Shown: positions 1 to 64,000 of the stretch, in pieces
Numbering within the stretch: position 1 is the stretch's first letter
How the letters are laid out: every line of letters begins with the position of its first letter
From: Acinetobacter lwoffii
GTDB taxonomy: Bacteria; Pseudomonadota; Gammaproteobacteria; Pseudomonadales; Moraxellaceae
Assembly: GCA_013530545.1 (NCBI GenBank)
Contig: SPVA01000022.1
Location: forward strand, 1 to 64,000
Direction: 5' to 3'
Length of the DNA: 64,000 bases
Program-made: the position numbers and the translations under genes
The notes under the pieces: model-generated
What the model saw: only the letters and a program-made list of their open reading frames with translations
Told to the model about the DNA's origin: nothing
The model's database searches: none

Positions 1-57
1 AGGAATGTATGGCTTACTAAATGTTAATAAAGCCTAGTAAAGTGTAAGTCCCAATAA

Positions 58-115
58 CTTGAAAACCGACGAGGGTGTGAGTCCTCCGTGAGTTCGAATC
101 TCACCGCTTCCGCCA
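58..115 (+). tRNA. 3' part of tRNA-Ser(UGA); 5' half absent
   Basis: The stretch begins at the anticodon loop (CTTGAAA, anticodon TGA at 60-62). It continues through the 3' anticodon stem, a long class II variable arm, a perfect T arm (GTGAG-TTCGAAT-CTCAC) and the acceptor strand CGCTTCC-G-CCA, ending at 115. A matching 5' acceptor strand (GGAAGCG) and the 5' anticodon stem should lie in bases 25-57 and do not: the five bases before the loop do not pair with ACCGA. This is therefore a tRNA fragment. The usual cause is a tyrosine-integrase element that recombined in the anticodon region, leaving a 3' copy at one of its ends. Confidence 0.8.
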
Positions 116-126
116 AATTTTAAAAA

Positions 127-153
127 CCCCAGTCGAAAGATTGGGGTTTTTTT
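127..153 (+). terminator. Rho-independent terminator after the tRNA-Ser fragment
   Basis: Eight base pairs (127-134 with 139-146) close a GAAA tetraloop, followed by seven T. It lies 12 bases after the CCA end, as expected for a real tRNA terminator carried along with the 3' fragment. Confidence 0.85.
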
Positions 154-245
154 ATTGCTTATGATTTTAATAAAACGATTTAAAATAAGCTGATAGCGAA
201 CAAAGTCAAAATTTTAAAATTCCATAATTGATAAATAGATATTCT

Positions 246-1217
246 TTAATTGCCTACTTCAATTTTGATCAGAGCCAAAGCAATTCTTTCCACATGTTGG
301 TAAGCAGGCTGTTCCAGTTCTTCACCAAAAATATCCGGGTCAATTTCCTGATAAGACCAAGTTATATTTTGATGCTGTTTCATCAAATCTTGCAGATGCT
401 GCAAAAATAGATTGCCATGTTCAGTCACGGTCACACCGGTATATAGGAATAAACCTCCACCAGAATTCAGCCGCTGTAAACCTTCTTTTATAATCCTGAA
501 TGATAATTCACAGCCATCCAGCGCATGACCACCATGACGATATTGACGTTGTTCAGGATCAATCAAATACGGCGGATTAGCAAAAATCAGATCAAACTGG
601 CCTTCAAGATTGGAAAATAAATTACTCTGGACCGGATGAATATGGTTTAAGTCGGCAAAACTGATATTGATTTGGCTATAGAGCAAGGCTTTGGGATTCA
701 GGTCTGCAACCCTAATTTCATTAACATCTGGAAATTGTCTGGCTATACTGATCGCGGCTGCTGAAGTACCACAGCATATTTCTACGGCCCGTTTAAAAGG
801 GCGAGGCTGAGCAGCTATATATTGCTTGAGATGATAGACAAAGCGATAAGTATCCGGACCAAAAAATACCGCATCCTGCTGAGTGGTGGGAAAAGCAGAA
901 TGAATAAAGATTTCATTATCAAGTGAAGAAACCCGAACCTGACTCAAGTATTGATCTTCCTGAACCTGTAGAAGCTGATGTTCTTGCAATAATGCAAAAA
1001 GGGCAGAATCAAGATCAGTTTTTTTAAAGTTTAGATTCCAGCCAAAGATATCCTGAAGGGTTCTTCGCTTATAAATTTCATTCTTTTTCCGATTCAGAAT
1101 TCGCTGGTGGGAAAGTGGAGTAATGGTCGTGAACTGATAATCTTGTTGTTTTAAAAAGGCTAATAAATAAAGCAAAGCTTGCTGCTGGCTGCTTTGAATC
1201 TCTAAAATTTGGTTCAT
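246..1217 (-). CDS. class I SAM-dependent methyltransferase (HemK/RlmG-like fold)
   Basis: This is a 323-residue putative S-adenosylmethionine-dependent methyltransferase. The Rossmann core is in the C-terminal two thirds: a motif I region VEICCGTSAAAISIA near residue 145, an acidic residue in VADLNPKA near 170, and the NPPY motif (FANPPYLIDP) near 215. NPPY is typical of N-methyltransferases acting on glutamine, adenine or guanine in protein or RNA. The N-terminal ~120 residues form a separate, unrecognised domain that may bind substrate. The gene stands alone; the one upstream is a pirin on the same strand, more than 300 bases away. The substrate cannot be told from sequence. Confidence 0.8.
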   Translation of the reverse strand: MNQILEIQSSQQQALLYLLAFLKQQDYQFTTITPLSHQRILNRKKNEIYKRRTLQDIFGWNLNFKKTDLDSALFALLQEHQLLQVQEDQYLSQVRVSSLDNEIFIHSAFPTTQQDAVFFGPDTYRFVYHLKQYIAAQPRPFKRAVEICCGTSAAAISIARQFPDVNEIRVADLNPKALLYSQINISFADLNHIHPVQSNLFSNLEGQFDLIFANPPYLIDPEQRQYRHGGHALDGCELSFRIIKEGLQRLNSGGGLFLYTGVTVTEHGNLFLQHLQDLMKQHQNITWSYQEIDPDIFGEELEQPAYQHVERIALALIKIEVGN

Positions 1218-1493
1218 ACGGATATGCTCTTCTACTTATTTAACCTACATGAAAAGGTCAATTCACTGTATGCCTGCAAAAGACAATATCAAAACCAGTC
1301 GTGAATGATCAAATCTATACAGTACTGGATTCCATGAAAATGGATCAGTCTATATTCACCTAAATAATGCATTGCTTAGGTAAAAATATGATGAGAATTG
1401 GTTGAATTTGTATAGGTCGTAGGCATAATTTTCTTAGCTAAGAAACCTTATTATGATTCTGCGAACTATTATTTCTTATTCATTGTTATATGT
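1218..1493. other. intergenic region with a 16-base perfect palindrome
   Basis: No ORF is supported here. TTTCTTAGCTAAGAAA at 1430-1445 is a perfect 16-base palindrome, and an imperfect inverted repeat with CCTAA/TTAGG arms lies near 1358-1379. Either could be a regulator site for the methyltransferase promoter, but no clear -35/-10 pair is seen next to them. Confidence 0.4.
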
Positions 1494-1532
1494 ATAAAAA
1501 ATGGCTATTAATCACTTGAATCAATAGCCATT
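1494..1532 (-). terminator. terminator of the pirin gene
   Basis: Nine-base arms ATGGCTATT (1501-1509) and AATAGCCAT (523-531 of the second thousand) form a hairpin. Read on the minus strand it is followed by a T-rich run, just beyond the pirin stop codon. Confidence 0.75.
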
Positions 1533-1553
1533 AGAGCTGAGAGCTTTAAAAGC

Positions 1554-2252
1554 TTAGTTTGATACTTCCGGCAAATCAAACCAGATCACTTGCGCATCTT
1601 CGCTTGCTTTAATTTTTGTGTCATCCAGAAAAGCAATTGCGCCGCCAGCTTCAACTGTATGTTCTGCGATCTGAACAGTGCCAGAAACAACATGTATATA
1701 ATTAATATGTTGGGTCGCTTTCACTTCCAGACTTTGGCCTTGCTGAATCACCGCAGTTTTGACTTCGGCATTCTGACGAATATGCATTGGTGCATTGTCA
1801 TTCGGCCCACAAATCAAATGCCACTGGTTCGGTTGCTCATGCGGATCAAGACGGATTTGCTGATAGTTCGGCTTGGCATCACGTTCATTTGGAATAATCC
1901 AGATTTGCAGTAAATGAACCTGTTCATCGCCCTGGTTCATTTCACTGTGTCGCACACCTGTTCCTGCACTCATCAGTTGCCATTCACCCGCAGCGATTCC
2001 GCCATGATTGCCCATGCTGTCCTGATGAGTAATGGTTCCTTTTAGCACACAGGTCAGGATTTCCATATTGTCATGTGGATGTGTTCCAAAACCCTGATGA
2101 CCATCGATCAGATCATCATTAATAACGCGTAAAGCACTGACACCCATATACTTTGGGTTATACCAGTTACCAAATGAGAAGCTGTGTTTAGACTCCAGCC
2201 AGCCCATTTTTACATGACCACGATTTTCGCTAGGATGTAGAAAAGCATTCAT
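1554..2252 (-). CDS. pirin family protein (YhhW-like quercetinase fold)
   Basis: A 232-residue bicupin of the pirin family, full length compared with the ~230-residue YhhW group. The N-terminal cupin holds the metal-binding residues seen as HPHDNMEI near residues 57-64 (two His) and RHSEMN near 101-106 (His and Glu). These bind Fe or another divalent metal in characterised members, some of which have quercetin 2,3-dioxygenase activity in vitro. The conserved GWLESKHSFSFG start is clear. It is a cytoplasmic protein with a monocistronic layout and its own terminator. The physiological substrate is unknown for most members. Confidence 0.9.
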   Translation of the reverse strand: MNAFLHPSENRGHVKMGWLESKHSFSFGNWYNPKYMGVSALRVINDDLIDGHQGFGTHPHDNMEILTCVLKGTITHQDSMGNHGGIAAGEWQLMSAGTGVRHSEMNQGDEQVHLLQIWIIPNERDAKPNYQQIRLDPHEQPNQWHLICGPNDNAPMHIRQNAEVKTAVIQQGQSLEVKATQHINYIHVVSGTVQIAEHTVEAGGAIAFLDDTKIKASEDAQVIWFDLPEVSN

Positions 2253-2378
2253 GATTTCATCTCGACATTATTTTTAACTTGAGATCATCATACTGTCGTT
2301 TTAACACTGAAAAAATCTCAAATAGGCGACAGATCATTGCATTTTTGCAACGACATAGCTGAAAGTAAACATCAGGAA

Positions 2379-2404
2379 TAAAAAAGCCCGCTTAAAAGCA
2401 GGCT
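2379..2404 (-). terminator. terminator of the L,D-transpeptidase gene
   Basis: A hairpin of AGCC-GC and GC-GGCT arms with one internal mismatch is followed on the minus strand by TTTTTTATT, 28 bases beyond the stop codon. Confidence 0.75.
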
Positions 2405-2431
2405 ATTTTATTTAAATCGTTAGGCCGATCA

Positions 2432-3664
2432 TCATTCCAAGAAACGAACCGTTACGCCAGATTTGACTTTACGGCCAAGATCATTGGCATCCCAGTTAGT
2501 CAAACGAATACAACCATGCGACGCTGTTTTCGAAATGGTAGACGGGTTTGGTGTCCCGTGAATACCAAATGATTTCTTGCTTAAACCAATCCAGACATTC
2601 CCGACAGGGCCGTTAGGACCCGGTGGTAAAGACAACGGTTTCTTGTTATTGCCCTGAACAAAGTTAGACGGTGAGTAACTGTACCAAGGGTTTGGTGCAA
2701 CACCTGTTACTTTATAGGTTCCGGTCGGAGATGGTGTATCCGCACTACCAATGGTGGCAGGGAATGACCCGATCATTTGATTTTTACTGTTAAATAAGTA
2801 CAGTTGTTTCGCACCTTTATGTGCAACAATCAAGTGAATACCTTCAGGCAAGTCATTACGTACATTACTGACCAGTAATTTTTCACCCACTTTATTAAAG
2901 TTAGCATTTGGATTGAGTTTCTTTAAAAAATTCTCATCCATATGGAATTTTTCACTCAACATTTCACTGACACGTGTGTAGTACAGGCCTTTCATTTTCG
3001 CTTGTAACGCATAATCTGAAGGAATAGATTTGGCAAATGGGCCTGCCAGATCTTTTTCAGTAATGGTGTATTCAATAAAGGTTGGCTTAGAACCCTGACG
3101 TGCAACTAGTTTATCCCAGGTTTCCTGAGTCAAAACACCGTTTGGCTTGATGCCATTCATTTGCTGGAAAGAAGCAATCGCTTTAAGTGTGTTTTTACCG
3201 CTGGTTCCATCAATCGCACCCGGTGATGCATGGGCATTATTCAGCATGACATGCGCACGTGCGTAAACTGGGAATTGACCTGCACCGATATTTTCATACC
3301 ATTGGGCATTGTTTAAGCCGTCTAAGGTCCACGAAGCTTTGGTTGCCGCAGAGTTAGTCGGTGCTTTGGTATTTGGTGCTGCGCCAATAGAAGCAGTCTG
3401 ATCTTCGGTATCCTGTAGCTCATTCAGTGCTTCAGATGCCTGTTTTAAGTCTTGTTGTTCTTGTGCGGTAATTTGCGCTTCTGCAGGTGCTGCTTGGGCC
3501 GCTGAAGCTTCAGTTGCTAATGGATCAATCGGATCTTGCACTGCAACATCAGTCACCACTTGGGGTTTTAATGGTTGTTCAGCAGTAGACGCGGCAAAAA
3601 CTTGACCTGCGAAAATGCAACCTAGACTCACAGCGAGCATTGTGCGAACGAACATGTAACTCAA
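2432..3664 (-). CDS. L,D-transpeptidase with peptidoglycan-binding domain (YkuD family)
   Basis: A 410-residue exported cell-wall enzyme that forms or edits L,D (3-3) cross-links, or attaches proteins to peptidoglycan. A signal peptide with the cleavage-type ending AGQVFAAS covers residues 1-26. An Ala/Gln-rich linker follows to about 110, then a peptidoglycan_binding_1-like domain (about 125-190, GQFPVYARAHVMLNNA to FQQMNGIKPNG). The C-terminal YkuD domain (about 275-410) carries the catalytic signature HGTPNP...SHGCIRLTNW, whose Cys is the nucleophile. It has its own terminator and is divergent from hemE. Acinetobacter encodes at least two L,D-transpeptidases, and I cannot say which this one is. 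Confidence 0.92.
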   Translation of the reverse strand: MSYMFVRTMLAVSLGCIFAGQVFAASTAEQPLKPQVVTDVAVQDPIDPLATEASAAQAAPAEAQITAQEQQDLKQASEALNELQDTEDQTASIGAAPNTKAPTNSAATKASWTLDGLNNAQWYENIGAGQFPVYARAHVMLNNAHASPGAIDGTSGKNTLKAIASFQQMNGIKPNGVLTQETWDKLVARQGSKPTFIEYTITEKDLAGPFAKSIPSDYALQAKMKGLYYTRVSEMLSEKFHMDENFLKKLNPNANFNKVGEKLLVSNVRNDLPEGIHLIVAHKGAKQLYLFNSKNQMIGSFPATIGSADTPSPTGTYKVTGVAPNPWYSYSPSNFVQGNNKKPLSLPPGPNGPVGNVWIGLSKKSFGIHGTPNPSTISKTASHGCIRLTNWDANDLGRKVKSGVTVRFLE

Positions 3665-3798
3665 CCTTAAGAATTATTTCTTTAACTATGTGAAAAAACA
3701 CTATAAGTATTACAGAAAAAATGTGGAGATGCAGTAGTTGTTTTGTGTAAATCACTAGGTCGCCGTTCAATCCGATCGGTTTTTAAAGTTGCCAGAAG

Positions 3799-3828
3799 TT
3801 ATTAAAACTGCGGCCTTTTTGCTATGAT
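3799..3828 (+). promoter_or_regulatory. candidate hemE promoter
   Basis: A -10 TATGAT at 3823-3828 lies 18 bases after a weak -35 TTATTA at 3799-3804, about 33 bases before the hemE start codon. Confidence 0.4.
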
Positions 3829-3860
3829 GTTGGCAATGTCAAAGAAAGATGGGAATGTGA

Positions 3861-4931
3861 ATGACGACCTTAAAAAATGATCGTTTTCTGCGTGCATTGT
3901 TGCGTGAGCCTGTAGATGCTACGCCAGTATGGATGATGCGTCAGGCTGGCCGTTATTTGCCTGAGTACCGCGAAACGCGTGCCAAGGCAGGAGATTTCCT
4001 TTCGCTTTGCAAGAATACTGAACTGGCCTGTGAAGTGACTTTGCAGCCTTTGCGCCGTTATGATCTTGATGCCGCGATTTTATTCTCAGATATCTTGACG
4101 GTTCCGGATGCTTTGGGACTGGGGCTGTATTTTGAAGCCGGTGAAGGTCCAAAATTTCACAAGACTATCCGTACCGAACAGGATGTCGCCAATCTGCCTG
4201 CATTTAATGCCAAGTCGGATCTGGATTATGTGATGAATGCTGTTTCGACCATTCGTTCAGCCTTGGGCGGTCAGGTTCCTCTGATTGGTTTCTCGGGCAG
4301 TCCATGGACTCTGGCAACGTATATGGTCGAAGGCGGTTCAAGCAAAGATTTCCGTTTTACCAAACAGATGATGTACGCGCAGCCTGAAGTTTTGCATGCT
4401 TTACTGGATCGTCTGGCTGATGAAGTGACTGAATATTTGAATGCGCAGATTGATGCGGGTGCACAAGCGGTACAGATCTTTGATAGTTGGGGTGGGGCAT
4501 TAGCACATCGTGAATATATCGAGTTCTCGCTGAATTATATGCAGAAGATTGTCGCTGGTATGCAACGTGAGAAAGACGGTCGCAAGATTCCGGTAATTCT
4601 GTTTACCAAAGGTGGCGGTCAATGGCTGGAACCGATGATTGCGACAGGTGCAGATGCGTTTGGTCTGGACTGGACGACGCCACTAAATGTTGCTCGTCAA
4701 ACGGTTGCTGGTCGTGCAGCACTGCAGGGTAATCTGGATCCTGCAACGTTATATGGTTCATCAGACACTATCATTAAAGCAACCAAAGCCATGCTGGATG
4801 ATGCCTATGCCAATGGCGAGAAAACTGGATACGTAGCCAATCTGGGTCATGGTATTACCCAATGGGTGGATCCGGCGAATCCAAAAGCATTTATTGATAC
4901 CGTACATGAGTATAGTGCCAAATATCTTTAG
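3861..4931 (+). CDS. hemE: uroporphyrinogen decarboxylase
   Basis: A 356-residue cytoplasmic enzyme of haem biosynthesis. It removes four carboxyl groups from the acetate side chains of uroporphyrinogen III to give coproporphyrinogen III. The N-terminal signature [15 protein letters not shown] (residues ~24-38) with its substrate-binding arginines is intact, as are the second signature [17 protein letters not shown] (~143-160) and the loop [10 protein letters not shown] (~206-215). Length matches the family (350-360). The start follows a GGGAATGTGA stretch. The next ORF starts 10 bases after its stop and is probably cotranscribed. Confidence 0.98.
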
Positions 4932-4941
4932 GATGTAAACC

Positions 4942-5745
4942 TTGATCGATCTATTTAAATCAGGATTTGAATTTACTTATAAGGCAGCTTCGGCTGCCTT
5001 ATTTGGGATTTTACTCCTGCTGGCTTTTGCGCTGACTGCTTCTATGGGCAGCGATCTCTTTTTCGGTTTTTACCGGTATGACTATCTGCTGTTTTTTGCC
5101 TTGTTGATTCAGGTGGTATTACTTTATACAAAACTAGAATCCTGGGCTGAAGCCAAAGTGATTGCGCTATTTCATCTCATGGCCATGGTGATGGAAATCT
5201 TCCTGACCCATCCGGCAATTGCTTCCTGGCATTACCCACAACCCGCAGTATTTAAAATCCTGACCGTACCTTTATTTGCTGGCTTTATGTATTCGGCAGT
5301 CGGCAGCTTTTTTGCACGTTCTTTACGTCTATATCAGGTTTCATTTGAAAAATTGCCGCGTTTCAGCCATATGCTGGCTTTGGCAGTCTTGTCTTATATC
5401 AACTTTATGAGCAAGTTTTTTATTCCCGACTATCGTTTGATTCTATTTGTCTGGAGCGTACTGATGTTCTGGAAAACTAAAATCCGCTTTCAGTTGAATC
5501 AGCATGCTTTTCAGTTGCCGATGTTACCCGTACTGCTGATTCTGGCGTTTATTATCTGGATTGCCGAGAATATCAGTACCTTTTACCAAATCTGGCTCTA
5601 TCCAAGCCAGATTGAGCAATGGCATATGGTGGGATGGGGCAAACTGGGCTCCTGGTATTTGTTGTTATTGCTGAGTCTGGTGTTGGTGCTGAAAATTTTG
5701 GGACAGCGTAATTCACAAGGCGATTGGGCGCTCAAAGAACAGTAA
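4942..5745 (+). CDS. DUF817 family inner-membrane protein
   Basis: A 267-residue, strongly hydrophobic protein with about seven to eight predicted membrane segments, matching the DUF817 (YoaT-like) family of unknown function. Conserved-looking polar patches include AIASWHYP near residue 90 and FYQIWLYPSQ near 213. Translation appears to begin at TTG, preceded by AGGATG at a suitable distance; no in-frame ATG lies near the N-terminus. It starts 10 bases after hemE and probably shares its transcript, but a role in haem metabolism is not shown by the sequence. Confidence 0.82.
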   Translation: MIDLFKSGFEFTYKAASAALFGILLLLAFALTASMGSDLFFGFYRYDYLLFFALLIQVVLLYTKLESWAEAKVIALFHLMAMVMEIFLTHPAIASWHYPQPAVFKILTVPLFAGFMYSAVGSFFARSLRLYQVSFEKLPRFSHMLALAVLSYINFMSKFFIPDYRLILFVWSVLMFWKTKIRFQLNQHAFQLPMLPVLLILAFIIWIAENISTFYQIWLYPSQIEQWHMVGWGKLGSWYLLLLLSLVLVLKILGQRNSQGDWALKEQ

Positions 5746-5798
5746 AATCAATCAGGTTATGTTTATGTAAAGCATACATTTTTTCAATTGCGCCAAAC

Positions 5799-5840
5799 TT
5801 GACTTGTCGCTACTCTGCTGAGTATGTAATTTAAATTACA
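5799..5840 (+). promoter_or_regulatory. promoter overlapped by a 16-base palindromic operator
   Basis: TTGACT (5799-5804) and TATGTA (5823-5828) are 18 bases apart. The perfect palindrome TGTAATTTAAATTACA (5825-5840) overlaps the -10 box and the likely start point. This is the geometry expected of a repressor operator for the DUF3015 gene. Confidence 0.55.
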
Positions 5841-5888
5841 TTATTAGAGTAATAACAAAGATTGCATGAGAATAATTGGAGAATAACT

Positions 5889-6359
5889 ATGTTGAAAAAA
5901 ATTATGCTGGCGGCGGTATTGGCGACAGGTTCAAGCATGGCGATGGCTGACCGAGATGTCGGTTGTGGTATCGGAAGTCAGGTGTGGGCGGGTCAGTCTG
6001 GTATTATTCCTAAACTCTTTGCAGGTACGACCAACGTTCTGTTCACGAATCAGTGGCTTGGGATCACTTTTGGTACTTTGGGTTGTAGCCAGGGCGGTAC
6101 CGTAACCGCTCAAGTGGTGACCTTTACCAATGAAAACGCTGAAGCACTGGCGCGTGATATGGCAGTTGGTGAGGGTGAAAGCCTGAATGTTCTGGCTGAA
6201 CTTCTGAATATTAAATCTGAAGATAAAGCTCGTTTCTTTAGTGTTTCCAAGCAGAATTTCTCTGAAATTTATTCCGAAGAAAACCAGAATACATTACAAG
6301 TTTTAAGCACCTTACAAACTGTGATGGCCAAAGATGAAGTATTGAAATCCTACATCTGA
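5889..6359 (+). CDS. DUF3015 family secreted protein
   Basis: A 156-residue exported protein. The signal peptide MLKKIMLAAVLATGSSMAMA is followed by DRDVGCGIGSQVWAGQSG, the conserved start of DUF3015, with cysteines near residues 26 and 62 of the precursor that could form a disulfide. The start at 5889 has GGAG eight bases upstream; a longer reading frame from 5862 has no such site and would bury the signal peptide. It has its own promoter and terminator and is followed by the DUF4105 gene, a pairing that suggests a shared envelope role. Function is unknown. Confidence 0.85.
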   Translation: MLKKIMLAAVLATGSSMAMADRDVGCGIGSQVWAGQSGIIPKLFAGTTNVLFTNQWLGITFGTLGCSQGGTVTAQVVTFTNENAEALARDMAVGEGESLNVLAELLNIKSEDKARFFSVSKQNFSEIYSEENQNTLQVLSTLQTVMAKDEVLKSYI

Positions 6360-6370
6360 TCCGCACCTCA

Positions 6371-6398
6371 AAAACCCTGCTGTTCTGGCAGGGTTTTC
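6371..6398 (+). terminator. terminator of the DUF3015 gene
   Basis: CCCTGC (6375-6380) pairs with GCAGGG (6388-6393), flanked by AAAA and TTTT. Confidence 0.85.
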
Positions 6399-6436
6399 TT
6401 ATGACTAAAAGAAATTGATGAGAATAAGTTAACTGA

Positions 6437-8323
6437 ATGAAATATGCGTTCTTCATGTTGGGCCTGACATTCAGCCCTTTAAGTTTTTCTAGCGAGATTA
6501 ATCCAGACATCCAGCATTATCTAGCTCAGGCCGAAATCCAGCGTCTGGATCAGAGCACCACCTGGCAACGTCTCATGTATGCCAACCCCCAAGGTCATAG
6601 CGAGGTTAACTATTCGGGCTATTTCCTGGCAGAGCAGGGAAGAACTGATCTAAAAAAGGAAATGCAGCATAACATTCAGGCTTTATTTATGAGCGCAGAG
6701 CCGAATCAGTCTGTTCGCTGCAAGTTTCCGGCACGCAGCAGCTGGTTAATGCAGCAATTGAATATTTCCGAGCAACAATTGCCTGCGGTCAGTTGCCCTG
6801 ATTTGGATAAATGGATTGGCGAGGTCAAGCCCTATCAGGCGACGCTGATTTATGCCACGGATTTTATGGGTAATCCCAGCTCCATGTTCGGGCATACCTT
6901 ATTGCGGCTGGACCCTAAAGACCAGCAACAACTCAATCTGATTTCTTATGCAGTCAACTATGCCGCAACGGTCGATGGCAATGACAACTGGTCCTTTGCC
7001 TGGAAAGGGCTGACCGGACAATATCCGGGTGAATATTCCCTGATGCCGTATTACCGCAAGGTCAAAGAGTATGGTGACTTTGAAAGCCGGGACTTATGGG
7101 AATATCAATTAAACTTAAGCCCGCAAGAAACCAGGTTTCTGGTACAGCATCTCTGGGAAATGCAAAATGTAAGTTTCCCTTATTATTTTATCAATGATAA
7201 TTGTGCATATCGTTTACTCGGGCTATTTGATCTGGTACGTCCCGAGCTGAATCTACAGAAACAGTTTAATTCGACTGCGATTCCGATTGAAACACTAAAA
7301 GTAGTAGAACAGCAGGGCTTGATCAAACAGAAAGTTTATCGTCCGGCGCTTGAAACTCAATTGCTGGCACAGTCCAGACAGCATGGCAAAGCGCTGGCAA
7401 AAACTGCGCATCAGCTGGCTTATGCAGAAACAGGTGTAATGCCTTCAATCTTGCAGCCTTATCCGGTAAAGGATCAGGCCAAAATTCTGGAAATGGCCTA
7501 TGATCATTTATATCTGGATTTCCTCCGGCAGAAAGTCGATGAATCATTTTCCCAGCCACGTTTCCGCAAGTTACTGGGCTTAAGAAGCCAGCTGGATATC
7601 GAGAAACAGCGTAAAGTGCCTGAACGTCCAAAAATAGACCCAGTACAAAGCCATCATGCACGCAATATCAATCTTCAGGCCGGACAGGTTCAGGGTGAAT
7701 CCTTTGTCCAGCTTGGACATCGGCAGGCCTATCATGATCTCATCGACCCGCAAGGTGGTTTTCGAACCGGCACACAATTACTGTTTCTGGATGGGGCTTT
7801 GCAATATCGTGACAGTGAACTCAAGCTGGAACATCTGAATCTATTTGCCGTCAATTCCTATAACCCGGTCAATCCGTTTAATACCCCATTATCTTGGGGT
7901 TTCAATCTGGGCTGGAAACAGGAGGCACTGGATACGCATGGCCAGTTTAGTGAAGATGAACAGCATGGCGTCGCCAGCTTAAAAACTCAGGGCGGTTATA
8001 GCTGGGCAAATGCCAGCCGTGAACATCTATGTTATGCACAAATGCAAACTCAGCTACAGGCAGGCAAGGCACTTGATCAAGGCTGGCGCGTAGGTGCAGG
8101 CCCCACTGTGGGATGCCAGAATATCTGGAGTGATCAGATCAACAGTCTGGTACAGGTAGAGCTGCCGTATTGGGAAGATTCGCATCGCTGGCAGCTGAAA
8201 CTGAATACTGAACTCCAATATGCATTCAATCCACAACATGCACTTCGGCTGTCTTGGGAATATCAGCAACAACAGTCCAAAGACTGGGATCAATGGAGTC
8301 TTGGTTTGATCCGGTATTTTTAA
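6437..8323 (+). CDS. DUF4105 (Lnb N-terminal-like) envelope protein
   Basis: A 628-residue exported protein. A hydrophobic signal segment (MKYAFFMLGLTFSPLSFSS) begins it. The DUF4105 domain, related to the N-terminal periplasmic domain of lacto-N-biosidase chaperones, covers about residues 110-330. It includes FMGNPSSMFGHTLLRLDPK and the motif FINDNCAYRLL, whose His and Cys resemble a papain/NlpC-like active site. The C-terminal half is rich in aromatic alternating segments (LRLSWEYQQQQ... to LGLIRYF) ending in a terminal Phe, like an outer-membrane beta-barrel. It is 38 bases downstream of a terminator after DUF3015. Enzymatic activity is not proven. Confidence 0.82.
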   Translation: MKYAFFMLGLTFSPLSFSSEINPDIQHYLAQAEIQRLDQSTTWQRLMYANPQGHSEVNYSGYFLAEQGRTDLKKEMQHNIQALFMSAEPNQSVRCKFPARSSWLMQQLNISEQQLPAVSCPDLDKWIGEVKPYQATLIYATDFMGNPSSMFGHTLLRLDPKDQQQLNLISYAVNYAATVDGNDNWSFAWKGLTGQYPGEYSLMPYYRKVKEYGDFESRDLWEYQLNLSPQETRFLVQHLWEMQNVSFPYYFINDNCAYRLLGLFDLVRPELNLQKQFNSTAIPIETLKVVEQQGLIKQKVYRPALETQLLAQSRQHGKALAKTAHQLAYAETGVMPSILQPYPVKDQAKILEMAYDHLYLDFLRQKVDESFSQPRFRKLLGLRSQLDIEKQRKVPERPKIDPVQSHHARNINLQAGQVQGESFVQLGHRQAYHDLIDPQGGFRTGTQLLFLDGALQYRDSELKLEHLNLFAVNSYNPVNPFNTPLSWGFNLGWKQEALDTHGQFSEDEQHGVASLKTQGGYSWANASREHLCYAQMQTQLQAGKALDQGWRVGAGPTVGCQNIWSDQINSLVQVELPYWEDSHRWQLKLNTELQYAFNPQHALRLSWEYQQQQSKDWDQWSLGLIRYF

Positions 8324-8511
8324 GATTTAGTTAAAACTATTGATAAAGTGCTGTGTATCCATGAGGCTACTGTTCGGTTTTCCCGTGTATAAAAAGATTG
8401 GCTTGGTTGGGTGCAAATAAGCTGGTCGATATTTTAGGAAAAATACCTGATATTTGTTATATTTGTCACATAATGTGAGTGAAAATTGCAAGGTTTTGGG
8501 GAACAGACAGT

Positions 8512-9909
8512 ATGAATAATGAATGCATGGCAAGACTGGCCGAGCAGTGGGAACAGATCTGTCAAAATTATTCATCTGATGACTTATTGCATGCCTTTCA
8601 CTTTATTCAAGATCATTCCCTGATTCTGGTGGAAGAATTCTATAAAAACATGCTCCTTGAAAAGGAATCTGCAGAATTCTTTTCCGATGACTTGATTCAA
8701 CAGCGCTTGCGTGACACTTTAAATGCCTGGCTACTTGAAAGCTTTAGTGTGGGGATTAATAAACGCTATGCCGATGCCGTGCAGAAACAGGCGATGGTGG
8801 GGCATGTGCATGCGCGTGTCGGAATTCCATCCTGGCTGATCATGCGCGGTGTGCGTGAAATTGAGCGTAAAATGTTTGAACTGCTGGATGAGAATCCTCA
8901 CCACAGTATGTTGACCACCTGCAGTTATATTGTCCAAATCATGGGATTTGCCACAGAAGTCATGTGCCGATCTTATGAAGCCAAAACAGCCATGAATCAG
9001 GAAATTAAACACAGTTATCGTGTTTTTTCAGCGATGCAGGATGTAGCCGTACAAAAAGATAAACAGCGTAGCTCATTGCTGGACTGGGAAAATGAGCTCA
9101 TGTTCAAGGTCTTTTCTGAGCATGAAAAATTGAATCATCCGATGCTGTCCAAGTCGGAGTTTGGTTTATGGTTTATCCATAAAGCCTCTTATGCTTTTAC
9201 CGGCTCTGACCAGGTCGATTTAATCATTGAACGAATTTATCAAGTCGATGAACTTAATCAAGAGATCATGGACTGTACGGACAAAAACAATATGCTGGGA
9301 CTAATCCAGCAGATCCGTGACTTGAACCGCGAAATTCAGCTGCTGGTGGACCAGTTATTTCAGGTGGCCGAATATATTGAATCAGGTAATGATTCATTGA
9401 CCCAGTTACTGAATCGCCGTTATTTGAATACGATTATTTCACGTGAAATCACTTTTTCTCGTAAGAATCATACGCCTTTGTCTTTACTTGCTATCGATGC
9501 TGATTATTTCAAAAGTATTAATGACAAATTCGGACATGCAGCAGGTGATCTGGCCTTGAAATTTCTGGCCGAAGCATTGCAAAAATATAGTCAGGGCAGT
9601 GATTATGCTTTTCGGGTCGGCGGTGAAGAGTTTTTGCTGTTACTGGTGGATACTGATGAAAAACGTGCCCTCAATATTGCCGAAAGTATTCGTAAATATA
9701 TTGAAAATGGCATGATTAATTCGGCACAAGGCCAGCAGTTTAAATTTACGGTGAGTATTGGTTGTGTGCTTTATGATGGACATCCGGATTATCAGCGCTT
9801 CCTGAATGCGGCAGATTCTGCCTTGTATATGGCGAAGAACAACGGGCGTAACAGGGTCTATATGGCTCATCAGTCCTTGAACCCGGGCACACAGCCACTC
9901 TCGGTTTAA
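8512..9909 (+). CDS. globin-coupled diguanylate cyclase (DosC/YddV-like)
   Basis: A cytoplasmic c-di-GMP synthase with a haem sensor. The N-terminal protoglobin-like domain (about residues 1-160) carries VGHVHARVGIPSW, whose His fits the proximal haem ligand. A helical linker follows to about 300. The C-terminal GGDEF domain (about 305-455) has an intact active site RVGGEEF near residue 370, a DADYFKSINDKFGH metal/GTP segment, and no clear RxxD inhibitory site. The order globin, linker, GGDEF is that of the oxygen-sensing cyclase DosC. I chose ATG 8512 rather than GTG 8479 because the globin domain starts there. Confidence 0.9.
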   Translation: MNNECMARLAEQWEQICQNYSSDDLLHAFHFIQDHSLILVEEFYKNMLLEKESAEFFSDDLIQQRLRDTLNAWLLESFSVGINKRYADAVQKQAMVGHVHARVGIPSWLIMRGVREIERKMFELLDENPHHSMLTTCSYIVQIMGFATEVMCRSYEAKTAMNQEIKHSYRVFSAMQDVAVQKDKQRSSLLDWENELMFKVFSEHEKLNHPMLSKSEFGLWFIHKASYAFTGSDQVDLIIERIYQVDELNQEIMDCTDKNNMLGLIQQIRDLNREIQLLVDQLFQVAEYIESGNDSLTQLLNRRYLNTIISREITFSRKNHTPLSLLAIDADYFKSINDKFGHAAGDLALKFLAEALQKYSQGSDYAFRVGGEEFLLLLVDTDEKRALNIAESIRKYIENGMINSAQGQQFKFTVSIGCVLYDGHPDYQRFLNAADSALYMAKNNGRNRVYMAHQSLNPGTQPLSV

Positions 9910-9920
9910 ATGAAAGGTTT

Positions 9921-10481
9921 TTATTCAGTTGCAGACTGCTGCTCTATAAATTCCTGAAATTTCTGTTTTTGCTGAAGATATTCGGGATGATTTTTAGCTT
10001 TATCCCATTTCTGTTTAAAAATTTTGGCAGCAGCGGCTTTAACAGGATCTTCCTGATTGCGTGGCAGCTCGGAACGGCCATGCGCGCCACTTAAACCTTT
10101 TTTGTCTTCCGGAACCGGACCGTCGTATTTTTTGCCACCTTTATGGTTGGCATAACGCCGGGCACGGGTAAAACCCATCTGTAAAAACTTGCGTGCCATG
10201 TCCGCACCAATAAAATCTTCTTGTTTTAAATAGTCCAAGAAAAGCTGATAGATTTTCTCGCTACTGGCTTGGGCTTTTGCTTCATCTGCAAAGCGCCAGT
10301 GTGGCAGGATTTCCGATTTATAAGGCTCAACCAGTAATACACCTTGTTCACCACGGCCAATCCGGTAGAGCTCGGGTCGTTTACGAAAATTAATCTTTGC
10401 AAAGTCCAGAGAATAATCAAAACTATTCGAAACTACACGTGACGGACGTTTTGGTGGGGTTACTTTGGCAGATGACTTCAT
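9921..10481 (-). CDS. DUF4385 family protein
   Basis: A 186-residue basic soluble protein that matches DUF4385. Conserved segments are FDYSLDFAKINFRKRPELYRIGRGEQGVLLVEPYKSEILPHW in outline (residues 22-62, key residues the Arg and Trp positions) and FIGADMARKFLQMGFTRARRY near 93-113. It is convergent with the cyclase gene. The family is often found in soil and marine bacteria and has no assigned function; the basic C-terminus (KFKQKWDKAKNHPEYL region) may bind nucleic acid, which is inference only. Confidence 0.8.
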   Translation of the reverse strand: MKSSAKVTPPKRPSRVVSNSFDYSLDFAKINFRKRPELYRIGRGEQGVLLVEPYKSEILPHWRFADEAKAQASSEKIYQLFLDYLKQEDFIGADMARKFLQMGFTRARRYANHKGGKKYDGPVPEDKKGLSGAHGRSELPRNQEDPVKAAAAKIFKQKWDKAKNHPEYLQQKQKFQEFIEQQSATE

Positions 10482-10556
10482 ATTCGGCCTTTTCTGAAAT
10501 TTAAAATTATTCGATATTTCAGCTAATACAAATTATGAAAATGAAAGGCAGGATAC

Positions 10557-10588
10557 AGAAAAGCCCCTGTCATTTAGAACTAGGGGCT
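10557..10588 (-). terminator. terminator of the Lys/Ser-rich protein gene
   Basis: AGCCCCT (10562-10568) and AGGGGCT (10582-10588) form a 7-bp stem followed on the minus strand by TTTTCTG. Confidence 0.8.
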
Positions 10589-10594
10589 TTCATT

Positions 10595-11029
10595 TTACTT
10601 CGATTTTTTCGAACTGGTCTTCGAGGTTTTAGCCTTGGTTGACTTGCTCTTAGAGGAGCTGCTCGACTGTTTTTTAGCAGGTGCTGATTTTTTTGAAGAA
10701 GACTTTTTCACTTTAGTGTCGTCTTTACTCTTGTTGCTGCTTTTCGCTTTAGCCGGTTTTTTCGCGGAAGAGGTCTTTTGGTCTTTCGCTTTATCACTGG
10801 CTTTTGAGCTCGAATTTTTCTTCGCCTTCACTTTTTCATCTTTGCTGGCATTGTCTTTCTTAGAAGATGCTGCTTTAGATTTACTGCTCGCCGCTTTTTT
10901 AGTGACTTTGCGATCACTGTCTTTGTCACTACTCTTATTCGACTTTTTCAGTTTCTCATCTTGGGTCTTTTTAGCAGTTTTTGCTGATTTTTTGCTGTCT
11001 TTCGCCTGGTTATTTTTACTATTCGCCAT
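10595..11029 (-). CDS. Lys/Ser/Ala-rich histone H1-like protein
   Basis: A 144-residue protein built almost wholly of Lys, Ser, Ala, Thr and Asp in short units such as KKSAKTAKK and SKSKAASSKK. There is no hydrophobic core, so it should be disordered and very basic. It resembles bacterial histone H1-like (AlgP/HctB-type) proteins that condense DNA or bind RNA. ATG 11029 is chosen because AAGGA lies eight bases upstream; an earlier in-frame start at 11047 has no such site. The opposite strand has a long open frame that is only a mirror of this low-complexity sequence. Confidence 0.75.
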   Translation of the reverse strand: MANSKNNQAKDSKKSAKTAKKTQDEKLKKSNKSSDKDSDRKVTKKAASSKSKAASSKKDNASKDEKVKAKKNSSSKASDKAKDQKTSSAKKPAKAKSSNKSKDDTKVKKSSSKKSAPAKKQSSSSSKSKSTKAKTSKTSSKKSK

Positions 11030-11298
11030 GGTTACTTTCCTTATCATTAAAAATCAATCAGAAAGATATAAAGCGCTTTGCTGTATATCAACTTCAAATT
11101 ACTTTAATGGGAGAGCGGCAGGATTAAAACTTTATCGTGTATCCAAGTGTAGGCTTGTTGCAAACACAAGCAGGAATTGTTTGAGTTCTAGACTGAAACA
11201 TAGCAAGTTTTGGGAGAGGTCTTTAAACCCTGTTACCAGGTGTTATTTATAGCAAGTGAGCTTTTGAATTAAGTATTGATATCCTCTTCCTTTAAAAG
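11030..11298. other. intergenic region without supported genes
   Basis: About 270 bases between the Lys/Ser-rich gene and the folE terminator. I see no ribosome-binding site plus ORF. The region is AT-rich and presumably carries the promoter of the leftward Lys/Ser-rich gene. Confidence 0.4.
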
Positions 11299-11321
11299 CA
11301 AAAAACCCCGAATGATCGAGG
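11299..11321 (-). terminator. terminator of folE
   Basis: TCGAGG (11316-11321) pairs with CCCCGA (11306-11311) through one G-U pair around a 4-base loop. On the minus strand it is followed by TTTTTTT. Confidence 0.75.
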
Positions 11322-11352
11322 CTCTGAGTAACTTATTTTTAAGCTTTAATAA

Positions 11353-11907
11353 TTAATAGCTTTCTGGAACCGCACTTAAAAATTCACGACGTGTTTCTTT
11401 GTCGGTTTTAAAATCACCAATAAATGATACCGTACGTGTGGTTGATTCCTGCTTGCCTACACCGCGCATCATCATGCACATGTGCGCAGAATCAATCATT
11501 ACTGCAACACCGCGTGCTTTGGTGACTTCAGCCACTGCTTCTGCAATTTGCTGAGTCAGATTTTCCTGAATCTGCAAACGGCGTGCAAACATTTCAGTAA
11601 TACGGGCAAATTTAGACAGGCCTAAAACATGACCTTCTGGCAAATAGGCGATATGTACGCGGCCATAAAATGGCAATAAGTGATGCTCACATAGCGAATA
11701 AAATTCGATGTTTTTGACCAGTACCATTTCACGGTTATCGGAAGGGAAGACCGCCTTGTTGGTCACTTCTTCAAGTGTCTGGCTATAACCCGAGGTTAAA
11801 TATGAAAATGCTTTCGCAGCGCGCACAGGCGTATCTTTGAGACCAGGGCGATTTAGATCTTCGCCAACGGCAGTAAGAATGTTTGCGTAGGATTGCTGCA
11901 TAGTCAT
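11353..11907 (-). CDS. folE: GTP cyclohydrolase I
   Basis: A 184-residue enzyme that converts GTP to 7,8-dihydroneopterin triphosphate, the first step of folate (tetrahydrobiopterin-type) synthesis. The zinc site [12 protein letters not shown] is intact near residues 71-82, and the conserved [19 protein letters not shown] and [11 protein letters not shown] blocks follow, the latter supplying the second zinc-binding Cys. The length is right for the short bacterial form. It is monocistronic with its own terminator. Confidence 0.97.
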
Positions 11908-11994
11908 ATGACGTATTCACTTAAACTGAGAATGAACAAGGACGGCATTGTAGCAGAAAACTTTTACAATGCCTTGTTTTGAGGCTAAAACCGT

Positions 11995-12678
11995 TTACTG
12001 TTTGAACTTTGGATTATTTTCTGCACGTTTGAGCAGAACCAATACTGCACCGGTACCTCCTTGCTTTTCAGGTGCACTGACAAAAGCCAAAACATCGCGA
12101 TGCTGACGCAGCCAGCCGTTGACATAGGTTTTTAAAATCGCTTCCGGACCTTTGCCATGTACGATTTTAATCACGTTCTGGTTTTCATCTTTGGCGATCT
12201 GGATAATTTGCAGCACGGCTTGACGCGCTTCTTCTACGGTACAGCCATGCAGATCCACAGCCTCAAACCAGCGCAAGTTACCGGCTTTCAAGTCTTCAAA
12301 AACTTTATGCTGCAAGGTGGCAATGCGGTAACTCAAGTTGGCCTGACTCCCGACAGGATTGAGCATGGCCTGAGTATCTGATAAAGCCATTGCCTCTGTT
12401 TCCATCGGGCCAGTAGCCGCTGCACGCTTCGCCAGGATTTGTGCATCCGGCTTTTTCTTGCGTGGCTTGTCCAGTTGAACCGTATTGCCCGATTCAATTT
12501 TTTGCACGCCCTGCATTTGCTTGCGGAATAATTCAAGTTCTTCTAAAGCCTCTTGCTCGATAGTCTTTTCAACTGGTGCAGCAACGACCGCAGGCGTTTG
12601 CGGCTGTGTAATTTGCTTCTTAAAAGATTTCAGCAGGTTGTACTGATCTTTAGATAATGAAGAATCGTGTTTACTCAT
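11995..12678 (-). CDS. Smr domain protein (SmrA-type endonuclease)
   Basis: A 227-residue soluble protein with a C-terminal Smr domain (about residues 137-222). It shows the signatures LDLHGC-type VDLHGCTVEEARQAV, KIVHGKG and the closing region LAFVSAPEKQGGTGAVLVLLK. Small stand-alone Smr proteins of this type (YdaL/SmrA) are nucleases acting on DNA or RNA. The N-terminal ~110 residues are charged and poorly conserved. It lies between folE and trpC on the same strand with separate promoters. Confidence 0.88.
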   Translation of the reverse strand: MSKHDSSLSKDQYNLLKSFKKQITQPQTPAVVAAPVEKTIEQEALEELELFRKQMQGVQKIESGNTVQLDKPRKKKPDAQILAKRAAATGPMETEAMALSDTQAMLNPVGSQANLSYRIATLQHKVFEDLKAGNLRWFEAVDLHGCTVEEARQAVLQIIQIAKDENQNVIKIVHGKGPEAILKTYVNGWLRQHRDVLAFVSAPEKQGGTGAVLVLLKRAENNPKFKQ

Positions 12679-12820
12679 AATTGTAAAAACAAGGGAGATG
12701 CGGAATTTACAAGAATTATAGTCTGAAAATAGACAAAGGAGAACTGAATTGCGTTCATGACAGTGCTGAGGATTTTAAATGCGCTCGAGATTCTATGGTC
12801 TACTTTTCAATATTGAAAAT

Positions 12821-12853
12821 AAAAAAGCCCAATTCTGAGATTGGGCTTTTTTA
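12821..12853. terminator. bidirectional terminator below trpC
   Basis: CCCAAT/ATTGGG arms around TCTGAG are flanked by AAAAAAG and CTTTTTT, so the hairpin can work on both strands. It ends the trpGDC transcript on the minus strand. Confidence 0.85.
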
Positions 12854-12876
12854 ATGCTTAGGTGAGCATTTACATC

Positions 12877-13683
12877 TTAAACCGCTTCAGGCTCACCAAA
12901 TAGATCACGGAAAGCGTGGTCTGGACGTGGCTGTTTCATGAAGCTTTCGCCGACCAAGAAGGCGTGAATATCATTTTCCTGCATCATCGCAACATCCGCA
13001 GGTGTGGCAATACCACTTTCAGTCACCAGCAGGCGTGAAGGGTCCAGTAATTTTTTCAAACGTAATGATGTGTTTAAATCCACATCAAAGGTTTTTAAAT
13101 TACGGTTATTTACACCGAGCAGACAACGATCAGAAAGTTTTAAAGCACGGGATAGTTCTTCTTCATCGTGAACTTCAACCAGTACATCCAGATGATGTTC
13201 AAATGCAGTTTTAGACATTTCTTCTAACTGCTGATCAGACAGGCAAGCCACAATTAGCAAGATACAGTCTGCATGCAGAGCACGTGCTTCGATAACTCCA
13301 TAAGGATCGATCAGAAAGTCTTTGCGCAGTGCAGGCAGGTCGCAATGTGAACGGGCAATCTGAATGTTGTCATCGTGACCCTGGAAAAAGTCTACATCGG
13401 TCAGCACCGATAAACAGGCTGCACCTGCCTCCTGATACTGTGCTGCAATTTCCGCAGGGTTAAAGTTCTCGCGAATAATGCCCTTAGATGGCGAAGCTTT
13501 CTTAATTTCAGCAATGACACCCGGACGTTTCGACACTAAAGACTGGGCAAAACCACGCACAGGTGATGCACCTTGTGCCAGTTCTTCCAGATCTTTATAG
13601 CTTTTCTGCTTTAAACGTAGGGCAAATTCTTCTTTTTTACGGTCAACAATTTTGCCTAAAATTGTATTTGCGATATCCACCAT
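12877..13683 (-). CDS. trpC: indole-3-glycerol phosphate synthase
   Basis: A 268-residue TIM-barrel enzyme that closes the indole ring in tryptophan synthesis. Catalytic and binding elements are intact: VIAEIKKASPSKG (Glu and Lys, near residues 56-68), SVLTDVDFFQG, LRKDFLIDPYGV with the general acid Lys, and LLVTESGIATPADV for phosphate binding. ATG 13683 (MVDIANTILGK) with AGGGA upstream is preferred to a TTG two codons earlier. It is the last gene of a trpG-trpD-trpC operon, 20 bases after trpD. This split arrangement without trpE, F, B and A is usual in Acinetobacter. Confidence 0.97.
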   Translation of the reverse strand: MVDIANTILGKIVDRKKEEFALRLKQKSYKDLEELAQGASPVRGFAQSLVSKRPGVIAEIKKASPSKGIIRENFNPAEIAAQYQEAGAACLSVLTDVDFFQGHDDNIQIARSHCDLPALRKDFLIDPYGVIEARALHADCILLIVACLSDQQLEEMSKTAFEHHLDVLVEVHDEEELSRALKLSDRCLLGVNNRNLKTFDVDLNTSLRLKKLLDPSRLLVTESGIATPADVAMMQENDIHAFLVGESFMKQPRPDHAFRDLFGEPEAV

Positions 13684-13703
13684 GATCAAAATCCCTGACC
13701 GAA

Positions 13704-14750
13704 TTAAGCTTCGTAATGTTTAATAGTTTTGGTAAATTCAGACAGTACACTCATTTTCTCAAGTGCCTGACCGCCATAGATAATGTCATGTGCCAGCGCA
13801 ACACCTTGCTTATAGCTGCTGGTCAAACCGGAGACATAAATACCTGCGCCGGCATTCAGCGCGATCATATTGGCGGCTTTATCGCCGATGTCTGATTTTT
13901 TCTTGCCCAGTGCATCTTTGATTAAAGCCAGACTTTGCGCAGAATCTTCCACAATCAGTCCGGTCAGAGTTTGCGATTCAATATCGACCGATTCAGGAAT
14001 AATGTCCCATTCGGTGACTTCGCCATTTTTCAGTTCAGCAACATGAGTTGAAGAGGCTATACTGATTTCATCCAGACCATCACGTGAATGTACTACCATC
14101 ACATGTTCAGCACCGAGCTGTTTCATAACTTCGGCAATTGGACGGCAGAGTTCATTGGAAAATACGCCAATGACCAGACGTTGTACGCCAGCCGGATTGG
14201 TTAAAGGACCGAGCAGGTTGAAAATACTGCGAATCCCCAATTCTTTACGTGGGCCGATTGCATATTTCATGGCTTGATGATGATTCGGTGCAAACAGGAA
14301 GCCGACACCGACATCACGGATACAGCGTTCAGTCTGCTGCATATTCAGGTCCAGATTAATCCCGGCCTGTTCCAGCAAATCTGACGAACCTGATTTGGTC
14401 GAAACGCCGCGGTTACCATGTTTGGCTATAGTTGCACCGGCTGCTGCGATCACGAATGCAGAGGCAGTAGAAACGTTAAACAGGTTTTGACCGTCACCGC
14501 CTGTGCCGACGATATCGACCAGATAAGGAATGTCACTGACATCAATTTTAGTGGCAAGTTCACGCATGACACGTGCAGCTGCGGTAATCTCATCAATGCT
14601 TTCGCCTTTAAGACGTAAGCCCATCAGCAGGGCACCAATCTGGGCATCGGTCGCTTCACCTGACATGATGGCACGCATCACGTCTTGCATTTGATCCTGA
14701 GTCAGGTGAATGTTTTTAGTAATATTGCTTAAAGCTTGTTGAATATTCAT
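13704..14750 (-). CDS. trpD: anthranilate phosphoribosyltransferase
   Basis: A 348-residue enzyme that transfers the phosphoribosyl group of PRPP to anthranilate. The glycine-rich [20 protein letters not shown] region (GTGGD near residue 86), the KHGNRGVS segment and the downstream [22 protein letters not shown] region are all present. The last of these carries the anthranilate-binding Arg. Full length. It sits 9 bases after trpG and is part of the trpGDC operon. Confidence 0.98.
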
Positions 14751-14759
14751 AAGGTGTTC

Positions 14760-15344
14760 TTAGGCATAAATTTCGAGAAAGTTTTTAAAGATTTGATGAC
14801 CATGCTGGCTCAGAATCGATTCGGGATGGAACTGCACGCCTTCGACCGGCAATGTCTTATGTTTCACACCCATAATTTCTTCCATAGAGCCGTCAGCTTC
14901 ATTGGTCCAGCAGGTCACTTCCAGACATTCGGGCAAGGTGGCTTGATCAATCACCAGTGAATGATAGCGCGTTGCAGGAAATGGAGAAGGGAGATTGCTG
15001 AAAATCCCGGTATCACTGTGGTACATATCAGACAGACGGCCATGCATGACACGTTTGGCACGCACGATATCACCGCCAAATGCCTGCCCAATACTTTGAT
15101 GACCAAGACAAACGCCCAGTAAAGGAATTTTGCCAGCAAAATGCTGAATGGCAGGAATAGAAATTCCTGCCTCACTTGGCGAGCACGGGCCGGGGCCAAT
15201 CACTAAATACTTAGGTTGCCATCGCTCTATATCTTCCAATGTCACGGCATCATTACGGACTACTTTTACTTCTTGATTCAGTTCGCCAAAATATTGGACG
15301 ATGTTATAAGTAAAGGAGTCATAGTTGTCGATCATGAGAAGCAT
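14760..15344 (-). CDS. trpG: anthranilate synthase glutaminase subunit
   Basis: A 194-residue class I glutamine amidotransferase that supplies ammonia to TrpE, and possibly to PabB. The nucleophile lies in [13 protein letters not shown] (Cys near 79) and the His-Glu pair in [13 protein letters not shown] near 170. The start is ATG at 15344 ([14 protein letters not shown]); AAGAGG lies about 11 bases upstream. It is the first gene of trpGDC. The prophage attachment repeat begins only 53 bases upstream, so part of the promoter region is now flanked by phage DNA. Confidence 0.97.
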
Positions 15345-15396
15345 ATCGCACGTAACCTCTTGATAATTATGAAAATGAGTATCTTTATTTCTAATC

Positions 15397-15417
15397 GTTA
15401 CTCACTATGTTACTCAC
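15397..15417 (+). other. attL: left prophage attachment repeat
   Basis: Two GTTACTCAC boxes separated by TAT. The same 21-base arrangement, with one G-to-A change, is at 63747-63767 beside the integrase, in the same orientation. These repeats bound all phage-type genes. A shared AAAAGTGA follows on both sides at slightly different spacing. The exact crossover core cannot be fixed from one genome. Confidence 0.75.
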
Positions 15418-15448
15418 TTTTAGAAAAGTGACTGATTTTGCAGGCATT

Positions 15449-15472
15449 AAAAAGCCGCTCAATCAAGCGGCT
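15449..15472 (-). terminator. terminator overlapping the end of the excisionase gene
   Basis: AGCCGCT (15453-15459) and AGCGGCT (15466-15472) form a perfect 7-bp stem with TTTTTA after it on the minus strand. It overlaps the stop codon of the preceding gene and insulates trpG from the leftward phage operon. Confidence 0.85.
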
Positions 15473-15732
15473 ACTTTACCAGTTTTTGAATGCCTTGTGA
15501 CAACTTCGTTCACATAACTATTTAGATAGTAACTTCGTGGACCATCTTTGCTTGGCTGGTCAATTTCTCCTTTTTTAATCCGGTCATACAAAGTTGGTTC
15601 GCTCATGTTCATGCGCTTGGCAAATTCCTTGATACTCACTCGGCGCTCATCCTGATTTGCCATTGCTCTTTTAAGCTCCTGCATTTCATCAAAAATGGCT
15701 TGGAGTAAATTGTGCTCAGCTTCAGTTCCCAT
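15463..15732 (-). CDS. small helix-turn-helix protein, probable excisionase
   Basis: An 89-residue DNA-binding protein. Residues ~30-65 (RRVSIKEFAKRMNMSEPTLY followed by DRIKKGEI) form an AlpA/MerR-like helix-turn-helix as in phage excisionases. The C-terminus (YVNEVVTRHSKTGKVAA) is basic. GGAGG precedes the start. It is the last gene of the leftward operon and lies 46 bases from attL, the usual position of xis. Because att separates it from the integrase gene in the circular phage map, a role in directional recombination is likely but not shown. Confidence 0.7.
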   Translation of the reverse strand: MGTEAEHNLLQAIFDEMQELKRAMANQDERRVSIKEFAKRMNMSEPTLYDRIKKGEIDQPSKDGPRSYYLNSYVNEVVTRHSKTGKVAA

Positions 15733-16095
15733 CTAAGACACCTCCTTTAAGCTTTGAACTACTGATTCCGGCAACCCAAAAAAATCATTTAGAGTTTTAT
15801 CAAATTCACCGCTTTCAATGAATTGATCAATACAGTTTTCCGGTTTTTGATGCTTTGCGATGTAGCTGCTCAATGCCTGATATATACCGTTTGAATTTCC
15901 CTTATTTACACCGACATGAATCTTGTCACCGATATTCTTAACTGAAAATCCAACATTAAGGTTTGAAGCATCAATGATTTCCATAAATGGCACGAATTCG
16001 TCCTGATTAAAAATCAGATCAAATGGCATTTCTTTATGCAGCTCATCACAAACATAGTTCGCCAATTGAAGTTTGGTTAGTTGAATTTCAGTCAT
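15733..16095 (-). CDS. hypothetical phage early protein
   Basis: A 120-residue acidic soluble protein of unknown function (MTEIQLTKLQLANYV... to FGLPESVVQSLKEVS). The start ATG 16095 overlaps the end of the upstream gene by 8 bases, and the stop overlaps the ribosome-binding region of the excisionase gene, so it is translationally packed into the leftward operon. I recognise no domain; a beta-rich centre (NLNVGFSVKNIGDKIHVGVNK) is visible. Confidence 0.65.
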   Translation of the reverse strand: MTEIQLTKLQLANYVCDELHKEMPFDLIFNQDEFVPFMEIIDASNLNVGFSVKNIGDKIHVGVNKGNSNGIYQALSSYIAKHQKPENCIDQFIESGEFDKTLNDFFGLPESVVQSLKEVS

Positions 16096-16453
16096 TGGCT
16101 GGCTCCTGTGCTTTAAATTCCGTACCATCCGGATTAACACCTAAAGCCTCACAAATACGGTGGGCTACAGTTGAACCAGTGCCGAGCATGCTCATAACAT
16201 GAACCCAATTGAGCTTTGATCTTGTGACCTTTGATGCACGAAGTGATTGACGCAAAAGAGCTTTAAACTCATATTCCTTGAAACGACCTTTTTCGAGTTC
16301 CAAGACGAGTTTTGCAGGCACCGCTTGGGCTTTGGCTGGAACAACAAGAAAACCAGCTTCATTAATTGCCTTCAAAACTGCTTCTGCTTGCTCATCACCC
16401 CATTCATGGGAGTTGCGCAAAATTGCGGTTTTTACGACTTCTTTAATATCCAT
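16088..16453 (-). CDS. hypothetical phage early protein
   Basis: A 121-residue protein (MDIKEVVKTAILRNSHEWG...). The second half includes a basic helix (ALLRQSLRASKVTRSKLNWVHV) and a Gly-rich GTGSTVAHRICEALG that resembles a helix-turn-helix or ribbon. The ATG overlaps the upstream stop as TGATG, the same junction found at 16836, pointing to translational coupling. No confident family. Confidence 0.6.
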   Translation of the reverse strand: MDIKEVVKTAILRNSHEWGDEQAEAVLKAINEAGFLVVPAKAQAVPAKLVLELEKGRFKEYEFKALLRQSLRASKVTRSKLNWVHVMSMLGTGSTVAHRICEALGVNPDGTEFKAQEPAND

Positions 16454-16836
16454 CACGCCACCTCATAGAAGCGCTTAGCCTCATCAAAATCAGAAGTAAT
16501 TAACTCAGCACTATCTTTGTAGCAGTGCACGATTTCACCGTACTTAAAAGCTTGTTCAGCCTGCTGCATGTTTTTGCACTGGTACACCGGCTCTTTAAAC
16601 CAGTCTTCTGTATAAAACATTTGTTCCTGGTGTTCTTCAGCTGTGCCTTCCCATTCTTGAACCTGAAAGTATTCATCAAATGATTCGATCATGAACTGAT
16701 TACCTTCAGCTTTAGTCATGGCTCTGTATCGAGCCAAAGCACGTTCAGCAATTTCTTTTGATACGGCAGGTGACTGCTCATGCGGACTATCATCTTCAGG
16801 GCAGATTCCTACGCACCACAATTTATTCTTTTCCAT
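16453..16836 (-). CDS. hypothetical phage early protein
   Basis: A 127-residue acidic protein with many aromatic residues (WEGTAEEHQEQMFYTEDWF) and scattered cysteines. The junction GTGGCGTGATGGA with the upstream gene is identical to the one at its own 3' end, so two successive genes end in Val-Ala and start in the same overlapping way. Function unknown. Confidence 0.6.
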   Translation of the reverse strand: MEKNKLWCVGICPEDDSPHEQSPAVSKEIAERALARYRAMTKAEGNQFMIESFDEYFQVQEWEGTAEEHQEQMFYTEDWFKEPVYQCKNMQQAEQAFKYGEIVHCYKDSAELITSDFDEAKRFYEVA

Positions 16837-17078
16837 CACGCCACCTTTACATCTAAATAATCAGGGTTATCCAGGTGCTCTTCATATTCACCAAATAGCA
16901 CCTGGCATGCTGCATTGCCTGTTAAATCTTTCTTTAAGAGCACGTAACTCAGTGTCTTGCGTGTGCCTTTGCCGCTAAATGTCGAGCTGCCATCCGCAAG
17001 TTCATTTTTGATATAACCCAATTTTTCTAGCCAAAGCTTAAAGCCAACTTCATGCTTCTTTTTAATTCTGAAGATCAT
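16836..17078 (-). CDS. hypothetical phage early protein
   Basis: An 80-residue protein (MIFRIKKKHEVGFKLWLEKLG...). ATG 17078 is chosen over an upstream start at 17114 because GGGGG sits six bases before it. It contains alternating basic and hydrophobic residues and ends in DYLDVKVA. It is part of the leftward operon. No known domain. Confidence 0.55.
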   Translation of the reverse strand: MIFRIKKKHEVGFKLWLEKLGYIKNELADGSSTFSGKGTRKTLSYVLLKKDLTGNAACQVLFGEYEEHLDNPDYLDVKVA

Positions 17079-17150
17079 CTGTACCCCCAGGTGTTCGCAA
17101 AATTTCGAAGGCAATCATCAATACCGAATAGGTTGATGTTGCGGTAAGTT

Positions 17151-18299
17151 CTAACCCGACCTTTGTGCTGCACAAGCAGCACGCGGGTCATAGAAGAGTA
17201 GGAATAACTCATGATCTTTGCGCTGTGCATACAGGCTAAGTAGCTCCTGATGATCAGCTGGAAGTAATTTAGCTGCAGGTATCGCTGGTGCTAATCGCTC
17301 TAGAGTTTCTACTGAATCCATGTCATAGATCCGATTGATCAAAACCTGTTTTTTCTTCTTGTAGAACAGATCGATAGAGGCACTACCATGCTCAGCACTT
17401 TCTACTGATGCTTGTTTGCGTGCGGCATTTTCAATTTGATCAATCAAACTTGGTTGCGCGACTTCAATGACTTCTTCTACGATTGGTTCAGGTTCAGCCT
17501 TAGGCGTGTATTGTTCAGGATCCAGCTCAAGAAGTTTGTCTTCAGTCAGTTTGCACAAGTGCTGTTGATCTTTTTGATCTAAGTGTCCATTGGCCAGAAA
17601 TACGTGACGGAATGAAAGAACGTCATCCTCCTTAGTAAACTGATCAATTTGTGCAGTGAACTTTTCAACAAGCTTTACCCGGTCGGTTTCAACTGAATCC
17701 GCTTCAATTTCTGTAACTGGGGTTTCAGTATTAATAGTGGCTTCTTGCTCTATGGCTTCAATAGGCTGAATCAGCTCTGGCTCAGGCTGTTTTTCAATAT
17801 CTGGTACAGCATCACCTGGGCCAGATGGTATGCCAGCCTGTTCAGTCTCATTCTTAGCTTTGGTTGAGCGTCTCTTTTTGGGTTTGCCTGTATTGTCTAT
17901 AGTTGGGGGATAGACAATCATTCGACCAAGTAGCTCACCCATTGCCACTAATTGTAATTCGGCATTTTCTTTATCCGCCTGAGCAAAACCATTGTCGACA
18001 GCTTTGAAATACTCCATGCACTGTTTGCTGTATTTAACCTGTGAGATATGGTCAGGATGAATAATAAAGATTTCCTGATCTTCCACGACATCATCAAGAG
18101 TCAAAGGCTTGGTAAATGTAATACCAGCCAGTTCCATGGTTTCAATCTTGATGCAGAACTCATAGCCTGGCATAGCGAAAATCGTAGCAGGGAACTGAGA
18201 CAGATCATCAAAATCCATTAACTCGCCAGCAGCGCGGCACATGATATTTCGGCCAGCCATCATTGCTTCAAAAGCTTCTTTGCTATTTAGAATTTTCAT
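17151..18299 (-). CDS. hypothetical phage early protein with charged central region
   Basis: A 382-residue protein with three parts. An N-terminal domain of about 130 residues begins MKILNSKEAFEAMMAGRNIMC. A disordered Glu/Pro/Lys-rich middle covers about residues 140-290 (KPKKRRSTKAK, then many EPEP-type acidic stretches). A helical C-terminal region from about 300 contains NRIYDMDSVETLERLAPAIPA. Its start resembles that of the gene at 19419 (ILNSADQIFEALLNGQSVYWC), so the two probably share an N-terminal domain. It is coupled to the ATPase gene (4-base overlap), which suggests a partner role in recombination. Not recognised further. Confidence 0.65.
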   Translation of the reverse strand: MKILNSKEAFEAMMAGRNIMCRAAGELMDFDDLSQFPATIFAMPGYEFCIKIETMELAGITFTKPLTLDDVVEDQEIFIIHPDHISQVKYSKQCMEYFKAVDNGFAQADKENAELQLVAMGELLGRMIVYPPTIDNTGKPKKRRSTKAKNETEQAGIPSGPGDAVPDIEKQPEPELIQPIEAIEQEATINTETPVTEIEADSVETDRVKLVEKFTAQIDQFTKEDDVLSFRHVFLANGHLDQKDQQHLCKLTEDKLLELDPEQYTPKAEPEPIVEEVIEVAQPSLIDQIENAARKQASVESAEHGSASIDLFYKKKKQVLINRIYDMDSVETLERLAPAIPAAKLLPADHQELLSLYAQRKDHELFLLFYDPRAACAAQRSG

Positions 18300-19417
18300 G
18301 CTGTCATTGCTCCCTTCGCCAATTGTTCTATGTCATTTTTTACAGCTTCAAATTTGGAAGCTTCTATCTGGTTGAGAGCATCAAGCCCCAAGTGTTCACA
18401 CACTGTTTTTGCATCAAGCCCACAGGTATCGATAAAGTCCTGTAGATCGGCAAGCTGCTCATCAGAAATGCCATTAAACTCTGGTGGATCTGTCCATGCA
18501 TTGCGCTGTCTATCGAATATGCACTTCATTTCCAGAGCACGACGAACCAGCTCGGCACGCATATTCTTGTAATACAGATGAGTGTCTTCAAGGGACTGAG
18601 TGAGCTGATTTAGATCACTCGCATACTGGGCCTCACCACAGCTTTGTACCCAGTTTTCTAGATCTTCTTGAGCCTTGATTGCGGCCAATTGATCTGGTGT
18701 CAGGGTATTGATATGGTCCTTAGCCTGTTTGATAAGATCGGCCAGAAATGTAGGACTGGTCTTTAGATCTGGCACCCACACTTCACCAGTATCACCACCT
18801 AAACCACCCGCATTTTTAGCGTGATGGGTAGGGCAAGGCTTAAAGCTAATCACCCGGGCATTCTTACCTTCACCAGTAGTGACTGTGGTCAAATAACCCA
18901 TGATGTCAGCAATTCGATATAGCTCATTACGGTTTTTACCACCCAGATCAGGGCGATAAATTACCTGGTCACCGCTTTGATCTTCAGAAGCGTGAGCAAT
19001 AAACACCACATCTTTTCCTGAAGCGATCAGCGTATTCACGTACTGCTTAAAGATGTTGTTGGCCAAGCCCTGGGCTTTAAGCTTTAACGATCCATCTTTC
19101 TGTTTATTCGTCGCATTCAGCATTAAATGTGTTTTGATGCTTTCAAGCATTGCCCCAACGGTATCAATCACAATGGTGTTATACGGTTCAAGATCGGCCA
19201 TTGTTAGGTTTGCAACATCAGACCACTGGTGAGCCTGAACTACAGCACCGCGACGAAGTTCACCAGTACGGTGAGAACCTTTGTCAAAGTCGAAAGAAAT
19301 AGCTTTGTCACCCGTAAAGCCGATAGAGGTTTTACCCAAACCCGGATCTGCGTACAGGTAAACAATAATTGCTTGGACCAACAGCGCCTGATTCGCTGGA
19401 ATAATATTAATCGCCAT
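18296..19417 (-). CDS. RecA-like AAA ATPase, Sak4-type phage recombinase
   Basis: A 373-residue P-loop NTPase. The Walker A motif YADPGLGKTS lies at residues ~22-31, a Walker B-like TIVIDTVGAML near 80-90, and a sensor-like VVFIAHASEDQ near 135. This is the compact N-terminal RecA fold of phage Sak4/AAA_24 proteins, which anneal single strands or load SSB-bound DNA in phage recombination. The C-terminal ~130 residues are an extra helical region. ATG 19417 follows AGGAG and overlaps the preceding stop; longer readings to 19477 would lie inside that gene. It is the central enzyme of the leftward operon. Confidence 0.8.
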   Translation of the reverse strand: MAINIIPANQALLVQAIIVYLYADPGLGKTSIGFTGDKAISFDFDKGSHRTGELRRGAVVQAHQWSDVANLTMADLEPYNTIVIDTVGAMLESIKTHLMLNATNKQKDGSLKLKAQGLANNIFKQYVNTLIASGKDVVFIAHASEDQSGDQVIYRPDLGGKNRNELYRIADIMGYLTTVTTGEGKNARVISFKPCPTHHAKNAGGLGGDTGEVWVPDLKTSPTFLADLIKQAKDHINTLTPDQLAAIKAQEDLENWVQSCGEAQYASDLNQLTQSLEDTHLYYKNMRAELVRRALEMKCIFDRQRNAWTDPPEFNGISDEQLADLQDFIDTCGLDAKTVCEHLGLDALNQIEASKFEAVKNDIEQLAKGAMTA

Positions 19418-19418
19418 C

Positions 19419-19955
19419 TCAACGTACTCCTGCAGGACGGTTATTGCGCTTAAAGTTCTTATAGTCTTCAGATGCAAAGAAGCCGGTATTTTCTAAAACT
19501 TGATGACGCTTGTTCTTTCGCATAGCAACACGCGCATTTTCCAACCCATCTAAAATCCATTTTGGAGTAAGGGATTTATCCATCTTCCTCAATGAGCCAT
19601 CCGGCTGAATGGAGTAGATCTGCGTATTGCAGAAATAGTCGGAAATAGTTCCTGAGCTTTTGACACGTAGAGCAAAATAGCTGGCCCGAGTTTTACCTAC
19701 TCGATATATTTCAAGTCCCTCAAAGGTCTTGATGTATTCAGAGAAGTAGCGATGAGTTGAGTTGAACTCAATCGGCATTGGCACTACAGGTAGCTCATCT
19801 GCTTTGAATTGCAGGAAACCAGTGTAGAGGTCTACAAAATTAATTTGAGTTCGATCATTTAGAGGAGACCAGTCATCAGAGCCGCATTCACACCAGTAGA
19901 CCGATTGACCATTCAAAAGCGCTTCAAAGATTTGATCAGCAGAATTTAAAATCAT
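19419..19955 (-). CDS. hypothetical phage early protein
   Basis: A 178-residue protein with an N-terminal segment like that of the gene at 17151 (MILNSADQIFEALLNGQSVYWCECGSDDW in outline). The C-terminus is basic (RKNKRHQVLENTGFF, NFKRNNRPAGVR). A pair of cysteines at residues ~22-24 (CEC) could bind metal. It is overlapped with the ATPase start downstream and with the upstream gene. Function unknown; probably DNA metabolism from its operon. Confidence 0.6.
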   Translation of the reverse strand: MILNSADQIFEALLNGQSVYWCECGSDDWSPLNDRTQINFVDLYTGFLQFKADELPVVPMPIEFNSTHRYFSEYIKTFEGLEIYRVGKTRASYFALRVKSSGTISDYFCNTQIYSIQPDGSLRKMDKSLTPKWILDGLENARVAMRKNKRHQVLENTGFFASEDYKNFKRNNRPAGVR

Positions 19956-20386
19956 GACTGAACCTCCACCAGACGGTGCTTCATGATGTAGCCGGCGATC
20001 ATTGAATTGATTTCGCGGTGATCCTGGTAGTCTGTGAAGTCTTTATACGGATTGCCATTAGCATCGAACACCTTGATTTCACCTAGTTCAACGACTTCTA
20101 TATTTGTGAATTCGGAACCTGGTACACCGTAATCATCCGGGTATGCTTCAACTTCAAACGAAGTTATTTCCAAACGGAAACCATCCAGATTTACGACTGC
20201 TTCACCGCGCATATCGTCGAGCATCTTTAAAGAGACGATTCCATATTCAGATTGAATATTTTGAGTTGGTGCCACCTGGTCAGTACCAAAGTCAGCAAGA
20301 TGAGCAAACGCTAAGGCGCTTACAGTTAAGGCAGCGGTAAACAGAGTTACCTTGAAGCTATTGTGTGGAGTTAATTTTGTGTTCAT
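19952..20386 (-). CDS. hypothetical phage protein with N-terminal membrane or signal segment
   Basis: A 144-residue protein starting MNTKLTPHNSFKVTLFTAALTVSALAFAHLADFG. A basic start and one hydrophobic segment (about residues 11-30) suggest an exported or membrane-anchored protein. The rest is acidic and beta-rich. ATG 20386 is chosen because the hydrophobic segment then sits at the N-terminus; the frame is open to 20440 but that part crosses a leader hairpin. It is the first gene downstream of the leftward promoter. Unknown function. Confidence 0.55.
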   Translation of the reverse strand: MNTKLTPHNSFKVTLFTAALTVSALAFAHLADFGTDQVAPTQNIQSEYGIVSLKMLDDMRGEAVVNLDGFRLEITSFEVEAYPDDYGVPGSEFTNIEVVELGEIKVFDANGNPYKDFTDYQDHREINSMIAGYIMKHRLVEVQS

Positions 20387-20419
20387 AATTACTTTACTCA
20401 CAGAGAGAGTGTGGGTCAT

Positions 20420-20455
20420 GCCCCAGGTTGTTCGTTGCAACGCTGGGGCTTTTCT
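20420..20455. promoter_or_regulatory. strong hairpin in the leader of the leftward operon
   Basis: GCCCCAG (20420-20426) pairs with CTGGGGC (20443-20449); the loop itself contains the palindrome CGTTGCAACG. On the plus strand it ends in TTTT and can act as a terminator. On the minus strand it lies in the untranslated leader between the promoter and the first gene, where an antitermination (nut-like) signal would be expected. Confidence 0.5.
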
Positions 20456-20470
20456 TTGTTTGTGATGAAA

Positions 20471-20537
20471 AGATTAACTGTAGTTAATAAAATAGTCAAC
20501 AATAAAATTAACCTTAGTTAAAGAAAAGTTAACTTTT
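20471..20537 (-). promoter_or_regulatory. leftward early promoter with operators (OL/PL-like)
   Basis: On the minus strand TTGACT (20499-20494) and TAATCT (20476-20471) are separated by exactly 17 bases. The operator TTAACTGTAGTTAA (20474-20487) covers the -10 region and spacer. A second copy, TTAACCTTAGTTAA, is at 20508-20521, and a perfect palindrome AAAAGTTAACTTTT is at 20524-20537. The first operator is the reverse complement of the one beside cro (25962-25975). Confidence 0.75.
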
Positions 20538-20560
20538 TTTATTAACCATGTTTTAATAGA

Positions 20561-20589
20561 CAAAAGAAAACCCATCACAGGGATGGGTT
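20561..20589 (-). terminator. terminator of the MliC-like gene
   Basis: AACCCATC (20569-20576) and GATGGGTT (20582-20589) form a perfect 8-bp stem, followed on the minus strand by a T-rich run. Confidence 0.85.
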
Positions 20590-20606
20590 GTCCTACAACA
20601 ATAATC

Positions 20607-20960
20607 TTATTTTTTGTATTCAGTAATACTGATAGGTTTGTCTTTCATAAACTCTACAATACCTTCACCAGCTTTGAAGTGAATTGAAACACCATCATTA
20701 TTGGCTAAACGCATACCACTTCCTGAAATAGCTCGCTTAAGGTGATAAACCTTGCCAGAATTATCTGTCATTTCTGCAGTTTCAAAATTATCCGAAGATT
20801 TCAATTCAACTGTAAGATCCATTGGACCAGTAAAGTTAATTACCTGAGTTTCAGCCGGAGTATTGCTCACAACTTTTTCTTGCACCACTTCGTTTTTTGG
20901 ATTTGAAGTACAGCCAGTAATCGCCAATCCTAACAATGCTGCACCTAACAAATATTTCAT
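20607..20960 (-). CDS. MliC-like lysozyme-inhibitor lipoprotein
   Basis: A 117-residue lipoprotein. The signal peptide MKYLLGAALLGLAITGC ends in a lipobox with Cys 17. The mature part has the features of the MliC/COG3895 fold: a Tyr-containing first half (GKVYHLKRAISGSGMRLANN) and a final strand region FKAGEGIVEFMKDKP. MliC proteins sit in the outer membrane facing the periplasm and block c-type lysozymes through Ser and Lys residues in these loops. Here it is encoded on its own transcript inside the prophage, which points to a cargo (moron) gene. Family assignment is by pattern and moderately sure. Confidence 0.65.
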   Translation of the reverse strand: MKYLLGAALLGLAITGCTSNPKNEVVQEKVVSNTPAETQVINFTGPMDLTVELKSSDNFETAEMTDNSGKVYHLKRAISGSGMRLANNDGVSIHFKAGEGIVEFMKDKPISITEYKK

Positions 20961-21054
20961 TGATACTTACCTTTCTATTTCTGAATCATAGGTATCTTTA
21001 TACTAATTGTTATAATGTAACATTTAAAGACAAGGTTACACTTACCTTACATAA

Positions 21055-21078
21055 AGAAAAACCCGCGGATAGCGGGTT
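21055..21078 (-). terminator. terminator below the small lipoprotein gene
   Basis: AACCCGC and GCGGGTT arms around a 5-base loop are followed on the minus strand by TTTTTC. Confidence 0.8.
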
Positions 21079-21166
21079 AGTGGTGCTTTACTTTGTTATT
21101 ACAGACCCGGTCATGAGAGGTCTTAAGTCCAATATAAAGATTTAATATTTCAGAAGTAAGAAAGCT

Positions 21167-21502
21167 TTAGCACTGAATAGCATCTTTCTCTTTGTAGTGA
21201 TCCAAAACCAAATCCATATCAGCCAAAAGTGCAGCTTCAGAGTATTCGCCGGGTGATAGCTTCAACAAGTTAGGTATATAGTTTTTTTCATACTCACGCG
21301 GGTAGTCTCTGCATAAGATCTTTACCCGCACATCTTGAGTGGTGAACTCTGAATCTAACTTTTCTAGGTATTTGCTAAGAATATTATCTGAGTTCTCAAG
21401 AGCTGTTGTGGTTGTGATTGGATCTATATCTTCATCTGGTTGCTTCTCACAACCAGTGAAAGCTAAGGATAAGAGTAGGGTGGTCAAAATTATTGTTTTC
21501 AT
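21167..21502 (-). CDS. small lipoprotein of unknown function
   Basis: A 111-residue lipoprotein. The signal peptide MKTIILTTLLLSLAFTGC carries a lipobox with Cys 18. The mature part is acidic and helical and contains Cys near residues 71 and 111. ATG 21502 is chosen because it puts the signal peptide at the N-terminus. It is transcribed away from the sce7726 cassette. A superinfection-exclusion or envelope role is possible for such a prophage lipoprotein, but this is inference. Confidence 0.65.
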   Translation of the reverse strand: MKTIILTTLLLSLAFTGCEKQPDEDIDPITTTTALENSDNILSKYLEKLDSEFTTQDVRVKILCRDYPREYEKNYIPNLLKLSPGEYSEAALLADMDLVLDHYKEKDAIQC

Positions 21503-21581
21503 AGGTCTGTTTTGTTGTTTTATTATACAAAGGATATATAAATTAAAAAAAAGTAAACCTGTCAAGATTACTTTTAAACTT

Positions 21582-21610
21582 TTAATTAAGTATGATCAAT
21601 ACTGTAAAAT
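21582..21610 (+). promoter_or_regulatory. candidate promoter and operator of the three-gene cassette
   Basis: TTAATT (21582-21587) and TAAAAT (21605-21610) are separated by 17 bases. The spacer holds an inverted repeat with arms AGTAT (21589-21593) and ATACT (21599-21603), a plausible repressor site. The sce7726 gene starts 28 bases later. Confidence 0.45.
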
Positions 21611-21638
21611 GGTGTTGAAATTTTTTTGAGCTTCTGTT

Positions 21639-22514
21639 ATGGATTTAGAATATAAGGCTTTATCTAAGATCTTCAATAGTGGTGTTCTAACGGACATTGC
21701 TAAGGGTGATTTGTCTTATGTTTTTAAAATGGTAAATAAATTCTTTCCAGAAGACGATACTAAGCTTTCCTTGAAAGAGTTATATGAAAAAACATATCAA
21801 ATTCTTCTTAGACAATACCCTAATGAGTATATCTATAAGAACTTAATAGCTAATAAAATTCTGTTAGGGCGCCACTCTTTGAACACAGCTACTATGTTGT
21901 CTGAGTTTAGAGTGGGAACCAATAAAGCTGATTGCGTGATCCTGAATGGCAAATCAACATGCTATGAAATTAAAACAGATTACGATTCTTTGGCTCGGTT
22001 AGATGACCAGTTGGATGCTTATACTCAGGTTTTTGACGATGTCTATGTTGTTTGTAGCCAAAAACATGTAAAGTCTGTTTTAGAAAAAACAAAAGCATCG
22101 ATAGGTGTAATTTTTTTATCAGAAAAAATGACTTTTCAAGAAATAAGAAAAGCTCACCACAATGAAATTAAAAACAAAAAGCTGTTATTGCAAGCTCTTC
22201 GTAAGAATGAGTATGTGGAGTTGATTCAAAACTTAACTGGTGAGGTCTTAGAAGCTCCGAATACCCAGCTATTTGATTTATGCCTGGAAAAGCTATACTT
22301 AAATAATGATGAAGAAAAGTTAAATAGTTTATTTATTGAAACGTTAAAGAAATCACGAAAAAACAATGAACATTTTATAACTCATATGCCTAATTCTTTA
22401 GTTAATGCTATTATTAGTTATAAATTTAATAAACTTCAAATACGCTCATTAATAGACTATTTTGCTACCGAGGAAAAACTTAATGTACTATCCAATATTA
22501 CGAGGAAAGCTTAA
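21639..22514 (+). CDS. sce7726 family protein, PD-(D/E)XK nuclease-like
   Basis: A 291-residue soluble protein that I assign to the sce7726 family. The core (about residues 85-140) reads EFRVGTNKADCVILNG, then CYEIKTDYDSL, then DDQLDAYTQVFDDVYVVCS. Glu 89, Asp 98 and Glu 110-x-Lys 112, with Gln 124 behind, are in the order of a PD-(D/E)XK nuclease active site, including the hydrophobic strand after it. The first 80 and last 130 residues are helical. It is the first gene of a coupled cassette with an overlapping sce7725 gene. The whole cassette is visibly more AT-rich than the phage genes around it, a sign of separate acquisition. A role in defence is inference. Confidence 0.75.
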   Translation: MDLEYKALSKIFNSGVLTDIAKGDLSYVFKMVNKFFPEDDTKLSLKELYEKTYQILLRQYPNEYIYKNLIANKILLGRHSLNTATMLSEFRVGTNKADCVILNGKSTCYEIKTDYDSLARLDDQLDAYTQVFDDVYVVCSQKHVKSVLEKTKASIGVIFLSEKMTFQEIRKAHHNEIKNKKLLLQALRKNEYVELIQNLTGEVLEAPNTQLFDLCLEKLYLNNDEEKLNSLFIETLKKSRKNNEHFITHMPNSLVNAIISYKFNKLQIRSLIDYFATEEKLNVLSNITRKA

Positions 22515-23403
22515 TGAGTTGTTAGCGTTAAGAGAGTTAGCAAATCTTCCTGTTGATAAAAAGTTTTGTCCTGTTATTGAACCTGTTCGTAGTTCTTTAG
22601 CCCCCCTTTTTAGAACAATTAAAGAATTAAATGATAAAGAAATTGTTCCATTAATTTTTTTTAATCCGACTGTTGGGGATTTAGAAGGGTGTGGCTTTCA
22701 CATAATAGAGGAGTTCAAGAAAGAAATTGAATTGCGCTATTTACCAGTATTCGCGGTAAAAGATAGTGTTGAAGATATTCGTTCGTTAATAGATCAATTT
22801 GAAGAATATGCTTTATTTCTAATTGATGGTTTAAGCAATAGTATTATAGATGCCTCAACTAAGGCTGCTTTAACATTCATAAGTTCTACAACAGCACCTA
22901 ATCTAATAAAAAAATTAAATAATGTAGTTTTATATGATGATTTTTTTAAAAAGCAAAAAAGAAATGCCGATTACCCAGTAGAATCTCCATTCTCATCATT
23001 ACATACATATTATAATGAATTCAGAAATGTTAATGGTTTTGGTGACTATACAATTTTAAGTGAAGAATATAATGAGTCAGGCGGACCGGCCTACGTAGTT
23101 ACTATCCATGTTACTTATATCAACTCTAAAAAATTTGATGAAGCATTTGTTCGTCATTATTCTTCTGATACTGACAATGATACTCCAGCCAATCCTGGTA
23201 AAAAGTTTATAGAAGCATTAGAGAAATTTATTGTAGAAAAAAATGATCAGAAGATTGAGTTCCTAGACACATCAGCTAGTATTGATTTTCAGAAAATATA
23301 TGATGCCAAACACTTTCCTGGTTTAGGTCAAGTAAAGAAAATTTCAATAATGCATCATATTGAAACTATTAATAATTATTTAATCAATAATTTAAATAAT
23401 TGA
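22483..23403 (+). CDS. sce7725 family protein (beta-protein-like)
   Basis: A 306-residue soluble protein starting MYYPILRGKLNELLALREL, the conserved opening of the sce7725/beta-protein group. Acidic-aromatic blocks such as FCPVIEPVRSS, PVFAVKDSVEDI and FLIDGLSN suggest an alpha/beta (TIM-barrel-like) fold. ATG 22483 is preferred over a TTG at 22462 because GAGGA lies just before it. It overlaps the sce7726 gene by 32 bases, so the two are translationally coupled; the family names themselves record that the two were neighbours in Sorangium cellulosum. Biochemical function is unknown. Confidence 0.72.
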   Translation: MYYPILRGKLNELLALRELANLPVDKKFCPVIEPVRSSLAPLFRTIKELNDKEIVPLIFFNPTVGDLEGCGFHIIEEFKKEIELRYLPVFAVKDSVEDIRSLIDQFEEYALFLIDGLSNSIIDASTKAALTFISSTTAPNLIKKLNNVVLYDDFFKKQKRNADYPVESPFSSLHTYYNEFRNVNGFGDYTILSEEYNESGGPAYVVTIHVTYINSKKFDEAFVRHYSSDTDNDTPANPGKKFIEALEKFIVEKNDQKIEFLDTSASIDFQKIYDAKHFPGLGQVKKISIMHHIETINNYLINNLNN

Positions 23404-23410
23404 GCTGATA

Positions 23411-24463
23411 ATGAAAATAGAAAGATTTTGTTGTCAGCAATGTTTTACTGAAAAGAATATAGCTCAATTTATTTCAGAAAATGGCAATTTTAAATTGACT
23501 TGTTCTTATTGCGAAACAGAAAATGTACAGGCTATTAACCCTAAACTTATTTTTCAATTTGTAGAAAAATTTGCTTATGGTTTGAAAGAGGATAGTGCTG
23601 GAAAATCTTTGTTTGATGTACTTAATGAAGATTTCTGTTTTTTTGAGGATAAAGTAATTGATAAGATGAGTTTGCTTACGAGTATTCTCGATGAGAATCT
23701 CGATATCCTTGATAGAAGGTACTTTGTACCAGATTTAGACTTAATAAAAGATAGTTGGATTGAATTTTGTCAGGAGATTACTACTAAAAATAGATTTTTC
23801 CCCCAGACTAAATTATATAAAGATATTTTCACCAATACTAAAGAAGAGGATAGAGGTCAAACAAATGCTTTTATATTATTAGTAGATTCATTAACTAAAT
23901 TTTATTCCACAGAAAGATGTTTTTACAGAGCACGCGTTCATGAAAGCAAATTATTAATTGATCAAATGAGGGCACCTCCTTCTATTACTGTAACTGCTGG
24001 TCGAGCAAATCCTATAGGTATTTCTTATTTATACTTGGCCGAAAATGAAAAAACATGTATTGCAGAAGTTCGCCCAAGTAATGGTAGCTTAGTTAGTGTA
24101 GCTACTTTTAATTTAAAAACTACTTTAAGTATTTTAGATTTAACTAATCCAAGAAAAAAAGCCTCCTTTCTTTTACAAGAAAGTGAAAGTTTAGAAAATA
24201 GTTTGATTCATATAAATCTATTAGAGATATTTGCCAAAGAGCTTTCCAAACCTGTTCTGCCTAATAGAACACATTTAGATTACATACCAACTCAATTTAT
24301 TTGTGAATTTTTTAAAACAGTATGTGGTTTTCATGGTCTAGTTTTCAATAGTTCTTTTGGTAATGGTAAGAATATAGTTTTATTTGATCAAAATTTAGTT
24401 GAAGATGACTCAATGAAATATTTTAGGATTTCAAGTATTGATCATAACTACAGTTTAGACTAA
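23411..24463 (+). CDS. RES-domain protein with N-terminal zinc ribbon
   Basis: A 350-residue protein. Residues 7-34 carry CCQQC and CSYC, a likely zinc ribbon. A helical region follows to about 160. The C-terminal RES domain (about 168-335) shows its Arg-Tyr-Ser type residues: FYRARVHES near 171-179, AGRANPIGISYLYLAENE near 196-213, and CIAEVRP near 216-222. RES proteins are NAD+ phosphorylases or glycohydrolases and often act as toxins by removing NAD+. It follows sce7725 by 7 bases. No separate small antitoxin is seen, so control may come from the two upstream proteins. Confidence 0.75.
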   Translation: MKIERFCCQQCFTEKNIAQFISENGNFKLTCSYCETENVQAINPKLIFQFVEKFAYGLKEDSAGKSLFDVLNEDFCFFEDKVIDKMSLLTSILDENLDILDRRYFVPDLDLIKDSWIEFCQEITTKNRFFPQTKLYKDIFTNTKEEDRGQTNAFILLVDSLTKFYSTERCFYRARVHESKLLIDQMRAPPSITVTAGRANPIGISYLYLAENEKTCIAEVRPSNGSLVSVATFNLKTTLSILDLTNPRKKASFLLQESESLENSLIHINLLEIFAKELSKPVLPNRTHLDYIPTQFICEFFKTVCGFHGLVFNSSFGNGKNIVLFDQNLVEDDSMKYFRISSIDHNYSLD

Positions 24464-24532
24464 ATCATTTACATATTATTAAGCTCAATAACTTATTCAA
24501 AATGGTATTTTGTATACAGCAATTCATTTTAA

Positions 24533-24748
24533 CTAAATAAAAAGCTGAATACGCTTAAAATTTTTATTCGCTTCAATTTCAGTTTTATAAAATTTGTCTT
24601 TATCAGTCGAATCCATAAATTTAGCAAAAGTCGTGGACTCAAGTAGACGATATAGAAATCTTTCACCTGTCTGAAGTACTACAGTCAACAAGCGGTGCTG
24701 GTAAAACACATGACTGATCTTCGGTGAATTTATTTCAATCTTTTGCAT
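24533..24748 (-). CDS. KTSC-domain-like small protein
   Basis: A 71-residue protein. The centre, LQTGERFLYRLLESTTFAKF followed by MDSTDKDKFYKTEI, resembles the KTSC domain (a gradual strand, Tyr, then a short helix and a Lys/Phe-containing end). KTSC domains occur in lysyl-tRNA synthetase-like fusions and as stand-alone phage or bacterial proteins of unknown role. It lies on the minus strand between the cassette and the repressor. Confidence 0.5.
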   Translation of the reverse strand: MQKIEINSPKISHVFYQHRLLTVVLQTGERFLYRLLESTTFAKFMDSTDKDKFYKTEIEANKNFKRIQLFI

Positions 24749-24846
24749 TATATTTATTAGCTATTTCCTCGGTTGTAATCAGTCTTTTTTATCAACCCTC
24801 TTTTGGCCAATTTTCCTTCTTCAGCCAACAAAAATTGATTTGGGGT

Positions 24847-25149
24847 TTATAGAGCAGAATACTTTTCTAAAAATTCATCTATCCACTCTTGTGCTACCTC
24901 AAGATTAGTTATATCCGCCAACTTTAGATTAGTCTCTTCTGCTTCGTTAAAGCCTTCAATAATAGCTTCAAAGATATTTGCCTCACTAATGACCTCACGT
25001 GCTATTTCAGCAGCGTCATAGCTTTGCTTGGCCTTCTTAAGCGAAGCTATTTGCTTATCAATCCCTTCACCGATTTTGCCTAATGCCAATTTAAATTCTT
25101 GACGATTAATTGTTAGCGCAGTTTTGGATTTATTAAGTGTTGCGATCAT
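24847..25149 (-). CDS. hypothetical phage protein near the repressor
   Basis: A 100-residue, mostly helical acidic protein (MIATLNKSKTALTINRQEFK... to IDEFLEKYSAL) with GAGGAAACC before its start. It follows the repressor gene on the same strand, so it may be expressed in the lysogen. No domain is recognised; such lysogenic genes next to cI often give exclusion or immunity functions, but nothing in the sequence proves it. Confidence 0.55.
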   Translation of the reverse strand: MIATLNKSKTALTINRQEFKLALGKIGEGIDKQIASLKKAKQSYDAAEIAREVISEANIFEAIIEGFNEAEETNLKLADITNLEVAQEWIDEFLEKYSAL

Positions 25150-25225
25150 TGTGGTTTCCTCTTCAAGAGTTTTTTCTTTATTGGGTGCTTCTTTGTTACA
25201 AGCCGCATGTAGCGGCTTTTATTAT

Positions 25226-25879
25226 TTAAATCTTTCTATACAAACCAACAACTTTACCAACCAAACGACAATCTTCTGTCAGCTTGATAATTTGTTCATC
25301 CCACTTCGGGTTTAATGGCTTCAGGTATTTGGTTGTACCTTCGATAATAAGCTGCTTAAAGGTCGCCTCATTGTCTCCAGTGCAGGAAACAATAACCAAA
25401 TCCCCAGTCTTTAGATCACTAACTTGAAAGTCTGGATTTACATAAATTCGGTCTTCAGGCTCGAACTTTGGAGACATTGAGATACCAGTCACTACCAATC
25501 CATAGCCATTTTTTCCGCACTCTTTGATTGGCGGAAGGTATTCGTCGATTTCCGCATCCTTTAAAACAGTCTGAATTGGATCAAACGCGCCAGCAGCGAC
25601 CCAAGAAATAACAGGAACAGGGCGACCCTCAAAAGGTATTCTCTGAGAGAGATCCACATTGTTATCCAGCCGTGGAGATGCTTCTCTACCTGTTAAAAGC
25701 CAGTCATCACTAACATCGAGAAACCTCGCTATAAGCTTTAGCTTTCCGGCTTTTGGTTGACTATCTCCGTGAATCCACTTTCCAGCAGCCACACCTGAAA
25801 CTTCAGCAGCCCTAGCTAAATCCGCAGGCTTATATCCTTTTTCTTTTAATTTTTCTTGAAGGCGTAAGTGGAAGGACAT
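25226..25879 (-). CDS. CI-type repressor with LexA/S24 self-cleavage domain
   Basis: A lysogeny repressor of about 217 residues. The N-terminal helix-turn-helix (KPADLARAAEVSGVAAGKWI) binds the operators, and the C-terminal S24 peptidase domain allows RecA-stimulated self-cleavage. The cleavage Ala-Gly (WVAAGAFD), the nucleophile in TGISMSPKF and the general-base Lys in ATFKQL are all present, so SOS induction should work. A start at 25891 (four residues longer) is also possible; I prefer 25879 for GGA seven bases upstream. It faces cro across the OR region. Confidence 0.92.
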   Translation of the reverse strand: MSFHLRLQEKLKEKGYKPADLARAAEVSGVAAGKWIHGDSQPKAGKLKLIARFLDVSDDWLLTGREASPRLDNNVDLSQRIPFEGRPVPVISWVAAGAFDPIQTVLKDAEIDEYLPPIKECGKNGYGLVVTGISMSPKFEPEDRIYVNPDFQVSDLKTGDLVIVSCTGDNEATFKQLIIEGTTKYLKPLNPKWDEQIIKLTEDCRLVGKVVGLYRKI

Positions 25880-25902
25880 GATCAAATCCATTCTGAATAA
25901 TC

Positions 25903-25975
25903 TTAACTAATGTTAATACATTAAGTTGAAACTGTGGTTAAGGTGTGATAACTTTAGTTTATTAACTACAGTTAA
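25903..25975. promoter_or_regulatory. OR-like operator cluster and rightward promoter
   Basis: Two clear operators of the form TTAAC-N4-GTTAA are at 25903-25916 (TTAACTAATGTTAA) and 25962-25975 (TTAACTACAGTTAA); a degenerate third is at about 25938-25951. A rightward promoter fits TTGAAA (25926-25931), 17 bases, TAACTT (25949-25954), ahead of cro. The spacing resembles a three-site lambda-type switch. Confidence 0.75.
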
Positions 25976-25987
25976 GTAGAGAAGGCA

Positions 25988-26176
25988 ATGAAACCCAGTG
26001 ATCTTATGAGCCATTACGGCTGCAAGACCAAACGCGAATTATCCCAAAAAACAGGCTTTTCAGAAGTCACTTTATGGAAGTGGGAAAAAAATGGAATCCC
26101 GCCTCGCACACAGGCAACTTTTGAAGTTCTCACCCAAGGCAAGTTAAAGGCAAATTTGGAAGCCTTAACCGCTTAA
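25988..26176 (+). CDS. Cro-like regulator
   Basis: A 62-residue DNA-binding protein. The helix-turn-helix KRELSQKTGFSEVTLWKWEK covers most of residues 14-34, as in DicC/Cro proteins. GAGAAGG precedes the start. It is the first gene of the rightward operon and is divergent from cI; it should repress the same operators in lytic growth. Confidence 0.85.
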   Translation: MKPSDLMSHYGCKTKRELSQKTGFSEVTLWKWEKNGIPPRTQATFEVLTQGKLKANLEALTA

Positions 26177-26233
26177 ACCAATTATCAACAACTTAGTGTT
26201 TTTAATAAACGTGAAAGTAAACAAGGTATTCAC

Positions 26234-26725
26234 ATGGATATATCGAAAGAGACCAAAACCGCATTGCACAAGATGGTGCATCAGTCGAACGGCATTACTC
26301 CAAAAGAGATAGCTGATCTTGTTGGCGTGTCTCATAACACGATTTTGAACTATGCCAATCCAAATATGGAAAACCACCTGCCGAGTCTAAAGGCATTTGA
26401 AGCAATGCTGACTTATACGCAAAACCCAGCTCCATTAAAAGTATGGGCGCACAAATTAGGTTTTTTACTAGTTCCAGTAGATCAAGCTCAAGGCAAGGAC
26501 CATGAACTAGGTGTTCTTGAATCGCTTCTTGGCATGAATGTTGGAAATGGTGCCGCAAATAAACAGGTTTTATCTGCTCTGGAAGATGGTGTGGTGACAC
26601 CTGCTGAAATGGATGAGACAGATCGCATCCTGGAAGAAATCGAACAGAAAATTCAATCTTTGCGTAAGGCCATGAAAGGCGAGTGTGCAAAGTATTTATC
26701 GGCTCTACAACGAGAAAAAGCCTGA
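26234..26725 (+). CDS. CII-like phage regulatory protein
   Basis: A 163-residue DNA-binding protein with an N-terminal helix-turn-helix (GITPKEIADLVGVSHNTILN, residues ~20-40) followed by a helical C-terminal half, matching the phage regulatory CII/CP76 family. It probably activates lysogenic promoters or controls replication genes. It lies between cro and the antirepressor gene, the classical cII place. A strong terminator overlaps its stop codon. Confidence 0.75.
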   Translation: MDISKETKTALHKMVHQSNGITPKEIADLVGVSHNTILNYANPNMENHLPSLKAFEAMLTYTQNPAPLKVWAHKLGFLLVPVDQAQGKDHELGVLESLLGMNVGNGAANKQVLSALEDGVVTPAEMDETDRILEEIEQKIQSLRKAMKGECAKYLSALQREKA

Positions 26726-26745
26726 GGTCAGAACTCAGGCTTTTT
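26715..26745 (+). terminator. terminator overlapping the end of the CII-like gene
   Basis: AAAAAGCCTGAG pairs with CTCAGGCTTTTT (26734-26745), a 12-base perfect match ending in T, centred on the gene's stop codon. It separates the immunity genes from replication genes, like tR1. Confidence 0.85.
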
Positions 26746-26774
26746 CGGTGTTCAAATCATCGGAGACTTAAACT

Positions 26775-27554
26775 ATGAACATGTTAACACAAGGAAATTT
26801 TAACACAAACGAAGTAACAATGTCATCACTTGAGATTGTTGACTTTATTAACGAATACCGCGCTAAAAACGAAAGCAGTCCAGTGCAACTTCGCCATGAT
26901 AGTTTTATGGCAAAAGTACCTAAGGTTTTGGGGGAAAATCAATCTCCAAAATTTATTGGAGATTACAAAGACCCTAAAGGCCGTACTTATCCTTGCTACC
27001 ACTTCCCAAAACGCGAAGCCTGCTTGATGGCTATGTCATATAGCTATGAGCTACAAGCTCAAGTATTTGACCGTATGACCGCAATGGAAGAGGCACTTAA
27101 GGCTAAAAATAGTTTCGACATCACCAACCCAGCACATCTACTTCAAGCAATCGAAGTGCAAGCCAAACTCAATATTGAGTTAAGTGAAAAAGTAGCAGTA
27201 CTTGCACCTAAGGCTGAAGCACTGGAAGCGATTGCTGATACATCAAATACCTACTGCCTGCGTGAATGTGCCAAAACAATCGGTATTCGTGAATCGGATC
27301 TGATCCAACTGCTCATTGATAAAAAGTGGATCTACCGTGAACCATCGAAGACACCAGGTAAATCTGGAAAGCTTCAGCCTCACGCTCAATATGTGACGAA
27401 TAAGGTTTTTATTAACCGTATTTCACCTGTCATCACCAACCAGTATACCGGTCAAGAAATGGTGCATACCAATATGCGAGTCACTGCTTTTGGTCTGACT
27501 CGTATTACAGGCCTAGTCAATAAAATGCGTAAAGCACAGCAGGTGGCAGCATGA
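26775..27554 (+). CDS. Rha/KilAC-type phage antirepressor protein
   Basis: A 259-residue regulatory protein. The N-terminal half is Rha-like (SSLEIVDFINEYRA, then RHDSFMAKVPKVL and a conserved YPCYHFPKREACLMAMSYSYE segment). The C-terminal half is a KilA-C/Ant domain with the sequence LREC...IGIRESDLIQLLIDKKW and a final PVITNQYTGQEM. Such proteins counteract the repressor or shut off host functions. It begins downstream of the terminator with its own start region and overlaps the next gene. Confidence 0.82.
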   Translation: MNMLTQGNFNTNEVTMSSLEIVDFINEYRAKNESSPVQLRHDSFMAKVPKVLGENQSPKFIGDYKDPKGRTYPCYHFPKREACLMAMSYSYELQAQVFDRMTAMEEALKAKNSFDITNPAHLLQAIEVQAKLNIELSEKVAVLAPKAEALEAIADTSNTYCLRECAKTIGIRESDLIQLLIDKKWIYREPSKTPGKSGKLQPHAQYVTNKVFINRISPVITNQYTGQEMVHTNMRVTAFGLTRITGLVNKMRKAQQVAA

Positions 27555-27850
27555 GCATAACTTTAGAAGATGTTCTTGGCTTCATATCTTCAGCTAGTGG
27601 TTCTGACTTAAATATGATTGCCGATGAAATGAAAGAAAGCGGCTTTGAGTATGAATGTCTTGAATGTGAGACCCATGAATGTGAAGAGCACGAATGTCAT
27701 CACGATGAAGAAATGGCTGAAGTGAAAAATGGGTTTATTCACTATCTGGTTGAACGAAACAATCAATTTGGCTTAGACGACATGCTTGATGAATTAAAGC
27801 GTGAAGGTCAGAGCATTGGCGCATACCTCAAAGTGGAAGAAAAGTTATGA
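27551..27850 (+). CDS. small acidic Cys/His-rich phage protein
   Basis: A 99-residue acidic protein. Residues ~33-54 are dense in Cys, His and Glu (YECLECETHECEEHECHHDEE), with Cys-x2-Cys and repeated His-Glu-Cys units, so metal binding is likely. The flanks are helical. It overlaps both neighbours by four bases (ATGA), part of the early replication operon. I do not recognise the family. Confidence 0.6.
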   Translation: MSITLEDVLGFISSASGSDLNMIADEMKESGFEYECLECETHECEEHECHHDEEMAEVKNGFIHYLVERNNQFGLDDMLDELKREGQSIGAYLKVEEKL

Positions 27851-28842
27851 ATTATTACCAGCATCATATTGGGGATTTCAACAATGCGACTCGACATTTG
27901 AGCTTGGTTGAGCGTGCGATCTACCGAGATCTTCTAGATATGTATTACGACACTGAAAAGCCAATTGATGCATCCAATTTGGAGCGTTTGGCTCGCCGTT
28001 TGCAATGTACAACTCAAGACCAAACAGCTGCTTTGAAATATGTTCTTGATGAGTTTTTTACTCTTGAGGATGGGGTTTATATCAACAATCGTTGTGAACG
28101 TGAAATCGCTGAATATCACGGTAAGCGCAAACAGGCTAGTGATGCTGGAAAAGCATCTGCTAAAAAACGCGCAGAGAAAAAGCAACGGAACTCTGATGGT
28201 GGTTCATCAAATGATGATCATTCGAATAGCAGAAGTTCAACAGACGTTGAAGGTCAGTTAAATGAGAATCCAACGACCGTTGAAGCAGCGTTGAACGGAA
28301 ATTTAACGGACGTGCAACCAACCATAAACCATAAACCATTAACCAATAACCATGAACCAATAACCAGTATTTATAGTAGTGGTAGTAGTAATGCGTGCGA
28401 AGAAAAAATTTCTTTTCCACCGATTCAATTTTCTCAATATCAAGCTGAGGATCACAAACGCTATTCGATTCTTGAATGCGTACATGTATATCCAATTCAC
28501 TACGATTTCATAGAACTTGGAAAGCAGCGTAATCCTGGTCTACCAGAACAAGATCTGATTGCTATGTTTACAAACTTTGGTGATTTCTTCTCAGCTAAGT
28601 CTGATAGCAAAAATACACCAAGCTTATGGCTGGTGAAATGGTTTACCTGGATTCAAAACAACAAAGACGAAGTACGCCGTAAACGTGAAGCACAACATCT
28701 TCCTCAAAAACAAAAAAATTATTCAAGCGCAGCAATTCGTACCTCGAATGAAGTGAATTCATGGATGGATGAAATCAGCACCGAAGATGCTGCGCCATCG
28801 ATCCGTGATGTGCATGAGGTGGAGGGTGTGAAATATGCGTAA
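27847..28842 (+). CDS. YdaU-like (DUF1376) replication protein
   Basis: A 331-residue DNA-replication protein. The N-terminal ~95 residues match DUF1376: MNYYQHHIGDFNNATRHLSL, VERAIYRDLLDMYYDTEKPI and LARRLQC. Then come a basic AKKRAEKKQR linker, a low-complexity Ser/Asn/Thr stretch, and a C-terminal region with a winged-helix-like HPhage_rep character (LPEQDLIAMFTNFGDFFS). Such proteins replace lambda O as origin-binding initiators; the repetitive middle may hold the origin. It overlaps the P-like gene by 8 bases. Confidence 0.8.
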   Translation: MNYYQHHIGDFNNATRHLSLVERAIYRDLLDMYYDTEKPIDASNLERLARRLQCTTQDQTAALKYVLDEFFTLEDGVYINNRCEREIAEYHGKRKQASDAGKASAKKRAEKKQRNSDGGSSNDDHSNSRSSTDVEGQLNENPTTVEAALNGNLTDVQPTINHKPLTNNHEPITSIYSSGSSNACEEKISFPPIQFSQYQAEDHKRYSILECVHVYPIHYDFIELGKQRNPGLPEQDLIAMFTNFGDFFSAKSDSKNTPSLWLVKWFTWIQNNKDEVRRKREAQHLPQKQKNYSSAAIRTSNEVNSWMDEISTEDAAPSIRDVHEVEGVKYA

Positions 28843-29605
28843 TGAATTAGCACAACACGAAAATACTCAGGCTGTTCGTCAATTCTGTGAGCAAGATGCA
28901 CGTAAGCTCGTTGAAGACATGCTGTTCATGTTTGGCAAGAAGTTTACTGATAATTGGTCTGGACTGAACAAAGGGCAAGTCATTGCCAAGTTTGCTGAAA
29001 AACTCTCAGATCTTACTTATGAGCAATTTCTGAGAGGCTTAAAGCGTCTTGATACAGCCGAGTGGCCACCAGCGATCCCTGAATTCAAGAATTGGTGCAA
29101 AGGTGGGTATGAGTATCAAACACCTGATGAGGCATGGTTACAGGCGCTCATGTACGAAAAAAACAATCGTTCACATGAAATCAATAAGTTTGCAAAGCAG
29201 ACATTTGATGACGTGATTCGACCTTACGGTTATTTAGGTTCATCAGATACATTCTACAAAGTTTTTTGCAGTGTTTATAAACGCATTATCACTGAAGCTA
29301 AAGAACGCAACGAAGCAGATGAAGTCTATAAGCCAGTACTGCAAGTAGGTTCAAGTGATAAGGAAGAAAACCGTGTTTGTGCCACAAACGAGGAAGCACA
29401 AAAGCACCTTGAAGCACTTAAGAAAAAACTGAATGTGAAAAACCGTGTGGTACCACAGCCAAAAAAATTACAGCCAATGCCAAAACAAGCACCGGTTGAA
29501 ACGTATTGGCCAGATCCTTTCGACAATCCTGAAGCGTATTTACACAAGTGCGCCGTCGATGGCGTAAAGGTACCTGTTGAAATTCGCAGACAGTTTGAGG
29601 GCTAA
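28835..29605 (+). CDS. replication protein P-like helicase loader
   Basis: A 256-residue protein. The N-terminal region (residues ~20-100: ARKLVEDMLFMFGKKFTDNW, then KFAEKLSDLTYEQFLRGLKRL and PPAIPEFKNWCK) is like the conserved part of lambda P. A long linker and a basic, Pro-rich C-terminus follow. Lambda P loads the host DnaB helicase at the phage origin. It is overlapped by the YdaU-like gene upstream, giving the usual O-P order. Confidence 0.75.
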   Translation: MRNELAQHENTQAVRQFCEQDARKLVEDMLFMFGKKFTDNWSGLNKGQVIAKFAEKLSDLTYEQFLRGLKRLDTAEWPPAIPEFKNWCKGGYEYQTPDEAWLQALMYEKNNRSHEINKFAKQTFDDVIRPYGYLGSSDTFYKVFCSVYKRIITEAKERNEADEVYKPVLQVGSSDKEENRVCATNEEAQKHLEALKKKLNVKNRVVPQPKKLQPMPKQAPVETYWPDPFDNPEAYLHKCAVDGVKVPVEIRRQFEG

Positions 29606-29608
29606 ACG

Positions 29609-29878
29609 ATGCAAGTAGGCAATCAAATCAAAGTGGATTTCATTTCTGAATCACGTACTGAGTTTTCAGGCAATCGATTCACTGGCCACGGCGTTATAGA
29701 CCGCCTTGAAGATGGGCGTGTATTTGGTCAACTGGATGACGGTAGACCGTTTATGCGTTTTCCCGATGATGTTGAATTGATTCATCCTGAGGCATGTGAA
29801 CACGGTTATGACGTTGCATGTTTGCTGTGTGGGTTTGGAACTGTGGATGGGGAAAGGATATGGCACAGCAAAAAATAG
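29609..29878 (+). CDS. hypothetical phage protein with C-terminal Cys motif
   Basis: An 89-residue protein with an SH3-like, beta-rich first half (GHGVIDRLEDGRVFGQLDDG) and a C-terminal CEHGYDVACLLC motif that may bind zinc. It follows the P-like gene by 3 bases and overlaps the next gene. No function assigned. Confidence 0.6.
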   Translation: MQVGNQIKVDFISESRTEFSGNRFTGHGVIDRLEDGRVFGQLDDGRPFMRFPDDVELIHPEACEHGYDVACLLCGFGTVDGERIWHSKK

Positions 29879-30167
29879 AGCATGACTTTCAAACCATGGA
29901 TTGGTGCCGATCAACACACGCCGTATCTCAGGGTGAGCAAATGCTCCTGGTATTGCGCCAAATGATGGCCAAACGTGGGAAAACCAGTGTCAGTGATGTG
30001 TTTTGGGTTGGACGGGGAAAACACGCCGCACGGCACAGCGTTATTTGAATCAGTTGGAACAAGCTGGATATGTGATGCGAGATGACGCGACACCAGCTGG
30101 CTTTACCCCGACTGAAAAAACAAAACAAATTTTCACCATCAAAGTGTGCCGAGGTGAAGATGCGTAA
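29860..30167 (+). pseudogene. frameshifted helix-turn-helix phage protein
   Basis: From ATG 29860 (after GGGGAAAGGAT) the frame runs MAQQKIEHDFQTMDWC... to KTSVSDVFWV and then leaves the expected sequence, ending early. The next frame continues from about 30015 with TGKTRRTAQRYLNQLEQAGY and GFTPTEKTKQIFTIKV, a winged-helix end. It stops at 30167, overlapping the next start as ATGCGTAA. Restoring one G in the GTTGGACGGGG region gives one 102-residue protein. So the gene has a single-base deletion, or the assembly has an error there. Confidence 0.7.
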
Positions 30168-30510
30168 GCGTATACCTTGTCAAAGAGATCTACGAAGCAA
30201 AGATCCTGAAATCTATGCTGTAGCAATGGCTCGATGTCAGAACGCGGCACAAGACTGCCCAGAAGTTGGGCGATGCCAATATGATGGTGAATGCTTCAAT
30301 AAATTGAGTCATGCCGAAGCGGTTGAACGTTTGGAAATGGTTGAAAAGGAGCTTGAGCAATACAAATGCAAATGGTCAAAGCTGAATAGCTCACATCTGC
30401 ACTTGCTTTCAAGCCTGAAATTAGCAATGAGTGATGCTGTACAGAACAAGAATCAAGAACGTGTATTTGCCTATCGTTCCTGTATAGCGATGTTAGAAAG
30501 GGCGATTTAG
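30160..30510 (+). CDS. hypothetical phage protein with Cys-rich start
   Basis: A 116-residue protein (MRKRIPCQRDLRSKDPEIYA...). Four cysteines lie in residues ~7-46 (CQNAAQDCPEVGRCQYDGEC), suggesting a zinc or disulfide-rich region, followed by a coiled-coil-like helix (EAVERLEMVEKELEQYKCK). ATG 30160 overlaps the stop of the frameshifted gene, which supports this start over an upstream one at 30082. Unknown function. Confidence 0.6.
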   Translation: MRKRIPCQRDLRSKDPEIYAVAMARCQNAAQDCPEVGRCQYDGECFNKLSHAEAVERLEMVEKELEQYKCKWSKLNSSHLHLLSSLKLAMSDAVQNKNQERVFAYRSCIAMLERAI

Positions 30511-30516
30511 TACTTT

Positions 30517-30918
30517 ATGACAAGTTACTCATTGGCTGAATACCACAAGATGTTAGGAATCGAAAAACCGAAAAAGGGGCGCAGGCGTCCCACGGTAAAA
30601 ACAGCACGTGAAAGTGTGGGTGAATCCATTTTAGCCATGCAATTACGTGCGGTGAAAATTCAGTTTGAGCAAGAATTTAGATTCCATCCAAAACGTAAAT
30701 GGAAAGCTGATTTTCACCTGATAGGCAAAAGAATATTGATTGAAGTTGAAGGCGGTATATGGAGTGGTGGACGTCATACGAGGGGCAAGGGGTATATCGG
30801 CGACATGGAAAAATATAACTCAGCAACGATGATGGGTTTTCAAGTAATACGGTTTAGTACAGATCAAGTGAAGTCAGGTCACGCGATCCAGCAAATAGAG
30901 AAGATGGTAGGGGAATAG
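30517..30918 (+). CDS. small PD-(D/E)XK-type endonuclease
   Basis: A 133-residue protein. A basic N-terminus (KPKKGRRRPTVK) leads into a nuclease core: FRFHPKRKWKADFHLIGKRI, with Asp in ADFHL, then LIEVEGGIWSGGRHTRG with the Glu-x-Glu pair, and later MGFQVIRFSTDQV. This layout matches the VRR-NUC/DUF559-like small nucleases of phage ninB/rusA regions, which resolve recombination intermediates. It sits before the Q gene, where lambdoid phages encode resolvases. A paralogue is at 33920. Confidence 0.75.
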   Translation: MTSYSLAEYHKMLGIEKPKKGRRRPTVKTARESVGESILAMQLRAVKIQFEQEFRFHPKRKWKADFHLIGKRILIEVEGGIWSGGRHTRGKGYIGDMEKYNSATMMGFQVIRFSTDQVKSGHAIQQIEKMVGE

Positions 30919-30920
30919 GG

Positions 30921-31418
30921 ATGAATGCGATGGTTAAGGTTCAAAATATTATGCAGGCGGTTGATTGGGGTAAATACTCACTAGAGGAATGGCTTTATCA
31001 ATTTGGGGCTTGGATGAATAGCGTGGCTGGGACATGTGGCAAAAGCATTAACCCTATTGCTGTTGCTATGGATGAAGCGATTGTAAAGCAGCGCAAGTTT
31101 AAGTTGGGCGTGAGAAAGACCCGTCAAGTTATTGCTGATTCTATGTTGGTTGAGGATAAGCCAAGGCTGACACGTACAAACATTGTATGCCAGATTGATG
31201 ATAATGAGGCGCGAGCAGTGCAGCGTTTAATTCTGGATATGCAGGGTCAAAGTGAAATTATGGATGAATGGATGGATGCGATTATCTGCCGGTATTTTTA
31301 TGGGAATTCGTGGTCGCAGATGGTTACACCAGAGCGATCTAGGTATGGGGCAGAGCAAGATGTAAAGTGTGGATTGGCTGCACTGCATTGCCGATATAAA
31401 TTTATTGAATATAAGTGA
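30921..31418 (+). CDS. antitermination protein Q-like
   Basis: A 165-residue protein matching the phage antiterminator Q family: WGKYSLEEWLYQFGAWMN near residues 16-33, then a basic middle, and a C-terminal sigma-like helix-turn-helix region (AIICRYFYGNSWSQMV...). Q binds RNA polymerase at the late promoter and lets it pass terminators. It is the last early gene. A promoter and short terminator follow within 120 bases, as for lambda Q. Confidence 0.82.
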   Translation: MNAMVKVQNIMQAVDWGKYSLEEWLYQFGAWMNSVAGTCGKSINPIAVAMDEAIVKQRKFKLGVRKTRQVIADSMLVEDKPRLTRTNIVCQIDDNEARAVQRLILDMQGQSEIMDEWMDAIICRYFYGNSWSQMVTPERSRYGAEQDVKCGLAALHCRYKFIEYK

Positions 31419-31428
31419 TTAGAACTTC

Positions 31429-31468
31429 TTGACCTTCCGGAAAGCATTTGTTAAATTCATGGTATAGT
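31429..31468 (+). promoter_or_regulatory. candidate late promoter (PR'-like)
   Basis: TTGACC (31429-31434) and TAAATT (31452-31457) are 17 bases apart. An alternative extended -10, TGG-TATAGT, ends at 31468. Either lies just beyond the Q stop codon and 40-75 bases before a terminator, the layout of lambda PR'-tR'. Confidence 0.6.
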
Positions 31469-31504
31469 GGCGCGAAGTGTAAGTAAGTCGCACTACTGAT
31501 AGAA

Positions 31505-31530
31505 GGCTCATCGAAAGGTGGGCTTTTTTG
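31505..31530 (+). terminator. early late-operon terminator (tR'-like)
   Basis: GGCTCATC (31505-31512) and GGTGGGCT (31517-31524) pair over 8 positions with G-U pairs around a GAAA tetraloop, followed by six T. It would cap a short RNA made without Q. Confidence 0.8.
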
Positions 31531-31589
31531 ACATTATTTATTCATAAAATTAAGTGATAATGCCTTTTTGTTTTTGAGCTCTAATTGAA

Positions 31590-31694
31590 ATGGCGATTTT
31601 AACTGTTAAAAAACTAGAAGATACTCTCGGTAAATTAGTGGCTGAAGGCAAAAAGCCTGAAAAGATTTTATTAGGCTATAAAGTGGCGAGCTAA
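31590..31694 (+). CDS. tiny ORF, hypothetical
   Basis: A 34-residue reading frame (MAILTVKKLEDTLGKLVAEG...). Its stop overlaps the next start codon as ATGA-type coupling, which favours both being translated. Low complexity and small size limit certainty. Confidence 0.4.
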   Translation: MAILTVKKLEDTLGKLVAEGKKPEKILLGYKVAS

Positions 31695-31822
31695 TGAATG
31701 ATCGTAGCTTTTTTGAGGAAGTGGCTGGCTCGGCAATGGATCCAAACAAACGAAAATATAAAAATATTAAAATTAAGGTCACTCAAGACGAATATCAGTT
31801 TGAAGTGAAATGTCAAAAATAG
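31694..31822 (+). CDS. tiny ORF, hypothetical
   Basis: A 42-residue frame (MNDRSFFEEVAGSAMDPNKR...) with a basic C-terminus (KRKYKNIKIKV). It overlaps the previous tiny ORF and is followed 18 bases later by a terminator. Unknown function. Confidence 0.4.
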   Translation: MNDRSFFEEVAGSAMDPNKRKYKNIKIKVTQDEYQFEVKCQK

Positions 31823-31840
31823 GTTTAAGCATCAAGGAAA

Positions 31841-31865
31841 GCTCGCCAAATGGTGGGCTTTTTTA
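31841..31865 (+). terminator. second terminator in the late leader
   Basis: GCTCGCC (31841-31847) pairs with GGTGGGC (31852-31858), partly through G-U pairs, followed by TTTTTT. Confidence 0.8.
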
Positions 31866-31890
31866 TTGTCTGTAAAAAGGCAACCCATTC

Positions 31891-32060
31891 CTGCTGGAGT
31901 GCTGACCAGTGGAACATGCCATCGAGTAAACTTCCTTCGGGAATCTAGACTAGGGAGTAGCGTCCCGACCTAAAGAGGATTGAAAGCAAGTAAAGCAGAC
32001 CGTGCATGTTAGGTGTGTGTGATTGTGAGTAGCGTTTGGCCCTGCGAAAAGGGCTTTTTT
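31891..32060 (+). ncRNA. candidate structured non-coding RNA with its own terminator
   Basis: No ORF fits this stretch, but the RNA would fold strongly. A 7-bp hairpin pairs CUGCUGG (31891-31897) with CCAGUGG (31906-31912). Directly after it, AACAUGC (31913-31919) pairs perfectly with GCAUGUU (32004-32010), 85 bases away. Inside this long-range stem are UUCC-UUCG-GGAA (31932-31943), a very stable cUUCGg tetraloop, and GGGA/UCCC (31953-31966). An intrinsic terminator (GCCCU/AGGGC plus six U) ends it at 32060. I know no named family that matches. Confidence 0.55.
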
Positions 32061-32248
32061 ATTGCCTTGAGAAATACTAGTGTAATCATACCAAATTAAA
32101 ATGCTTGATTAACCAGGAATGAATCTTGCTTAGTTCGACAAAGTTAATGACATTATTTCAGCAATGAATATTATAAATTTATGTTTTATAAGTAAAAATA
32201 ACTGACATTTCTTGCGACATGATTGCTTGATTGTCCAGGAGTAAAATC

Positions 32249-32362
32249 ATGCTTAGATTACTGATGTGCTTATTCGGCCTACATGGTGCGACTGAAATCG
32301 ATTACACGATTGATGATGAAGAAATCAAAGTGTGTCGGGATTGTTTGAAAGAAGTTAAATAA
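32249..32362 (+). CDS. small zinc-ribbon-like protein (DUF1660-like)
   Basis: A 37-residue protein, MLRLLMCLFGLHGATEID... to CRDCLKEVK. The order Cys-x3-4-His near the start and Cys-x2-Cys near the end is that of DUF1660-type mini zinc ribbons common in phages. AGGAG stands seven bases before the ATG. Too small for firm assignment. Confidence 0.55.
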   Translation: MLRLLMCLFGLHGATEIDYTIDDEEIKVCRDCLKEVK

Positions 32363-32456
32363 CAATCACTCAAGCAAAGAGCTGTTTCATAAAGCTGCAA
32401 TATTTAAGCAATATAGTTGCTCTGCAAAAGAAGAAAGACGTTGTGATGCAAGTCAA
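32363..32456 (+). other. untranslated stretch ahead of paired terminators
   Basis: No supported gene. The sequence contains AGC/GCT-rich imperfect repeats around CAATAT that could fold, leading into the terminators at 32457 and 32529. Confidence 0.3.
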
Positions 32457-32493
32457 GCCCGTTTAATTGGAGAGAGTTAAGCGGGCTTTTTTA
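32457..32493 (+). terminator. terminator in the late leader
   Basis: Ten base pairs join GCCCGTTTAA (32457-32466) with TTAAGCGGGC (32477-32486), followed by TTTTTT. Confidence 0.85.
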
Positions 32494-32528
32494 TTTCAAA
32501 ATCGCCGGACGTATTACGGCAAACAAAG

Positions 32529-32565
32529 CCCCTCGCATTCTAGATGTTGAGGGGTTTTCCTTTTT
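32529..32565 (+). terminator. terminator upstream of hicAB
   Basis: CCCCTC (32529-32534) and GAGGGG (32549-32554) close a hairpin followed by TTTTCCTTTTT. Confidence 0.75.
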
Positions 32566-32644
32566 ATTAAAATATTTTGTTACATTAAATGAACGCCTAG
32601 CTTAGTATTTGTTATTCATTAATTTTATTTTTTTTAATGTTAAT

Positions 32645-32667
32645 ATGTTATTATAAAACAATAACAT
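32645..32667. promoter_or_regulatory. inverted repeat upstream of hicAB, candidate HicB operator
   Basis: Perfect 8-base arms ATGTTATT and AATAACAT are separated by seven bases, about 100 bases before hicA. HicB proteins with a ribbon-helix-helix end bind such repeats to control their own operon. Confidence 0.5.
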
Positions 32668-32782
32668 AGTAAAATATTGCTATTGAGAGTTAGTGCTTTA
32701 GTAGTCATCATGAACTAAATACGAAATAGTTATTTAGAGAATTTTTATCATGAAACCACCCAAAAGTGTGTATAGTTACACA

Positions 32783-32971
32783 ATGAACAGCAAAGATATT
32801 ATTAAGCGTCTAGAGCAGGAAGGCTGGTATAAGGTTGGCGGTAAGGGCGACCATGAAAAGTACAAGCATCCTGAAAAGTCCGGGCATGTTGTGGTGCCAC
32901 ATCCACGTAAAGATATGCCGATAGGAACTCTACGCAATATATATAAACAGGCTGGTTGGGAATGGAGGTAA
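32783..32971 (+). CDS. hicA: HicA toxin, mRNA interferase
   Basis: A 62-residue protein from the usual start MNSKDIIKRLEQEGWYKVGG; an ATG at 32750 would add 11 residues. It has the double-stranded RNA-binding-like HicA fold with the catalytic His in KGDHEKYKHP and the final GTLRNIYKQAGW. HicA cuts mRNA when HicB is lost. It is followed by hicB with its stop next to the hicB ribosome site. Here it is a prophage-borne addiction or defence module. Confidence 0.9.
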   Translation: MNSKDIIKRLEQEGWYKVGGKGDHEKYKHPEKSGHVVVPHPRKDMPIGTLRNIYKQAGWEWR

Positions 32972-32973
32972 AA

Positions 32974-33360
32974 ATGTTATATCCAGTATATGTTCATAAA
33001 GATGAAGATACTGCATACGGTTTAACTTTCCCTGACTTTGAAGGGTGTTTCAGTGCTGCTGATGAAATGCAAGACATCCAGCGCATGGCGCAGGAAGCGG
33101 TTGAAGTTCACTTTGATGGTGAAGATATTCCGTTACCTACACCGTCAAGCCCGGAACAATGGTTAAGTGATGAGAGATTTGAAGGTGGTTTTTGGTTGTT
33201 AGTTGATATTGATACAGCAAAGGTAAATACCAAGTCTGTTCGTATTAATATCAGCATGCCAGAAGCTTTAGTGAAACGTATTGATGCTATGGCTAAAAAA
33301 CAACATTTAAGCCGTTCGGCATTTTTAGCCAAAAGCGCGGAAATGGCATTGCATCAGTAA
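32974..33360 (+). CDS. hicB: HicB antitoxin
   Basis: A 128-residue antitoxin. The N-terminal HicB fold (MLYPVYVHKDEDTAYGLTFP then DFEGCFSAADE) neutralises HicA. The C-terminal ribbon-helix-helix (RINISMPEALVKRIDAMAKK then RSAFLAKSAE) binds DNA for autoregulation. The start ATG 32974 has GGAGG seven bases upstream, lying inside the hicA end. Confidence 0.92.
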   Translation: MLYPVYVHKDEDTAYGLTFPDFEGCFSAADEMQDIQRMAQEAVEVHFDGEDIPLPTPSSPEQWLSDERFEGGFWLLVDIDTAKVNTKSVRINISMPEALVKRIDAMAKKQHLSRSAFLAKSAEMALHQ

Positions 33361-33377
33361 AATAAACAATATGACAG

Positions 33378-33402
33378 ACCCAGCCTGAGTGCTGGGTTTT
33401 TT
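33378..33402 (+). terminator. terminator of hicAB
   Basis: ACCCAGC and GCTGGGT form a 7-bp stem (33378-33384 with 33391-33397) ending in TTTTTT. Confidence 0.85.
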
Positions 33403-33416
33403 ATTTTGAGGTGCCC

Positions 33417-33590
33417 ATGACAGACAAAGTACAAGCTAAACAAGACTTAGAATTTTGCAGTGCTGAGCTGTCTAAGTATCAAAACCTCAGTAGATCAGGA
33501 TTAACGCTCAGTGAGTTGCATGCAATCGACGGCATCATGATTAAGCTGAAAGAGCGTATTAAGAATTTGCGTACGGCTCTTTATACGTGA
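33417..33590 (+). CDS. small coiled-coil phage protein
   Basis: A 57-residue, mainly helical charged protein (MTDKVQAKQDLEFCSAELSK... to LKERIKNLRTALYT). A GAGG sits six bases before the ATG. Function unknown. Confidence 0.55.
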   Translation: MTDKVQAKQDLEFCSAELSKYQNLSRSGLTLSELHAIDGIMIKLKERIKNLRTALYT

Positions 33591-33681
33591 TGTTTTGATT
33601 TAGGGAAGTGTATTAATTGACGTTATCTAAATACTTGAATATTCTCGTGGTTCGAAAATTAAGAATATTTAGGTAATAACA

Positions 33682-33867
33682 ATGCTTATTAAAATTGATG
33701 ATTATGTTTTGAACACAGATAAAATCACAAAAATTTTTGTGGATCCAGATGGAAAATTTGTAGTTGTTTATTTTTCACAAGATGATTATGAACGATTCAG
33801 TTTCCCGCACCGTGATAGCCAAGAGAGCTTCTTAAGACGAATTGGTTTAGAAAATTACTTTGCATAA
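33682..33867 (+). CDS. hypothetical small phage protein
   Basis: A 61-residue acidic, beta-rich protein (MLIKIDDYVLNTDKITKIFV...), similar in outline to small single-domain phage proteins of unknown role. It is followed by a terminator. Confidence 0.5.
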   Translation: MLIKIDDYVLNTDKITKIFVDPDGKFVVVYFSQDDYERFSFPHRDSQESFLRRIGLENYFA

Positions 33868-33885
33868 TTCTTAAGATGATAAAGG

Positions 33886-33905
33886 CCTCCTTCGGGAGGT
33901 TTTTT
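33886..33905 (+). terminator. terminator before the second nuclease gene
   Basis: CCTCC-TTCG-GGAGG hairpin followed by TTTTTT. Confidence 0.85.
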
Positions 33906-33919
33906 GTTGGGTGCAGATC

Positions 33920-34360
33920 ATGGATCCAAAACACTATAAAAAATTAACCGATAAGGGTCTAATCAAAAATAAACCTCGCAATAGACCACTACCTAAAGCC
34001 AGTGAGAAATACTTAGAAGCTTTCGATCGACTAAAAGAAATCCTTGATCGGATGGAAATCAAATATGAAGAATACTTCCATTTTAAAACCACTAAACACT
34101 GGCGCTTTGATTTACACCTGGTTGGATATCTCACATTGATTGAAATAGCTGGTGGTCCTTGGTCTGGTGGCCGTAAAGGTAAACTGGCTACTAAAGCCTG
34201 GAGCATAGATCGTTATGATCATGCTGAAGAAATGGGATATCGGTATATACGCTTCGAAGTCTCAGATATCTCATCATCCAATAGGGCCGTACAGTGGCTT
34301 AGAAATTTAAAGGCATCACATGGAACAGTTCAGACCATTCCCACCGACGGATCTGATTGA
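33920..34360 (+). CDS. second small PD-(D/E)XK-like endonuclease, altered active site
   Basis: A protein of about 146 residues related to the one at 30517. The shared core is KHWRFDLHLVGYLTLIEIAG followed by GPWSGGRKGK, then GYRYIRFEVSDI. The first Asp (FDLHL) and Glu (LIEI) are kept, but the second acidic residue of the EVEGG motif is Ala here. It may be less active or use another residue. The start could be ATG 33920 or GTG 33911. Its end overlaps the metallopeptidase gene by 41 bases. It sits just before the terminase genes and may aid DNA packaging. Confidence 0.7.
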   Translation: MDPKHYKKLTDKGLIKNKPRNRPLPKASEKYLEAFDRLKEILDRMEIKYEEYFHFKTTKHWRFDLHLVGYLTLIEIAGGPWSGGRKGKLATKAWSIDRYDHAEEMGYRYIRFEVSDISSSNRAVQWLRNLKASHGTVQTIPTDGSD

Positions 34361-34961
34361 TCAGGCCGAGGAAGAAGAAGCCATACGTTTGGCACCGGCA
34401 CCAGAGCTTAAAGAATGGGTCGTAAAGAATTGGCTTACTTTAGGTGGTGAATTGCACAACCCGGATCATGATCATATTGCTGAATTACTGCATGACAATG
34501 AAGAGTTCCTTGCATTCGCCTGGGCTTCATCTGCCGCCGTAGCGAAAAAACGTATGGTGTTAGGCCAATGTGAAAAGGTCATGTTTAACGTAGGTGGCTG
34601 GAAGAAAGCACGACAGGAACAACAGATGCGAGACTGGTTCGGCTTTGTGCCTCAATACTTAATCACCATTGATGCCACTTATTGCGAACAGGCTTCAGAT
34701 CGTGAATTCTGTCGACTGATTGAACATGAGCTTTATCACATCGGCGTAGAACGTGATGAAGATGGCGAGATCATCTATAGCGATATGACCGGACTGCCTA
34801 AGCATTACCTGGCTGGCCACGATGTCGAAGTGTTCTTTGGTGAGACCAAACGATGGGGTGCTGATGAGTCTGTTAAAAGACTTTTGGAAATCTCCAAAAA
34901 TACGCCGTTTGTATCTGAAACGAATATTGCAGCATGTTGTGGAAACTGTGTTATCGGCTAA
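34320..34961 (+). CDS. putative phage metallopeptidase (HExxH)
   Basis: A 213-residue protein with a central HELYH motif (residues 136-140, in RLIEHELYHIGVERDE), matching the putative phage metallopeptidase domain. A downstream HYLAGHDVEVFF could supply the third zinc ligand. The N-terminal 30 residues are acidic. It overlaps the nuclease gene and directly precedes the terminase genes. Its target is unknown; virion maturation or host protein cleavage are possible. Confidence 0.75.
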   Translation: MEQFRPFPPTDLIDQAEEEEAIRLAPAPELKEWVVKNWLTLGGELHNPDHDHIAELLHDNEEFLAFAWASSAAVAKKRMVLGQCEKVMFNVGGWKKARQEQQMRDWFGFVPQYLITIDATYCEQASDREFCRLIEHELYHIGVERDEDGEIIYSDMTGLPKHYLAGHDVEVFFGETKRWGADESVKRLLEISKNTPFVSETNIAACCGNCVIG

Positions 34962-35006
34962 ATTTTTTGCCCACTTTCCTTGACGTACCTTGACGGATGG
35001 AGAGAG

Positions 35007-35474
35007 ATGGCATCACTAAATAGAAAGCAAAAATACTTTATTGTACGGTCACTTGCTGTATTTAATACTCCTCAGGAAACTGTATTGCTCGTCAAGGAAG
35101 AATTTGACTTAGAGGTTTCCAGACAGCAAGTTGAAACCTATGACCCAACTAAGCGAGCTGGTAAAGATTTAAGTACTGAATTGAAATCTGAATTTGAACT
35201 TGCTCGTAAAGAATTCTTAGACACTCCTCAAAACATTCCAATAGCGAATTTGTCTGTTCGTTTACAGCGTTTAGAAAATCAATATCAAAAGCATGGCAAG
35301 AATCGAGTAGCTGCATTAAGTATCTTGAAGCAGGCTGCCGAAGATATGGGTGGTAAATATACCAATCGTCAAGAAATTACCGGTAAGGACGGCGAAGCAT
35401 TACAAACAACAGTTGTGCACGCTACCCAAGACCAAGTTGAAGCTGCTGTAAAGAAGGCCCAAGAGGAATACTAA
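35007..35474 (+). CDS. DUF2280 protein, probable terminase small subunit
   Basis: A 155-residue protein starting MASLNRKQKYFIVRSLAVFN, with the DUF2280 family features: a helix-turn-helix (TPQETVLLVKEEFDLEVSRQ) and a helical LSVRLQRLENQYQKHG segment. ATG 35007 is preferred over TTG 34980 because GGAGAGAG lies before it. The stop is adjacent to the large terminase start, so it is probably the DNA-recognising small terminase. Confidence 0.82.
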   Translation: MASLNRKQKYFIVRSLAVFNTPQETVLLVKEEFDLEVSRQQVETYDPTKRAGKDLSTELKSEFELARKEFLDTPQNIPIANLSVRLQRLENQYQKHGKNRVAALSILKQAAEDMGGKYTNRQEITGKDGEALQTTVVHATQDQVEAAVKKAQEEY

Positions 35475-37010
35475 ATGGATCTGCAAACACAGGTTGAAAA
35501 GAAGCTGTGTGAAGATGAGCATTTATATTTCACCCGGCGATTCTTTAAACCCCGTATGGGTTTTAAATTTACTGTGAACTGGCACCATGTTTATATCTCT
35601 TGGATCATTGATCAGGTGATAGCTGGTGAGATTGCGAACGTAGTTATCAATGTTCCACCAGGGGCCGGAAAAACTGAACTGACCACCAACCTAATTCCAC
35701 GTGGCTTAGCCTTAAATGCCCGGTCACGGTTTTTGTATTTGTCCTTTTCCCAATCACTGGTAGAAGGTGTTTCAGATACTGCGCGTGACATTGTGAAGTC
35801 GAAAGACTATCGCCAAATGTGGGATTTGACAGTATCCAACAGTACTGATTCAAAGAAAGAATGGAAAATCACGGTTGAGGACTATGACGTTGGTCATGTG
35901 TATGTTGCCTCTATGGGTGGACAGGTCACTGGACGACGGGCAGGAACACTCGCAGATGATGGATTTACTGGCTGTATCATCATTGATGATCCGTTAAAGC
36001 CCGAAGATGCTTTCAGTAAGATCAAGCGGGATGCAGCGAATCGGAAGCTACTGAACACGGTGAACTCCCGTAAAGCTAAGTCTGATACACCGATCATCAT
36101 GATCATGCAGCGTCTTCACACTGAGGATCCAACCAATTTCGTCATGACAGGCAATTTACCTGGTGAATGGAGCCAAGTATCTATTCCGGCACTGATTGAT
36201 GATAAGTACATTGCAACACTGCCAGAGCATATTCAAAAGCTGGTACCGCAAGATGCTGAGCGTGATGAGCAGGGTCGCCAAAGTTACTGGCCAAAGAAAG
36301 AATCATTGCAATCCTTACTGCAGCTTGAAAAGGGTGGTAAGGATAAAGAGGGCGCGACGGTATCACGCTATACATTCTCAAGTCAGTACATGCAGCAGCC
36401 TAAAAAGCTGGGTGGTGATTTGATTAAGTCTGAATGGTTTGGATTCTATAAAGAGCACCCAGAGCTTCAGTGGCGCGCCGTCCTTGTCGATACAGCGCAG
36501 AAAACCAAAGAGCACAATGACTACTCTGTATTCCTACTTGTAGGCATGGGGATAGATGGCAAGCTGTACTTGCTTGATCTTTTACGTGGCAAATGGGAAG
36601 CACCGGAGCTAAACCGTCAGGCGAAAGCCTTTCTGGATAAGCATAAAGAATACACCTGGCACACCAAGCCTATTCGCTACATGAAAGTAGAGGACAAGGC
36701 ATCCGGTACCCAATTGATCCAAACACTGGGTACTTATTCAGGCGTTGCTGTGATTCCGGTCCAGCGTAATACCGACAAGCTTTCCCGTTTCATGGATGTG
36801 CAGGTTCATCTTGAAGCGAACTATAAGGACAAGCCTGATGACCGGTTTGTATTGGTACCTAAAGATGCACCATGGGTCGGTGAGTTCTTTGAAGAGTGTG
36901 AAGCATTCAATGCGGCATTCACTCACGATCATGATGACCAAGTAGATACACTTATTGATGCGATTGAAGATGCAGTGATTGCAATTAATTACAGCCCACC
37001 AGCGGCTTAA
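35475..37010 (+). CDS. terminase large subunit
   Basis: A 511-residue packaging motor. The ATPase half shows Walker A NVPPGAGKTE (59-68), a Walker B-like CIIIDDPLKP near 170, and IIMIMQRLH as coupling motif near 207. The nuclease half begins near 335 with an RNase H-like RAVLVDTAQK and continues to the acidic HDHDDQVDTLIDAIE near 490. It pumps DNA into the prohead. The gene is intact and follows the small subunit without a gap. Confidence 0.94.
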   Translation: MDLQTQVEKKLCEDEHLYFTRRFFKPRMGFKFTVNWHHVYISWIIDQVIAGEIANVVINVPPGAGKTELTTNLIPRGLALNARSRFLYLSFSQSLVEGVSDTARDIVKSKDYRQMWDLTVSNSTDSKKEWKITVEDYDVGHVYVASMGGQVTGRRAGTLADDGFTGCIIIDDPLKPEDAFSKIKRDAANRKLLNTVNSRKAKSDTPIIMIMQRLHTEDPTNFVMTGNLPGEWSQVSIPALIDDKYIATLPEHIQKLVPQDAERDEQGRQSYWPKKESLQSLLQLEKGGKDKEGATVSRYTFSSQYMQQPKKLGGDLIKSEWFGFYKEHPELQWRAVLVDTAQKTKEHNDYSVFLLVGMGIDGKLYLLDLLRGKWEAPELNRQAKAFLDKHKEYTWHTKPIRYMKVEDKASGTQLIQTLGTYSGVAVIPVQRNTDKLSRFMDVQVHLEANYKDKPDDRFVLVPKDAPWVGEFFEECEAFNAAFTHDHDDQVDTLIDAIEDAVIAINYSPPAA

Positions 37011-37020
37011 GGTTTTATTT

Positions 37021-38483
37021 ATGGCTAAGAAAAGTAAAAAGTCTGAAAATAGTAAGCCCGAATCTGGTGCCCTCTATTCTCATGAGGCAGAGCAGGCCTT
37101 AATCAGTTATCTGACAAAAATGCCGGATGGCGATGAAGTACTTCGGAAAGCTGGTGTTACGCGCCCGCGCTTAAAAGTCATGATGTATGACGATGAGATT
37201 TATCAGGCAATTGAAAAACGCCAGGATAAACTTGAAAGTGCGCCGTGGCGAATAGAGCCGATAGACCGCCCAGAGTCAAAAATCATCATGGAGCATTTGC
37301 GCGAGTGGTGGTCTGAGATTTTGTTGGGTACCCAGAATGCCCGTTGGTATGGATATTCAGTCTTAGAGGCGATTTATACTAAGCCGGAAGAGCCGAGCCT
37401 ACATATTGACGGCGATACCATTACGCCTTTTATTGGTTTTAAATGGATTGGTGAAAAGCCAATGCAGTGGTATGAGCCTAAAAATGATGGTCGCCTGATG
37501 TTGCTGGCTAACTACAACACGACTCGACAAGATCAAGAAGTAGATCAGCGCTTCAAACACTTTTTGACACGTTGTAAATCTACTTATGAGAATCCATTGG
37601 GTGAGGCTCTTTTAAGTCGACTGTACTGGGTCTGGTTCTTCAAAACGTCTGGCTTTAAGTTCTGGGCCAAGTTTGTTGAAAAGTTTGGCTTACCAATGCT
37701 GGTTGGTAAAACTGCCGGCAAGACGATAGATATGCGTGATGCACTACTTAGAGCTCATGCCAGTTCGGTTATTGCCTTAAGTGGTACCGATTCTGTTGAA
37801 ATCCAAACTGCCAATACTAATGGCAATGCATCCCAGACATTTGAAGTCTTTGATAAGAACCTTGAACGCCGTATTCAGAAAGTCATCCTTGGCCAGACTC
37901 TTACATCTGGTACCGATGGCTCTGGATCTCGTGCCTTAGGTGATGTGCACCTTGAAGTTCAAAACTCAAAGTACAACCGACGATTCAAGCCATTATTAAT
38001 GCACTATGCGATATCAATGGCTGGGAACGTCACCGGGTCATCATTGGTGAAGAAAAGTCACTGGAAGAACCTAAAGCGGATCGTGATGTGAAGTTAAAAA
38101 ATGCAGGTGCAGTCTTAACGCCACAATACTTTAAGCGTGAGTACGGGCTTGAAGATGGCGATGTGATTGAACAGAACCAGATTGGCTTCAATCAATTCAC
38201 CACTTTACCTCACCAGGCATTCAACTTTAAGGCATCAGCAAACAAGCTTTCACCAGAGCAGCAGGAAGTTGAAGAGCTGACTGATGCACAGGATGAATTG
38301 CAGCTACTAAAACCAGATCAGGTTAAGGAATTGGTATTCAAGTCTGATAGCCCTGAAACTCTGGCTTATAACTTGATGCAGTTAATACCTGGTGCAACAC
38401 AGACACAGTTCACAGCTAATCTGGATCAGGCTTTGTATGCAGCAGATGTGCTGGGGTATGTGACAGCTCAAAATGGGAAGTAA
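37021..38483 (+). pseudogene. DUF935 (Mu gp29-like) portal protein, frameshifted
   Basis: The first part (from MAKKSKKSENSKPESGALYS) is a normal DUF935 portal through GSRALGDVHLEVQNSK, then passes into unrelated sequence. The matching continuation, VQPTIQAIINALCDINGWER and KNAGAVLTPQYFKREYGLED, is in another frame and runs to 38483. Adding one A in the run at 37968-37970 (CTCAAAGTAC) restores a 487-residue protein of normal portal length. The portal is the ring through which DNA enters the head, so a true mutation would make the phage non-viable. A sequencing error in the A run is as likely. Confidence 0.85.
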
Positions 38484-38486
38484 GCT

Positions 38487-39692
38487 ATGCAACCAGTCAC
38501 ATTCCTTGAGGCGCTTCGGTTTGCTCACAATAAAAAGATTGTGCTACCTGATGAGTTCTACTCAATGGACCTTAAAACACGACAGATGGCAACCACGGTT
38601 AGCTTTCTATCGAGCCTTGAGCAGATTGAAACAGTCATTAAGGCTGTGAATAAATCGATTGCCGACGGCGGTACTTTTAAAGACTTTCAAAAGCTAATTG
38701 CTGAATCTAAAATCATTCTGCCAAAGCACTATCTGGACAATGTATTCCGTACCAATATCCAGAGCGCTTATGGTCATGGCCGGTGGCAACAACAGCAACG
38801 GAATAAGGCTAAACGACCATATCTGATGTATTCGGCGATCAATGATAGTCGGGTACGTCCTGCTCATTTAGCTTTGAATCGTATCGTACTGCCGATTGAT
38901 CATCCATTCTGGCTAACACATTATCCTCCAACGGGTTTCCGCTGTAGATGCACGTGCGTAGCTTTAACAGAGAAGCAGGCATTGAAATACGGCATTACAC
39001 CTGAGGATCAATTGCCAGAAGTGGCCGAGGCTTTAGACTGGAGTTCTCATCCTTTGCAGTTTGGCGAACTTGAATCACTGGTGGATAAGAAAATCAGTGC
39101 TTCAAGTCTGGATAAAGAATATCTACTCGAACAGAAAGAAGTCATCAGGGCAGAATGGACGGCGAGTAAAAAGCTCACCAGTCTATTTGCTCCGATGGAT
39201 GATAAGACTCGGGACCTGTTTGATACGGTAGCCAATACGGTAATTCCACTTGATCCAAGTATTCGGCCAAGTGCGATCCGTACCTTTCTAGACTATGTGC
39301 AAGGAAATGATGCCGCACTGTCTGGTTATTTAAACTCTGCTACAAGCTCACTGGCTGATGATGTACTTAAGCGCTGGCTTAGTACCGACATGGCAGCTAT
39401 TCAGGCTGTAGCAAGCAATACAGCTTCAACCGTGGTGGGTGCTGCGACACTTAATCAAGTAGCGGCTTATCAGGTGGGGCAGACAGTTCAATTGAATGCG
39501 CCGTTGCTGATGGCTGATACAGCTTCAGATATCGTGATTAAGATTGAAAATGCCAAAGGGCTAGGTATTGATCTGGACATGCTGAATGCTGGTAACGGTG
39601 TACTGATTCCGATGGGATTCTCTTTTGAAGTGGTTTCAATTGAGGCGATTGAAGGGCAGATGGTTTATACACTCAAAGCCTTGGTCAACTAA
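38487..39692 (+). CDS. phage head morphogenesis protein (Mu gpF-like, MuF)
   Basis: A 401-residue minor head protein. The MuF domain (about residues 45-170) contains LPKHYLDNVFRTNIQSAYGH, RPYLMYSAINDSRVRPAHLA and TGFRCRCTCVALTEKQ. In Mu-like phages it enters the head with the portal. The C-terminal ~180 residues are Ala/Thr-rich. It begins 3 bases after the portal stop and ends with a terminator. Confidence 0.9.
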   Translation: MQPVTFLEALRFAHNKKIVLPDEFYSMDLKTRQMATTVSFLSSLEQIETVIKAVNKSIADGGTFKDFQKLIAESKIILPKHYLDNVFRTNIQSAYGHGRWQQQQRNKAKRPYLMYSAINDSRVRPAHLALNRIVLPIDHPFWLTHYPPTGFRCRCTCVALTEKQALKYGITPEDQLPEVAEALDWSSHPLQFGELESLVDKKISASSLDKEYLLEQKEVIRAEWTASKKLTSLFAPMDDKTRDLFDTVANTVIPLDPSIRPSAIRTFLDYVQGNDAALSGYLNSATSSLADDVLKRWLSTDMAAIQAVASNTASTVVGAATLNQVAAYQVGQTVQLNAPLLMADTASDIVIKIENAKGLGIDLDMLNAGNGVLIPMGFSFEVVSIEAIEGQMVYTLKALVN

Positions 39693-39710
39693 TTTACATA
39701 TTCAACTTTG

Positions 39711-39732
39711 AGCACCTTCGGGTGCTTTTTTA
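39711..39732 (+). terminator. terminator between minor head and scaffold genes
   Basis: AGCACC-TTCG-GGTGCT followed by TTTTT. Confidence 0.85.
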
Positions 39733-39746
39733 TTGGAGCATGAAAA

Positions 39747-40709
39747 ATGCCAGATCCAAATGAAGAACGGCTGAAGTATTTATTCAATGCCTCAGCAATC
39801 GAAGTGCCGAAAGCCGAAGAAGGGCAGAAGCGGAAATTTAAAGGCACTGCTTATGCTGGTGGTCGTGTAGATGGTCATTGGTATTGGGGGCGTTCTGGTG
39901 TCGTTTTTGATCTTGATGGGATCGAGATTGATAAGCCAACAGCCTTGCTTGAAGAACACTTTGGTTCAAGTCGAATTGGTGTAGTTCAAGCTGTAGATAC
40001 AAATGGAAAGATTGATGTATCTGGTGATTTTCTTACGAATGCGAAAGCACAGGAAATTGTCCAGGACTCTGATGACGGTTTCCCGTTCCAGATGTCGATG
40101 ATGATTGATCCGGGATCGATTGAAGAAGTGTCTCAAGGCAAAACGGTCACTGTAAATGGTCAGTCGTTTGAAGGCCCAATCACCATCTTCCGTCAAAACC
40201 GTATTCGTGAATTTACGATCTGCTCGACTGGTGCTGATCGTAATACATCAATTAAAGCCTTTTCGGGCAAAGCTAACCCAAATCCAACCAAAGAGGACAC
40301 CAACGTGACCGAATTAGAAAAAGCACAACAGGCCAAAGAGCAGGCAGAGCGTGAGCGTGATGATGCGTTGACTGAACTTAAGCAATTCAAAGCGCAAAAG
40401 CGCGCTGATGAAATTGCAGCTTTAGAAACTGAGCTGAAAACACAGTTTAGTGCGGAAGATAAAACCGCTTATACCAATATGGATGATTCAGTTTTTACTT
40501 TCACGGCTAAGCAACTTCGTCAATTCTCGGCAGGTAGTCAGCAACCACCAGCTGGACAACAGCAACAACAAACACCAGGTGTAAATCCGGCATTTGCTCA
40601 CCTATTTAGCCATCAAGCTAATCCGGGGCAAGGTGGTCAGTCGAATAATAACGACACTCACAAATTCACTTCTGGTGCACAAGCATTTGCAGAACAAAAG
40701 GGGAAATAA
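39747..40709 (+). CDS. head maturation protease/scaffold (Mu gpI-like)
   Basis: A 320-residue protein. The N-terminal ~180 residues resemble the Mu gpI protease (KFKGTAYAGGRVDGHWYWGR, later FQMSMMIDPGSIEE and REFTICSTGADRNTSIKAF). The middle is a scaffold-like coiled coil (TELEKAQQAKEQAERERDDA). The C-terminus is Gln/Gly/Asn-rich (QQPPAGQQQQQTPGVN, NPGQGGQSNNND). It shapes and then processes the prohead. The next gene starts 3 bases on. Confidence 0.85.
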   Translation: MPDPNEERLKYLFNASAIEVPKAEEGQKRKFKGTAYAGGRVDGHWYWGRSGVVFDLDGIEIDKPTALLEEHFGSSRIGVVQAVDTNGKIDVSGDFLTNAKAQEIVQDSDDGFPFQMSMMIDPGSIEEVSQGKTVTVNGQSFEGPITIFRQNRIREFTICSTGADRNTSIKAFSGKANPNPTKEDTNVTELEKAQQAKEQAERERDDALTELKQFKAQKRADEIAALETELKTQFSAEDKTAYTNMDDSVFTFTAKQLRQFSAGSQQPPAGQQQQQTPGVNPAFAHLFSHQANPGQGGQSNNNDTHKFTSGAQAFAEQKGK

Positions 40710-40712
40710 TTC

Positions 40713-41059
40713 ATGGCTATTCACTATGTACCGCCTATTTCGGTCACTTCAAAACGGCTGATCCTAGACAATGAAAAATTACGTCGTGCCAATGCAAAGG
40801 TGCCAACCGCCACAGCATTTAAATACGGTGATCTATTAACGGTGTCAGATACCAATGTACTGGCTCATGCTGTAGATGAAAAAACATGGGATGTGATTTG
40901 TGGTCAGGATGTATCGGCTGCAGAAGCCACAATCAAGGCCGCTGACGGGATCGAAATCCCGGTGTATTACGGCGGAGTGTTCAGTATTGAAGCTGTATCT
41001 GTAAATGGAACCTTGCTGACTCCTGCTCAATATGAAAAATCGAACTTTCTAAGGTGTAA
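40713..41059 (+). pseudogene. head decoration-type protein, frameshifted near its end
   Basis: The frame starts MAIHYVPPISVTSKRLILDN, a small head protein placed between scaffold and capsid, and reads normally to LLTPAQYEKSNF. Another frame gives QYEKIELSKV and a stop at 41059, seven bases before the capsid start. One added A in GAAAAATCG near 41036-41041 restores a 115-residue protein. As read, it would run on to 41132 through the capsid start. Sequencing error or recent mutation. Confidence 0.75.
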
Positions 41060-41065
41060 AACAAC

Positions 41066-42145
41066 ATGCCACAGTCTTTTAATATTGAAGGTGCTCCACT
41101 TGAACTTCTTGATGTGGGCGAACTTGCACTAATCCACTCAAATTACCGTCCAATGGATACTTGGCTTTTAGACAAGCTTTTCCCAAACCGCCCGTTATTT
41201 AACCGTGATGATGTGCCTTTGGCTGAAGTGTCTGCCGAACATGATCTGGCGCCGCTGGTATCTCCGCAACAGCCTGGTAAGCCATTTGATACCACCCAAT
41301 CTGGTGAAGTACGTCATGTGAAGCCGGCTTACTACAAGCCAAAGAACCAAGTCACTCCGGCTGAAACTTTTGAAATCGCATTACTGGAACGTTTACGTAC
41401 CGCAGGTATCATCTCTACCGGTAACCAGCGATTATCTGAGCAAGAGCAAATGATCATTGCTCAGATCTCGGTAATGAAGCGTAACCATGATGCGATTGAT
41501 AACTCTGTCATGATGATGGCGATTGATTTACTGAAAAATGGTAAATACGCGCTTCACTCCGATGATTATGAATACAACCTGGTGGATTACCGTCGTGATG
41601 CATCTTTAACATTTACGCCCTTAACCAAGTGGAATGAAGCGGGTGCCAAGCCTGTAACGGATATCCGCACCATGCTTGAACGTCAATTGGCTGCTGATGG
41701 TGGTGAAGCTAAGCTGTCTGTTATGTCTGGCTTGGTTTGGGCGGCTCTCTGGAACAATGAAGAGTTTAAGAAAGAGTTCATCACGCCGTATGCCGGTATT
41801 TCTGTTCCAGTGAATCCAAGTTTTGGTGTTAAGGAATCGGCGACCTTCAAAGGTACTTTTGATGGAATCGAATTCTGGGTATATGACGCAACCTACCGCA
41901 ACAAGGGCAAGGTGAATCGTTTTATTCCTAAAGATTACTTCTCTTTGATCTCTGATACTAATGGTTCAGTTGCTCACTGTAAGATTAAAAACATGTTGGC
42001 CAACGGCGTTGCTCAGCAATACTTTGATCGTCAGTGGTACTGCGAAGATCCAAGCGGCATCATGCTGATGACTGAATCTGCTCCACTGGTTGTGCCGTCT
42101 AATAAGAACGGTGTCGTTGGTGGTACTGGCTTTATCACCCTATAA
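41066..42145 (+). CDS. major capsid protein (Phage_cap_E family)
   Basis: A 359-residue shell protein of the lambda-E/Phage_cap_E group. Conserved parts include NYRPMDTWLLDKLFPNRPLF near 27-46, RHVKPAYYKPKNQV near 83-97, and the C-terminal WVYDATYRNKGKVNRFIPKD and ARQWYCEDPSGI-like segment near 320. It is the most abundant virion protein. The ATG is seven bases after the decoration gene's probable stop. Intact. Confidence 0.93.
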   Translation: MPQSFNIEGAPLELLDVGELALIHSNYRPMDTWLLDKLFPNRPLFNRDDVPLAEVSAEHDLAPLVSPQQPGKPFDTTQSGEVRHVKPAYYKPKNQVTPAETFEIALLERLRTAGIISTGNQRLSEQEQMIIAQISVMKRNHDAIDNSVMMMAIDLLKNGKYALHSDDYEYNLVDYRRDASLTFTPLTKWNEAGAKPVTDIRTMLERQLAADGGEAKLSVMSGLVWAALWNNEEFKKEFITPYAGISVPVNPSFGVKESATFKGTFDGIEFWVYDATYRNKGKVNRFIPKDYFSLISDTNGSVAHCKIKNMLANGVAQQYFDRQWYCEDPSGIMLMTESAPLVVPSNKNGVVGGTGFITL

Positions 42146-42155
42146 GGAGCAAGAC

Positions 42156-42515
42156 ATGCCGAAGTACACAGCAAAACAATCCATCGGGCATTTTATGCCA
42201 GGTGATGAAATCAAAGGGCTTGAAGCTAAACAACTTCAGGCCCTTTTAGCATCTGGGGCTATTGAAGAATATCAAGAGCCGGAAGAACCTAAGGCAGATG
42301 GCACGGCCGTACGCTTGGCTGAACTTGAAAAGGCCAATGCTGAGTTAACAGCAGCAAATAAAACCTTAACTGAAGCCAATCAGGCAGCAGTTGCGGACAA
42401 GGCCAAGGGTGATCAAGAAGTTGCTGATCTGAAGGCTAAAGTGGCTGAGCTTGAAAAGGCAAAGTCTGCTGCAAAACCTAAAGCGGGTGATAAGCCAGCG
42501 GATGAAACCAAGTAG
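42156..42515 (+). CDS. small phage protein with coiled coil, paralogue of 43846
   Basis: A 119-residue protein. The first ~45 residues (MPKYTAKQSIGHFMPGDEIK, LEAKQLQALLASGAIEEY) are similar to those of the gene at 43846. The rest is an Ala/Lys/Glu coiled coil (ELTAANKTLTEANQAAVADK). AAGGAG precedes the start. It lies between major capsid and DUF1320 genes, a place used for connector or cement proteins. Unknown function. Confidence 0.65.
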   Translation: MPKYTAKQSIGHFMPGDEIKGLEAKQLQALLASGAIEEYQEPEEPKADGTAVRLAELEKANAELTAANKTLTEANQAAVADKAKGDQEVADLKAKVAELEKAKSAAKPKAGDKPADETK

Positions 42516-42522
42516 GTGATCT

Positions 42523-42963
42523 ATGTATGCGACTGAAGCGGATTTGGTCGCACGATTTGGTGATGAGATTGAAAATCTGAAAACGATGCTCCCGTCTCAG
42601 TCTTCAGTAACTGATGCAATTCAGGATGCAACAGAGGAAATTAACGGCCACATCGGTGGTCGTTATCCTTTGCCGCTGCCTAAAGTGCCGAGTAATTTAA
42701 AGCGTATGGCGTGTGATATTGCACGCTATCGTCTTTATTTCCAGCAACCCACCGATGAGGTGCGACAGCGTTATGAAGATGCAATCGCATTCTTAAAACG
42801 TGTTGCTGATAACAAAGCACATTTGCAGATTCAGTTACCTGAAACAAACCAGATCGTGGATGACCAACCTAAAGGACGACCTTCAACGGCGCCAGTCGGT
42901 ACTTCATATACCGGTGGTGTATTTGGAGATTCTGTCCTGGACCAGATGCCCAGCTTGAAGTGA
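42523..42963 (+). CDS. DUF1320 family head-tail protein (Mu gp36-like)
   Basis: A 146-residue protein with the family start MYATEADLVARFGDEIENLK and the core DATEEINGHIGGRYPLPLPK then RMACDIARYRLYFQQP. Mu gp36-like proteins act at the head-tail joint. It is the second gene of the conserved DUF1320-gpG-gp37 block. Confidence 0.88.
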   Translation: MYATEADLVARFGDEIENLKTMLPSQSSVTDAIQDATEEINGHIGGRYPLPLPKVPSNLKRMACDIARYRLYFQQPTDEVRQRYEDAIAFLKRVADNKAHLQIQLPETNQIVDDQPKGRPSTAPVGTSYTGGVFGDSVLDQMPSLK

Positions 42964-42970
42964 GGTGCTT

Positions 42971-43468
42971 ATGGCTTTTGCAATAACCATTCAGGCAGAT
43001 AGTTCACCTATTGAAGCAGTGCTTAAGCAATTGGGTAGCTTTGACTCATTAAAGGCTCAGTTATTTGATGAGATCGGTGCTGGGCTTGAAAGTAGTGTCC
43101 ACAATCGGTTTTTAACCGGTACTGATGTTGATGGTAACCCGTGGAAGATTTCATGGCGTGCACGTATGCAGGGTGGCGAGACGCTGCGCGATACTGGCCG
43201 CCTAATGAATTCCTACACACACAATGTACTTTCAAGTGGTGTGGAAGTGGGTACAGATGTTGCGTACGCGCCACATCTGCATTACGGCGCAACAATCCTA
43301 CCTAAGAATGGCCAATACATTACTTTTGCAGTGGGTGGTCAATATCGGAAAGTTAAGCAGTCGATTCTACCGCCTCGAACTCAACTCGGTCTTGATGCGG
43401 AAGATGAAGTCATGGTTTTGGATATTGTCGGGAGTTTTATAGATGAGCACCTTCTTCGCGGTACGTGA
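42971..43468 (+). CDS. phage virion morphogenesis protein (Mu gpG-like)
   Basis: A 165-residue protein (MAFAITIQADSSPIEAVLKQ...). It shows the gpG signatures: DEIGAGLESSVHNRFLTGTD near 45-65, GNPWKISWRAR and TLRDTGRLMNSYTHNV near 75-100, and the C-terminal ILPPRTQLGLDAEDE. ATG 42971 follows GAGG. It helps head or tail assembly and lies between DUF1320 and gp37. Confidence 0.88.
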   Translation: MAFAITIQADSSPIEAVLKQLGSFDSLKAQLFDEIGAGLESSVHNRFLTGTDVDGNPWKISWRARMQGGETLRDTGRLMNSYTHNVLSSGVEVGTDVAYAPHLHYGATILPKNGQYITFAVGGQYRKVKQSILPPRTQLGLDAEDEVMVLDIVGSFIDEHLLRGT

Positions 43469-43836
43469 TGAGATTGCAGAAAAGCTGAAAGAAATTCCAT
43501 TCAGTCAGCGTAACAGAGATGTCGCAAGTCACGCCGTCGGCACACGTCAATTTTGTTCGTATAGATAAAAAGGCAAGTGCAGGTCGTGGAAGTATCAACC
43601 AGATCGGTCAGCAATGGGCGGTTACGGTGGCATGTCGCAATGCTCAATCTCAAATGACCGATGGACGTGCTGTAAGTGATGAAGCGGGGCTTTTGACTGA
43701 GAAGGTGATTCAACTGCTTTCCGGTTGGCAACCACAAGCATCACGTACGGCGCTGGAATTTATTTCAGTTCGGGATGGCTACAGTCCGGGCTTTGCATAC
43801 ATCACGATTATTTTTGAATCACAAAAATTCATTTAG
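43443..43836 (+). pseudogene. Mu gp37-like tail completion protein, broken frame
   Basis: ATG 43443 gives MSTFFAVRDEIAEKLKEIPF and stops early. The expected continuation is in another frame: SVSVTEMSQVTPSAHVNFVR then GSINQIGQQWAVTVACRNAQ and so on to 43836. The two halves need an indel near 43490-43505 (one base too many, or a larger loss of 3n+2 bases). Related proteins seem to have extra residues there, so a short deletion is likely. The later frame could still start at 43519. The gene would complete the tail. Confidence 0.7.
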
Positions 43837-43845
43837 GAGCCAGTC

Positions 43846-44016
43846 ATGGCAAAACAATACAAGGCAACTCAGCCTGTCGGCCGCTTTCAAAAAGGCGATA
43901 TGGTCGGCGGCCTGGATGATGCTCAAATTAAAAAATTACTGGCAGATGGTGTGATTCAGGAACTTCCTGAAGCTAAAGCTGCTCCAGCCAAGAAAACTAC
44001 AGGGGATGAAAAGTAA
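43846..44016 (+). CDS. small phage protein, paralogue of 42156
   Basis: A 56-residue protein: MAKQYKATQPVGRFQKGDMV then LDDAQIKKLLADGVIQEL and a Lys/Ala-rich end. It resembles the first 45 residues of the protein at 42156, so one is probably a duplicate of the other. GGAG precedes the ATG and its stop overlaps the next start (TAATG). Confidence 0.6.
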   Translation: MAKQYKATQPVGRFQKGDMVGGLDDAQIKKLLADGVIQELPEAKAAPAKKTTGDEK

Positions 44017-44777
44017 TGGCTAAAGAATATATCTCGTTGCAGGGTAAATTCTATTTATCCAAGCTAACCAATGGTATTGCTGGCGCTATGCGTCATCTGG
44101 GTAACGTGCCCGATTTTGAGCTTGAAATTGGTGCAGATGTTATTGAGCATCAAGAGTCAACATCAGGCAATCGCACAACTGACTTTACGATGGTAAATAC
44201 AACTTCTGTGAATTTCTCTGGAACACTTGAAGAAGTAGACAAAGACAATCTGGAGTACATCGTATCTGGTACCAACTCTGAAGTTGTAAGCAAAGCGATT
44301 GCTGATGAATCATTGGGTACTGTGGTTGCTGGTCAGGAAATCCAATTAAAGGGCTACAACTTATCAGAAGTGACCTTTAAGGACTCTACTAGCGGTACAC
44401 CAAAAACACTTACTGATGATCAGTACACCGTGGATGCTAAGTTTGGCACTGTGATCTTCCATGATGTAGCAGACCTCACGATGCCGATCCTAGCCACCTA
44501 TACAACAGGCGCCGTAACACATACCACTTTGGCAAATAACTTTAATGAAGAATATGAGTTGTTCTTTAAAGGGGTGAACACGGCAAATGGTAAGCACATG
44601 GCTGTGCGCTTATGGCGAACTAAAAAGTCACCTGAAACCACTTTCCCATTAATTCATGAAGAATTGGGTCAGTATGAAATCTCTGGTCAGGCCTTATCTG
44701 ATGTGGGTAAAGAAACAGACCCAACACTTGGCTTATATGGTCATATCGTAACGATTCCGGCAGCGACAACACCGTAA
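44016..44777 (+). CDS. phage tail tube/major tail protein
   Basis: A 253-residue protein (MAKEYISLQGKFYLSKLTNG...). Its pattern, many short beta strands with Thr/Ser/Gly and the segment GNVPDFELEIGADVIEHQES, is that of phage tail tube proteins of the TTP_1/Phage tail tube type. No sheath gene is nearby, so the tail is probably non-contractile. It lies after the head-tail joint genes and before a cluster of small extra genes. Confidence 0.8.
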   Translation: MAKEYISLQGKFYLSKLTNGIAGAMRHLGNVPDFELEIGADVIEHQESTSGNRTTDFTMVNTTSVNFSGTLEEVDKDNLEYIVSGTNSEVVSKAIADESLGTVVAGQEIQLKGYNLSEVTFKDSTSGTPKTLTDDQYTVDAKFGTVIFHDVADLTMPILATYTTGAVTHTTLANNFNEEYELFFKGVNTANGKHMAVRLWRTKKSPETTFPLIHEELGQYEISGQALSDVGKETDPTLGLYGHIVTIPAATTP

Positions 44778-44783
44778 CCCATA

Positions 44784-44830
44784 CAGGCACAAAGAACTCC
44801 ACAGGCGCTATGCGTCTTTTTTTGTGCCTG
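44784..44830 (+). terminator. two-level terminator after the tail tube gene
   Basis: Outer arms CAGGCACAAA (44784-44793) and TTTGTGCCTG (44821-44830) enclose an inner hairpin GGCGC/GCGTC followed by TTTTTTT. It can end most transcripts here, keeping the abundant tail tube message high. Confidence 0.8.
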
Positions 44831-45233
44831 CCTTATAGTAATAAGTCTTAAAACATTTAAGATGAAACTTAATAAATAGTAAAAAATAAAGATTATGTAA
44901 TCTTTTGTTATTCTAATTTTCATCTGATGGGGATATAAAAGATATTCACTTCACGTTAAGAATAAAACTGCTATGACTAAAATAGAAAATATTTGTCTCC
45001 ATCCTAGCCGTAATAATTATTTCTACTATTATTTATCTTGTGTGTCAGCCAGTTAACTAATTAAGAACCTCCTTCGGGAGGTTTTAAATAACTTGAAATC
45101 TTTATTAATTATTTAATATTTACATAAAAAAGCCCTAAAGCGTCTAAACATAAAATTACAAAAGTATGTGCAAATACAATCAGCTTAATCAACAAAATAA
45201 TGTAAAGTTCCGCCTTTAGGAAAAGGGGGGCTT
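44831..45233. other. non-coding AT-rich region before a moron lipoprotein
   Basis: About 400 AT-rich bases without a supported ORF. A hairpin at 45066-45086 ends in TTTT. Promoter elements for the next gene are likely but no clear consensus pair stands out. Confidence 0.4.
45066..45088 (+). terminator. terminator upstream of the lipoprotein gene
   Basis: ACCTCC-TTCG-GGAGGT hairpin followed by TTT. Confidence 0.65.
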
Positions 45234-45575
45234 ATGAAACATATAGTTTTTTTGTTGGTTTTTACAATATTAACTGGATGTAGTCAGCAAGAATTTAATG
45301 CTCAATCTTCTAATCCAGAGATATTAAAAGAACAACAGCTCAAATCAATACGAGAGATAACTAAAACTTTTCTTCCAAATCCTGATTCAGCTAAGTTTCG
45401 TAATCAAATAGGAGAGTGTGGAGAGGTAAGCTATAGGGACAAAGATAACAAATACACTGCTTTCCAACGCTTTGTTGTGATTGAAAAAAATATAGTGCTT
45501 GTAGAAAATCAGATGGATCCAAAGCAATTTGAGCTTTCATGGAAAAGCGCCTGTATACCAAGCTGGAATAAATAA
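45234..45575 (+). CDS. small phage-borne lipoprotein
   Basis: A 113-residue lipoprotein. The signal peptide MKHIVFLLVFTILTGC has a lipobox with Cys 16. The mature part contains Lys/Glu-rich helix and two Cys (near 60 and 108). It has GGGG before the ATG and its own terminator. The place, between tail tube and tail chaperone genes, and the separate transcription unit suggest a moron; superinfection exclusion is a common role for such lipoproteins but is inference. Confidence 0.65.
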   Translation: MKHIVFLLVFTILTGCSQQEFNAQSSNPEILKEQQLKSIREITKTFLPNPDSAKFRNQIGECGEVSYRDKDNKYTAFQRFVVIEKNIVLVENQMDPKQFELSWKSACIPSWNK

Positions 45576-45581
45576 TTATTA

Positions 45582-45607
45582 AGCCCTCATTAGAGGGCTT
45601 TCTTTTA
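45582..45607. terminator. shared terminator of two convergent small genes
   Basis: AGCCCTC (45582-45588) and GAGGGCT (45593-45599) end in TTTCTTTTA on the plus strand. The arm region lies between the lipoprotein gene and the convergent minus-strand gene. Confidence 0.7.
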
Positions 45608-45772
45608 TTCATCAGATGATTCGGGTGTATCAGCTTGTTTCTTTGCATACTCTAAAGCAACCTGTTGCGCTTCAGCTGCAGCAGTAGCCTCAATTGGTGG
45701 TTCTGATGCGATAGCTGCGGTGCCAGTGAATCCGAATAAAACCAAGATTAGAATTTTCGAATACTTTTTCAT
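45605..45772 (-). CDS. small secreted or membrane peptide on the opposite strand
   Basis: A 55-residue frame reads MKKYSKILILVLFGFTGTAA then Ile-Ala-Ser-Glu-Pro, a clear signal peptide, followed by an Ala/Glu-rich helix ending in DTPESSDE. AGAGGAAA precedes the ATG on the minus strand. It is too short for most ORF lists and runs against the tail genes. Function unknown. Confidence 0.6.
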   Translation of the reverse strand: MKKYSKILILVLFGFTGTAAIASEPPIEATAAAEAQQVALEYAKKQADTPESSDE

Positions 45773-46048
45773 TTGAATTTCCTCTACGTTTCTAAGACTT
45801 AATTTCAGTCTAGAGAATGATTTAAATCGTGGATGTAGCAGCTATGTCGGGATATGTAAGATATTCAGGTCTAAAGTTATAGGTTTCTAGGTTTACGTAA
45901 GAATGCTTTTCTGATGAAACTTTTTGTTGCTAAAGAAACTTCCCTAACTTCTAAATCTTTGTAACATCCAATAATTTTTTTGTAATATTTATGTTATTAA
46001 TTGTTTGCTTTGCTTATCATATGAATGATGAAAAGTGGAGCACCGAAA

Positions 46049-46147
46049 ATGCTAACGAAAACAGAAATCGTTGTTGTCATACTAATGGTACTAGCCTTAA
46101 TTTTCATCGTTTATGAGATGGGACAAGGTGGTAGTTGGACTTTATAG
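46049..46147 (+). CDS. single-membrane-segment peptide
   Basis: A 32-residue peptide: MLTKTEIVVVILMVLALIFI then VYEMGQGGSWTL. It is one hydrophobic segment with a GTGGAG site upstream and is followed by a terminator. Too short to assign; could be a small membrane regulator. Confidence 0.45.
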   Translation: MLTKTEIVVVILMVLALIFIVYEMGQGGSWTL

Positions 46148-46176
46148 AATTCAGCCTTTATTAAAGTTAAAAGAAA

Positions 46177-46197
46177 AGCACCTTAGGGTGCTTTTTT
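46177..46197 (+). terminator. terminator after the membrane peptide
   Basis: AGCACC/GGTGCT hairpin followed by TTTTTT. Confidence 0.8.
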
Positions 46198-46227
46198 AAT
46201 ATCTAAAATTTTTCTCGGGATTCCACC

Positions 46228-46788
46228 ATGAATGATTTTTTCCTAGCAACAAACCGAAGCATCAAAGTTAATGACATCGAAGTGCGTCAGATCCAGATGA
46301 AAGACTTTGATACCTGGGCGGTGCATGCTGAAGTTTTGAAGAACTTCATCAAAGACCAAAATCATTCAGATGAGATTTTGACAGGGCTATTTAAAGCTCA
46401 TGGGGTGCAAGTCATTTCGACCATGGCATGCATTACTGATCTGAACAATGAATCACTGGTAGAACTTGCTGCTAATGAGCAAGGGTTTAAAGAGCTACTT
46501 AAGGCAGTGCTTCTGATCAACCAGGCTTACTTCAAATACGAAAAACCGAAACGCGGTATTAAAAAGAAAGATGACTCTACCTGGTTTGATTCATTCCAGT
46601 TTCTGGTATCAATGGGTCATCAGCATAGCGAAATCATGGAAATGACCTACGGTGCATTCCAAGGCTACGTTAAGGCAGCAAACAAGATGTACAAGCAGGG
46701 AATCTTTAATAACGCCGTTGCAGCGCGTGTGGCACAATCTGATAAGAAAGGTTTTGAGTCATTTAAGAAAGAAATGGTTTCTGATTGA
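46228..46788 (+). CDS. tail assembly chaperone-like protein
   Basis: A 186-residue protein (MNDFFLATNRSIKVNDIEVR...). The order after the tail tube and before the tape measure is that of a tail assembly chaperone (gpG type), and the C-terminal half (YKQGIFNNAVAARVAQSDKK) fits. The tape measure does not follow at once: four small genes and a chain of terminators intervene. I do not see a slippery site for a frameshifted longer form. Confidence 0.6.
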   Translation: MNDFFLATNRSIKVNDIEVRQIQMKDFDTWAVHAEVLKNFIKDQNHSDEILTGLFKAHGVQVISTMACITDLNNESLVELAANEQGFKELLKAVLLINQAYFKYEKPKRGIKKKDDSTWFDSFQFLVSMGHQHSEIMEMTYGAFQGYVKAANKMYKQGIFNNAVAARVAQSDKKGFESFKKEMVSD

Positions 46789-46846
46789 TAAAGAAATAAG
46801 CAAACAGTAGTATGGCCATATTAAATCAATACTTATAAGGGGTCAT

Positions 46847-47308
46847 ATGGGAAGTTATATTGAAGAGAACTTGGCTAGAGATGAGAAAATCATTATCAAA
46901 GCACAAGTGACATGGTTATCTCAATTCTGGTATTTGTTGTTCGGGGGGCTATTTATTTTATCTGCGCTGGGATCAAAGAGCGGAGTTTCTTTGTTTATCG
47001 GACTAATTTTAATTGGGATAGCTGCTATACATGTTCTAACAACAGAGCTAGCTCTAACAAATAGACGTATCATTGCTAAGTCTGGATTAATTCGAAGAAA
47101 TACAATTGAATTAAAAGTAAATCGTGTTGAAAGTTTAGGGGTCGATCAAGGCATCTTGGGGCGAATTCTTAATTTTGGGTCTATTGTAGTTAAAGGGGTG
47201 GGTGGCTCACATGCACCAATTCCATATATTTCACGACCAATGGAATTCAGACAGCAAGTAAATAATTTTCTCGATGAATTAGATGATGCTGATAAAAAAG
47301 TATCGTAA
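46847..47308 (+). CDS. PH-domain (bPH2/YdbS-like) membrane protein
   Basis: A 153-residue protein. Two hydrophobic segments (LSQFWYLLFGGLFILSALGS, then GVSLFIGLILIGIAAIHVL) are followed by a bacterial PH-type domain (ELALTNRRIIAKSGLIRRNT then ELKVNRVESLGVDQGILGRI). Host YdbS-like proteins of this kind sit in the inner membrane. Here it lies in the tail region with its own start and terminator, so it may be a moron that alters the host envelope. Confidence 0.72.
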   Translation: MGSYIEENLARDEKIIIKAQVTWLSQFWYLLFGGLFILSALGSKSGVSLFIGLILIGIAAIHVLTTELALTNRRIIAKSGLIRRNTIELKVNRVESLGVDQGILGRILNFGSIVVKGVGGSHAPIPYISRPMEFRQQVNNFLDELDDADKKVS

Positions 47309-47314
47309 ATCAAA

Positions 47315-47335
47315 AGCACCCTAGGGTGCTTTTTT
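47315..47335 (+). terminator. terminator of the PH-domain gene
   Basis: AGCACC/GGTGCT hairpin followed by TTTTT. Confidence 0.8.
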
Positions 47336-47516
47336 GATGCTTCTCATATTTGAGAATCGCTTTTAGATTCTCAAGCCCTTCATAACAACTTGCGTGTAAT
47401 TATGGTTAAGGATTAGAACTAACCTGAAAATTGATTATATAGTACAAAAGGCGAAAAGATTTCTCTATCACATGAAGAGAAATTGCAGCAAGGTTTAAAA
47501 AATTATAGGGATAAAT
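47336..47516. other. short intergenic stretch
   Basis: No gene supported; it presumably holds a promoter for the next small gene. Confidence 0.3.
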
Positions 47517-47891
47517 ATGAAAAACGGTTTATTAAGAGTGCTTGTTGTTAATGCAAATGATTCTATCGTTGTAGAAAAGAAGCAAACACTACCTATTACT
47601 TTAAGTGTAAATGGCCAGTTGATTAGTGGTGAATTAATATCAAGAAGTGAGTTTTTCACTCTCGAACAGAATGTAATCTTAAAACATCATGTAGATATTA
47701 TTGATGCACAGATAGTCGAAGAAAAAGGCGAAATTCCAGAAACGCCAATGGATGAACTTCAATATCTTCATCTAAAAAATGCTGCGTATTGGGTGAATGG
47801 GGTTAAAGTTCCTTCAAGCCAAACAAGTATAATAGTCAACATAGACTCGGTAGATGCATTTAATCTCGGAATGCTGCAATCTAGCCAATAG
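47517..47891 (+). CDS. hypothetical protein, weakly GvpU-like
   Basis: A 124-residue soluble protein. The segment PITLSVNGQLISGELISRSEFF (residues ~26-46) recalls the start of GvpU-type gas-vesicle accessory proteins, but nothing else in the phage points to gas vesicles. It stands alone between terminators. The name is uncertain; best read as a moron of unknown function. Confidence 0.4.
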   Translation: MKNGLLRVLVVNANDSIVVEKKQTLPITLSVNGQLISGELISRSEFFTLEQNVILKHHVDIIDAQIVEEKGEIPETPMDELQYLHLKNAAYWVNGVKVPSSQTSIIVNIDSVDAFNLGMLQSSQ

Positions 47892-47911
47892 ACTCTTTTA
47901 ATTATTGCATA

Positions 47912-47936
47912 AGCTCACTTCGGTGGGCTTTTTTTA
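47912..47936 (+). terminator. terminator after the GvpU-like gene
   Basis: AGCTCAC-TTCG-GTGGGCT followed by TTTTTT. Confidence 0.8.
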
Positions 47937-47953
47937 TACCCAAAAAAAGCAAA

Positions 47954-47985
47954 AAGCCCATGATTACGAGTCACGGGCTTTTTTG
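47954..47985 (+). terminator. second terminator after the GvpU-like gene
   Basis: AGCCC(A)TGA and TCACGGGCT arms with one mismatch, followed by TTTTTT. Confidence 0.7.
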
Positions 47986-48022
47986 TGTTCACAACCTTAT
48001 GGCAGAAGGAAGCAAACCATAG

Positions 48023-48196
48023 ATGAATTTTAACCTAGATTTAAAGGTTGATAAAGCAATGAATCAATTATCAGAAAGTAAAGCATTAAGGCGCTGGACC
48101 TACATTGTCTGCTTCTTGGTGATTGTAGGTGTAGGGACATGGCAATTAGCACCCATACTACAAGCCATAGCAAAATTAATAGAAGTTCTTAAGTAA
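48023..48196 (+). CDS. small membrane protein
   Basis: A 57-residue protein with a charged amphipathic start (MNFNLDLKVDKAMNQLSESK) and one membrane segment (WTYIVCFLVIVGVGTWQLAP). The AGAAGGAAG box is a little far upstream. Could be a holin-like or tail-region membrane protein. Unknown. Confidence 0.5.
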   Translation: MNFNLDLKVDKAMNQLSESKALRRWTYIVCFLVIVGVGTWQLAPILQAIAKLIEVLK

Positions 48197-48197
48197 G

Positions 48198-48223
48198 CCG
48201 ACCCAATAAGAGGTCGGTTTTTT
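48198..48223 (+). terminator. terminator after the small membrane protein
   Basis: CCGACC/GGTCGG hairpin followed by TTTTTT. Confidence 0.85.
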
Positions 48224-48232
48224 ATATCTGCT

Positions 48233-48253
48233 GCGCCTCAAGGCGCTTTTTTA
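48233..48253 (+). terminator. terminator immediately before the tape measure gene
   Basis: GCGCC-TCAA-GGCGC followed by TTTTTT. Confidence 0.85.
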
Positions 48254-48276
48254 ATGCCTAAAATTTAGAGGCCCGT

Positions 48277-51200
48277 ATGTCTGGTAAGAATTTAACATTC
48301 AAATTAATCATGGATGCCGACACCAAAGGATTTGTTGGCAATATCAAGCAGTCCGAAGATGCGGCAAAGTCTGTTTTTAGCGCAATAAAGCAAGAATCAG
48401 AGCGTTTAAAACAAGCAACCACTGATGCTTCCAAAGAGATGGGAAATATTATTCCTAAAGGCACCAGTGAGTTAGCAGACAAGCTTACCCAGTCCCTAAA
48501 TGCTGCTACAGGCATTATCAAAGATGCTGGTGACAACGCAAAATCTACAGCAGGGAATTTTACTGATTTTGGCAATAGAACCGAAAAAGCTTTGAGCCAA
48601 CTTAAAGGGGATTTAGCTCAAGCCAAGCAAAACCTTGAAGCGTTTTCAAAAACTAAAGCTTCACCTGCAGATATTGAAAAAGCACAAGTCCAGGTTGATC
48701 AACTAGAAAAAGAAGTGCAGCAAGCAGATCAGGCTTTTAGTGGATTTCAGGCTGAAGTAGGTAAGGCAAATACAAGTCTAAAAGAAACAGATACAGCAGC
48801 TCAGACGGCGCAGAAGGGAATAGGGGTACTAAAAACCGGATTTACCGCCCTTATTGGGGTTATGGGCGGTATTGGTATTGGCTTAGGCCTTCGTGAGTTA
48901 GCAGAGGCTGCGGATTCCTATACCAACCTTTCAGCTCGAATCAACATCGCAACCAGTGATGGTGGAAATTTTACTCAAGCCATGGCTAGGGTGCACCAGG
49001 TTGCATTGATGACCAACTCAAGTCTGGATGCCACCGCTGGTCTATTTACCAAGGTGAATGATACCGGTAAGCAAATGGGCTTAACTCAGCAGCAGAGTCT
49101 AGATCTGGTCAAAACCATTAACATGGCCATTCAAACTGGCGGTGGGTCAGCAGCTGCAGCTGATGCAGCAATAACCCAATTCACGCAAGCATTACAGTCT
49201 GGTGTACTCCGTGGTGATGAGTTCAACTCGATCATGGAGCAGGCTCCGGGCATCTCTAAAGCCTTAGCTCAGTCATTAGGTGTGACCACTGGTGAACTGC
49301 GTAAAATGGCTGAGAATGGTGAGCTATCAGCAGAGAAGGTTATTAAGGCATTGCAAAGCCAATCCGCTGCAATTGAAGCCGATTATACTAAGTTTCCAAC
49401 CACCATTGGCAATGCCTTACAGCGAATCGCTACACAGTGGCAGATCTTGATCGGCACAATGGACCAGGCAAACGGTGCATCAGCAACGGTAGCGCAGTGG
49501 CTGGTTACTCTTGCTGACAATATGGATGTGATAGAGGCCATACTCGAAGATATTGGTGAAGGCTTTATCTGGGTAGGGGATCAGCTTAAAAAAATCGATC
49601 CAGCCACAATTGAGGCACTTAAAGAGGCATTAAGCACTACCTACGAGACTATTCAGTCCATGGCTGGTTCTTTAGGCAATGGAATTGGAATCGCCGTAGA
49701 CCAGCTTGATACGTTGCTTGGAGCAATATTTAATTTTGAAAGCGGCATAGATACAGCAACAGATAAGACTAATGGCTTCACCAAAGCCTTGCAGGCTCTC
49801 AATGTAGTATTTGGATTCATTGGTGATGGTTTTGAAGCAATTAGTATAGTTGCCAACCTGCTTGCTGGCGTGTTTTATGATGTTGGTGCTGCATGGATAG
49901 GGTTTAAAGCCAATTTCAAATGGGGCGATGCCAAGGATCAGGCTATTGCAGATATGGATGCAATGGCCAAGAAAGCACAGGACTATTATGACCGTGCAAC
50001 TGCTGGTGCAATGGGCTTTAAATCTGCAGGTATTGCTGCTATTGAAGACATTGGAAAGACCCAAGATCAGAAAAACCAAGAATCCCTGCAGAGCAACAAT
50101 GCCACCTTTGCAGAACTAGCAAAGCAGAATCAAGAATTTACCCAAAAGTCTAAAGATTTGGCAGCAGAACGTTCTGCCATCGATGCGCAATTAAATCAAG
50201 CGCGCAAGGATGGCAACCAGTCGACCATTGATGCAATCATTCAGAAATCTAATGAACTGGAGGGCCGCGAAAAGGAGCATGCAGCCAATAAAGCCGCATT
50301 AGATAAGGATATGCTGGCTTCTGCTCAGGCTTATGCCGAGGCTGCTATCAAGGCCAATGGCGGTGTCATGGACGGCGTGATGCAAGCCGATCTATTAACC
50401 AAAGGCTACATCGTTACTATGGATGAAGCTGGAAAGGTTAGTGTTCAGGCTGGCCTGAGTGCAGAACAGGCTGCTGAAAGCGCTGCCAAAAAAGAAGAAG
50501 CTCTCAAGTTGGCCAAGGAGAATGTTAAGAAAGCCGATGAGGAATATCTGGCTTATCAGAAACAGGCTGCAGCTGAACGTGCACTCCTGGAACAACAGAT
50601 TGAGCAAGCCAAGAAGACTGGTGATCTAAATGCCTTAGCCTCCGCTCAAGCTTCAATTAATGCCATTAATACCAAAGAAGCTGAGCTAGCCCAAAACCGT
50701 GATTTACGTATAGCTGAACTCAATAAGGCTAATACTGGATCCGGTCAGGTGGCTGAAACAGCGTATTCAAGAGCATCTGCCGCTGCCAAGCTATTTGGTG
50801 TAGATCTGGATGTTTCGCTAAACAAGGTTTCTAAGTCTTTTTCTAGTTCTGGAAATGAACTGGATGGGCTTAAAACTAAGTTAGGTGAGGCAGGGTATAC
50901 CGGTAAACAGGCTGGTGATGTTCTTTACCAAGCATGGGAGGAGTGGCTTAGTAAGGCAAAAAGCCAAGCTGAAATTGATATGGCCAAAGCCAAGCTTCAA
51001 GAGTTTGAAGCGCAGGGTGTGTTCTCAACCAAGCAGGTTGAATTGGGTATTGTTGCAATAAAGAGAGCTACTTCTGAGTTACCTGATGTCTTGGATGAAA
51101 CAGGAAGGGCTTTCGAGCGGCTTGGCATTAAAACCAAAGAGCAACTTCGATTGTCAGCTCAAATGGCATTGGCTGATTTTGAAACAGTACGCCAGAGTGG

Positions 51201-52020
51201 CCAGGCTACTCAAGCGGATCTTCAAAAGGCTTATGAAAAGACAATTCAGCTGGCGTATGCCTCGGGTGATGCTCAAAGTATTGCAGCCGCAAATGCCAAA
51301 GCTGCCTCACTAGGCTTATCGATCCAGGTAAGTGAAACCGGCCAAGTTTCAGTGAAAGCCAACAATGCTGTGGAAGAAAGCTTACACCGTGTTCGTAATG
51401 CCACAGGTAATGCGGGTGATGGCTTCGATGATCTCGGCCGTAGGGGTGTTAGAGCAGGTAACGATACTACTGAAGCATGGGAAGAAGCTCGCAAAGCAAC
51501 GGAAGCAGCTATGGCTTCTCAGGGCAAGATGAAGGCATCCAAAACCGGAAAAACCGCTAAACACGGGCTTTCTGTTGAAGAAATTGAACAGAGACTTAAG
51601 GATATTGGTTATGAAGGTGATACCAAGCAAAAAGCCAAAGAGCTCTTCCAAGATGCCGAACCAGTGGCGGGTGGTTATTACAAATCTGCTTCCAATGAGT
51701 GGGTGAAGAGAAAGTATGGGACCACTGCCTATGACAACCAAAAGGCCCTTGGTAATGCGATGTATGTTATGGAGCAGATCGAGCGGCTGGAGCAGTATGT
51801 TGGCAAGAATGGTAGATCAATCGGATCTAGTAACCTGAATGACTATGCACCATCCACCCCATCATCACCATCAACCAGCAATCTTCAGGGCGGTGGCAAA
51901 ACAGTGAATTATCAGATTCAGTTTGATGGAAAAACACTGGACTTTTCCGGTACGGCCGAGCAGGAATCATTGATGAATCAACTGGTCAATCAACTTAAAG
52001 TACAGGCGAAATCAACATGA
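48277..52020 (+). CDS. tail tape measure protein
   Basis: A 1247-residue protein that sets tail length. The N-terminal ~190 residues are coiled coil (KQEQ-type repeats, LAQAKQNLEAFSKTKASPAD). A hydrophobic part (GIGVLKTGFTALIGVMGGIG near 180-200) begins the TMP_2-type tape measure domain (about 200-400, with GGSAAAADAAITQFTQALQS and FPTTIGNALQRIA). More coiled coils and Ala-rich segments run to residue ~1000. The end contains GGGKTVNYQIQFDGKTLDFS. It is the longest gene of the prophage; length 1247 predicts a tail of well over 100 nm. It overlaps the next gene by 4 bases. Confidence 0.93.
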   Translation: MSGKNLTFKLIMDADTKGFVGNIKQSEDAAKSVFSAIKQESERLKQATTDASKEMGNIIPKGTSELADKLTQSLNAATGIIKDAGDNAKSTAGNFTDFGNRTEKALSQLKGDLAQAKQNLEAFSKTKASPADIEKAQVQVDQLEKEVQQADQAFSGFQAEVGKANTSLKETDTAAQTAQKGIGVLKTGFTALIGVMGGIGIGLGLRELAEAADSYTNLSARINIATSDGGNFTQAMARVHQVALMTNSSLDATAGLFTKVNDTGKQMGLTQQQSLDLVKTINMAIQTGGGSAAAADAAITQFTQALQSGVLRGDEFNSIMEQAPGISKALAQSLGVTTGELRKMAENGELSAEKVIKALQSQSAAIEADYTKFPTTIGNALQRIATQWQILIGTMDQANGASATVAQWLVTLADNMDVIEAILEDIGEGFIWVGDQLKKIDPATIEALKEALSTTYETIQSMAGSLGNGIGIAVDQLDTLLGAIFNFESGIDTATDKTNGFTKALQALNVVFGFIGDGFEAISIVANLLAGVFYDVGAAWIGFKANFKWGDAKDQAIADMDAMAKKAQDYYDRATAGAMGFKSAGIAAIEDIGKTQDQKNQESLQSNNATFAELAKQNQEFTQKSKDLAAERSAIDAQLNQARKDGNQSTIDAIIQKSNELEGREKEHAANKAALDKDMLASAQAYAEAAIKANGGVMDGVMQADLLTKGYIVTMDEAGKVSVQAGLSAEQAAESAAKKEEALKLAKENVKKADEEYLAYQKQAAAERALLEQQIEQAKKTGDLNALASAQASINAINTKEAELAQNRDLRIAELNKANTGSGQVAETAYSRASAAAKLFGVDLDVSLNKVSKSFSSSGNELDGLKTKLGEAGYTGKQAGDVLYQAWEEWLSKAKSQAEIDMAKAKLQEFEAQGVFSTKQVELGIVAIKRATSELPDVLDETGRAFERLGIKTKEQLRLSAQMALADFETVRQSGQATQADLQKAYEKTIQLAYASGDAQSIAAANAKAASLGLSIQVSETGQVSVKANNAVEESLHRVRNATGNAGDGFDDLGRRGVRAGNDTTEAWEEARKATEAAMASQGKMKASKTGKTAKHGLSVEEIEQRLKDIGYEGDTKQKAKELFQDAEPVAGGYYKSASNEWVKRKYGTTAYDNQKALGNAMYVMEQIERLEQYVGKNGRSIGSSNLNDYAPSTPSSPSTSNLQGGGKTVNYQIQFDGKTLDFSGTAEQESLMNQLVNQLKVQAKST

Positions 52021-52436
52021 AACTCGTTCGCTTAGCAACATCCGAAACCGTCCCATTAGAGGACGGTTTTTTATGGCCTGATGAATTCTCCTGGAAGGCT
52101 ATTGAACAGAATCAAGCCTACGCCATGGATGGCTCTCTGATCATTCAGGAAGGCAAAAAGAAGTCTGGTCGACCTATCACTCTACAACCGGCAGACACCA
52201 GTATGGGGTGGATTAAGCTGCGTGAACTGCGAACTGTTTTGGAATGGTCCAAGCTGCAAGGTGAGAATTTCAAACTGCAGTTTGAGCAACCACATGACAA
52301 CCGACAATTCACCGTCAAATTTAACCACCAGGATGGGGCTTTAGAGGCTGCACCGGTGAAAGGAATTCCAGCGGTATCACTGGATGATTATTTTAATGTG
52401 ACTTTGCGCTTTACGGAGTTAGACGATGGCGATTGA
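52017..52436 (+). CDS. tail protein following the tape measure
   Basis: A 139-residue protein (MKLVRLATSETVPLEDGFLW...). Placed right after the tape measure, it fits a distal tail or tail-hub linked protein of siphoviruses. The ATG overlaps the tape measure stop and its own end overlaps the next gene by 11 bases. No firm family name. Confidence 0.6.
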   Translation: MKLVRLATSETVPLEDGFLWPDEFSWKAIEQNQAYAMDGSLIIQEGKKKSGRPITLQPADTSMGWIKLRELRTVLEWSKLQGENFKLQFEQPHDNRQFTVKFNHQDGALEAAPVKGIPAVSLDDYFNVTLRFTELDDGD

Positions 52437-54387
52437 AACTAAGGATTTAGTAATTTACAAGTCTGAACGCTTGACCGATAACTCTGATGGCGGTGGTAAA
52501 TATTCTGGCGTTGTGGTTCAGGATGGGATTAGCAATAACCTGTTCAATGATGTGTCGGAAATGGATCGCACCATGGGCGATGTATCTATGCGCAAGGTCT
52601 TTCCGGCAGTCACAACCGAAGACACCGATTTACTCATGGGTGCAACAGTCTTTGTGTCTGAACTACCTAAAGACCCAAACGTATCTGCACTACTATTCAG
52701 TACCAAAAACTGGACGGATGAGCGTCAGTCTGCCCAGAACCGGGTAGAGAATTACTTGGCTAAAGGCGGTCAGATTGCTGGTACACCGCTAGATACTCAC
52801 TGGAAAGGTATGTCATCGCTGCAGGTGGCCATGTTTCCGCAAGAAACTGAATCATCCGTTGGGGATACGGTTGTCCTAATCAGTGATGAAGGCAAGGTAT
52901 TAGAGCGTGAGCAGTATGTGCGAATCACCAAAGTTGAAACACGCACTGCGATCATGGTGGTCAACAATAAGGGTGTTGAGTACAAGGTTGCCACTTACTC
53001 TCTAAATGATGCTCTGGAAGTTGATTTTGTCGGTTTATCGGCACGCCAGTGGTACAACGGTGAGAAATCTAAAACTATTATCCGCGACACCATTGTTGCT
53101 GATACCGGTCTGTATTACTCATCTACAGCACTGGCTTCTGAAGCCAATGTGGGTGAATTCACGGTAAATGCCAAAAGTATCTTTGCACAGCTGATTCCAT
53201 CTGCCCAGACAGAGACTCCAATTATTGATGTCAACGCTGCAGGTGAAAGCGTGGTACTGGTGGCAGGTAATGAAGGCACGATTACAGTCAATTATCCCGG
53301 CATGACTGTTGGTGTGAGTCAGAACCTGTATATCGGTTCAGCAGTGATTCCTTCCAGTGTGTCTTTTACTTTACAAGGACAGCAGATTACCGATCAGGGT
53401 GGCTTGCTTAAAAATACTCAGGGCACTCAGGTCGGCACGATTGATTATCAGCGTGGTTTGATTCAGTGGACTGCGGCAGCACCGGCTGGAACCGTAAGTT
53501 TGAATATTACTTTTAAACCAGCAGCTGCACCGAATCAGTATTACCAGAGTCACGCCATTCCGGTGACTCAAAATAACCAAAGCACCAACTGGACCGGAGT
53601 TTTAATTCCAATTCCTGCACCAGGCGCTTTGTCAATCTCGTATATGTCACAAGGCAAGTTCTATGAACTCAAAGATGATGGCTCGGGGCAGTTAAAGGCT
53701 GCCAGTCCATCTTTTGGTTCAGGCATGATCAATTATGAAACTGGTTCTTGGTTACTCACCACAGGCGCATTACCGGATGTAGATACGCCGATCCTGCTGA
53801 ACTGGGGCACACCGATTATCACTTTTGTGCGATCTAATTTAAGTGTGGAGAAAGCTGCATTTGAGTTTGATTTGGGTCGACCGGGTGTATTGCCGGGTAT
53901 CACCATTAATTGGACCCTTGAGGGTGAGGCGAAAACTGCAACATCAAATGCTCAGGGTAAGTTTACTGGTGATGCTACAGGTGAAATCAATTATGCCACC
54001 GGGATTGGCAAGATCATTCCAAACAAGCTGCCCCAGAAAGGCACAGTTTTTTCGGTGATCTATAACTATGGATCCTCACTTGAGCAGACCAAGATGGATG
54101 TTGCTCCTGTAAATCAAAAGCTGACCTTTACCATTGGTACAGGACCAGCAATTCAGCCAAATAGTGTTGAGTTAAAAATTCCACTTCAAAGCAGTGAGGG
54201 GATTACAGGGTCTGTAACTCTGACAGATGTGCCGGTGAATGCAACTATGGGTAATCTAGTGAATAGCCGTGGTCAAGTGCAAGGCACCATTATCTATGCC
54301 ACTGGCGCAGTTGAAGTCACACCAAAAAGTTCAGCGAGCAGATTTGTGCAAACCTTTACACCTATGGCTACCTATGCGGCTGCCTAG
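52426..54387 (+). CDS. large tail protein with repeated strand motifs
   Basis: A 653-residue protein of the distal tail. Repeated short motifs of the form Gly-x-Ile-Asn-Tyr-x-Thr-Gly occur: GTIDYQRGLIQW, GMINYETGSWLL, GEINYATGIGKI and GTIIYATGAVEV, spread from about residue 330 to 640. They look like paired strands of repeated Ig-like or beta-sandwich domains. It probably forms part of the tail tip complex. Intact; followed by a similar protein. Confidence 0.65.
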   Translation: MAIETKDLVIYKSERLTDNSDGGGKYSGVVVQDGISNNLFNDVSEMDRTMGDVSMRKVFPAVTTEDTDLLMGATVFVSELPKDPNVSALLFSTKNWTDERQSAQNRVENYLAKGGQIAGTPLDTHWKGMSSLQVAMFPQETESSVGDTVVLISDEGKVLEREQYVRITKVETRTAIMVVNNKGVEYKVATYSLNDALEVDFVGLSARQWYNGEKSKTIIRDTIVADTGLYYSSTALASEANVGEFTVNAKSIFAQLIPSAQTETPIIDVNAAGESVVLVAGNEGTITVNYPGMTVGVSQNLYIGSAVIPSSVSFTLQGQQITDQGGLLKNTQGTQVGTIDYQRGLIQWTAAAPAGTVSLNITFKPAAAPNQYYQSHAIPVTQNNQSTNWTGVLIPIPAPGALSISYMSQGKFYELKDDGSGQLKAASPSFGSGMINYETGSWLLTTGALPDVDTPILLNWGTPIITFVRSNLSVEKAAFEFDLGRPGVLPGITINWTLEGEAKTATSNAQGKFTGDATGEINYATGIGKIIPNKLPQKGTVFSVIYNYGSSLEQTKMDVAPVNQKLTFTIGTGPAIQPNSVELKIPLQSSEGITGSVTLTDVPVNATMGNLVNSRGQVQGTIIYATGAVEVTPKSSASRFVQTFTPMATYAAA

Positions 54388-54396
54388 CGAGGAAAT

Positions 54397-56013
54397 ATGT
54401 CTTTTTATTCTCCACAAACGTCAGGTATTCAAGGCGAACAGGTTGAGCTGAAGGCCTTTAATGCTGTTGATGTACAAGTTAAATATCGTGACACATCCGG
54501 CTCAAACTCGGCAACTCATACCGTGACGGCAAACAAACTCAAGCTGGATTTATCATCCGGTTTTGATGAGCAAATTCTGACAGGCTCAGCCCGATTTAAG
54601 GTGGGCGCTGATACCTTTCTGGATCGTACCGGCTTGCTATATCGCAATGTGAATCCAGCCAATAACAGTGGGATTCAGTCAGGTGTTATTCAATATGGCA
54701 CCGGTATTGTTGAAATCGACTCATGGACCCCAAATGCAGATAACACGATTGCTTTGGAGTCCTTAACCACAACGACCGACTTATTGCCGGTCAATAAAAT
54801 CAGTTTTAGAACACCAATCATGCCGATCCGACCGCAATCATTAACTGTGGTTTTAGCATCAATTGAATTTGGGCAGCTAACTTTAACTGCTGATGAAAAT
54901 GGGGTGATCGAAACCAGCCGGGCGCATGGTCAGGTGAATTGGGATAATGGCTTTGTCACGATTTACTTCTACACCAAAACCAAAATTACCGAAGCCAACC
55001 GGACTGAGATTGAAGCGAATGACTGGTATGCCCCACTACTCGAATATGATGATCTGGATGGCCGTTATATTAATATTCCGGTCTGGGTCGATGCTTCATC
55101 TGTACGCTATAACGCTGTAGCTTATACCTACATTCCTCTGGATTCTGAAATCTTGGGTCTGTCTGCTACACGTTTGCCGATCGATGGCCGGGTGCCGATC
55201 TTCCGTGTTGGTGGCATTGGTATTGTCAGCTCAAGCAAAGCTCAGGAACTACCAAGTGCAATTTCAGGTACCACCTATGATCTAAATGATCAGCGTATTT
55301 CGTGGGCGGAACTTGAAGATACTCATGGAACGAAAGTCGCTTTCGATTTGTACACAGTTGATTATGATTATGGCCGTGTGACATTGGGTGGTGACTTCGC
55401 ACTGGGTAATCTGGTCGCACCGCTGACAGTTAAATACCGCTATCAGGATATGGGCCTGATCCGTGATGTGCAAATCAATGGCCAGCTGACATTTACCAAG
55501 CCTTTAACCCATAACTATGATGCAGTCGATACTATTGTTGGATCTGCATTGGTCATTGGTGACATGCAGGCGCGTTATACACGTAAATTTGTGCAAGGAT
55601 CGTGGAATAGTACTTGGGCAGATGCACCTGTGGGCGCAACCATACCAGCGAATTACAACGATGCACTGTATCCAATTCAAGTCACCAACAAAGGCGCCAT
55701 TCAGGAGCGCTGGTATATCCAGTTTACGGATGCACAATCATTTCGATGCATTGGTGAATATTCTGGCCAGATTGGCACCGGTACCACCAATGCGGACTAT
55801 GCGCCAATCAATCCAGTCACTGGTGTACCGTATTTCACAATCAAAAAAGAAGGTTGGGGTGCAGGTTGGGCCAATGGTAACGTCTTGCGCTTTAACACGG
55901 TTGCTGCAAACTTCCCCGTCTGGGTGATTCGGACTGTAAAACAGTCTGAACCATCTATAATTTCCGATCAATTCCAAATCATGCTGCGTGGTGATATTGA
56001 CCGCGTTGTTTAA
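54397..56013 (+). CDS. large tail tip protein, related to the previous one
   Basis: A 538-residue protein starting MSFYSPQTSGIQGEQVELKA. It also has beta-strand repeats of the same flavour (GVIQYGTGIVEI, GQVNWDNGFVTI, VDYDYGRVTL), so it shares ancestry with the 52426 gene. It ends before a terminator. Probably part of the baseplate or tip. Confidence 0.6.
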   Translation: MSFYSPQTSGIQGEQVELKAFNAVDVQVKYRDTSGSNSATHTVTANKLKLDLSSGFDEQILTGSARFKVGADTFLDRTGLLYRNVNPANNSGIQSGVIQYGTGIVEIDSWTPNADNTIALESLTTTTDLLPVNKISFRTPIMPIRPQSLTVVLASIEFGQLTLTADENGVIETSRAHGQVNWDNGFVTIYFYTKTKITEANRTEIEANDWYAPLLEYDDLDGRYINIPVWVDASSVRYNAVAYTYIPLDSEILGLSATRLPIDGRVPIFRVGGIGIVSSSKAQELPSAISGTTYDLNDQRISWAELEDTHGTKVAFDLYTVDYDYGRVTLGGDFALGNLVAPLTVKYRYQDMGLIRDVQINGQLTFTKPLTHNYDAVDTIVGSALVIGDMQARYTRKFVQGSWNSTWADAPVGATIPANYNDALYPIQVTNKGAIQERWYIQFTDAQSFRCIGEYSGQIGTGTTNADYAPINPVTGVPYFTIKKEGWGAGWANGNVLRFNTVAANFPVWVIRTVKQSEPSIISDQFQIMLRGDIDRVV

Positions 56014-56029
56014 AATATAAATCAAATTT

Positions 56030-56052
56030 GACCGCGTAATGCGGTCTTTTTT
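56030..56052 (+). terminator. terminator between tail tip genes
   Basis: GACCGC/GCGGTC hairpin (56030-56035 with 56041-56046) and TTTTTT. Confidence 0.85.
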
Positions 56053-56065
56053 ATGAGTAAAAAAT

Positions 56066-57319
56066 ATGGCGACAGATGTAGACGTGCAGTTTTTTAGCCA
56101 TTTAAACGGCTTAATACTGGGTAATAACTGGGGTGATTTGATTCGCTTGTTGGACAAAGCCTTAGTGACGGGTATTGATTTTACCCAAATCACAGCAGCC
56201 TCAATTGATGCTCAAGGTGATGTGCATATCACTTTGTATTCAGCACATAAGGCCATGTTGTTTCAGATTGTTGAATTAACAGGATTTACACCTACATCAC
56301 TCAATCAAAAATACCGCATTAAAGGTGTGCCGAGCACAACCAAGCTAATTTTAAAACCACACACCACGATTACTGAAACAAGCATTACAACAGTTGGCTC
56401 AGCAAAGTTAGCATCCCTTGGTTACGAGATTATTTTCCGTGACGTAGGTGATGTTAAGCGCGTTTATCGTGCCAAGAACCCAACAGCGCAGCACCCTTAT
56501 ATCCGTGTCGATGAATCACTTGCAAGTGATACAGGCTCATATACAGAGACATACGCCAAGTATGCGATGGTTGGATTGCTTGAGCACATGGATCACATCG
56601 ATGATTATGAAAATCCTGATGTACTTCAGTTGCCTTTTGATCCTGCTGACCCTGCGAAAAATTGGAAGATCATGGGTGCAGGTCGCGGGACAGTCAGAGG
56701 ATGGTCTAAGTGGTTCTGGGCAAGATCGGGAACAGCTTTTAGCAGCGCTACTGAAGAATCAACACCACCCAATGGTAATCGACCATTTACTCTCTGTGGA
56801 GATCGCGATGCTTTTTATTATTTATCACCTTACGAAGCATCTTCCGACAATCATCGTAAGTTAATTTACGGCACAGGGCTGTATGATTCGATAAGTAAAC
56901 AAACTCCGTGGTTTTTAATGTCATTGTTTAGCTATCATGCTGCATATACCAGTTTTGAGCCGAACAACATAAGAGCAGGAGCACCCTTGGTTAACAACTC
57001 AACCGCTTCACAGTTCTTGTCTATGTCGCCTAATTTCAATGTAAAAACCCCTGTCTATTGTTCCCCAATACTTCCTGATTACAAAACAGGGTACAGCAAC
57101 ATATACTCGGGTGAAGTGGCTGCGTTACAAATTCCATTTTTTGGCGAAAATAGAGAATTGAGAGGTTCTTTAAAGCATGTCTATTATAATGGGATTCGCA
57201 AGAGTAGCTTGTTGGTAACCACTCCTATTATATCAGAGCGATCCATGTATGTTTTTGATGTGATAAATACAGGGTCTGATCTGGGATCTCTTTGTTTTTA
57301 TTTGGGGGAGTTAGAATGA
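56066..57319 (+). CDS. tail tip or receptor-contact protein
   Basis: A 417-residue protein. Its N-terminus (MATDVDVQFFSHLNGLILGN) and repeated acidic helices (DKALVTGIDFTQITAASIDA) are unlike the neighbours. The C-terminal part contains many aromatic residues, including FWARSGTAFSSATEES and HVYYNGIRKSSLLVTTPIIS. It may contact the host receptor. No named family. Confidence 0.55.
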   Translation: MATDVDVQFFSHLNGLILGNNWGDLIRLLDKALVTGIDFTQITAASIDAQGDVHITLYSAHKAMLFQIVELTGFTPTSLNQKYRIKGVPSTTKLILKPHTTITETSITTVGSAKLASLGYEIIFRDVGDVKRVYRAKNPTAQHPYIRVDESLASDTGSYTETYAKYAMVGLLEHMDHIDDYENPDVLQLPFDPADPAKNWKIMGAGRGTVRGWSKWFWARSGTAFSSATEESTPPNGNRPFTLCGDRDAFYYLSPYEASSDNHRKLIYGTGLYDSISKQTPWFLMSLFSYHAAYTSFEPNNIRAGAPLVNNSTASQFLSMSPNFNVKTPVYCSPILPDYKTGYSNIYSGEVAALQIPFFGENRELRGSLKHVYYNGIRKSSLLVTTPIISERSMYVFDVINTGSDLGSLCFYLGELE

Positions 57320-57612
57320 AGCCTTGCCCAAGAAAAGCAACCCCAACATCAGTTCTGATGCAAAGTATTGCAGTAGGTCCGATTATTGCAGAAATCCATG
57401 GCTCAGTTAAAAAACTTGGAATGCAATATCAAGATGCTACTGTTGTTTTATATAACAAAGCAAATTTACGGCCGATCGCAGTCAGACAACCCGATCAAAA
57501 CGGTGATTATCAGTTTTTAGGTTTAAATACAGATTTAAAAACATATATCGTTGCATTTGATCGCAGGCAGCAATATAACGCAGTCATTCAAGATAACGTG
57601 GTGCCAAAATGA
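57316..57612 (+). CDS. small tail protein with carboxypeptidase-regulatory-like fold
   Basis: A 98-residue protein (MKPCPRKATPTSVLMQSIAV...). The middle, ATVVLYNKANLRPIAVRQPD then NGDYQFLGLNTDLKTYIVAF, is like one carboxypeptidase-regulatory (CarboxypepD_reg) domain. It overlaps the preceding end and the next start. Possibly a tip or fibre component. Confidence 0.55.
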   Translation: MKPCPRKATPTSVLMQSIAVGPIIAEIHGSVKKLGMQYQDATVVLYNKANLRPIAVRQPDQNGDYQFLGLNTDLKTYIVAFDRRQQYNAVIQDNVVPK

Positions 57613-57995
57613 GTAAAACTTCAGTCAACGCTCGGCTTGCCATGATTCAAGCCTTTGCAGAATTTATGGATAACGGTAGCCAAAGTGCTACCGTTATTTT
57701 TTACGAGGGTGTGCAGCCTGCCAGCACTACAGTTGCGGCAGATTCAAACAACGCTTTGGTGACGTTGGTATTTCCTGAGCCGTGCATTAAAGAAACCACG
57801 GCCACTTATGTAGAGCTTCACCCAACAGATACAGCCACCGTCATTAAAACAGGGACCGCCACCTGGGCGCGTATTTATAATGGTGCTGGTGAAGTAGCTG
57901 CAGATCTAACCGTGGGAACAGACATCACCTTGGCGAATACTAATCTGGTCGTGGGTGGCACCTTGTCTATCCAATCGATAAAACTCAGATCTTAA
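57609..57995 (+). CDS. tail protein of unknown function
   Basis: A 128-residue protein (MSKTSVNARLAMIQAFAEFM...) with alternating beta-strand patterns and Thr/Val-rich segments (TATVIKTGTATWARIYNGAG). Its start overlaps the previous stop (ATGA). A tail fibre or receptor-binding role is possible. Confidence 0.5.
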   Translation: MSKTSVNARLAMIQAFAEFMDNGSQSATVIFYEGVQPASTTVAADSNNALVTLVFPEPCIKETTATYVELHPTDTATVIKTGTATWARIYNGAGEVAADLTVGTDITLANTNLVVGGTLSIQSIKLRS

Positions 57996-58013
57996 TTTAA
58001 AAAGGGTGCTCAT

Positions 58014-60101
58014 GTGGATTTTAAAAATAAGCTCGGCACCGTTGATGCTCACAACCTAAACCTAAATTTCAAGCCTGATAATACTGACAGTCATAATATT
58101 ATTCTCAATTTTGAGCATCTGGCAGATGGTTCAACCAATCTCAATTTTGGAGATGATGTTTCTGCTGTAATCGATACAGTACTTGATACTGAGTTTACAT
58201 TTGAAGTCACAGCAGTTTATGCAGATAGCGGTGCAAATACTGCAGTCATAGACACGGTGCTCGACACTGAATTTAGCTTTGATGTTGTTGCTGTATTCAG
58301 TGAAAACACGGATATTACAGGCCGGGTCGATACGGTTTTAGATACCAATTTTAGTTTTGAAATTGAAGCGGTATTTAGTGAAAACCTGTGCACGATTGAT
58401 ACGGTTTTGGATACTGAATTTCAATTTGAGGTTATAGCGTTATTCGATATCAATCATCTGGTCGGAGTGTCTTATGGTTTTGATATGCGATATCAGAAGG
58501 CGATTGCAGCCTTGAGCACCACAGAAATACCGTGGGCCAAGCCGATATTAAGAGTCTCAAATGAGGCTCTTTTTTATGATCAAGGCTTGGTGATTTCCAC
58601 TCAGACAAATATTCAGTATGAGCAAGCAGGGTCATTAACCCGGGCGATTAGATCCACACATGAGCAAGCAACCGGTTTAAGTTCAGATGCGTATGTGATT
58701 TGGAAAGAGGGTGATAAGCGCTTTATTCATCAGCATTACTTGCATGAAGAAACGATCAAGTTGCGCCATAACCGGGAAACGGTCTGGCAGGAGATGATCC
58801 GCAAGCGTAAGACCTTGACCTATTCACATGAGGTGGCTCAAGTCTTTGAGCATCGCTTTTCATTCGAGTGGGATAGAGGCCTTGAGATTGTCACCAAGTC
58901 AGATTTGCCGTGGGATAAAGCCAAAGCGATTCATTACCGCAAGCATCCGGTTCAACCTTGGCCAAAGCCTGAAATACCCAAATACGAAGGCACGGGTGAT
59001 TTAAATTTTGTCTGCCTCTGTCATGACGTTGATTCACACAATGTTGTTTTAAATTTTGGTGCAGATGACTGTATTCCAGCGCTGCCAAAAAGGAACTGGT
59101 GGTATATCGTGAATACATTAACAGCCGAGCGACTGGATACCGGCGAGAAAATCAAAGTCATGGATGGCACCTATAGTACCAGCCGATCCCAATGGTGCTG
59201 GACTTACTCCATTACCGTGGCTCATACTGAAAAAGAGAAGTTGCAGCCGATTGACGGCAAGCCAGTCATTTTAAAAGTCATAATTAATGGATTTGAGCAT
59301 CATATCTTGCTTGAAGATCCAGAGGAAACTCGACGTTTTGCCAGTATCCTTTACACCTACCCGGGTCGAAGTGTTACAGCATTAAACTCGGGTAAATACG
59401 GGCCTACACGCTCATTTATCCAGGATAACGAGCGAACCTCAGTGCAACTGGTTCAAGCGGAATTGGATCGGGCACAATCAAATACTGTTCTGGACTGGAA
59501 ACTGATTGATGAACTGGGCTGGATCGTAGCGGTGGAGAGCCTAAGTTATGCAGAACTTGCACCAATCGATGCAATCAAGCAGGTCGTTGATGCAGGTGGT
59601 GGTTTTATCTATAGCCAGAAAGCAGGCAATACACTGACTGTCTTGCCCCGCTATCAGAAAGGTTATTGGGATGCGATGACGGTAGATGACTACGATATCT
59701 TGCTATCTGAAAGCGTTGTGATGCAGCAGAACATCAAACAGAACGATGAATATATTGCTGACTTCAATGCCATCACTGTAGTGAATAGCCGTAGCGGTGA
59801 AAGCCTGAAAGTGCAGCAGCGTGGCACTTCAGGTGATGTGCCGTTAGAAACAGTCACTGGCCCATTGTTTAACGTGGTATCGGGTGCCAGTTACGGCAAA
59901 AATGAGCTGGTCAAAGCTAATATTCAGGAGCTGCATACCTTTGCTGATATTCCAGTAAGCTTCGATATTGGCGAGATGCTACCGGGTAAAACGATTGCGT
60001 TTAATGGCCAGTGGTGGGGTGTGATTGATTCGGTATCAGGTAGCTTTTCACATGAGAAGGTAAATGAAACCATTACAGTGGAGCGTATCAGCCGTGAATA
60101 A
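58014..60101 (+). CDS. large tail hub/host-specificity protein with N-terminal repeats
   Basis: A 695-residue protein from GTG 58014 (VDFKNKLGTVDAHNLNLNFK). The first 160 residues have four repeats containing DTVLDTEF or a near variant (IDTVLDTEFTFEVTAV etc.). LNF-type units occur at the start and again near residue 350 (SHNVVLNFGADD). The remainder, from about 180, is similar to tail-hub proteins (VTVAHTEKEKLQPIDGKPVI, LDWKLIDELGWIVAVESLSY). It likely forms the tail tip that binds the host. The only start codon in frame near the RBS is GTG. Confidence 0.65.
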   Translation: MDFKNKLGTVDAHNLNLNFKPDNTDSHNIILNFEHLADGSTNLNFGDDVSAVIDTVLDTEFTFEVTAVYADSGANTAVIDTVLDTEFSFDVVAVFSENTDITGRVDTVLDTNFSFEIEAVFSENLCTIDTVLDTEFQFEVIALFDINHLVGVSYGFDMRYQKAIAALSTTEIPWAKPILRVSNEALFYDQGLVISTQTNIQYEQAGSLTRAIRSTHEQATGLSSDAYVIWKEGDKRFIHQHYLHEETIKLRHNRETVWQEMIRKRKTLTYSHEVAQVFEHRFSFEWDRGLEIVTKSDLPWDKAKAIHYRKHPVQPWPKPEIPKYEGTGDLNFVCLCHDVDSHNVVLNFGADDCIPALPKRNWWYIVNTLTAERLDTGEKIKVMDGTYSTSRSQWCWTYSITVAHTEKEKLQPIDGKPVILKVIINGFEHHILLEDPEETRRFASILYTYPGRSVTALNSGKYGPTRSFIQDNERTSVQLVQAELDRAQSNTVLDWKLIDELGWIVAVESLSYAELAPIDAIKQVVDAGGGFIYSQKAGNTLTVLPRYQKGYWDAMTVDDYDILLSESVVMQQNIKQNDEYIADFNAITVVNSRSGESLKVQQRGTSGDVPLETVTGPLFNVVSGASYGKNELVKANIQELHTFADIPVSFDIGEMLPGKTIAFNGQWWGVIDSVSGSFSHEKVNETITVERISRE
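58165..58440 (+). repeat. four tandem repeats inside the tail hub gene
   Basis: Units beginning at about 58171, 58250, 58328 and 58396 encode Asp-Thr-Val-Leu-Asp-Thr-(Glu/Asn)-Phe followed by Phe-Glu/Asp-Val/Ile. The unit length is about 69-79 bases (23-26 residues), and the nucleotide copies have drifted. Confidence 0.7.
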
Positions 60102-60327
60102 TCCCTTATTTGAACTGCGCAAGCTGCTTAATCCTACCCATGCGGAATATATCGGCACCATCACATCAGTGAAACACCCAGAATACCGGGTGCAGATCGA
60201 TGGAGGATCTGGTCCAGTATTATGCACATCCGGCACTGCTTATAATTTAGGTGCCAGAGTATTTATCTCAAATCAGGTGATTTTAAGGCCAGCACCCACT
60301 GGCCAGCACTCAGAAATAGAAGTCTAA
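60094..60327 (+). CDS. small tail-region protein
   Basis: A 77-residue protein from GTG 60094 (VNNPLFELRKLLNPTHAEYI...), overlapping the hub gene by 8 bases. Beta-rich, with GGSGPVLCTSGTAYNLGARV, reminiscent of a small OB/SH3-like phage baseplate domain. Unknown. Confidence 0.55.
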   Translation: MNNPLFELRKLLNPTHAEYIGTITSVKHPEYRVQIDGGSGPVLCTSGTAYNLGARVFISNQVILRPAPTGQHSEIEV

Positions 60328-60343
60328 ATTTAACCAAATAACT

Positions 60344-60366
60344 GCACCTTTTTAGGTGCTTTTTTA
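60344..60366 (+). terminator. terminator before the lysis module
   Basis: GCACCT/AGGTGC hairpin followed by TTTTTT. Confidence 0.85.
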
Positions 60367-60407
60367 TTGCCAAACAATAGGGGTATGTATGACTAAAGGG
60401 GATGTAT

Positions 60408-60734
60408 ATGGACTTTCTTAGTCAGGTATTGGAAAGCATAAAGAGCCACTCACATATCCTTTTTACAGGTGTGCTGGGTGCCACTTTTGGCTTTCTCTTA
60501 AGCAAGGAGCCAACTCGGGATCGTTGGATAGGATTCTTTGCTGGCTTCATTTTATGTGTGGTCTTTGCTAAACCGGCAAGTTTATTTCTTGCTAGCGGTA
60601 ATTACCCAGAACTATTTGGTTTCATTCTGGGTGCTGCTGGTAAGAGTACAGCTGAAGCATTATTAAGTTTGGCTCGATCAAGAGTTCTTGGTTTAGTCAA
60701 AAAGGAGAATGAAGATGCTGCTAATCATAAGTAA
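60408..60734 (+). CDS. holin-like membrane protein
   Basis: A 108-residue protein with two to three membrane segments (HILFTGVLGATFGFLLSK, WIGFFAGFILCVVFAKPA) and a charged C-terminus (RSRVLGLVKKENEDAANHK). It precedes the lysozyme gene, which fits a holin or antiholin. ATG 60408 is preferred because AAAGGGG is then properly spaced. It overlaps the next gene. Confidence 0.6.
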   Translation: MDFLSQVLESIKSHSHILFTGVLGATFGFLLSKEPTRDRWIGFFAGFILCVVFAKPASLFLASGNYPELFGFILGAAGKSTAEALLSLARSRVLGLVKKENEDAANHK

Positions 60735-61011
60735 GACGGCATTGGTGTTATTTATAGTTTCATTTGCAATCATGGTGTTTCATCCAAAAATTCAACTACC
60801 AAAGCACATCGATTTTCTTTTGATGCTGTCAATTATTTTTGGGGTAGCACTCTTTGTAAAAGATGAATATTCGCCCAGTCCGGCCGGAACCCTTTTTTAC
60901 ACCACAGTAAGTATTTTATTCGCACTCTTTACCCGACAGCTCTATATTTGGGGTAAGGGTGGTGCACGTCCTAAATTTTTTAATACGGATAAAGGTGGTG
61001 ACAACCCATGA
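60715..61011 (+). CDS. membrane protein of the lysis module, possible holin
   Basis: A 98-residue hydrophobic protein (MLLIISKTALVLFIVSFAIM, DFLLMLSIIFGVALFVKDEY, GTLFYTTVSILFALFTRQLY). AAGGAG is seven bases before ATG 60715. Three membrane segments fit a class I holin-like layout. It overlaps the lysozyme start. Confidence 0.6.
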   Translation: MLLIISKTALVLFIVSFAIMVFHPKIQLPKHIDFLLMLSIIFGVALFVKDEYSPSPAGTLFYTTVSILFALFTRQLYIWGKGGARPKFFNTDKGGDNP

Positions 61012-61583
61012 AACATATTTTTGATTTCTTGCGAAAGATTAGCGGCGGCAAACTCACCCAGAAACAGGTTGATGCTGCTGACAAACTGATTGCAACTGCT
61101 TACGATGATGTCACCAGTATGCTGGGTATCGCTACGGATGAAATGAGCATCAGCCCAAGTGGTATTGATCTGATCCGTAATTTTGAAAGCCTACGGCTCA
61201 ATGCCTACGATGATGGCGTGGGGGTATGGACCATTGGTTATGGCACCACAAAATACCTAAATGGTATTCGTGTCAAAAAAGGGGATACCTGCACACTGGA
61301 ACAAGCCAAAAGCTACATGCAACATGACTTGAAAAAATTCGAGCAAACCGTCAATAGCGCAGTCAATGTTCCGATCAATCAGAATCAGTTTGATGCCTTG
61401 GTTTCATTGGCCTATAACATTGGACCTACCGCATTTGAAGAATCCACTTTGGTCAAAAGGCTGAATGAGAAAAATTATAAGGCGGCAGCTGATCAATTTG
61501 GCTTATGGGTAAATGCTCGTGGCAAACGCCTGCAAGGTCTGGTGAATCGCAGGAAAATTGAAATGGAGTTATTTTTAAAATGA
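61008..61583 (+). CDS. phage lysozyme (GH24 endolysin)
   Basis: A 191-residue muramidase. The T4-type catalytic triad is visible: Glu 60 in RNFESLRLNAYDD, Asp 69 and Thr 75 in WTIGYGTT. The C-terminal part (FDALVSLAYNIGPTAFEEST, LPRRRKIEMELFL-like VNRRKIEMELFLK) completes the fold. About 45 residues precede the domain and lack a standard signal peptide, so release by holin is likely. Intact lysis gene. Confidence 0.92.
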   Translation: MKHIFDFLRKISGGKLTQKQVDAADKLIATAYDDVTSMLGIATDEMSISPSGIDLIRNFESLRLNAYDDGVGVWTIGYGTTKYLNGIRVKKGDTCTLEQAKSYMQHDLKKFEQTVNSAVNVPINQNQFDALVSLAYNIGPTAFEESTLVKRLNEKNYKAAADQFGLWVNARGKRLQGLVNRRKIEMELFLK

Positions 61584-61954
61584 CTCTAAATCTATTATGG
61601 AAATATAAACACTGGATCGCAATTGCGGTCTTTTTCTTTTTATGGCTAGGGCAAGTTGCTTACACCAATCACTTAAGCGGAAAGCTGCGCAAGGCTGGTG
61701 AGCAGTGCACGATAAAAATTCAGAAAATAGAGCAAAACCATCTCAAAGCTCTAACCCATAAACAAAATCAAATTAACCAGATGAGTGCGGATTATGAAGC
61801 AGCAAAATCAGAGCAGCACGTGCAAGTCGAAACAGTTACGCGTGAAGTGCAAAAGATCATTGATCGTCCTGTGTATCTCAACCATTGCTTTGATGATGAT
61901 GGCCTGCAGCAACTCAACTCACTTATCACCAGTGGTGCCAGTAAACCTCCTTGA
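61580..61954 (+). CDS. Rz-like inner-membrane spanin
   Basis: A 124-residue protein with an N-terminal membrane segment (HWIAIAVFFFLWLGQVAYTN) and a long periplasmic coiled coil (KIQKIEQNHLKALTHKQNQI). It is the inner-membrane spanin that works with the outer-membrane Rz1 to fuse the membranes at lysis. It overlaps the lysozyme by 4 bases and contains the Rz1 gene in another frame. Confidence 0.82.
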   Translation: MTLNLLWKYKHWIAIAVFFFLWLGQVAYTNHLSGKLRKAGEQCTIKIQKIEQNHLKALTHKQNQINQMSADYEAAKSEQHVQVETVTREVQKIIDRPVYLNHCFDDDGLQQLNSLITSGASKPP

Positions 61955-62084
61955 GTCTTGCCCTGATTTGCAAAAACTGGAATCAGGGCAGGGTAAGGTT
62001 GTTTTGGTCTGGTCTATTGATACAGTAGCTAAATATAGCGACTGCAAAGCGCGTCATGCTGCTATTGTGAAAGTTCTTAAATAA
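61842..62084 (+). CDS. Rz1-like outer-membrane lipoprotein spanin, nested in Rz
   Basis: In the +1 frame a short lipoprotein begins inside Rz: VKCKRSLIVLCISTIALMMM then Ala-Cys-Ser, with a lipobox at the Cys. It continues past the Rz stop with a Pro-containing segment (HLSPVVPVNLLESCP). The start could be GTG 61842 or an upstream ATG 61794; no strong ribosome site is seen. The Rz/Rz1 nesting is typical and supports function. Confidence 0.78.
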   Translation: MKCKRSLIVLCISTIALMMMACSNSTHLSPVVPVNLLESCPDLQKLESGQGKVVLVWSIDTVAKYSDCKARHAAIVKVLK

Positions 62085-62131
62085 GACTGAATAACTCACT
62101 AGAGAACAATATTCTAATAAAATAGATAAAT

Positions 62132-62156
62132 GCCCTCAAATGAGGGCTTTGTTTTT
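62132..62156 (+). terminator. terminator after the lysis module
   Basis: GCCCTC/GAGGGC around AAAT, then TTTGTTTTTT. It closes the late operon. Confidence 0.85.
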
Positions 62157-62175
62157 TACTTTAATAAATAGTTCC

Positions 62176-62391
62176 TCAATAATAAAAATAAGGGTCTTGA
62201 TTATTTCTAGCCACTTTATTGCACTCTTTACACCTAATACTCTCTATAGAATAGAGTCCACGAGTTTGCTTACCTTCGGCAGCAGCAATAAGATAAAAGT
62301 GCTGAGTATCGTTAAAACTATAGTCATCCCATGCTCCACAAACAGAACACTTAATAATTTTTCTATCGCAGTAAATGTGCGGCTTTTCCAT
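62176..62391 (-). CDS. small zinc-ribbon protein
   Basis: A 71-residue protein (MEKPHIYCDRKIIKCSVCGA...). Two Cys-x2-Cys pairs (CSVC and CKEC), plus an extra Cys near the N-terminus, are the marks of a zinc ribbon. It is transcribed leftward between the lysis module and integrase and has GAGGAAAT before its start. A moron-like gene of unknown function. Confidence 0.6.
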   Translation of the reverse strand: MEKPHIYCDRKIIKCSVCGAWDDYSFNDTQHFYLIAAAEGKQTRGLYSIESIRCKECNKVARNNQDPYFYY

Positions 62392-62505
62392 TATATTTCC
62401 TCATTATTAAAAAATTTCTAAATTCTTCTATAAATATAAAGCTCACAGTTAAGGGTATCGACTTTAACTTAGTCGGAATTTTGATATAAAAACCTTAACT
62501 TCAAT

Positions 62506-63720
62506 TTACTCCCTCCATCCATCCACAATATCAGCCCAGTCCTGCATCATTTTTCTACGATCTGCTAAATACTTGGCATGGTTATACGATGCACGTGTTT
62601 TATTCTCATCAGCGTGAGCCAGTTGAGTCTCGATCCACTTTTCATCATAACCAAGCTCATTCAATAGGGTGGATGCCGTAGCGCGGAAATCATGTGCTGT
62701 GACATTCTGCATAATGTACTGCAAGGCTCTATTAATTGTAGTAGCTGGCATCATCCCGCCATTATAGACACCTTCAAAAACATATTTTTTTCGGCCTGTG
62801 AGTTTCTTTTGTTTAAGTAAAAGTTGATAAACCTGCTCAGACATTGGAACCACATGCGTTCTATTTTTCTTGGTCAGTCGCATGCCTTTTTTAAGCTGCT
62901 CCCGGGTTTGTTTTTCAAAAGTAATAGTCCTTTCCTCAAAATCAATAAATGACCATTGAAGTCGGCGCACCTCAATTGTACGAAGCATGGTATAGAACAA
63001 AAATAAAATAGAATTAACAGTTGATTCAGCACCGCCATAACTATCGATTCGCGCTCTAAACAGCTTTCTTTCAGCCAAGCTTAGCGGTCTTGCATGCTCA
63101 ACATCAGGTCGTGCAATAACTTCGCGTACCGCATATGTCGGATCGTTCTCAGCTCTTAGTGTCGCAATGGCATACCTCATCACAGAGCCAATCTTCTTTC
63201 TGTTTTCAATTGCTGTTACTTCGCCAGTGCCACGGTTATCCTGACCCTTAACGCGCTTTACTGTATTTTGCATGATCTTCAAAACGTCAGCAGAGGTCAC
63301 ATCTTTAATATTTTTATGTCCGATGACTTTGTAGATATCCTTTTCCATTGCCCGATGAAAAGCGTCAATATAAGTTTGTGATTTATCCTTTAGGCGATCC
63401 GCAGCATATTCCTTTGCGATTGCCTCAAAACTGTTTTCATCACAAAGCAGGGCAGCCTTTTCTTGTTGGCGATGCACAGCTGGATCAATGTTGTTGGCAA
63501 GCAGTGATTTGATTTCATCTTGCTTTTGACGAGCCTCGGCTAAGCTTACAATAGGGTATTCACCCAGACTGATCATTGAGGCTTTTCCTGCATACCGATA
63601 ACGCACACGCCACAGTTTTGTACCGGTCGAACGAACCTCAATACACAGCCCACCCTGATCAGCAATACGGTATGCTTTTTCCATTGGTTTTAGTTTTTTT
63701 AGCTTGGTATCGTTAAGCAT
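62506..63720 (-). CDS. P4-type tyrosine integrase
   Basis: A 404-residue site-specific recombinase. The N-terminal arm-binding domain (DUF4102-like) spans residues 1-85 (RIADQGGLCIEVRSTGTKLW, SLGEYPIVSLAEARQK). The core-binding and catalytic parts follow: Arg 247 (MLRTIEVRRL), His 343 and Arg 346 (HDFRATAST), His 369 (LAHAD) and the nucleophile Tyr 379 (RASYNHAK). All key residues are present, so excision should be possible. It faces inward with its start 27 bases from attR, and the outside sequence now supplies its promoter. Confidence 0.95.
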   Translation of the reverse strand: MLNDTKLKKLKPMEKAYRIADQGGLCIEVRSTGTKLWRVRYRYAGKASMISLGEYPIVSLAEARQKQDEIKSLLANNIDPAVHRQQEKAALLCDENSFEAIAKEYAADRLKDKSQTYIDAFHRAMEKDIYKVIGHKNIKDVTSADVLKIMQNTVKRVKGQDNRGTGEVTAIENRKKIGSVMRYAIATLRAENDPTYAVREVIARPDVEHARPLSLAERKLFRARIDSYGGAESTVNSILFLFYTMLRTIEVRRLQWSFIDFEERTITFEKQTREQLKKGMRLTKKNRTHVVPMSEQVYQLLLKQKKLTGRKKYVFEGVYNGGMMPATTINRALQYIMQNVTAHDFRATASTLLNELGYDEKWIETQLAHADENKTRASYNHAKYLADRRKMMQDWADIVDGWRE

Positions 63721-63746
63721 GTGAGTAACGCAAAAGATTAAATATT
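63721..63746. promoter_or_regulatory. inverted attachment box at the integrase start
   Basis: GTGAGTAAC (63721-63729), touching the integrase start codon, is the reverse complement of the GTTACTCAC boxes in attR. It may be an extra integrase-binding arm site or an autorepression site. Confidence 0.4.
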
Positions 63747-63767
63747 GTTACTCACTATATTACTCAC
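63747..63767 (+). other. attR: right prophage attachment repeat
   Basis: GTTACTCAC-TAT-ATTACTCAC, 20 of 21 bases identical to attL and in the same direction. It lies immediately beyond the integrase gene, the expected right border of the prophage. Confidence 0.75.
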
Positions 63768-64000
63768 AAAAGTGATTAATACAATTTAATTCTATTTTAT
63801 GGTATTTAAGCCGAAACGATTGATAATAAAGACATGTAGATTTTAGTTTAATGGCATTTTACAGTATTTAATTATTATGATAATTCTCGATCATTAAAAG
63901 CATGAGCTTAACCTATTGAAATTAATGCACTTAACTGTGCTAATGTTGTCCAGATCGTACTTTATTTATACGTGTTGCAAGCACTTGCCTGACACAACTA
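63768..64000. other. right chromosomal flank without supported genes
   Basis: About 230 AT-rich bases outside the prophage. I see no ORF or tRNA. It should originally have been joined to the trpG upstream region, so it may hold the ancestral trpGDC promoter side. Confidence 0.4.

Follow-up and report, generated by a model that had tools for sequence, protein, structure and literature searches.

A Pseudomonadales-1 RNA with a conserved long-range pseudoknot occupies an optional late-leader cassette of Acinetobacter prophages

The window, i.e. the whole stretch of DNA analyzed here, comprises positions 1-64,000 (64,000 nt) of Acinetobacter lwoffii contig SPVA01000022.1, forward strand. It carries a gene for a Q-like late antiterminator, followed on the same strand by a likely late promoter, a tR'-like terminator, a small ORF, a second terminator and an RNA element (Table 1). 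We take the combination of a Q-like gene, a promoter and a terminator to be the layout of lambda pR'/tR', and the -10-like hexamer behind the promoter presumably recalls the Q-type pause site of lambda. The promoter scan performed at chance level (7 found, 6.8 expected), and the case for pR' therefore rests on the same layout in relatives. The RNA starts ~360 nt past tR' in the window and directly behind a terminator in several relatives. It is followed by genes for HicAB, a putative metallopeptidase, a DUF2280 protein and the large terminase, the DUF2280 protein sitting where the small terminase subunit would be expected. The HicA-HicB type toxin-antitoxin pair lies at 32750-33360. Two phrog_503 genes flank the late-leader region, one before Q (30517-30918, also matching DUF559) and one before the metallopeptidase gene (33911-34360).

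Table 1. Features of the late-leader region in the window, all given in window coordinates
Feature	Position	Strand	Basis and remarks
Q-like late antiterminator gene	30921..31418	+	phrog_79, E 9e-33
Likely late promoter pR' (TTGACC-17-TAAATT)	31429..31457	+	Promoter scan; same layout in relatives
-10-like TATAGT after pR'	31463-31468	+	As at Q-type pause sites
tR'-like terminator, imperfect stem with bulge	31503..31529	+	Sequence; same element in relatives; missed by terminator scan
Small ORF between tR' and RNA	31694..31822	+	phrog_3631
Second terminator, directly upstream of cassette	31835..31864	+	Terminator scan
14-nt direct repeat GGGCTTTTTTATTG, cassette left edge	31855..31868	+	Overlap of two alignments to L117
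Pseudomonadales-1 RNA core (RF03046)	31890..32055	+	cmscan; transcript likely reaches T-run ending 32060
P1 hairpin, 7 bp	31891..31912	+	Sequence; compensated in groups A and C
PK1 5' strand AACATGC	31913..31919	+	Sequence and comparison; adjoins P1
cUUCGg hairpin, optional	31932..31943	+	Sequence; found in 7/66 distinct copies
P2 hairpin GGGA/UCCC	31953..31966	+	Sequence; paired in Rfam model
GAAA, conserved, 5' side of P3 base	31982..31985	+	GAAA/GAAC in 65/66 copies, counted inside a 30-nt stretch at that place
P3, long irregular hairpin, loop holding PK1 3' strand	31986..32026	+	Rfam model
PK1 3' strand GCATGTT	32004..32010	+	Sequence and comparison; in apical loop of P3
GAGUAGC, conserved	32027..32033	+	AGTA there in 64/66 copies
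3' hairpin, in window an intrinsic terminator	32038..32060	+	Terminator scan, sequence; T-run to 32060
14-nt direct repeat GGGCTTTTTTATTG, cassette right edge	32051..32064	+	Overlap of two alignments to L117

Comparison with Rfam gave a match to RF03046 (Pseudomonadales-1) of 108.8 bits (gathering cut-off 68), which runs end to end through the model (1-164 of 164, E 1.2e-24). Across the whole window no other Rfam family exceeded its cut-off, and three other matches (E up to 1, within 31300-32800) were far below their own cut-offs. No known riboswitch or other curated RNA class reached its gathering score in the window, and ARAGORN found 0 tRNA or tmRNA genes there; a tRNA-like RNA was set aside. 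The first-pass annotation had described an RNA that matches no tRNA, tmRNA or riboswitch known. The absence of tRNA and tmRNA holds, but the full-length RF03046 match above cut-off makes it wrong to say that nothing known is matched. All elements that it had listed, namely P1, the long-range stem, the cUUCGg hairpin, the GGGA/UCCC hairpin and the terminator, are present at the places it gave, and its placement of the RNA downstream of Q in the late leader was borne out. The founding description of Pseudomonadales-1 is reportedly that of Weinberg and others from 2017. No function was found for the family, whose name was absent from the literature searched. In the available parts of two papers on A. 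baumannii sRNAs, the word "pseudomonadales" was used in the taxon sense only (once in PMC11472050, and in PMC12802169).

Alignment to the RF03046 model demonstrated that the window copy has P1, P2, P3 and the 3' hairpin in common with the family, as well as the conserved GAAAG and GAGUAGC that flank P3. Beyond the model, the present analysis adds two further pairings (PK1 and PK2), a 5' pseudoknot in one group of copies, and the late-leader cassette setting. P1 is formed by 31891-31897 and 31906-31912, and two of its 7 bp are G-U. PK1 consists of 7 Watson-Crick bp in the window, between strands that are ~85 nt apart in the same RNA; the 5' strand follows P1, and the 3' strand lies in the apical loop of P3, ~25 nt before GAGUAGC. 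At the base of P3, AGUA stands opposite GAA, which suggests a bulged-G (loop-E) motif, a known RNA motif assigned here from the letters. In group C copies (see below) and others, the loop of the 3' hairpin pairs back to the GAGUAGC flank (PK2); several PK2 sequence types occur among the copies, and in the window copy PK2 is weak or hard to make out. The minimum free energy of the window copy was no better than that of dinucleotide shuffles (z 0.42; 130/200 shuffles at least as good), and the case for structure therefore rests on comparison rather than stability. The earlier wording "strongly structured" is thus justified by the comparison of copies but not by the stability of the single sequence.

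To compare the family across genomes, 75 copies were assembled, comprising 74 fetched copies and the window. Six were dropped from the structural and terminator counts: one cut by a contig end (L084), one of 32.9 bits that was not phage-like (L101), and four that by eye were degenerate or missing part of the 5' half (L096, L097, L098 and L099). This left 69 copies, and 66 after removal of three identical ones; the low-scoring L100, L102, L103 and L104 were retained. The 66 distinct copies split into group A (21), group B (26, including the window) and group C (19, reduced to 18 in the alignment by leaving out L104).

Within the genus, the family was found in 50 of 175 genomes (47 above cut-off), with 72 matches of which six scored below the RF03046 cut-off. 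A scan at family level gave matches in 52 of 348 genomes, and the three outside the genus scored below cut-off. Of 390 genomes drawn evenly from the order, the window's own genome alone matched, and 0 of 14 control genomes did; these many-genome scans used stricter filters, by which weak matches may be lost. A 31-base segment of the most frequent 3' end recurred without mismatch in six named records, all of them Acinetobacter. Pattern scans of IMG/VR returned 78, 4 and 67 stretches, on partly overlapping contigs. A nucleotide search of a phage collection with one copy each of groups A, B (the window) and C gave no match. In a plasmid collection the window copy likewise gave no match, and the group C query gave one (80.3% identity, 72% of the query covered). 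The matching plasmid is from Acinetobacter seifertii; the stretch (5207-5430) has no listed gene, lies on the same strand as the surrounding genes, and has a terminase small subunit gene among its neighbors.

PK1 is absent from the structure line of the RF03046 model, and its conservation was examined in several ways. A helix-score search placed it at the same position in 64 of the 66 copies, with L053 and L087 giving other helices. With fixed columns, 98.6% of the PK1 cells were paired in group A (21 copies), with double changes in three of the seven pairs and single mismatches in two cells (L053 and L100 by the printed rows). In group C (18 copies) 100% were paired, with double changes in two of six pairs. 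The fixed-column counts were confined to groups A and C, since PK1 is nearly invariant in group B (the same pairing in 21 of 26 copies). The apical stem of P3 is also compensated in groups A and C. For group A, the whole model consisted of P1, PK1 and the P3 apical stem (18 pairs in 21 copies): 97.9% of cells were paired, vs 22.6-39.9% with slid partners, and 8/18 pairs were doubly changed, vs 3.5 in shuffles (0/500 shuffles reaching this number). For group C, the model comprised the 5' pseudoknot (PK0), P1, PK1, two P3 helices and PK2 (38 pairs in 18 copies): 94.9% of cells were paired, vs 27.6-41.2% with slid partners, and 22/38 pairs were doubly changed, vs 11.9 in shuffles (again 0/500). 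These shuffles, like those that follow, ignore the relatedness of the copies. The numbers of further pair types were not clearly above shuffles (group A: 14 vs 12.5, 103/500; group C: 42 vs 36.9, 9/500). In a joint MAFFT alignment of groups A and B (37 sequences) the PK1 strands of the two groups did not line up, and this alignment was excluded from the counts.

Across the groups, 12 different fully complementary 7-mer pairings were identified, in 58 of the 66 copies. An earlier tally of 19 PK1 types, with 15/342 full swaps, includes imperfect and shifted pairings, and the perfect-only recount gave the 12 reported here. The 7-mer search also found a match in 699/2878 between-group swaps (24%) and 455/3300 letter shuffles (14%), and since this is a real chance rate, weight was put on the fixed-column counts. 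A 6-mer search was positive in 63/66 copies vs 1108/3592 swaps. In the helix-score search, the copies' own mean was 17.3 vs 12.5 for swaps, and their own median was reached by 7.9% of swaps and 3.8% of shuffles. Among contigs from IMG/VR and named genomes, 74 of 76 distinct cores show one of the PK1 pairings or a close variant, part of these cores having been found with a pattern that contains the PK1 3' strand; the 6-mer result for viral cores (75/76) is uninformative because that search is so wide. Among the 66 distinct copies, PK1 has one mismatch in L053, L068, L070 and L100, six of seven pairs in L068, L070, L081 and L083, and is lost in L087 alone. The first-pass annotation had asked whether homologues break the long-range stem without compensation; the stem survived this comparison, with the single loss in 1/66 copies.

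The RF03046 match and the compensatory changes in PK1 and neighboring helices of other copies agree with the first-pass annotation of a structured RNA and go beyond chance. As judged from the compared sequences, the stretch encodes a genuine and conserved structured RNA of the known family Pseudomonadales-1, and the long-range 7-bp stem is a true conserved pseudoknot in which the apical loop of P3 pairs with the 5' strand. Taken together, the identity of the RNA and PK1 leave us with very little doubt.

The setting seen in the window recurs among the other copies. In most intact contexts, a Q-like gene precedes the RNA, which is on the late strand, and terminase genes follow. For the Q comparison, 133 Q matches were entered from those listed (fragments and weak rows were omitted, some of them above 55 bits) and set against 71 of the 72 genus copies. 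Among the matches listed, 45 of the 133 are followed by the RNA on their own strand within 5.5 kb, at a median of 472 nt. Conversely, 26 of the 71 RNA copies have no upstream Q among the matches listed and entered; seven of these loci carry a different protein cluster (48) upstream, and some are contig ends or decayed copies. Another protein cluster (37), metallophosphoesterase-like by eye, precedes Q or cluster 48 upstream of the RNA at eight loci (L032, L036, L039, L047, L056, L072, L085 and L098), and in the A. seifertii plasmid the corresponding region is annotated with a metallophosphoesterase.

Terminator-like sites are enriched on both sides of the RNA. Measured from the first T of the T-run, such a site lies within 400 nt upstream in 67/69 copies (199/1252 random positions drawn from the same loci), within 60 nt upstream in 29/69 (40/1252) and within 80 nt downstream in 40/69 (52/1252). 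In the copies closest to an upstream terminator, the RNA starts 10 nt past the first T of the terminator's T-run. Many group A copies and most group C copies, the window not among them, have a tiny ORF with a ribosome-binding-like site ~60-135 nt upstream of the core (L033, L037, L045, L057, L060, L067, L069, L081 and others). The peptides vary (MK*, MPAYA*, MPTF*, MKF*), and what recurs is a start followed by an early stop.

Several relatives lack the RNA. The relative L117 can be aligned to the window to the left and to the right of the cassette and is without 31869-32050 plus one copy of GGGCTTTTTTATTG; this 14-nt overlap of its two alignments is common to both terminator tails. In L315, L336 and L338, tR' is directly followed by other sequence, and in L333 by a terminator like that behind the copies of type i and a tRNA-Arg gene, all four without the RNA. 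Among the Q matches listed, 88/133 loci have no RNA within 5.5 kb, 57 of these 88 have terminase-region genes downstream, and a promoter and terminator were recognized by a crude pattern in 25 of the 57. Since relatives have the slot without the RNA, Q-dependent late transcription probably does not need it, and a required antitermination element was set aside in view of the many Q loci without the RNA. Terminase-region genes were found at 61/69 RNA copies, a count that is partly circular because the protein clusters were drawn partly from RNA loci. The commonest protein cluster found only downstream occurs at 35/75 loci, and no single gene is therefore tied to the RNA. By comparison of these loci, the RNA is an optional, terminator-bounded cassette at the start of the late genes in Acinetobacter prophages.

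The slot behind tR' holds tRNA genes in other phages, and tRNA genes are also found behind the RNA. A tRNA gene on the same strand lies within 2.5 kb downstream in 19/69 RNA copies; 16 of the 21 downstream tRNAs are tRNA-Arg(tct), and the first tRNA is 6-53 nt after the Rfam 3' end. Examples in which tRNA genes, mostly tRNA-Arg(tct), follow ~50 nt after the RNA and its terminator are L034, L036, L037, L038, L041, L048, L051, L058 and others. Among the Q matches listed, 9/88 RNA-less loci have a downstream tRNA. The excess at RNA copies (Fisher p 0.006 against the 88 listed loci, and p 0.024 against the 57 that are terminase-linked) compares sets measured from different points (the RNA end and the Q end) and is uncorrected for relatedness.

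Several known phage RNAs were considered for comparison. The lambda 6S or late leader RNA comes from the Q-dependent late promoter region and ends at tR'. The Pseudomonadales-1 RNA would share this source but starts after tR', and a lambda 6S analogue was ruled out by its position, which is not between pR' and tR'. The packaging RNA of phi29 is of similar length and has loop interactions. A packaging RNA of this type was set aside, as the window has no such Rfam match above cut-off and encodes a large terminase with the DUF2280 protein in the place of the small subunit. The nearest in style are GOLLD and ROOL, which the available text of PMC12286853 describes as non-coding prophage RNAs of unknown function that often lie near tRNA islands, ROOL with multiple pseudoknots. 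They resemble the present RNA in being prophage RNAs and in the proximity of tRNA genes, but differ in size: ~165 nt here vs 659 nt for ROOL env-120 and often over 800 nt for GOLLD, as given in the same text (PMC12286853), and neither matched the window above its Rfam cut-off. The Group 1 sRNAs of A. baumannii, which the available text of PMC5320573 presents as phage-derived structured RNAs, are together with C4 of P1/P7 similar in being phage-derived structured RNA in Acinetobacter. Their position is elsewhere, and the window has no Rfam match to C4 above cut-off.

The above observations lead us to propose, tentatively and short of confidence, that the phage makes this accessory RNA late and that the shape of the molecule, not a pairing seed, accounts for its action as a scaffold or decoy. 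Where the RNA begins 10 nt after the start of a T-run there is no room for a promoter of its own, which would imply that Q-dependent read-through from pR' supplies the transcript and that it is therefore made late. The RNA would be transcribed only when Q carries the polymerase beyond tR', thus late in infection, and would then be cut out of the late transcript or kept at its 5' end. The pseudoknots and terminator hairpins may protect it, and it could serve as a scaffold or decoy for a protein or RNP, such as the ribosome, an RNA-decay factor or a defence factor. Action by shape is suggested because the fold and the loop-E-like internal loop are conserved while pairing and loop sequences change with compensation; owing to this compensated drift the copies offer no evident fixed antisense seed, and a long unpaired one is not evident either. 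Weighing against the proposal are the copies with no upstream Q among the matches listed, and the terminator that follows the RNA in more than half of the copies, which has no obvious use if the polymerase is Q-modified and would also suit a cis attenuator.

That attenuator is one form of the alternative we consider possible but less likely, namely a cis-acting leader of the late mRNA, the fold of which would control the 3' terminator in an attenuator- or riboswitch-like manner or stabilize the 5' end of the late transcript. The position of most copies with intact surroundings, close to where the late operon starts and on its strand, would fit, as would the enrichment of terminators within 80 nt behind the RNA, the 3' hairpin that is itself a terminator in the window, and the ribosome site with a tiny ORF before most group C and many group A copies. 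However, terminase-linked Q loci with a promoter and tR' but without the RNA exist, the genes behind the RNA differ among phages, copies with the second kind of 3' end (see below) have no terminator close behind, and a Q-modified polymerase should ignore terminators. A structured RNA that heads an operon with several terminators also recalls put, the antitermination RNA of HK022, which suggests an RNA that modifies its own transcribing polymerase and adds to Q. This is quite unlikely given the majority of listed Q loci without the RNA, most of them with terminase-region genes downstream, and the 45 of 71 copies that already follow a Q match among those listed.

A base-pairing sRNA, or an immunity-type antisense RNA such as C4, with the variable PK1 strands as specificity elements, is unlikely as well. 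It would explain why the loop-to-strand pairing diversifies yet stays complementary, and why one genome (G105) has four copies with at least three PK1 types (L039, L054, L057); antisense RNAs aimed at phage-specific targets could also do without a conserved seed. Against it, both PK1 partners reside in the same RNA, C4 is without a match in the window, and the position is late rather than in an immunity region. The degenerate copies, such as the one without PK1 and the genus matches below cut-off, might indicate a decayed or selfish remnant with no function for the phage, but compensatory changes in groups A and C make this very improbable. We accordingly favor the shape-acting scaffold or decoy ahead of the cis leader, followed by the antisense RNA, added antitermination and no function.

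A more specific form of the shape-acting RNA, which we regard as doubtful, is a late-made host-takeover or counter-defence RNA that would be delivered from the accessory slot behind tR' and, with its pseudoknots, serve as decoy or scaffold. Perhaps such an RNA forms a homo-oligomer with the PK1 pairing between molecules, which is conceivable because covariation cannot separate pairing within one molecule from pairing between copies. If true, the takeover or counter-defence RNA would be a compact addition to the classes of phage RNAs that act by shape. The main addition of this study is the late-leader cassette setting for a family for which no function was found, a setting also seen in IMG/VR contigs and in the A. 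seifertii plasmid with a small-terminase gene. It indicates when the transcript should be sought; the RNA-less relatives are natural controls, and PK1 provides a testable pseudoknot model.

Further sequence patterns were observed at the two ends of the RNA. In group C copies, a small pseudoknot lies ~30 nt upstream of the core, formed by CGU..ACG with a compensated 4-bp stem, and resembles in design the third type of 3' end on other copies. Three kinds of 3' end were distinguished: GGTAGATCAGTTGCCGAGCTGATC; CTATGGACCACAGCATAG...CTGTGGT; and CGTCTAGCCCCGCG..GGGCT. They sit on different cores, which suggests that the 3' ends of copies have been exchanged by modular recombination. In the first kind (GGTAGATCAGTTGCCGAGCTGATC), the loop GCC could pair with an upstream CGGU or a downstream GGC. 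A conserved stretch (GTGAATTAAACGTGATATTTATCAAAAAATTACGAAATAAACTG and similar) is found downstream of L067, L069, L082, L088, L095 and L096, and the copies trailed by it have the second kind of 3' end.
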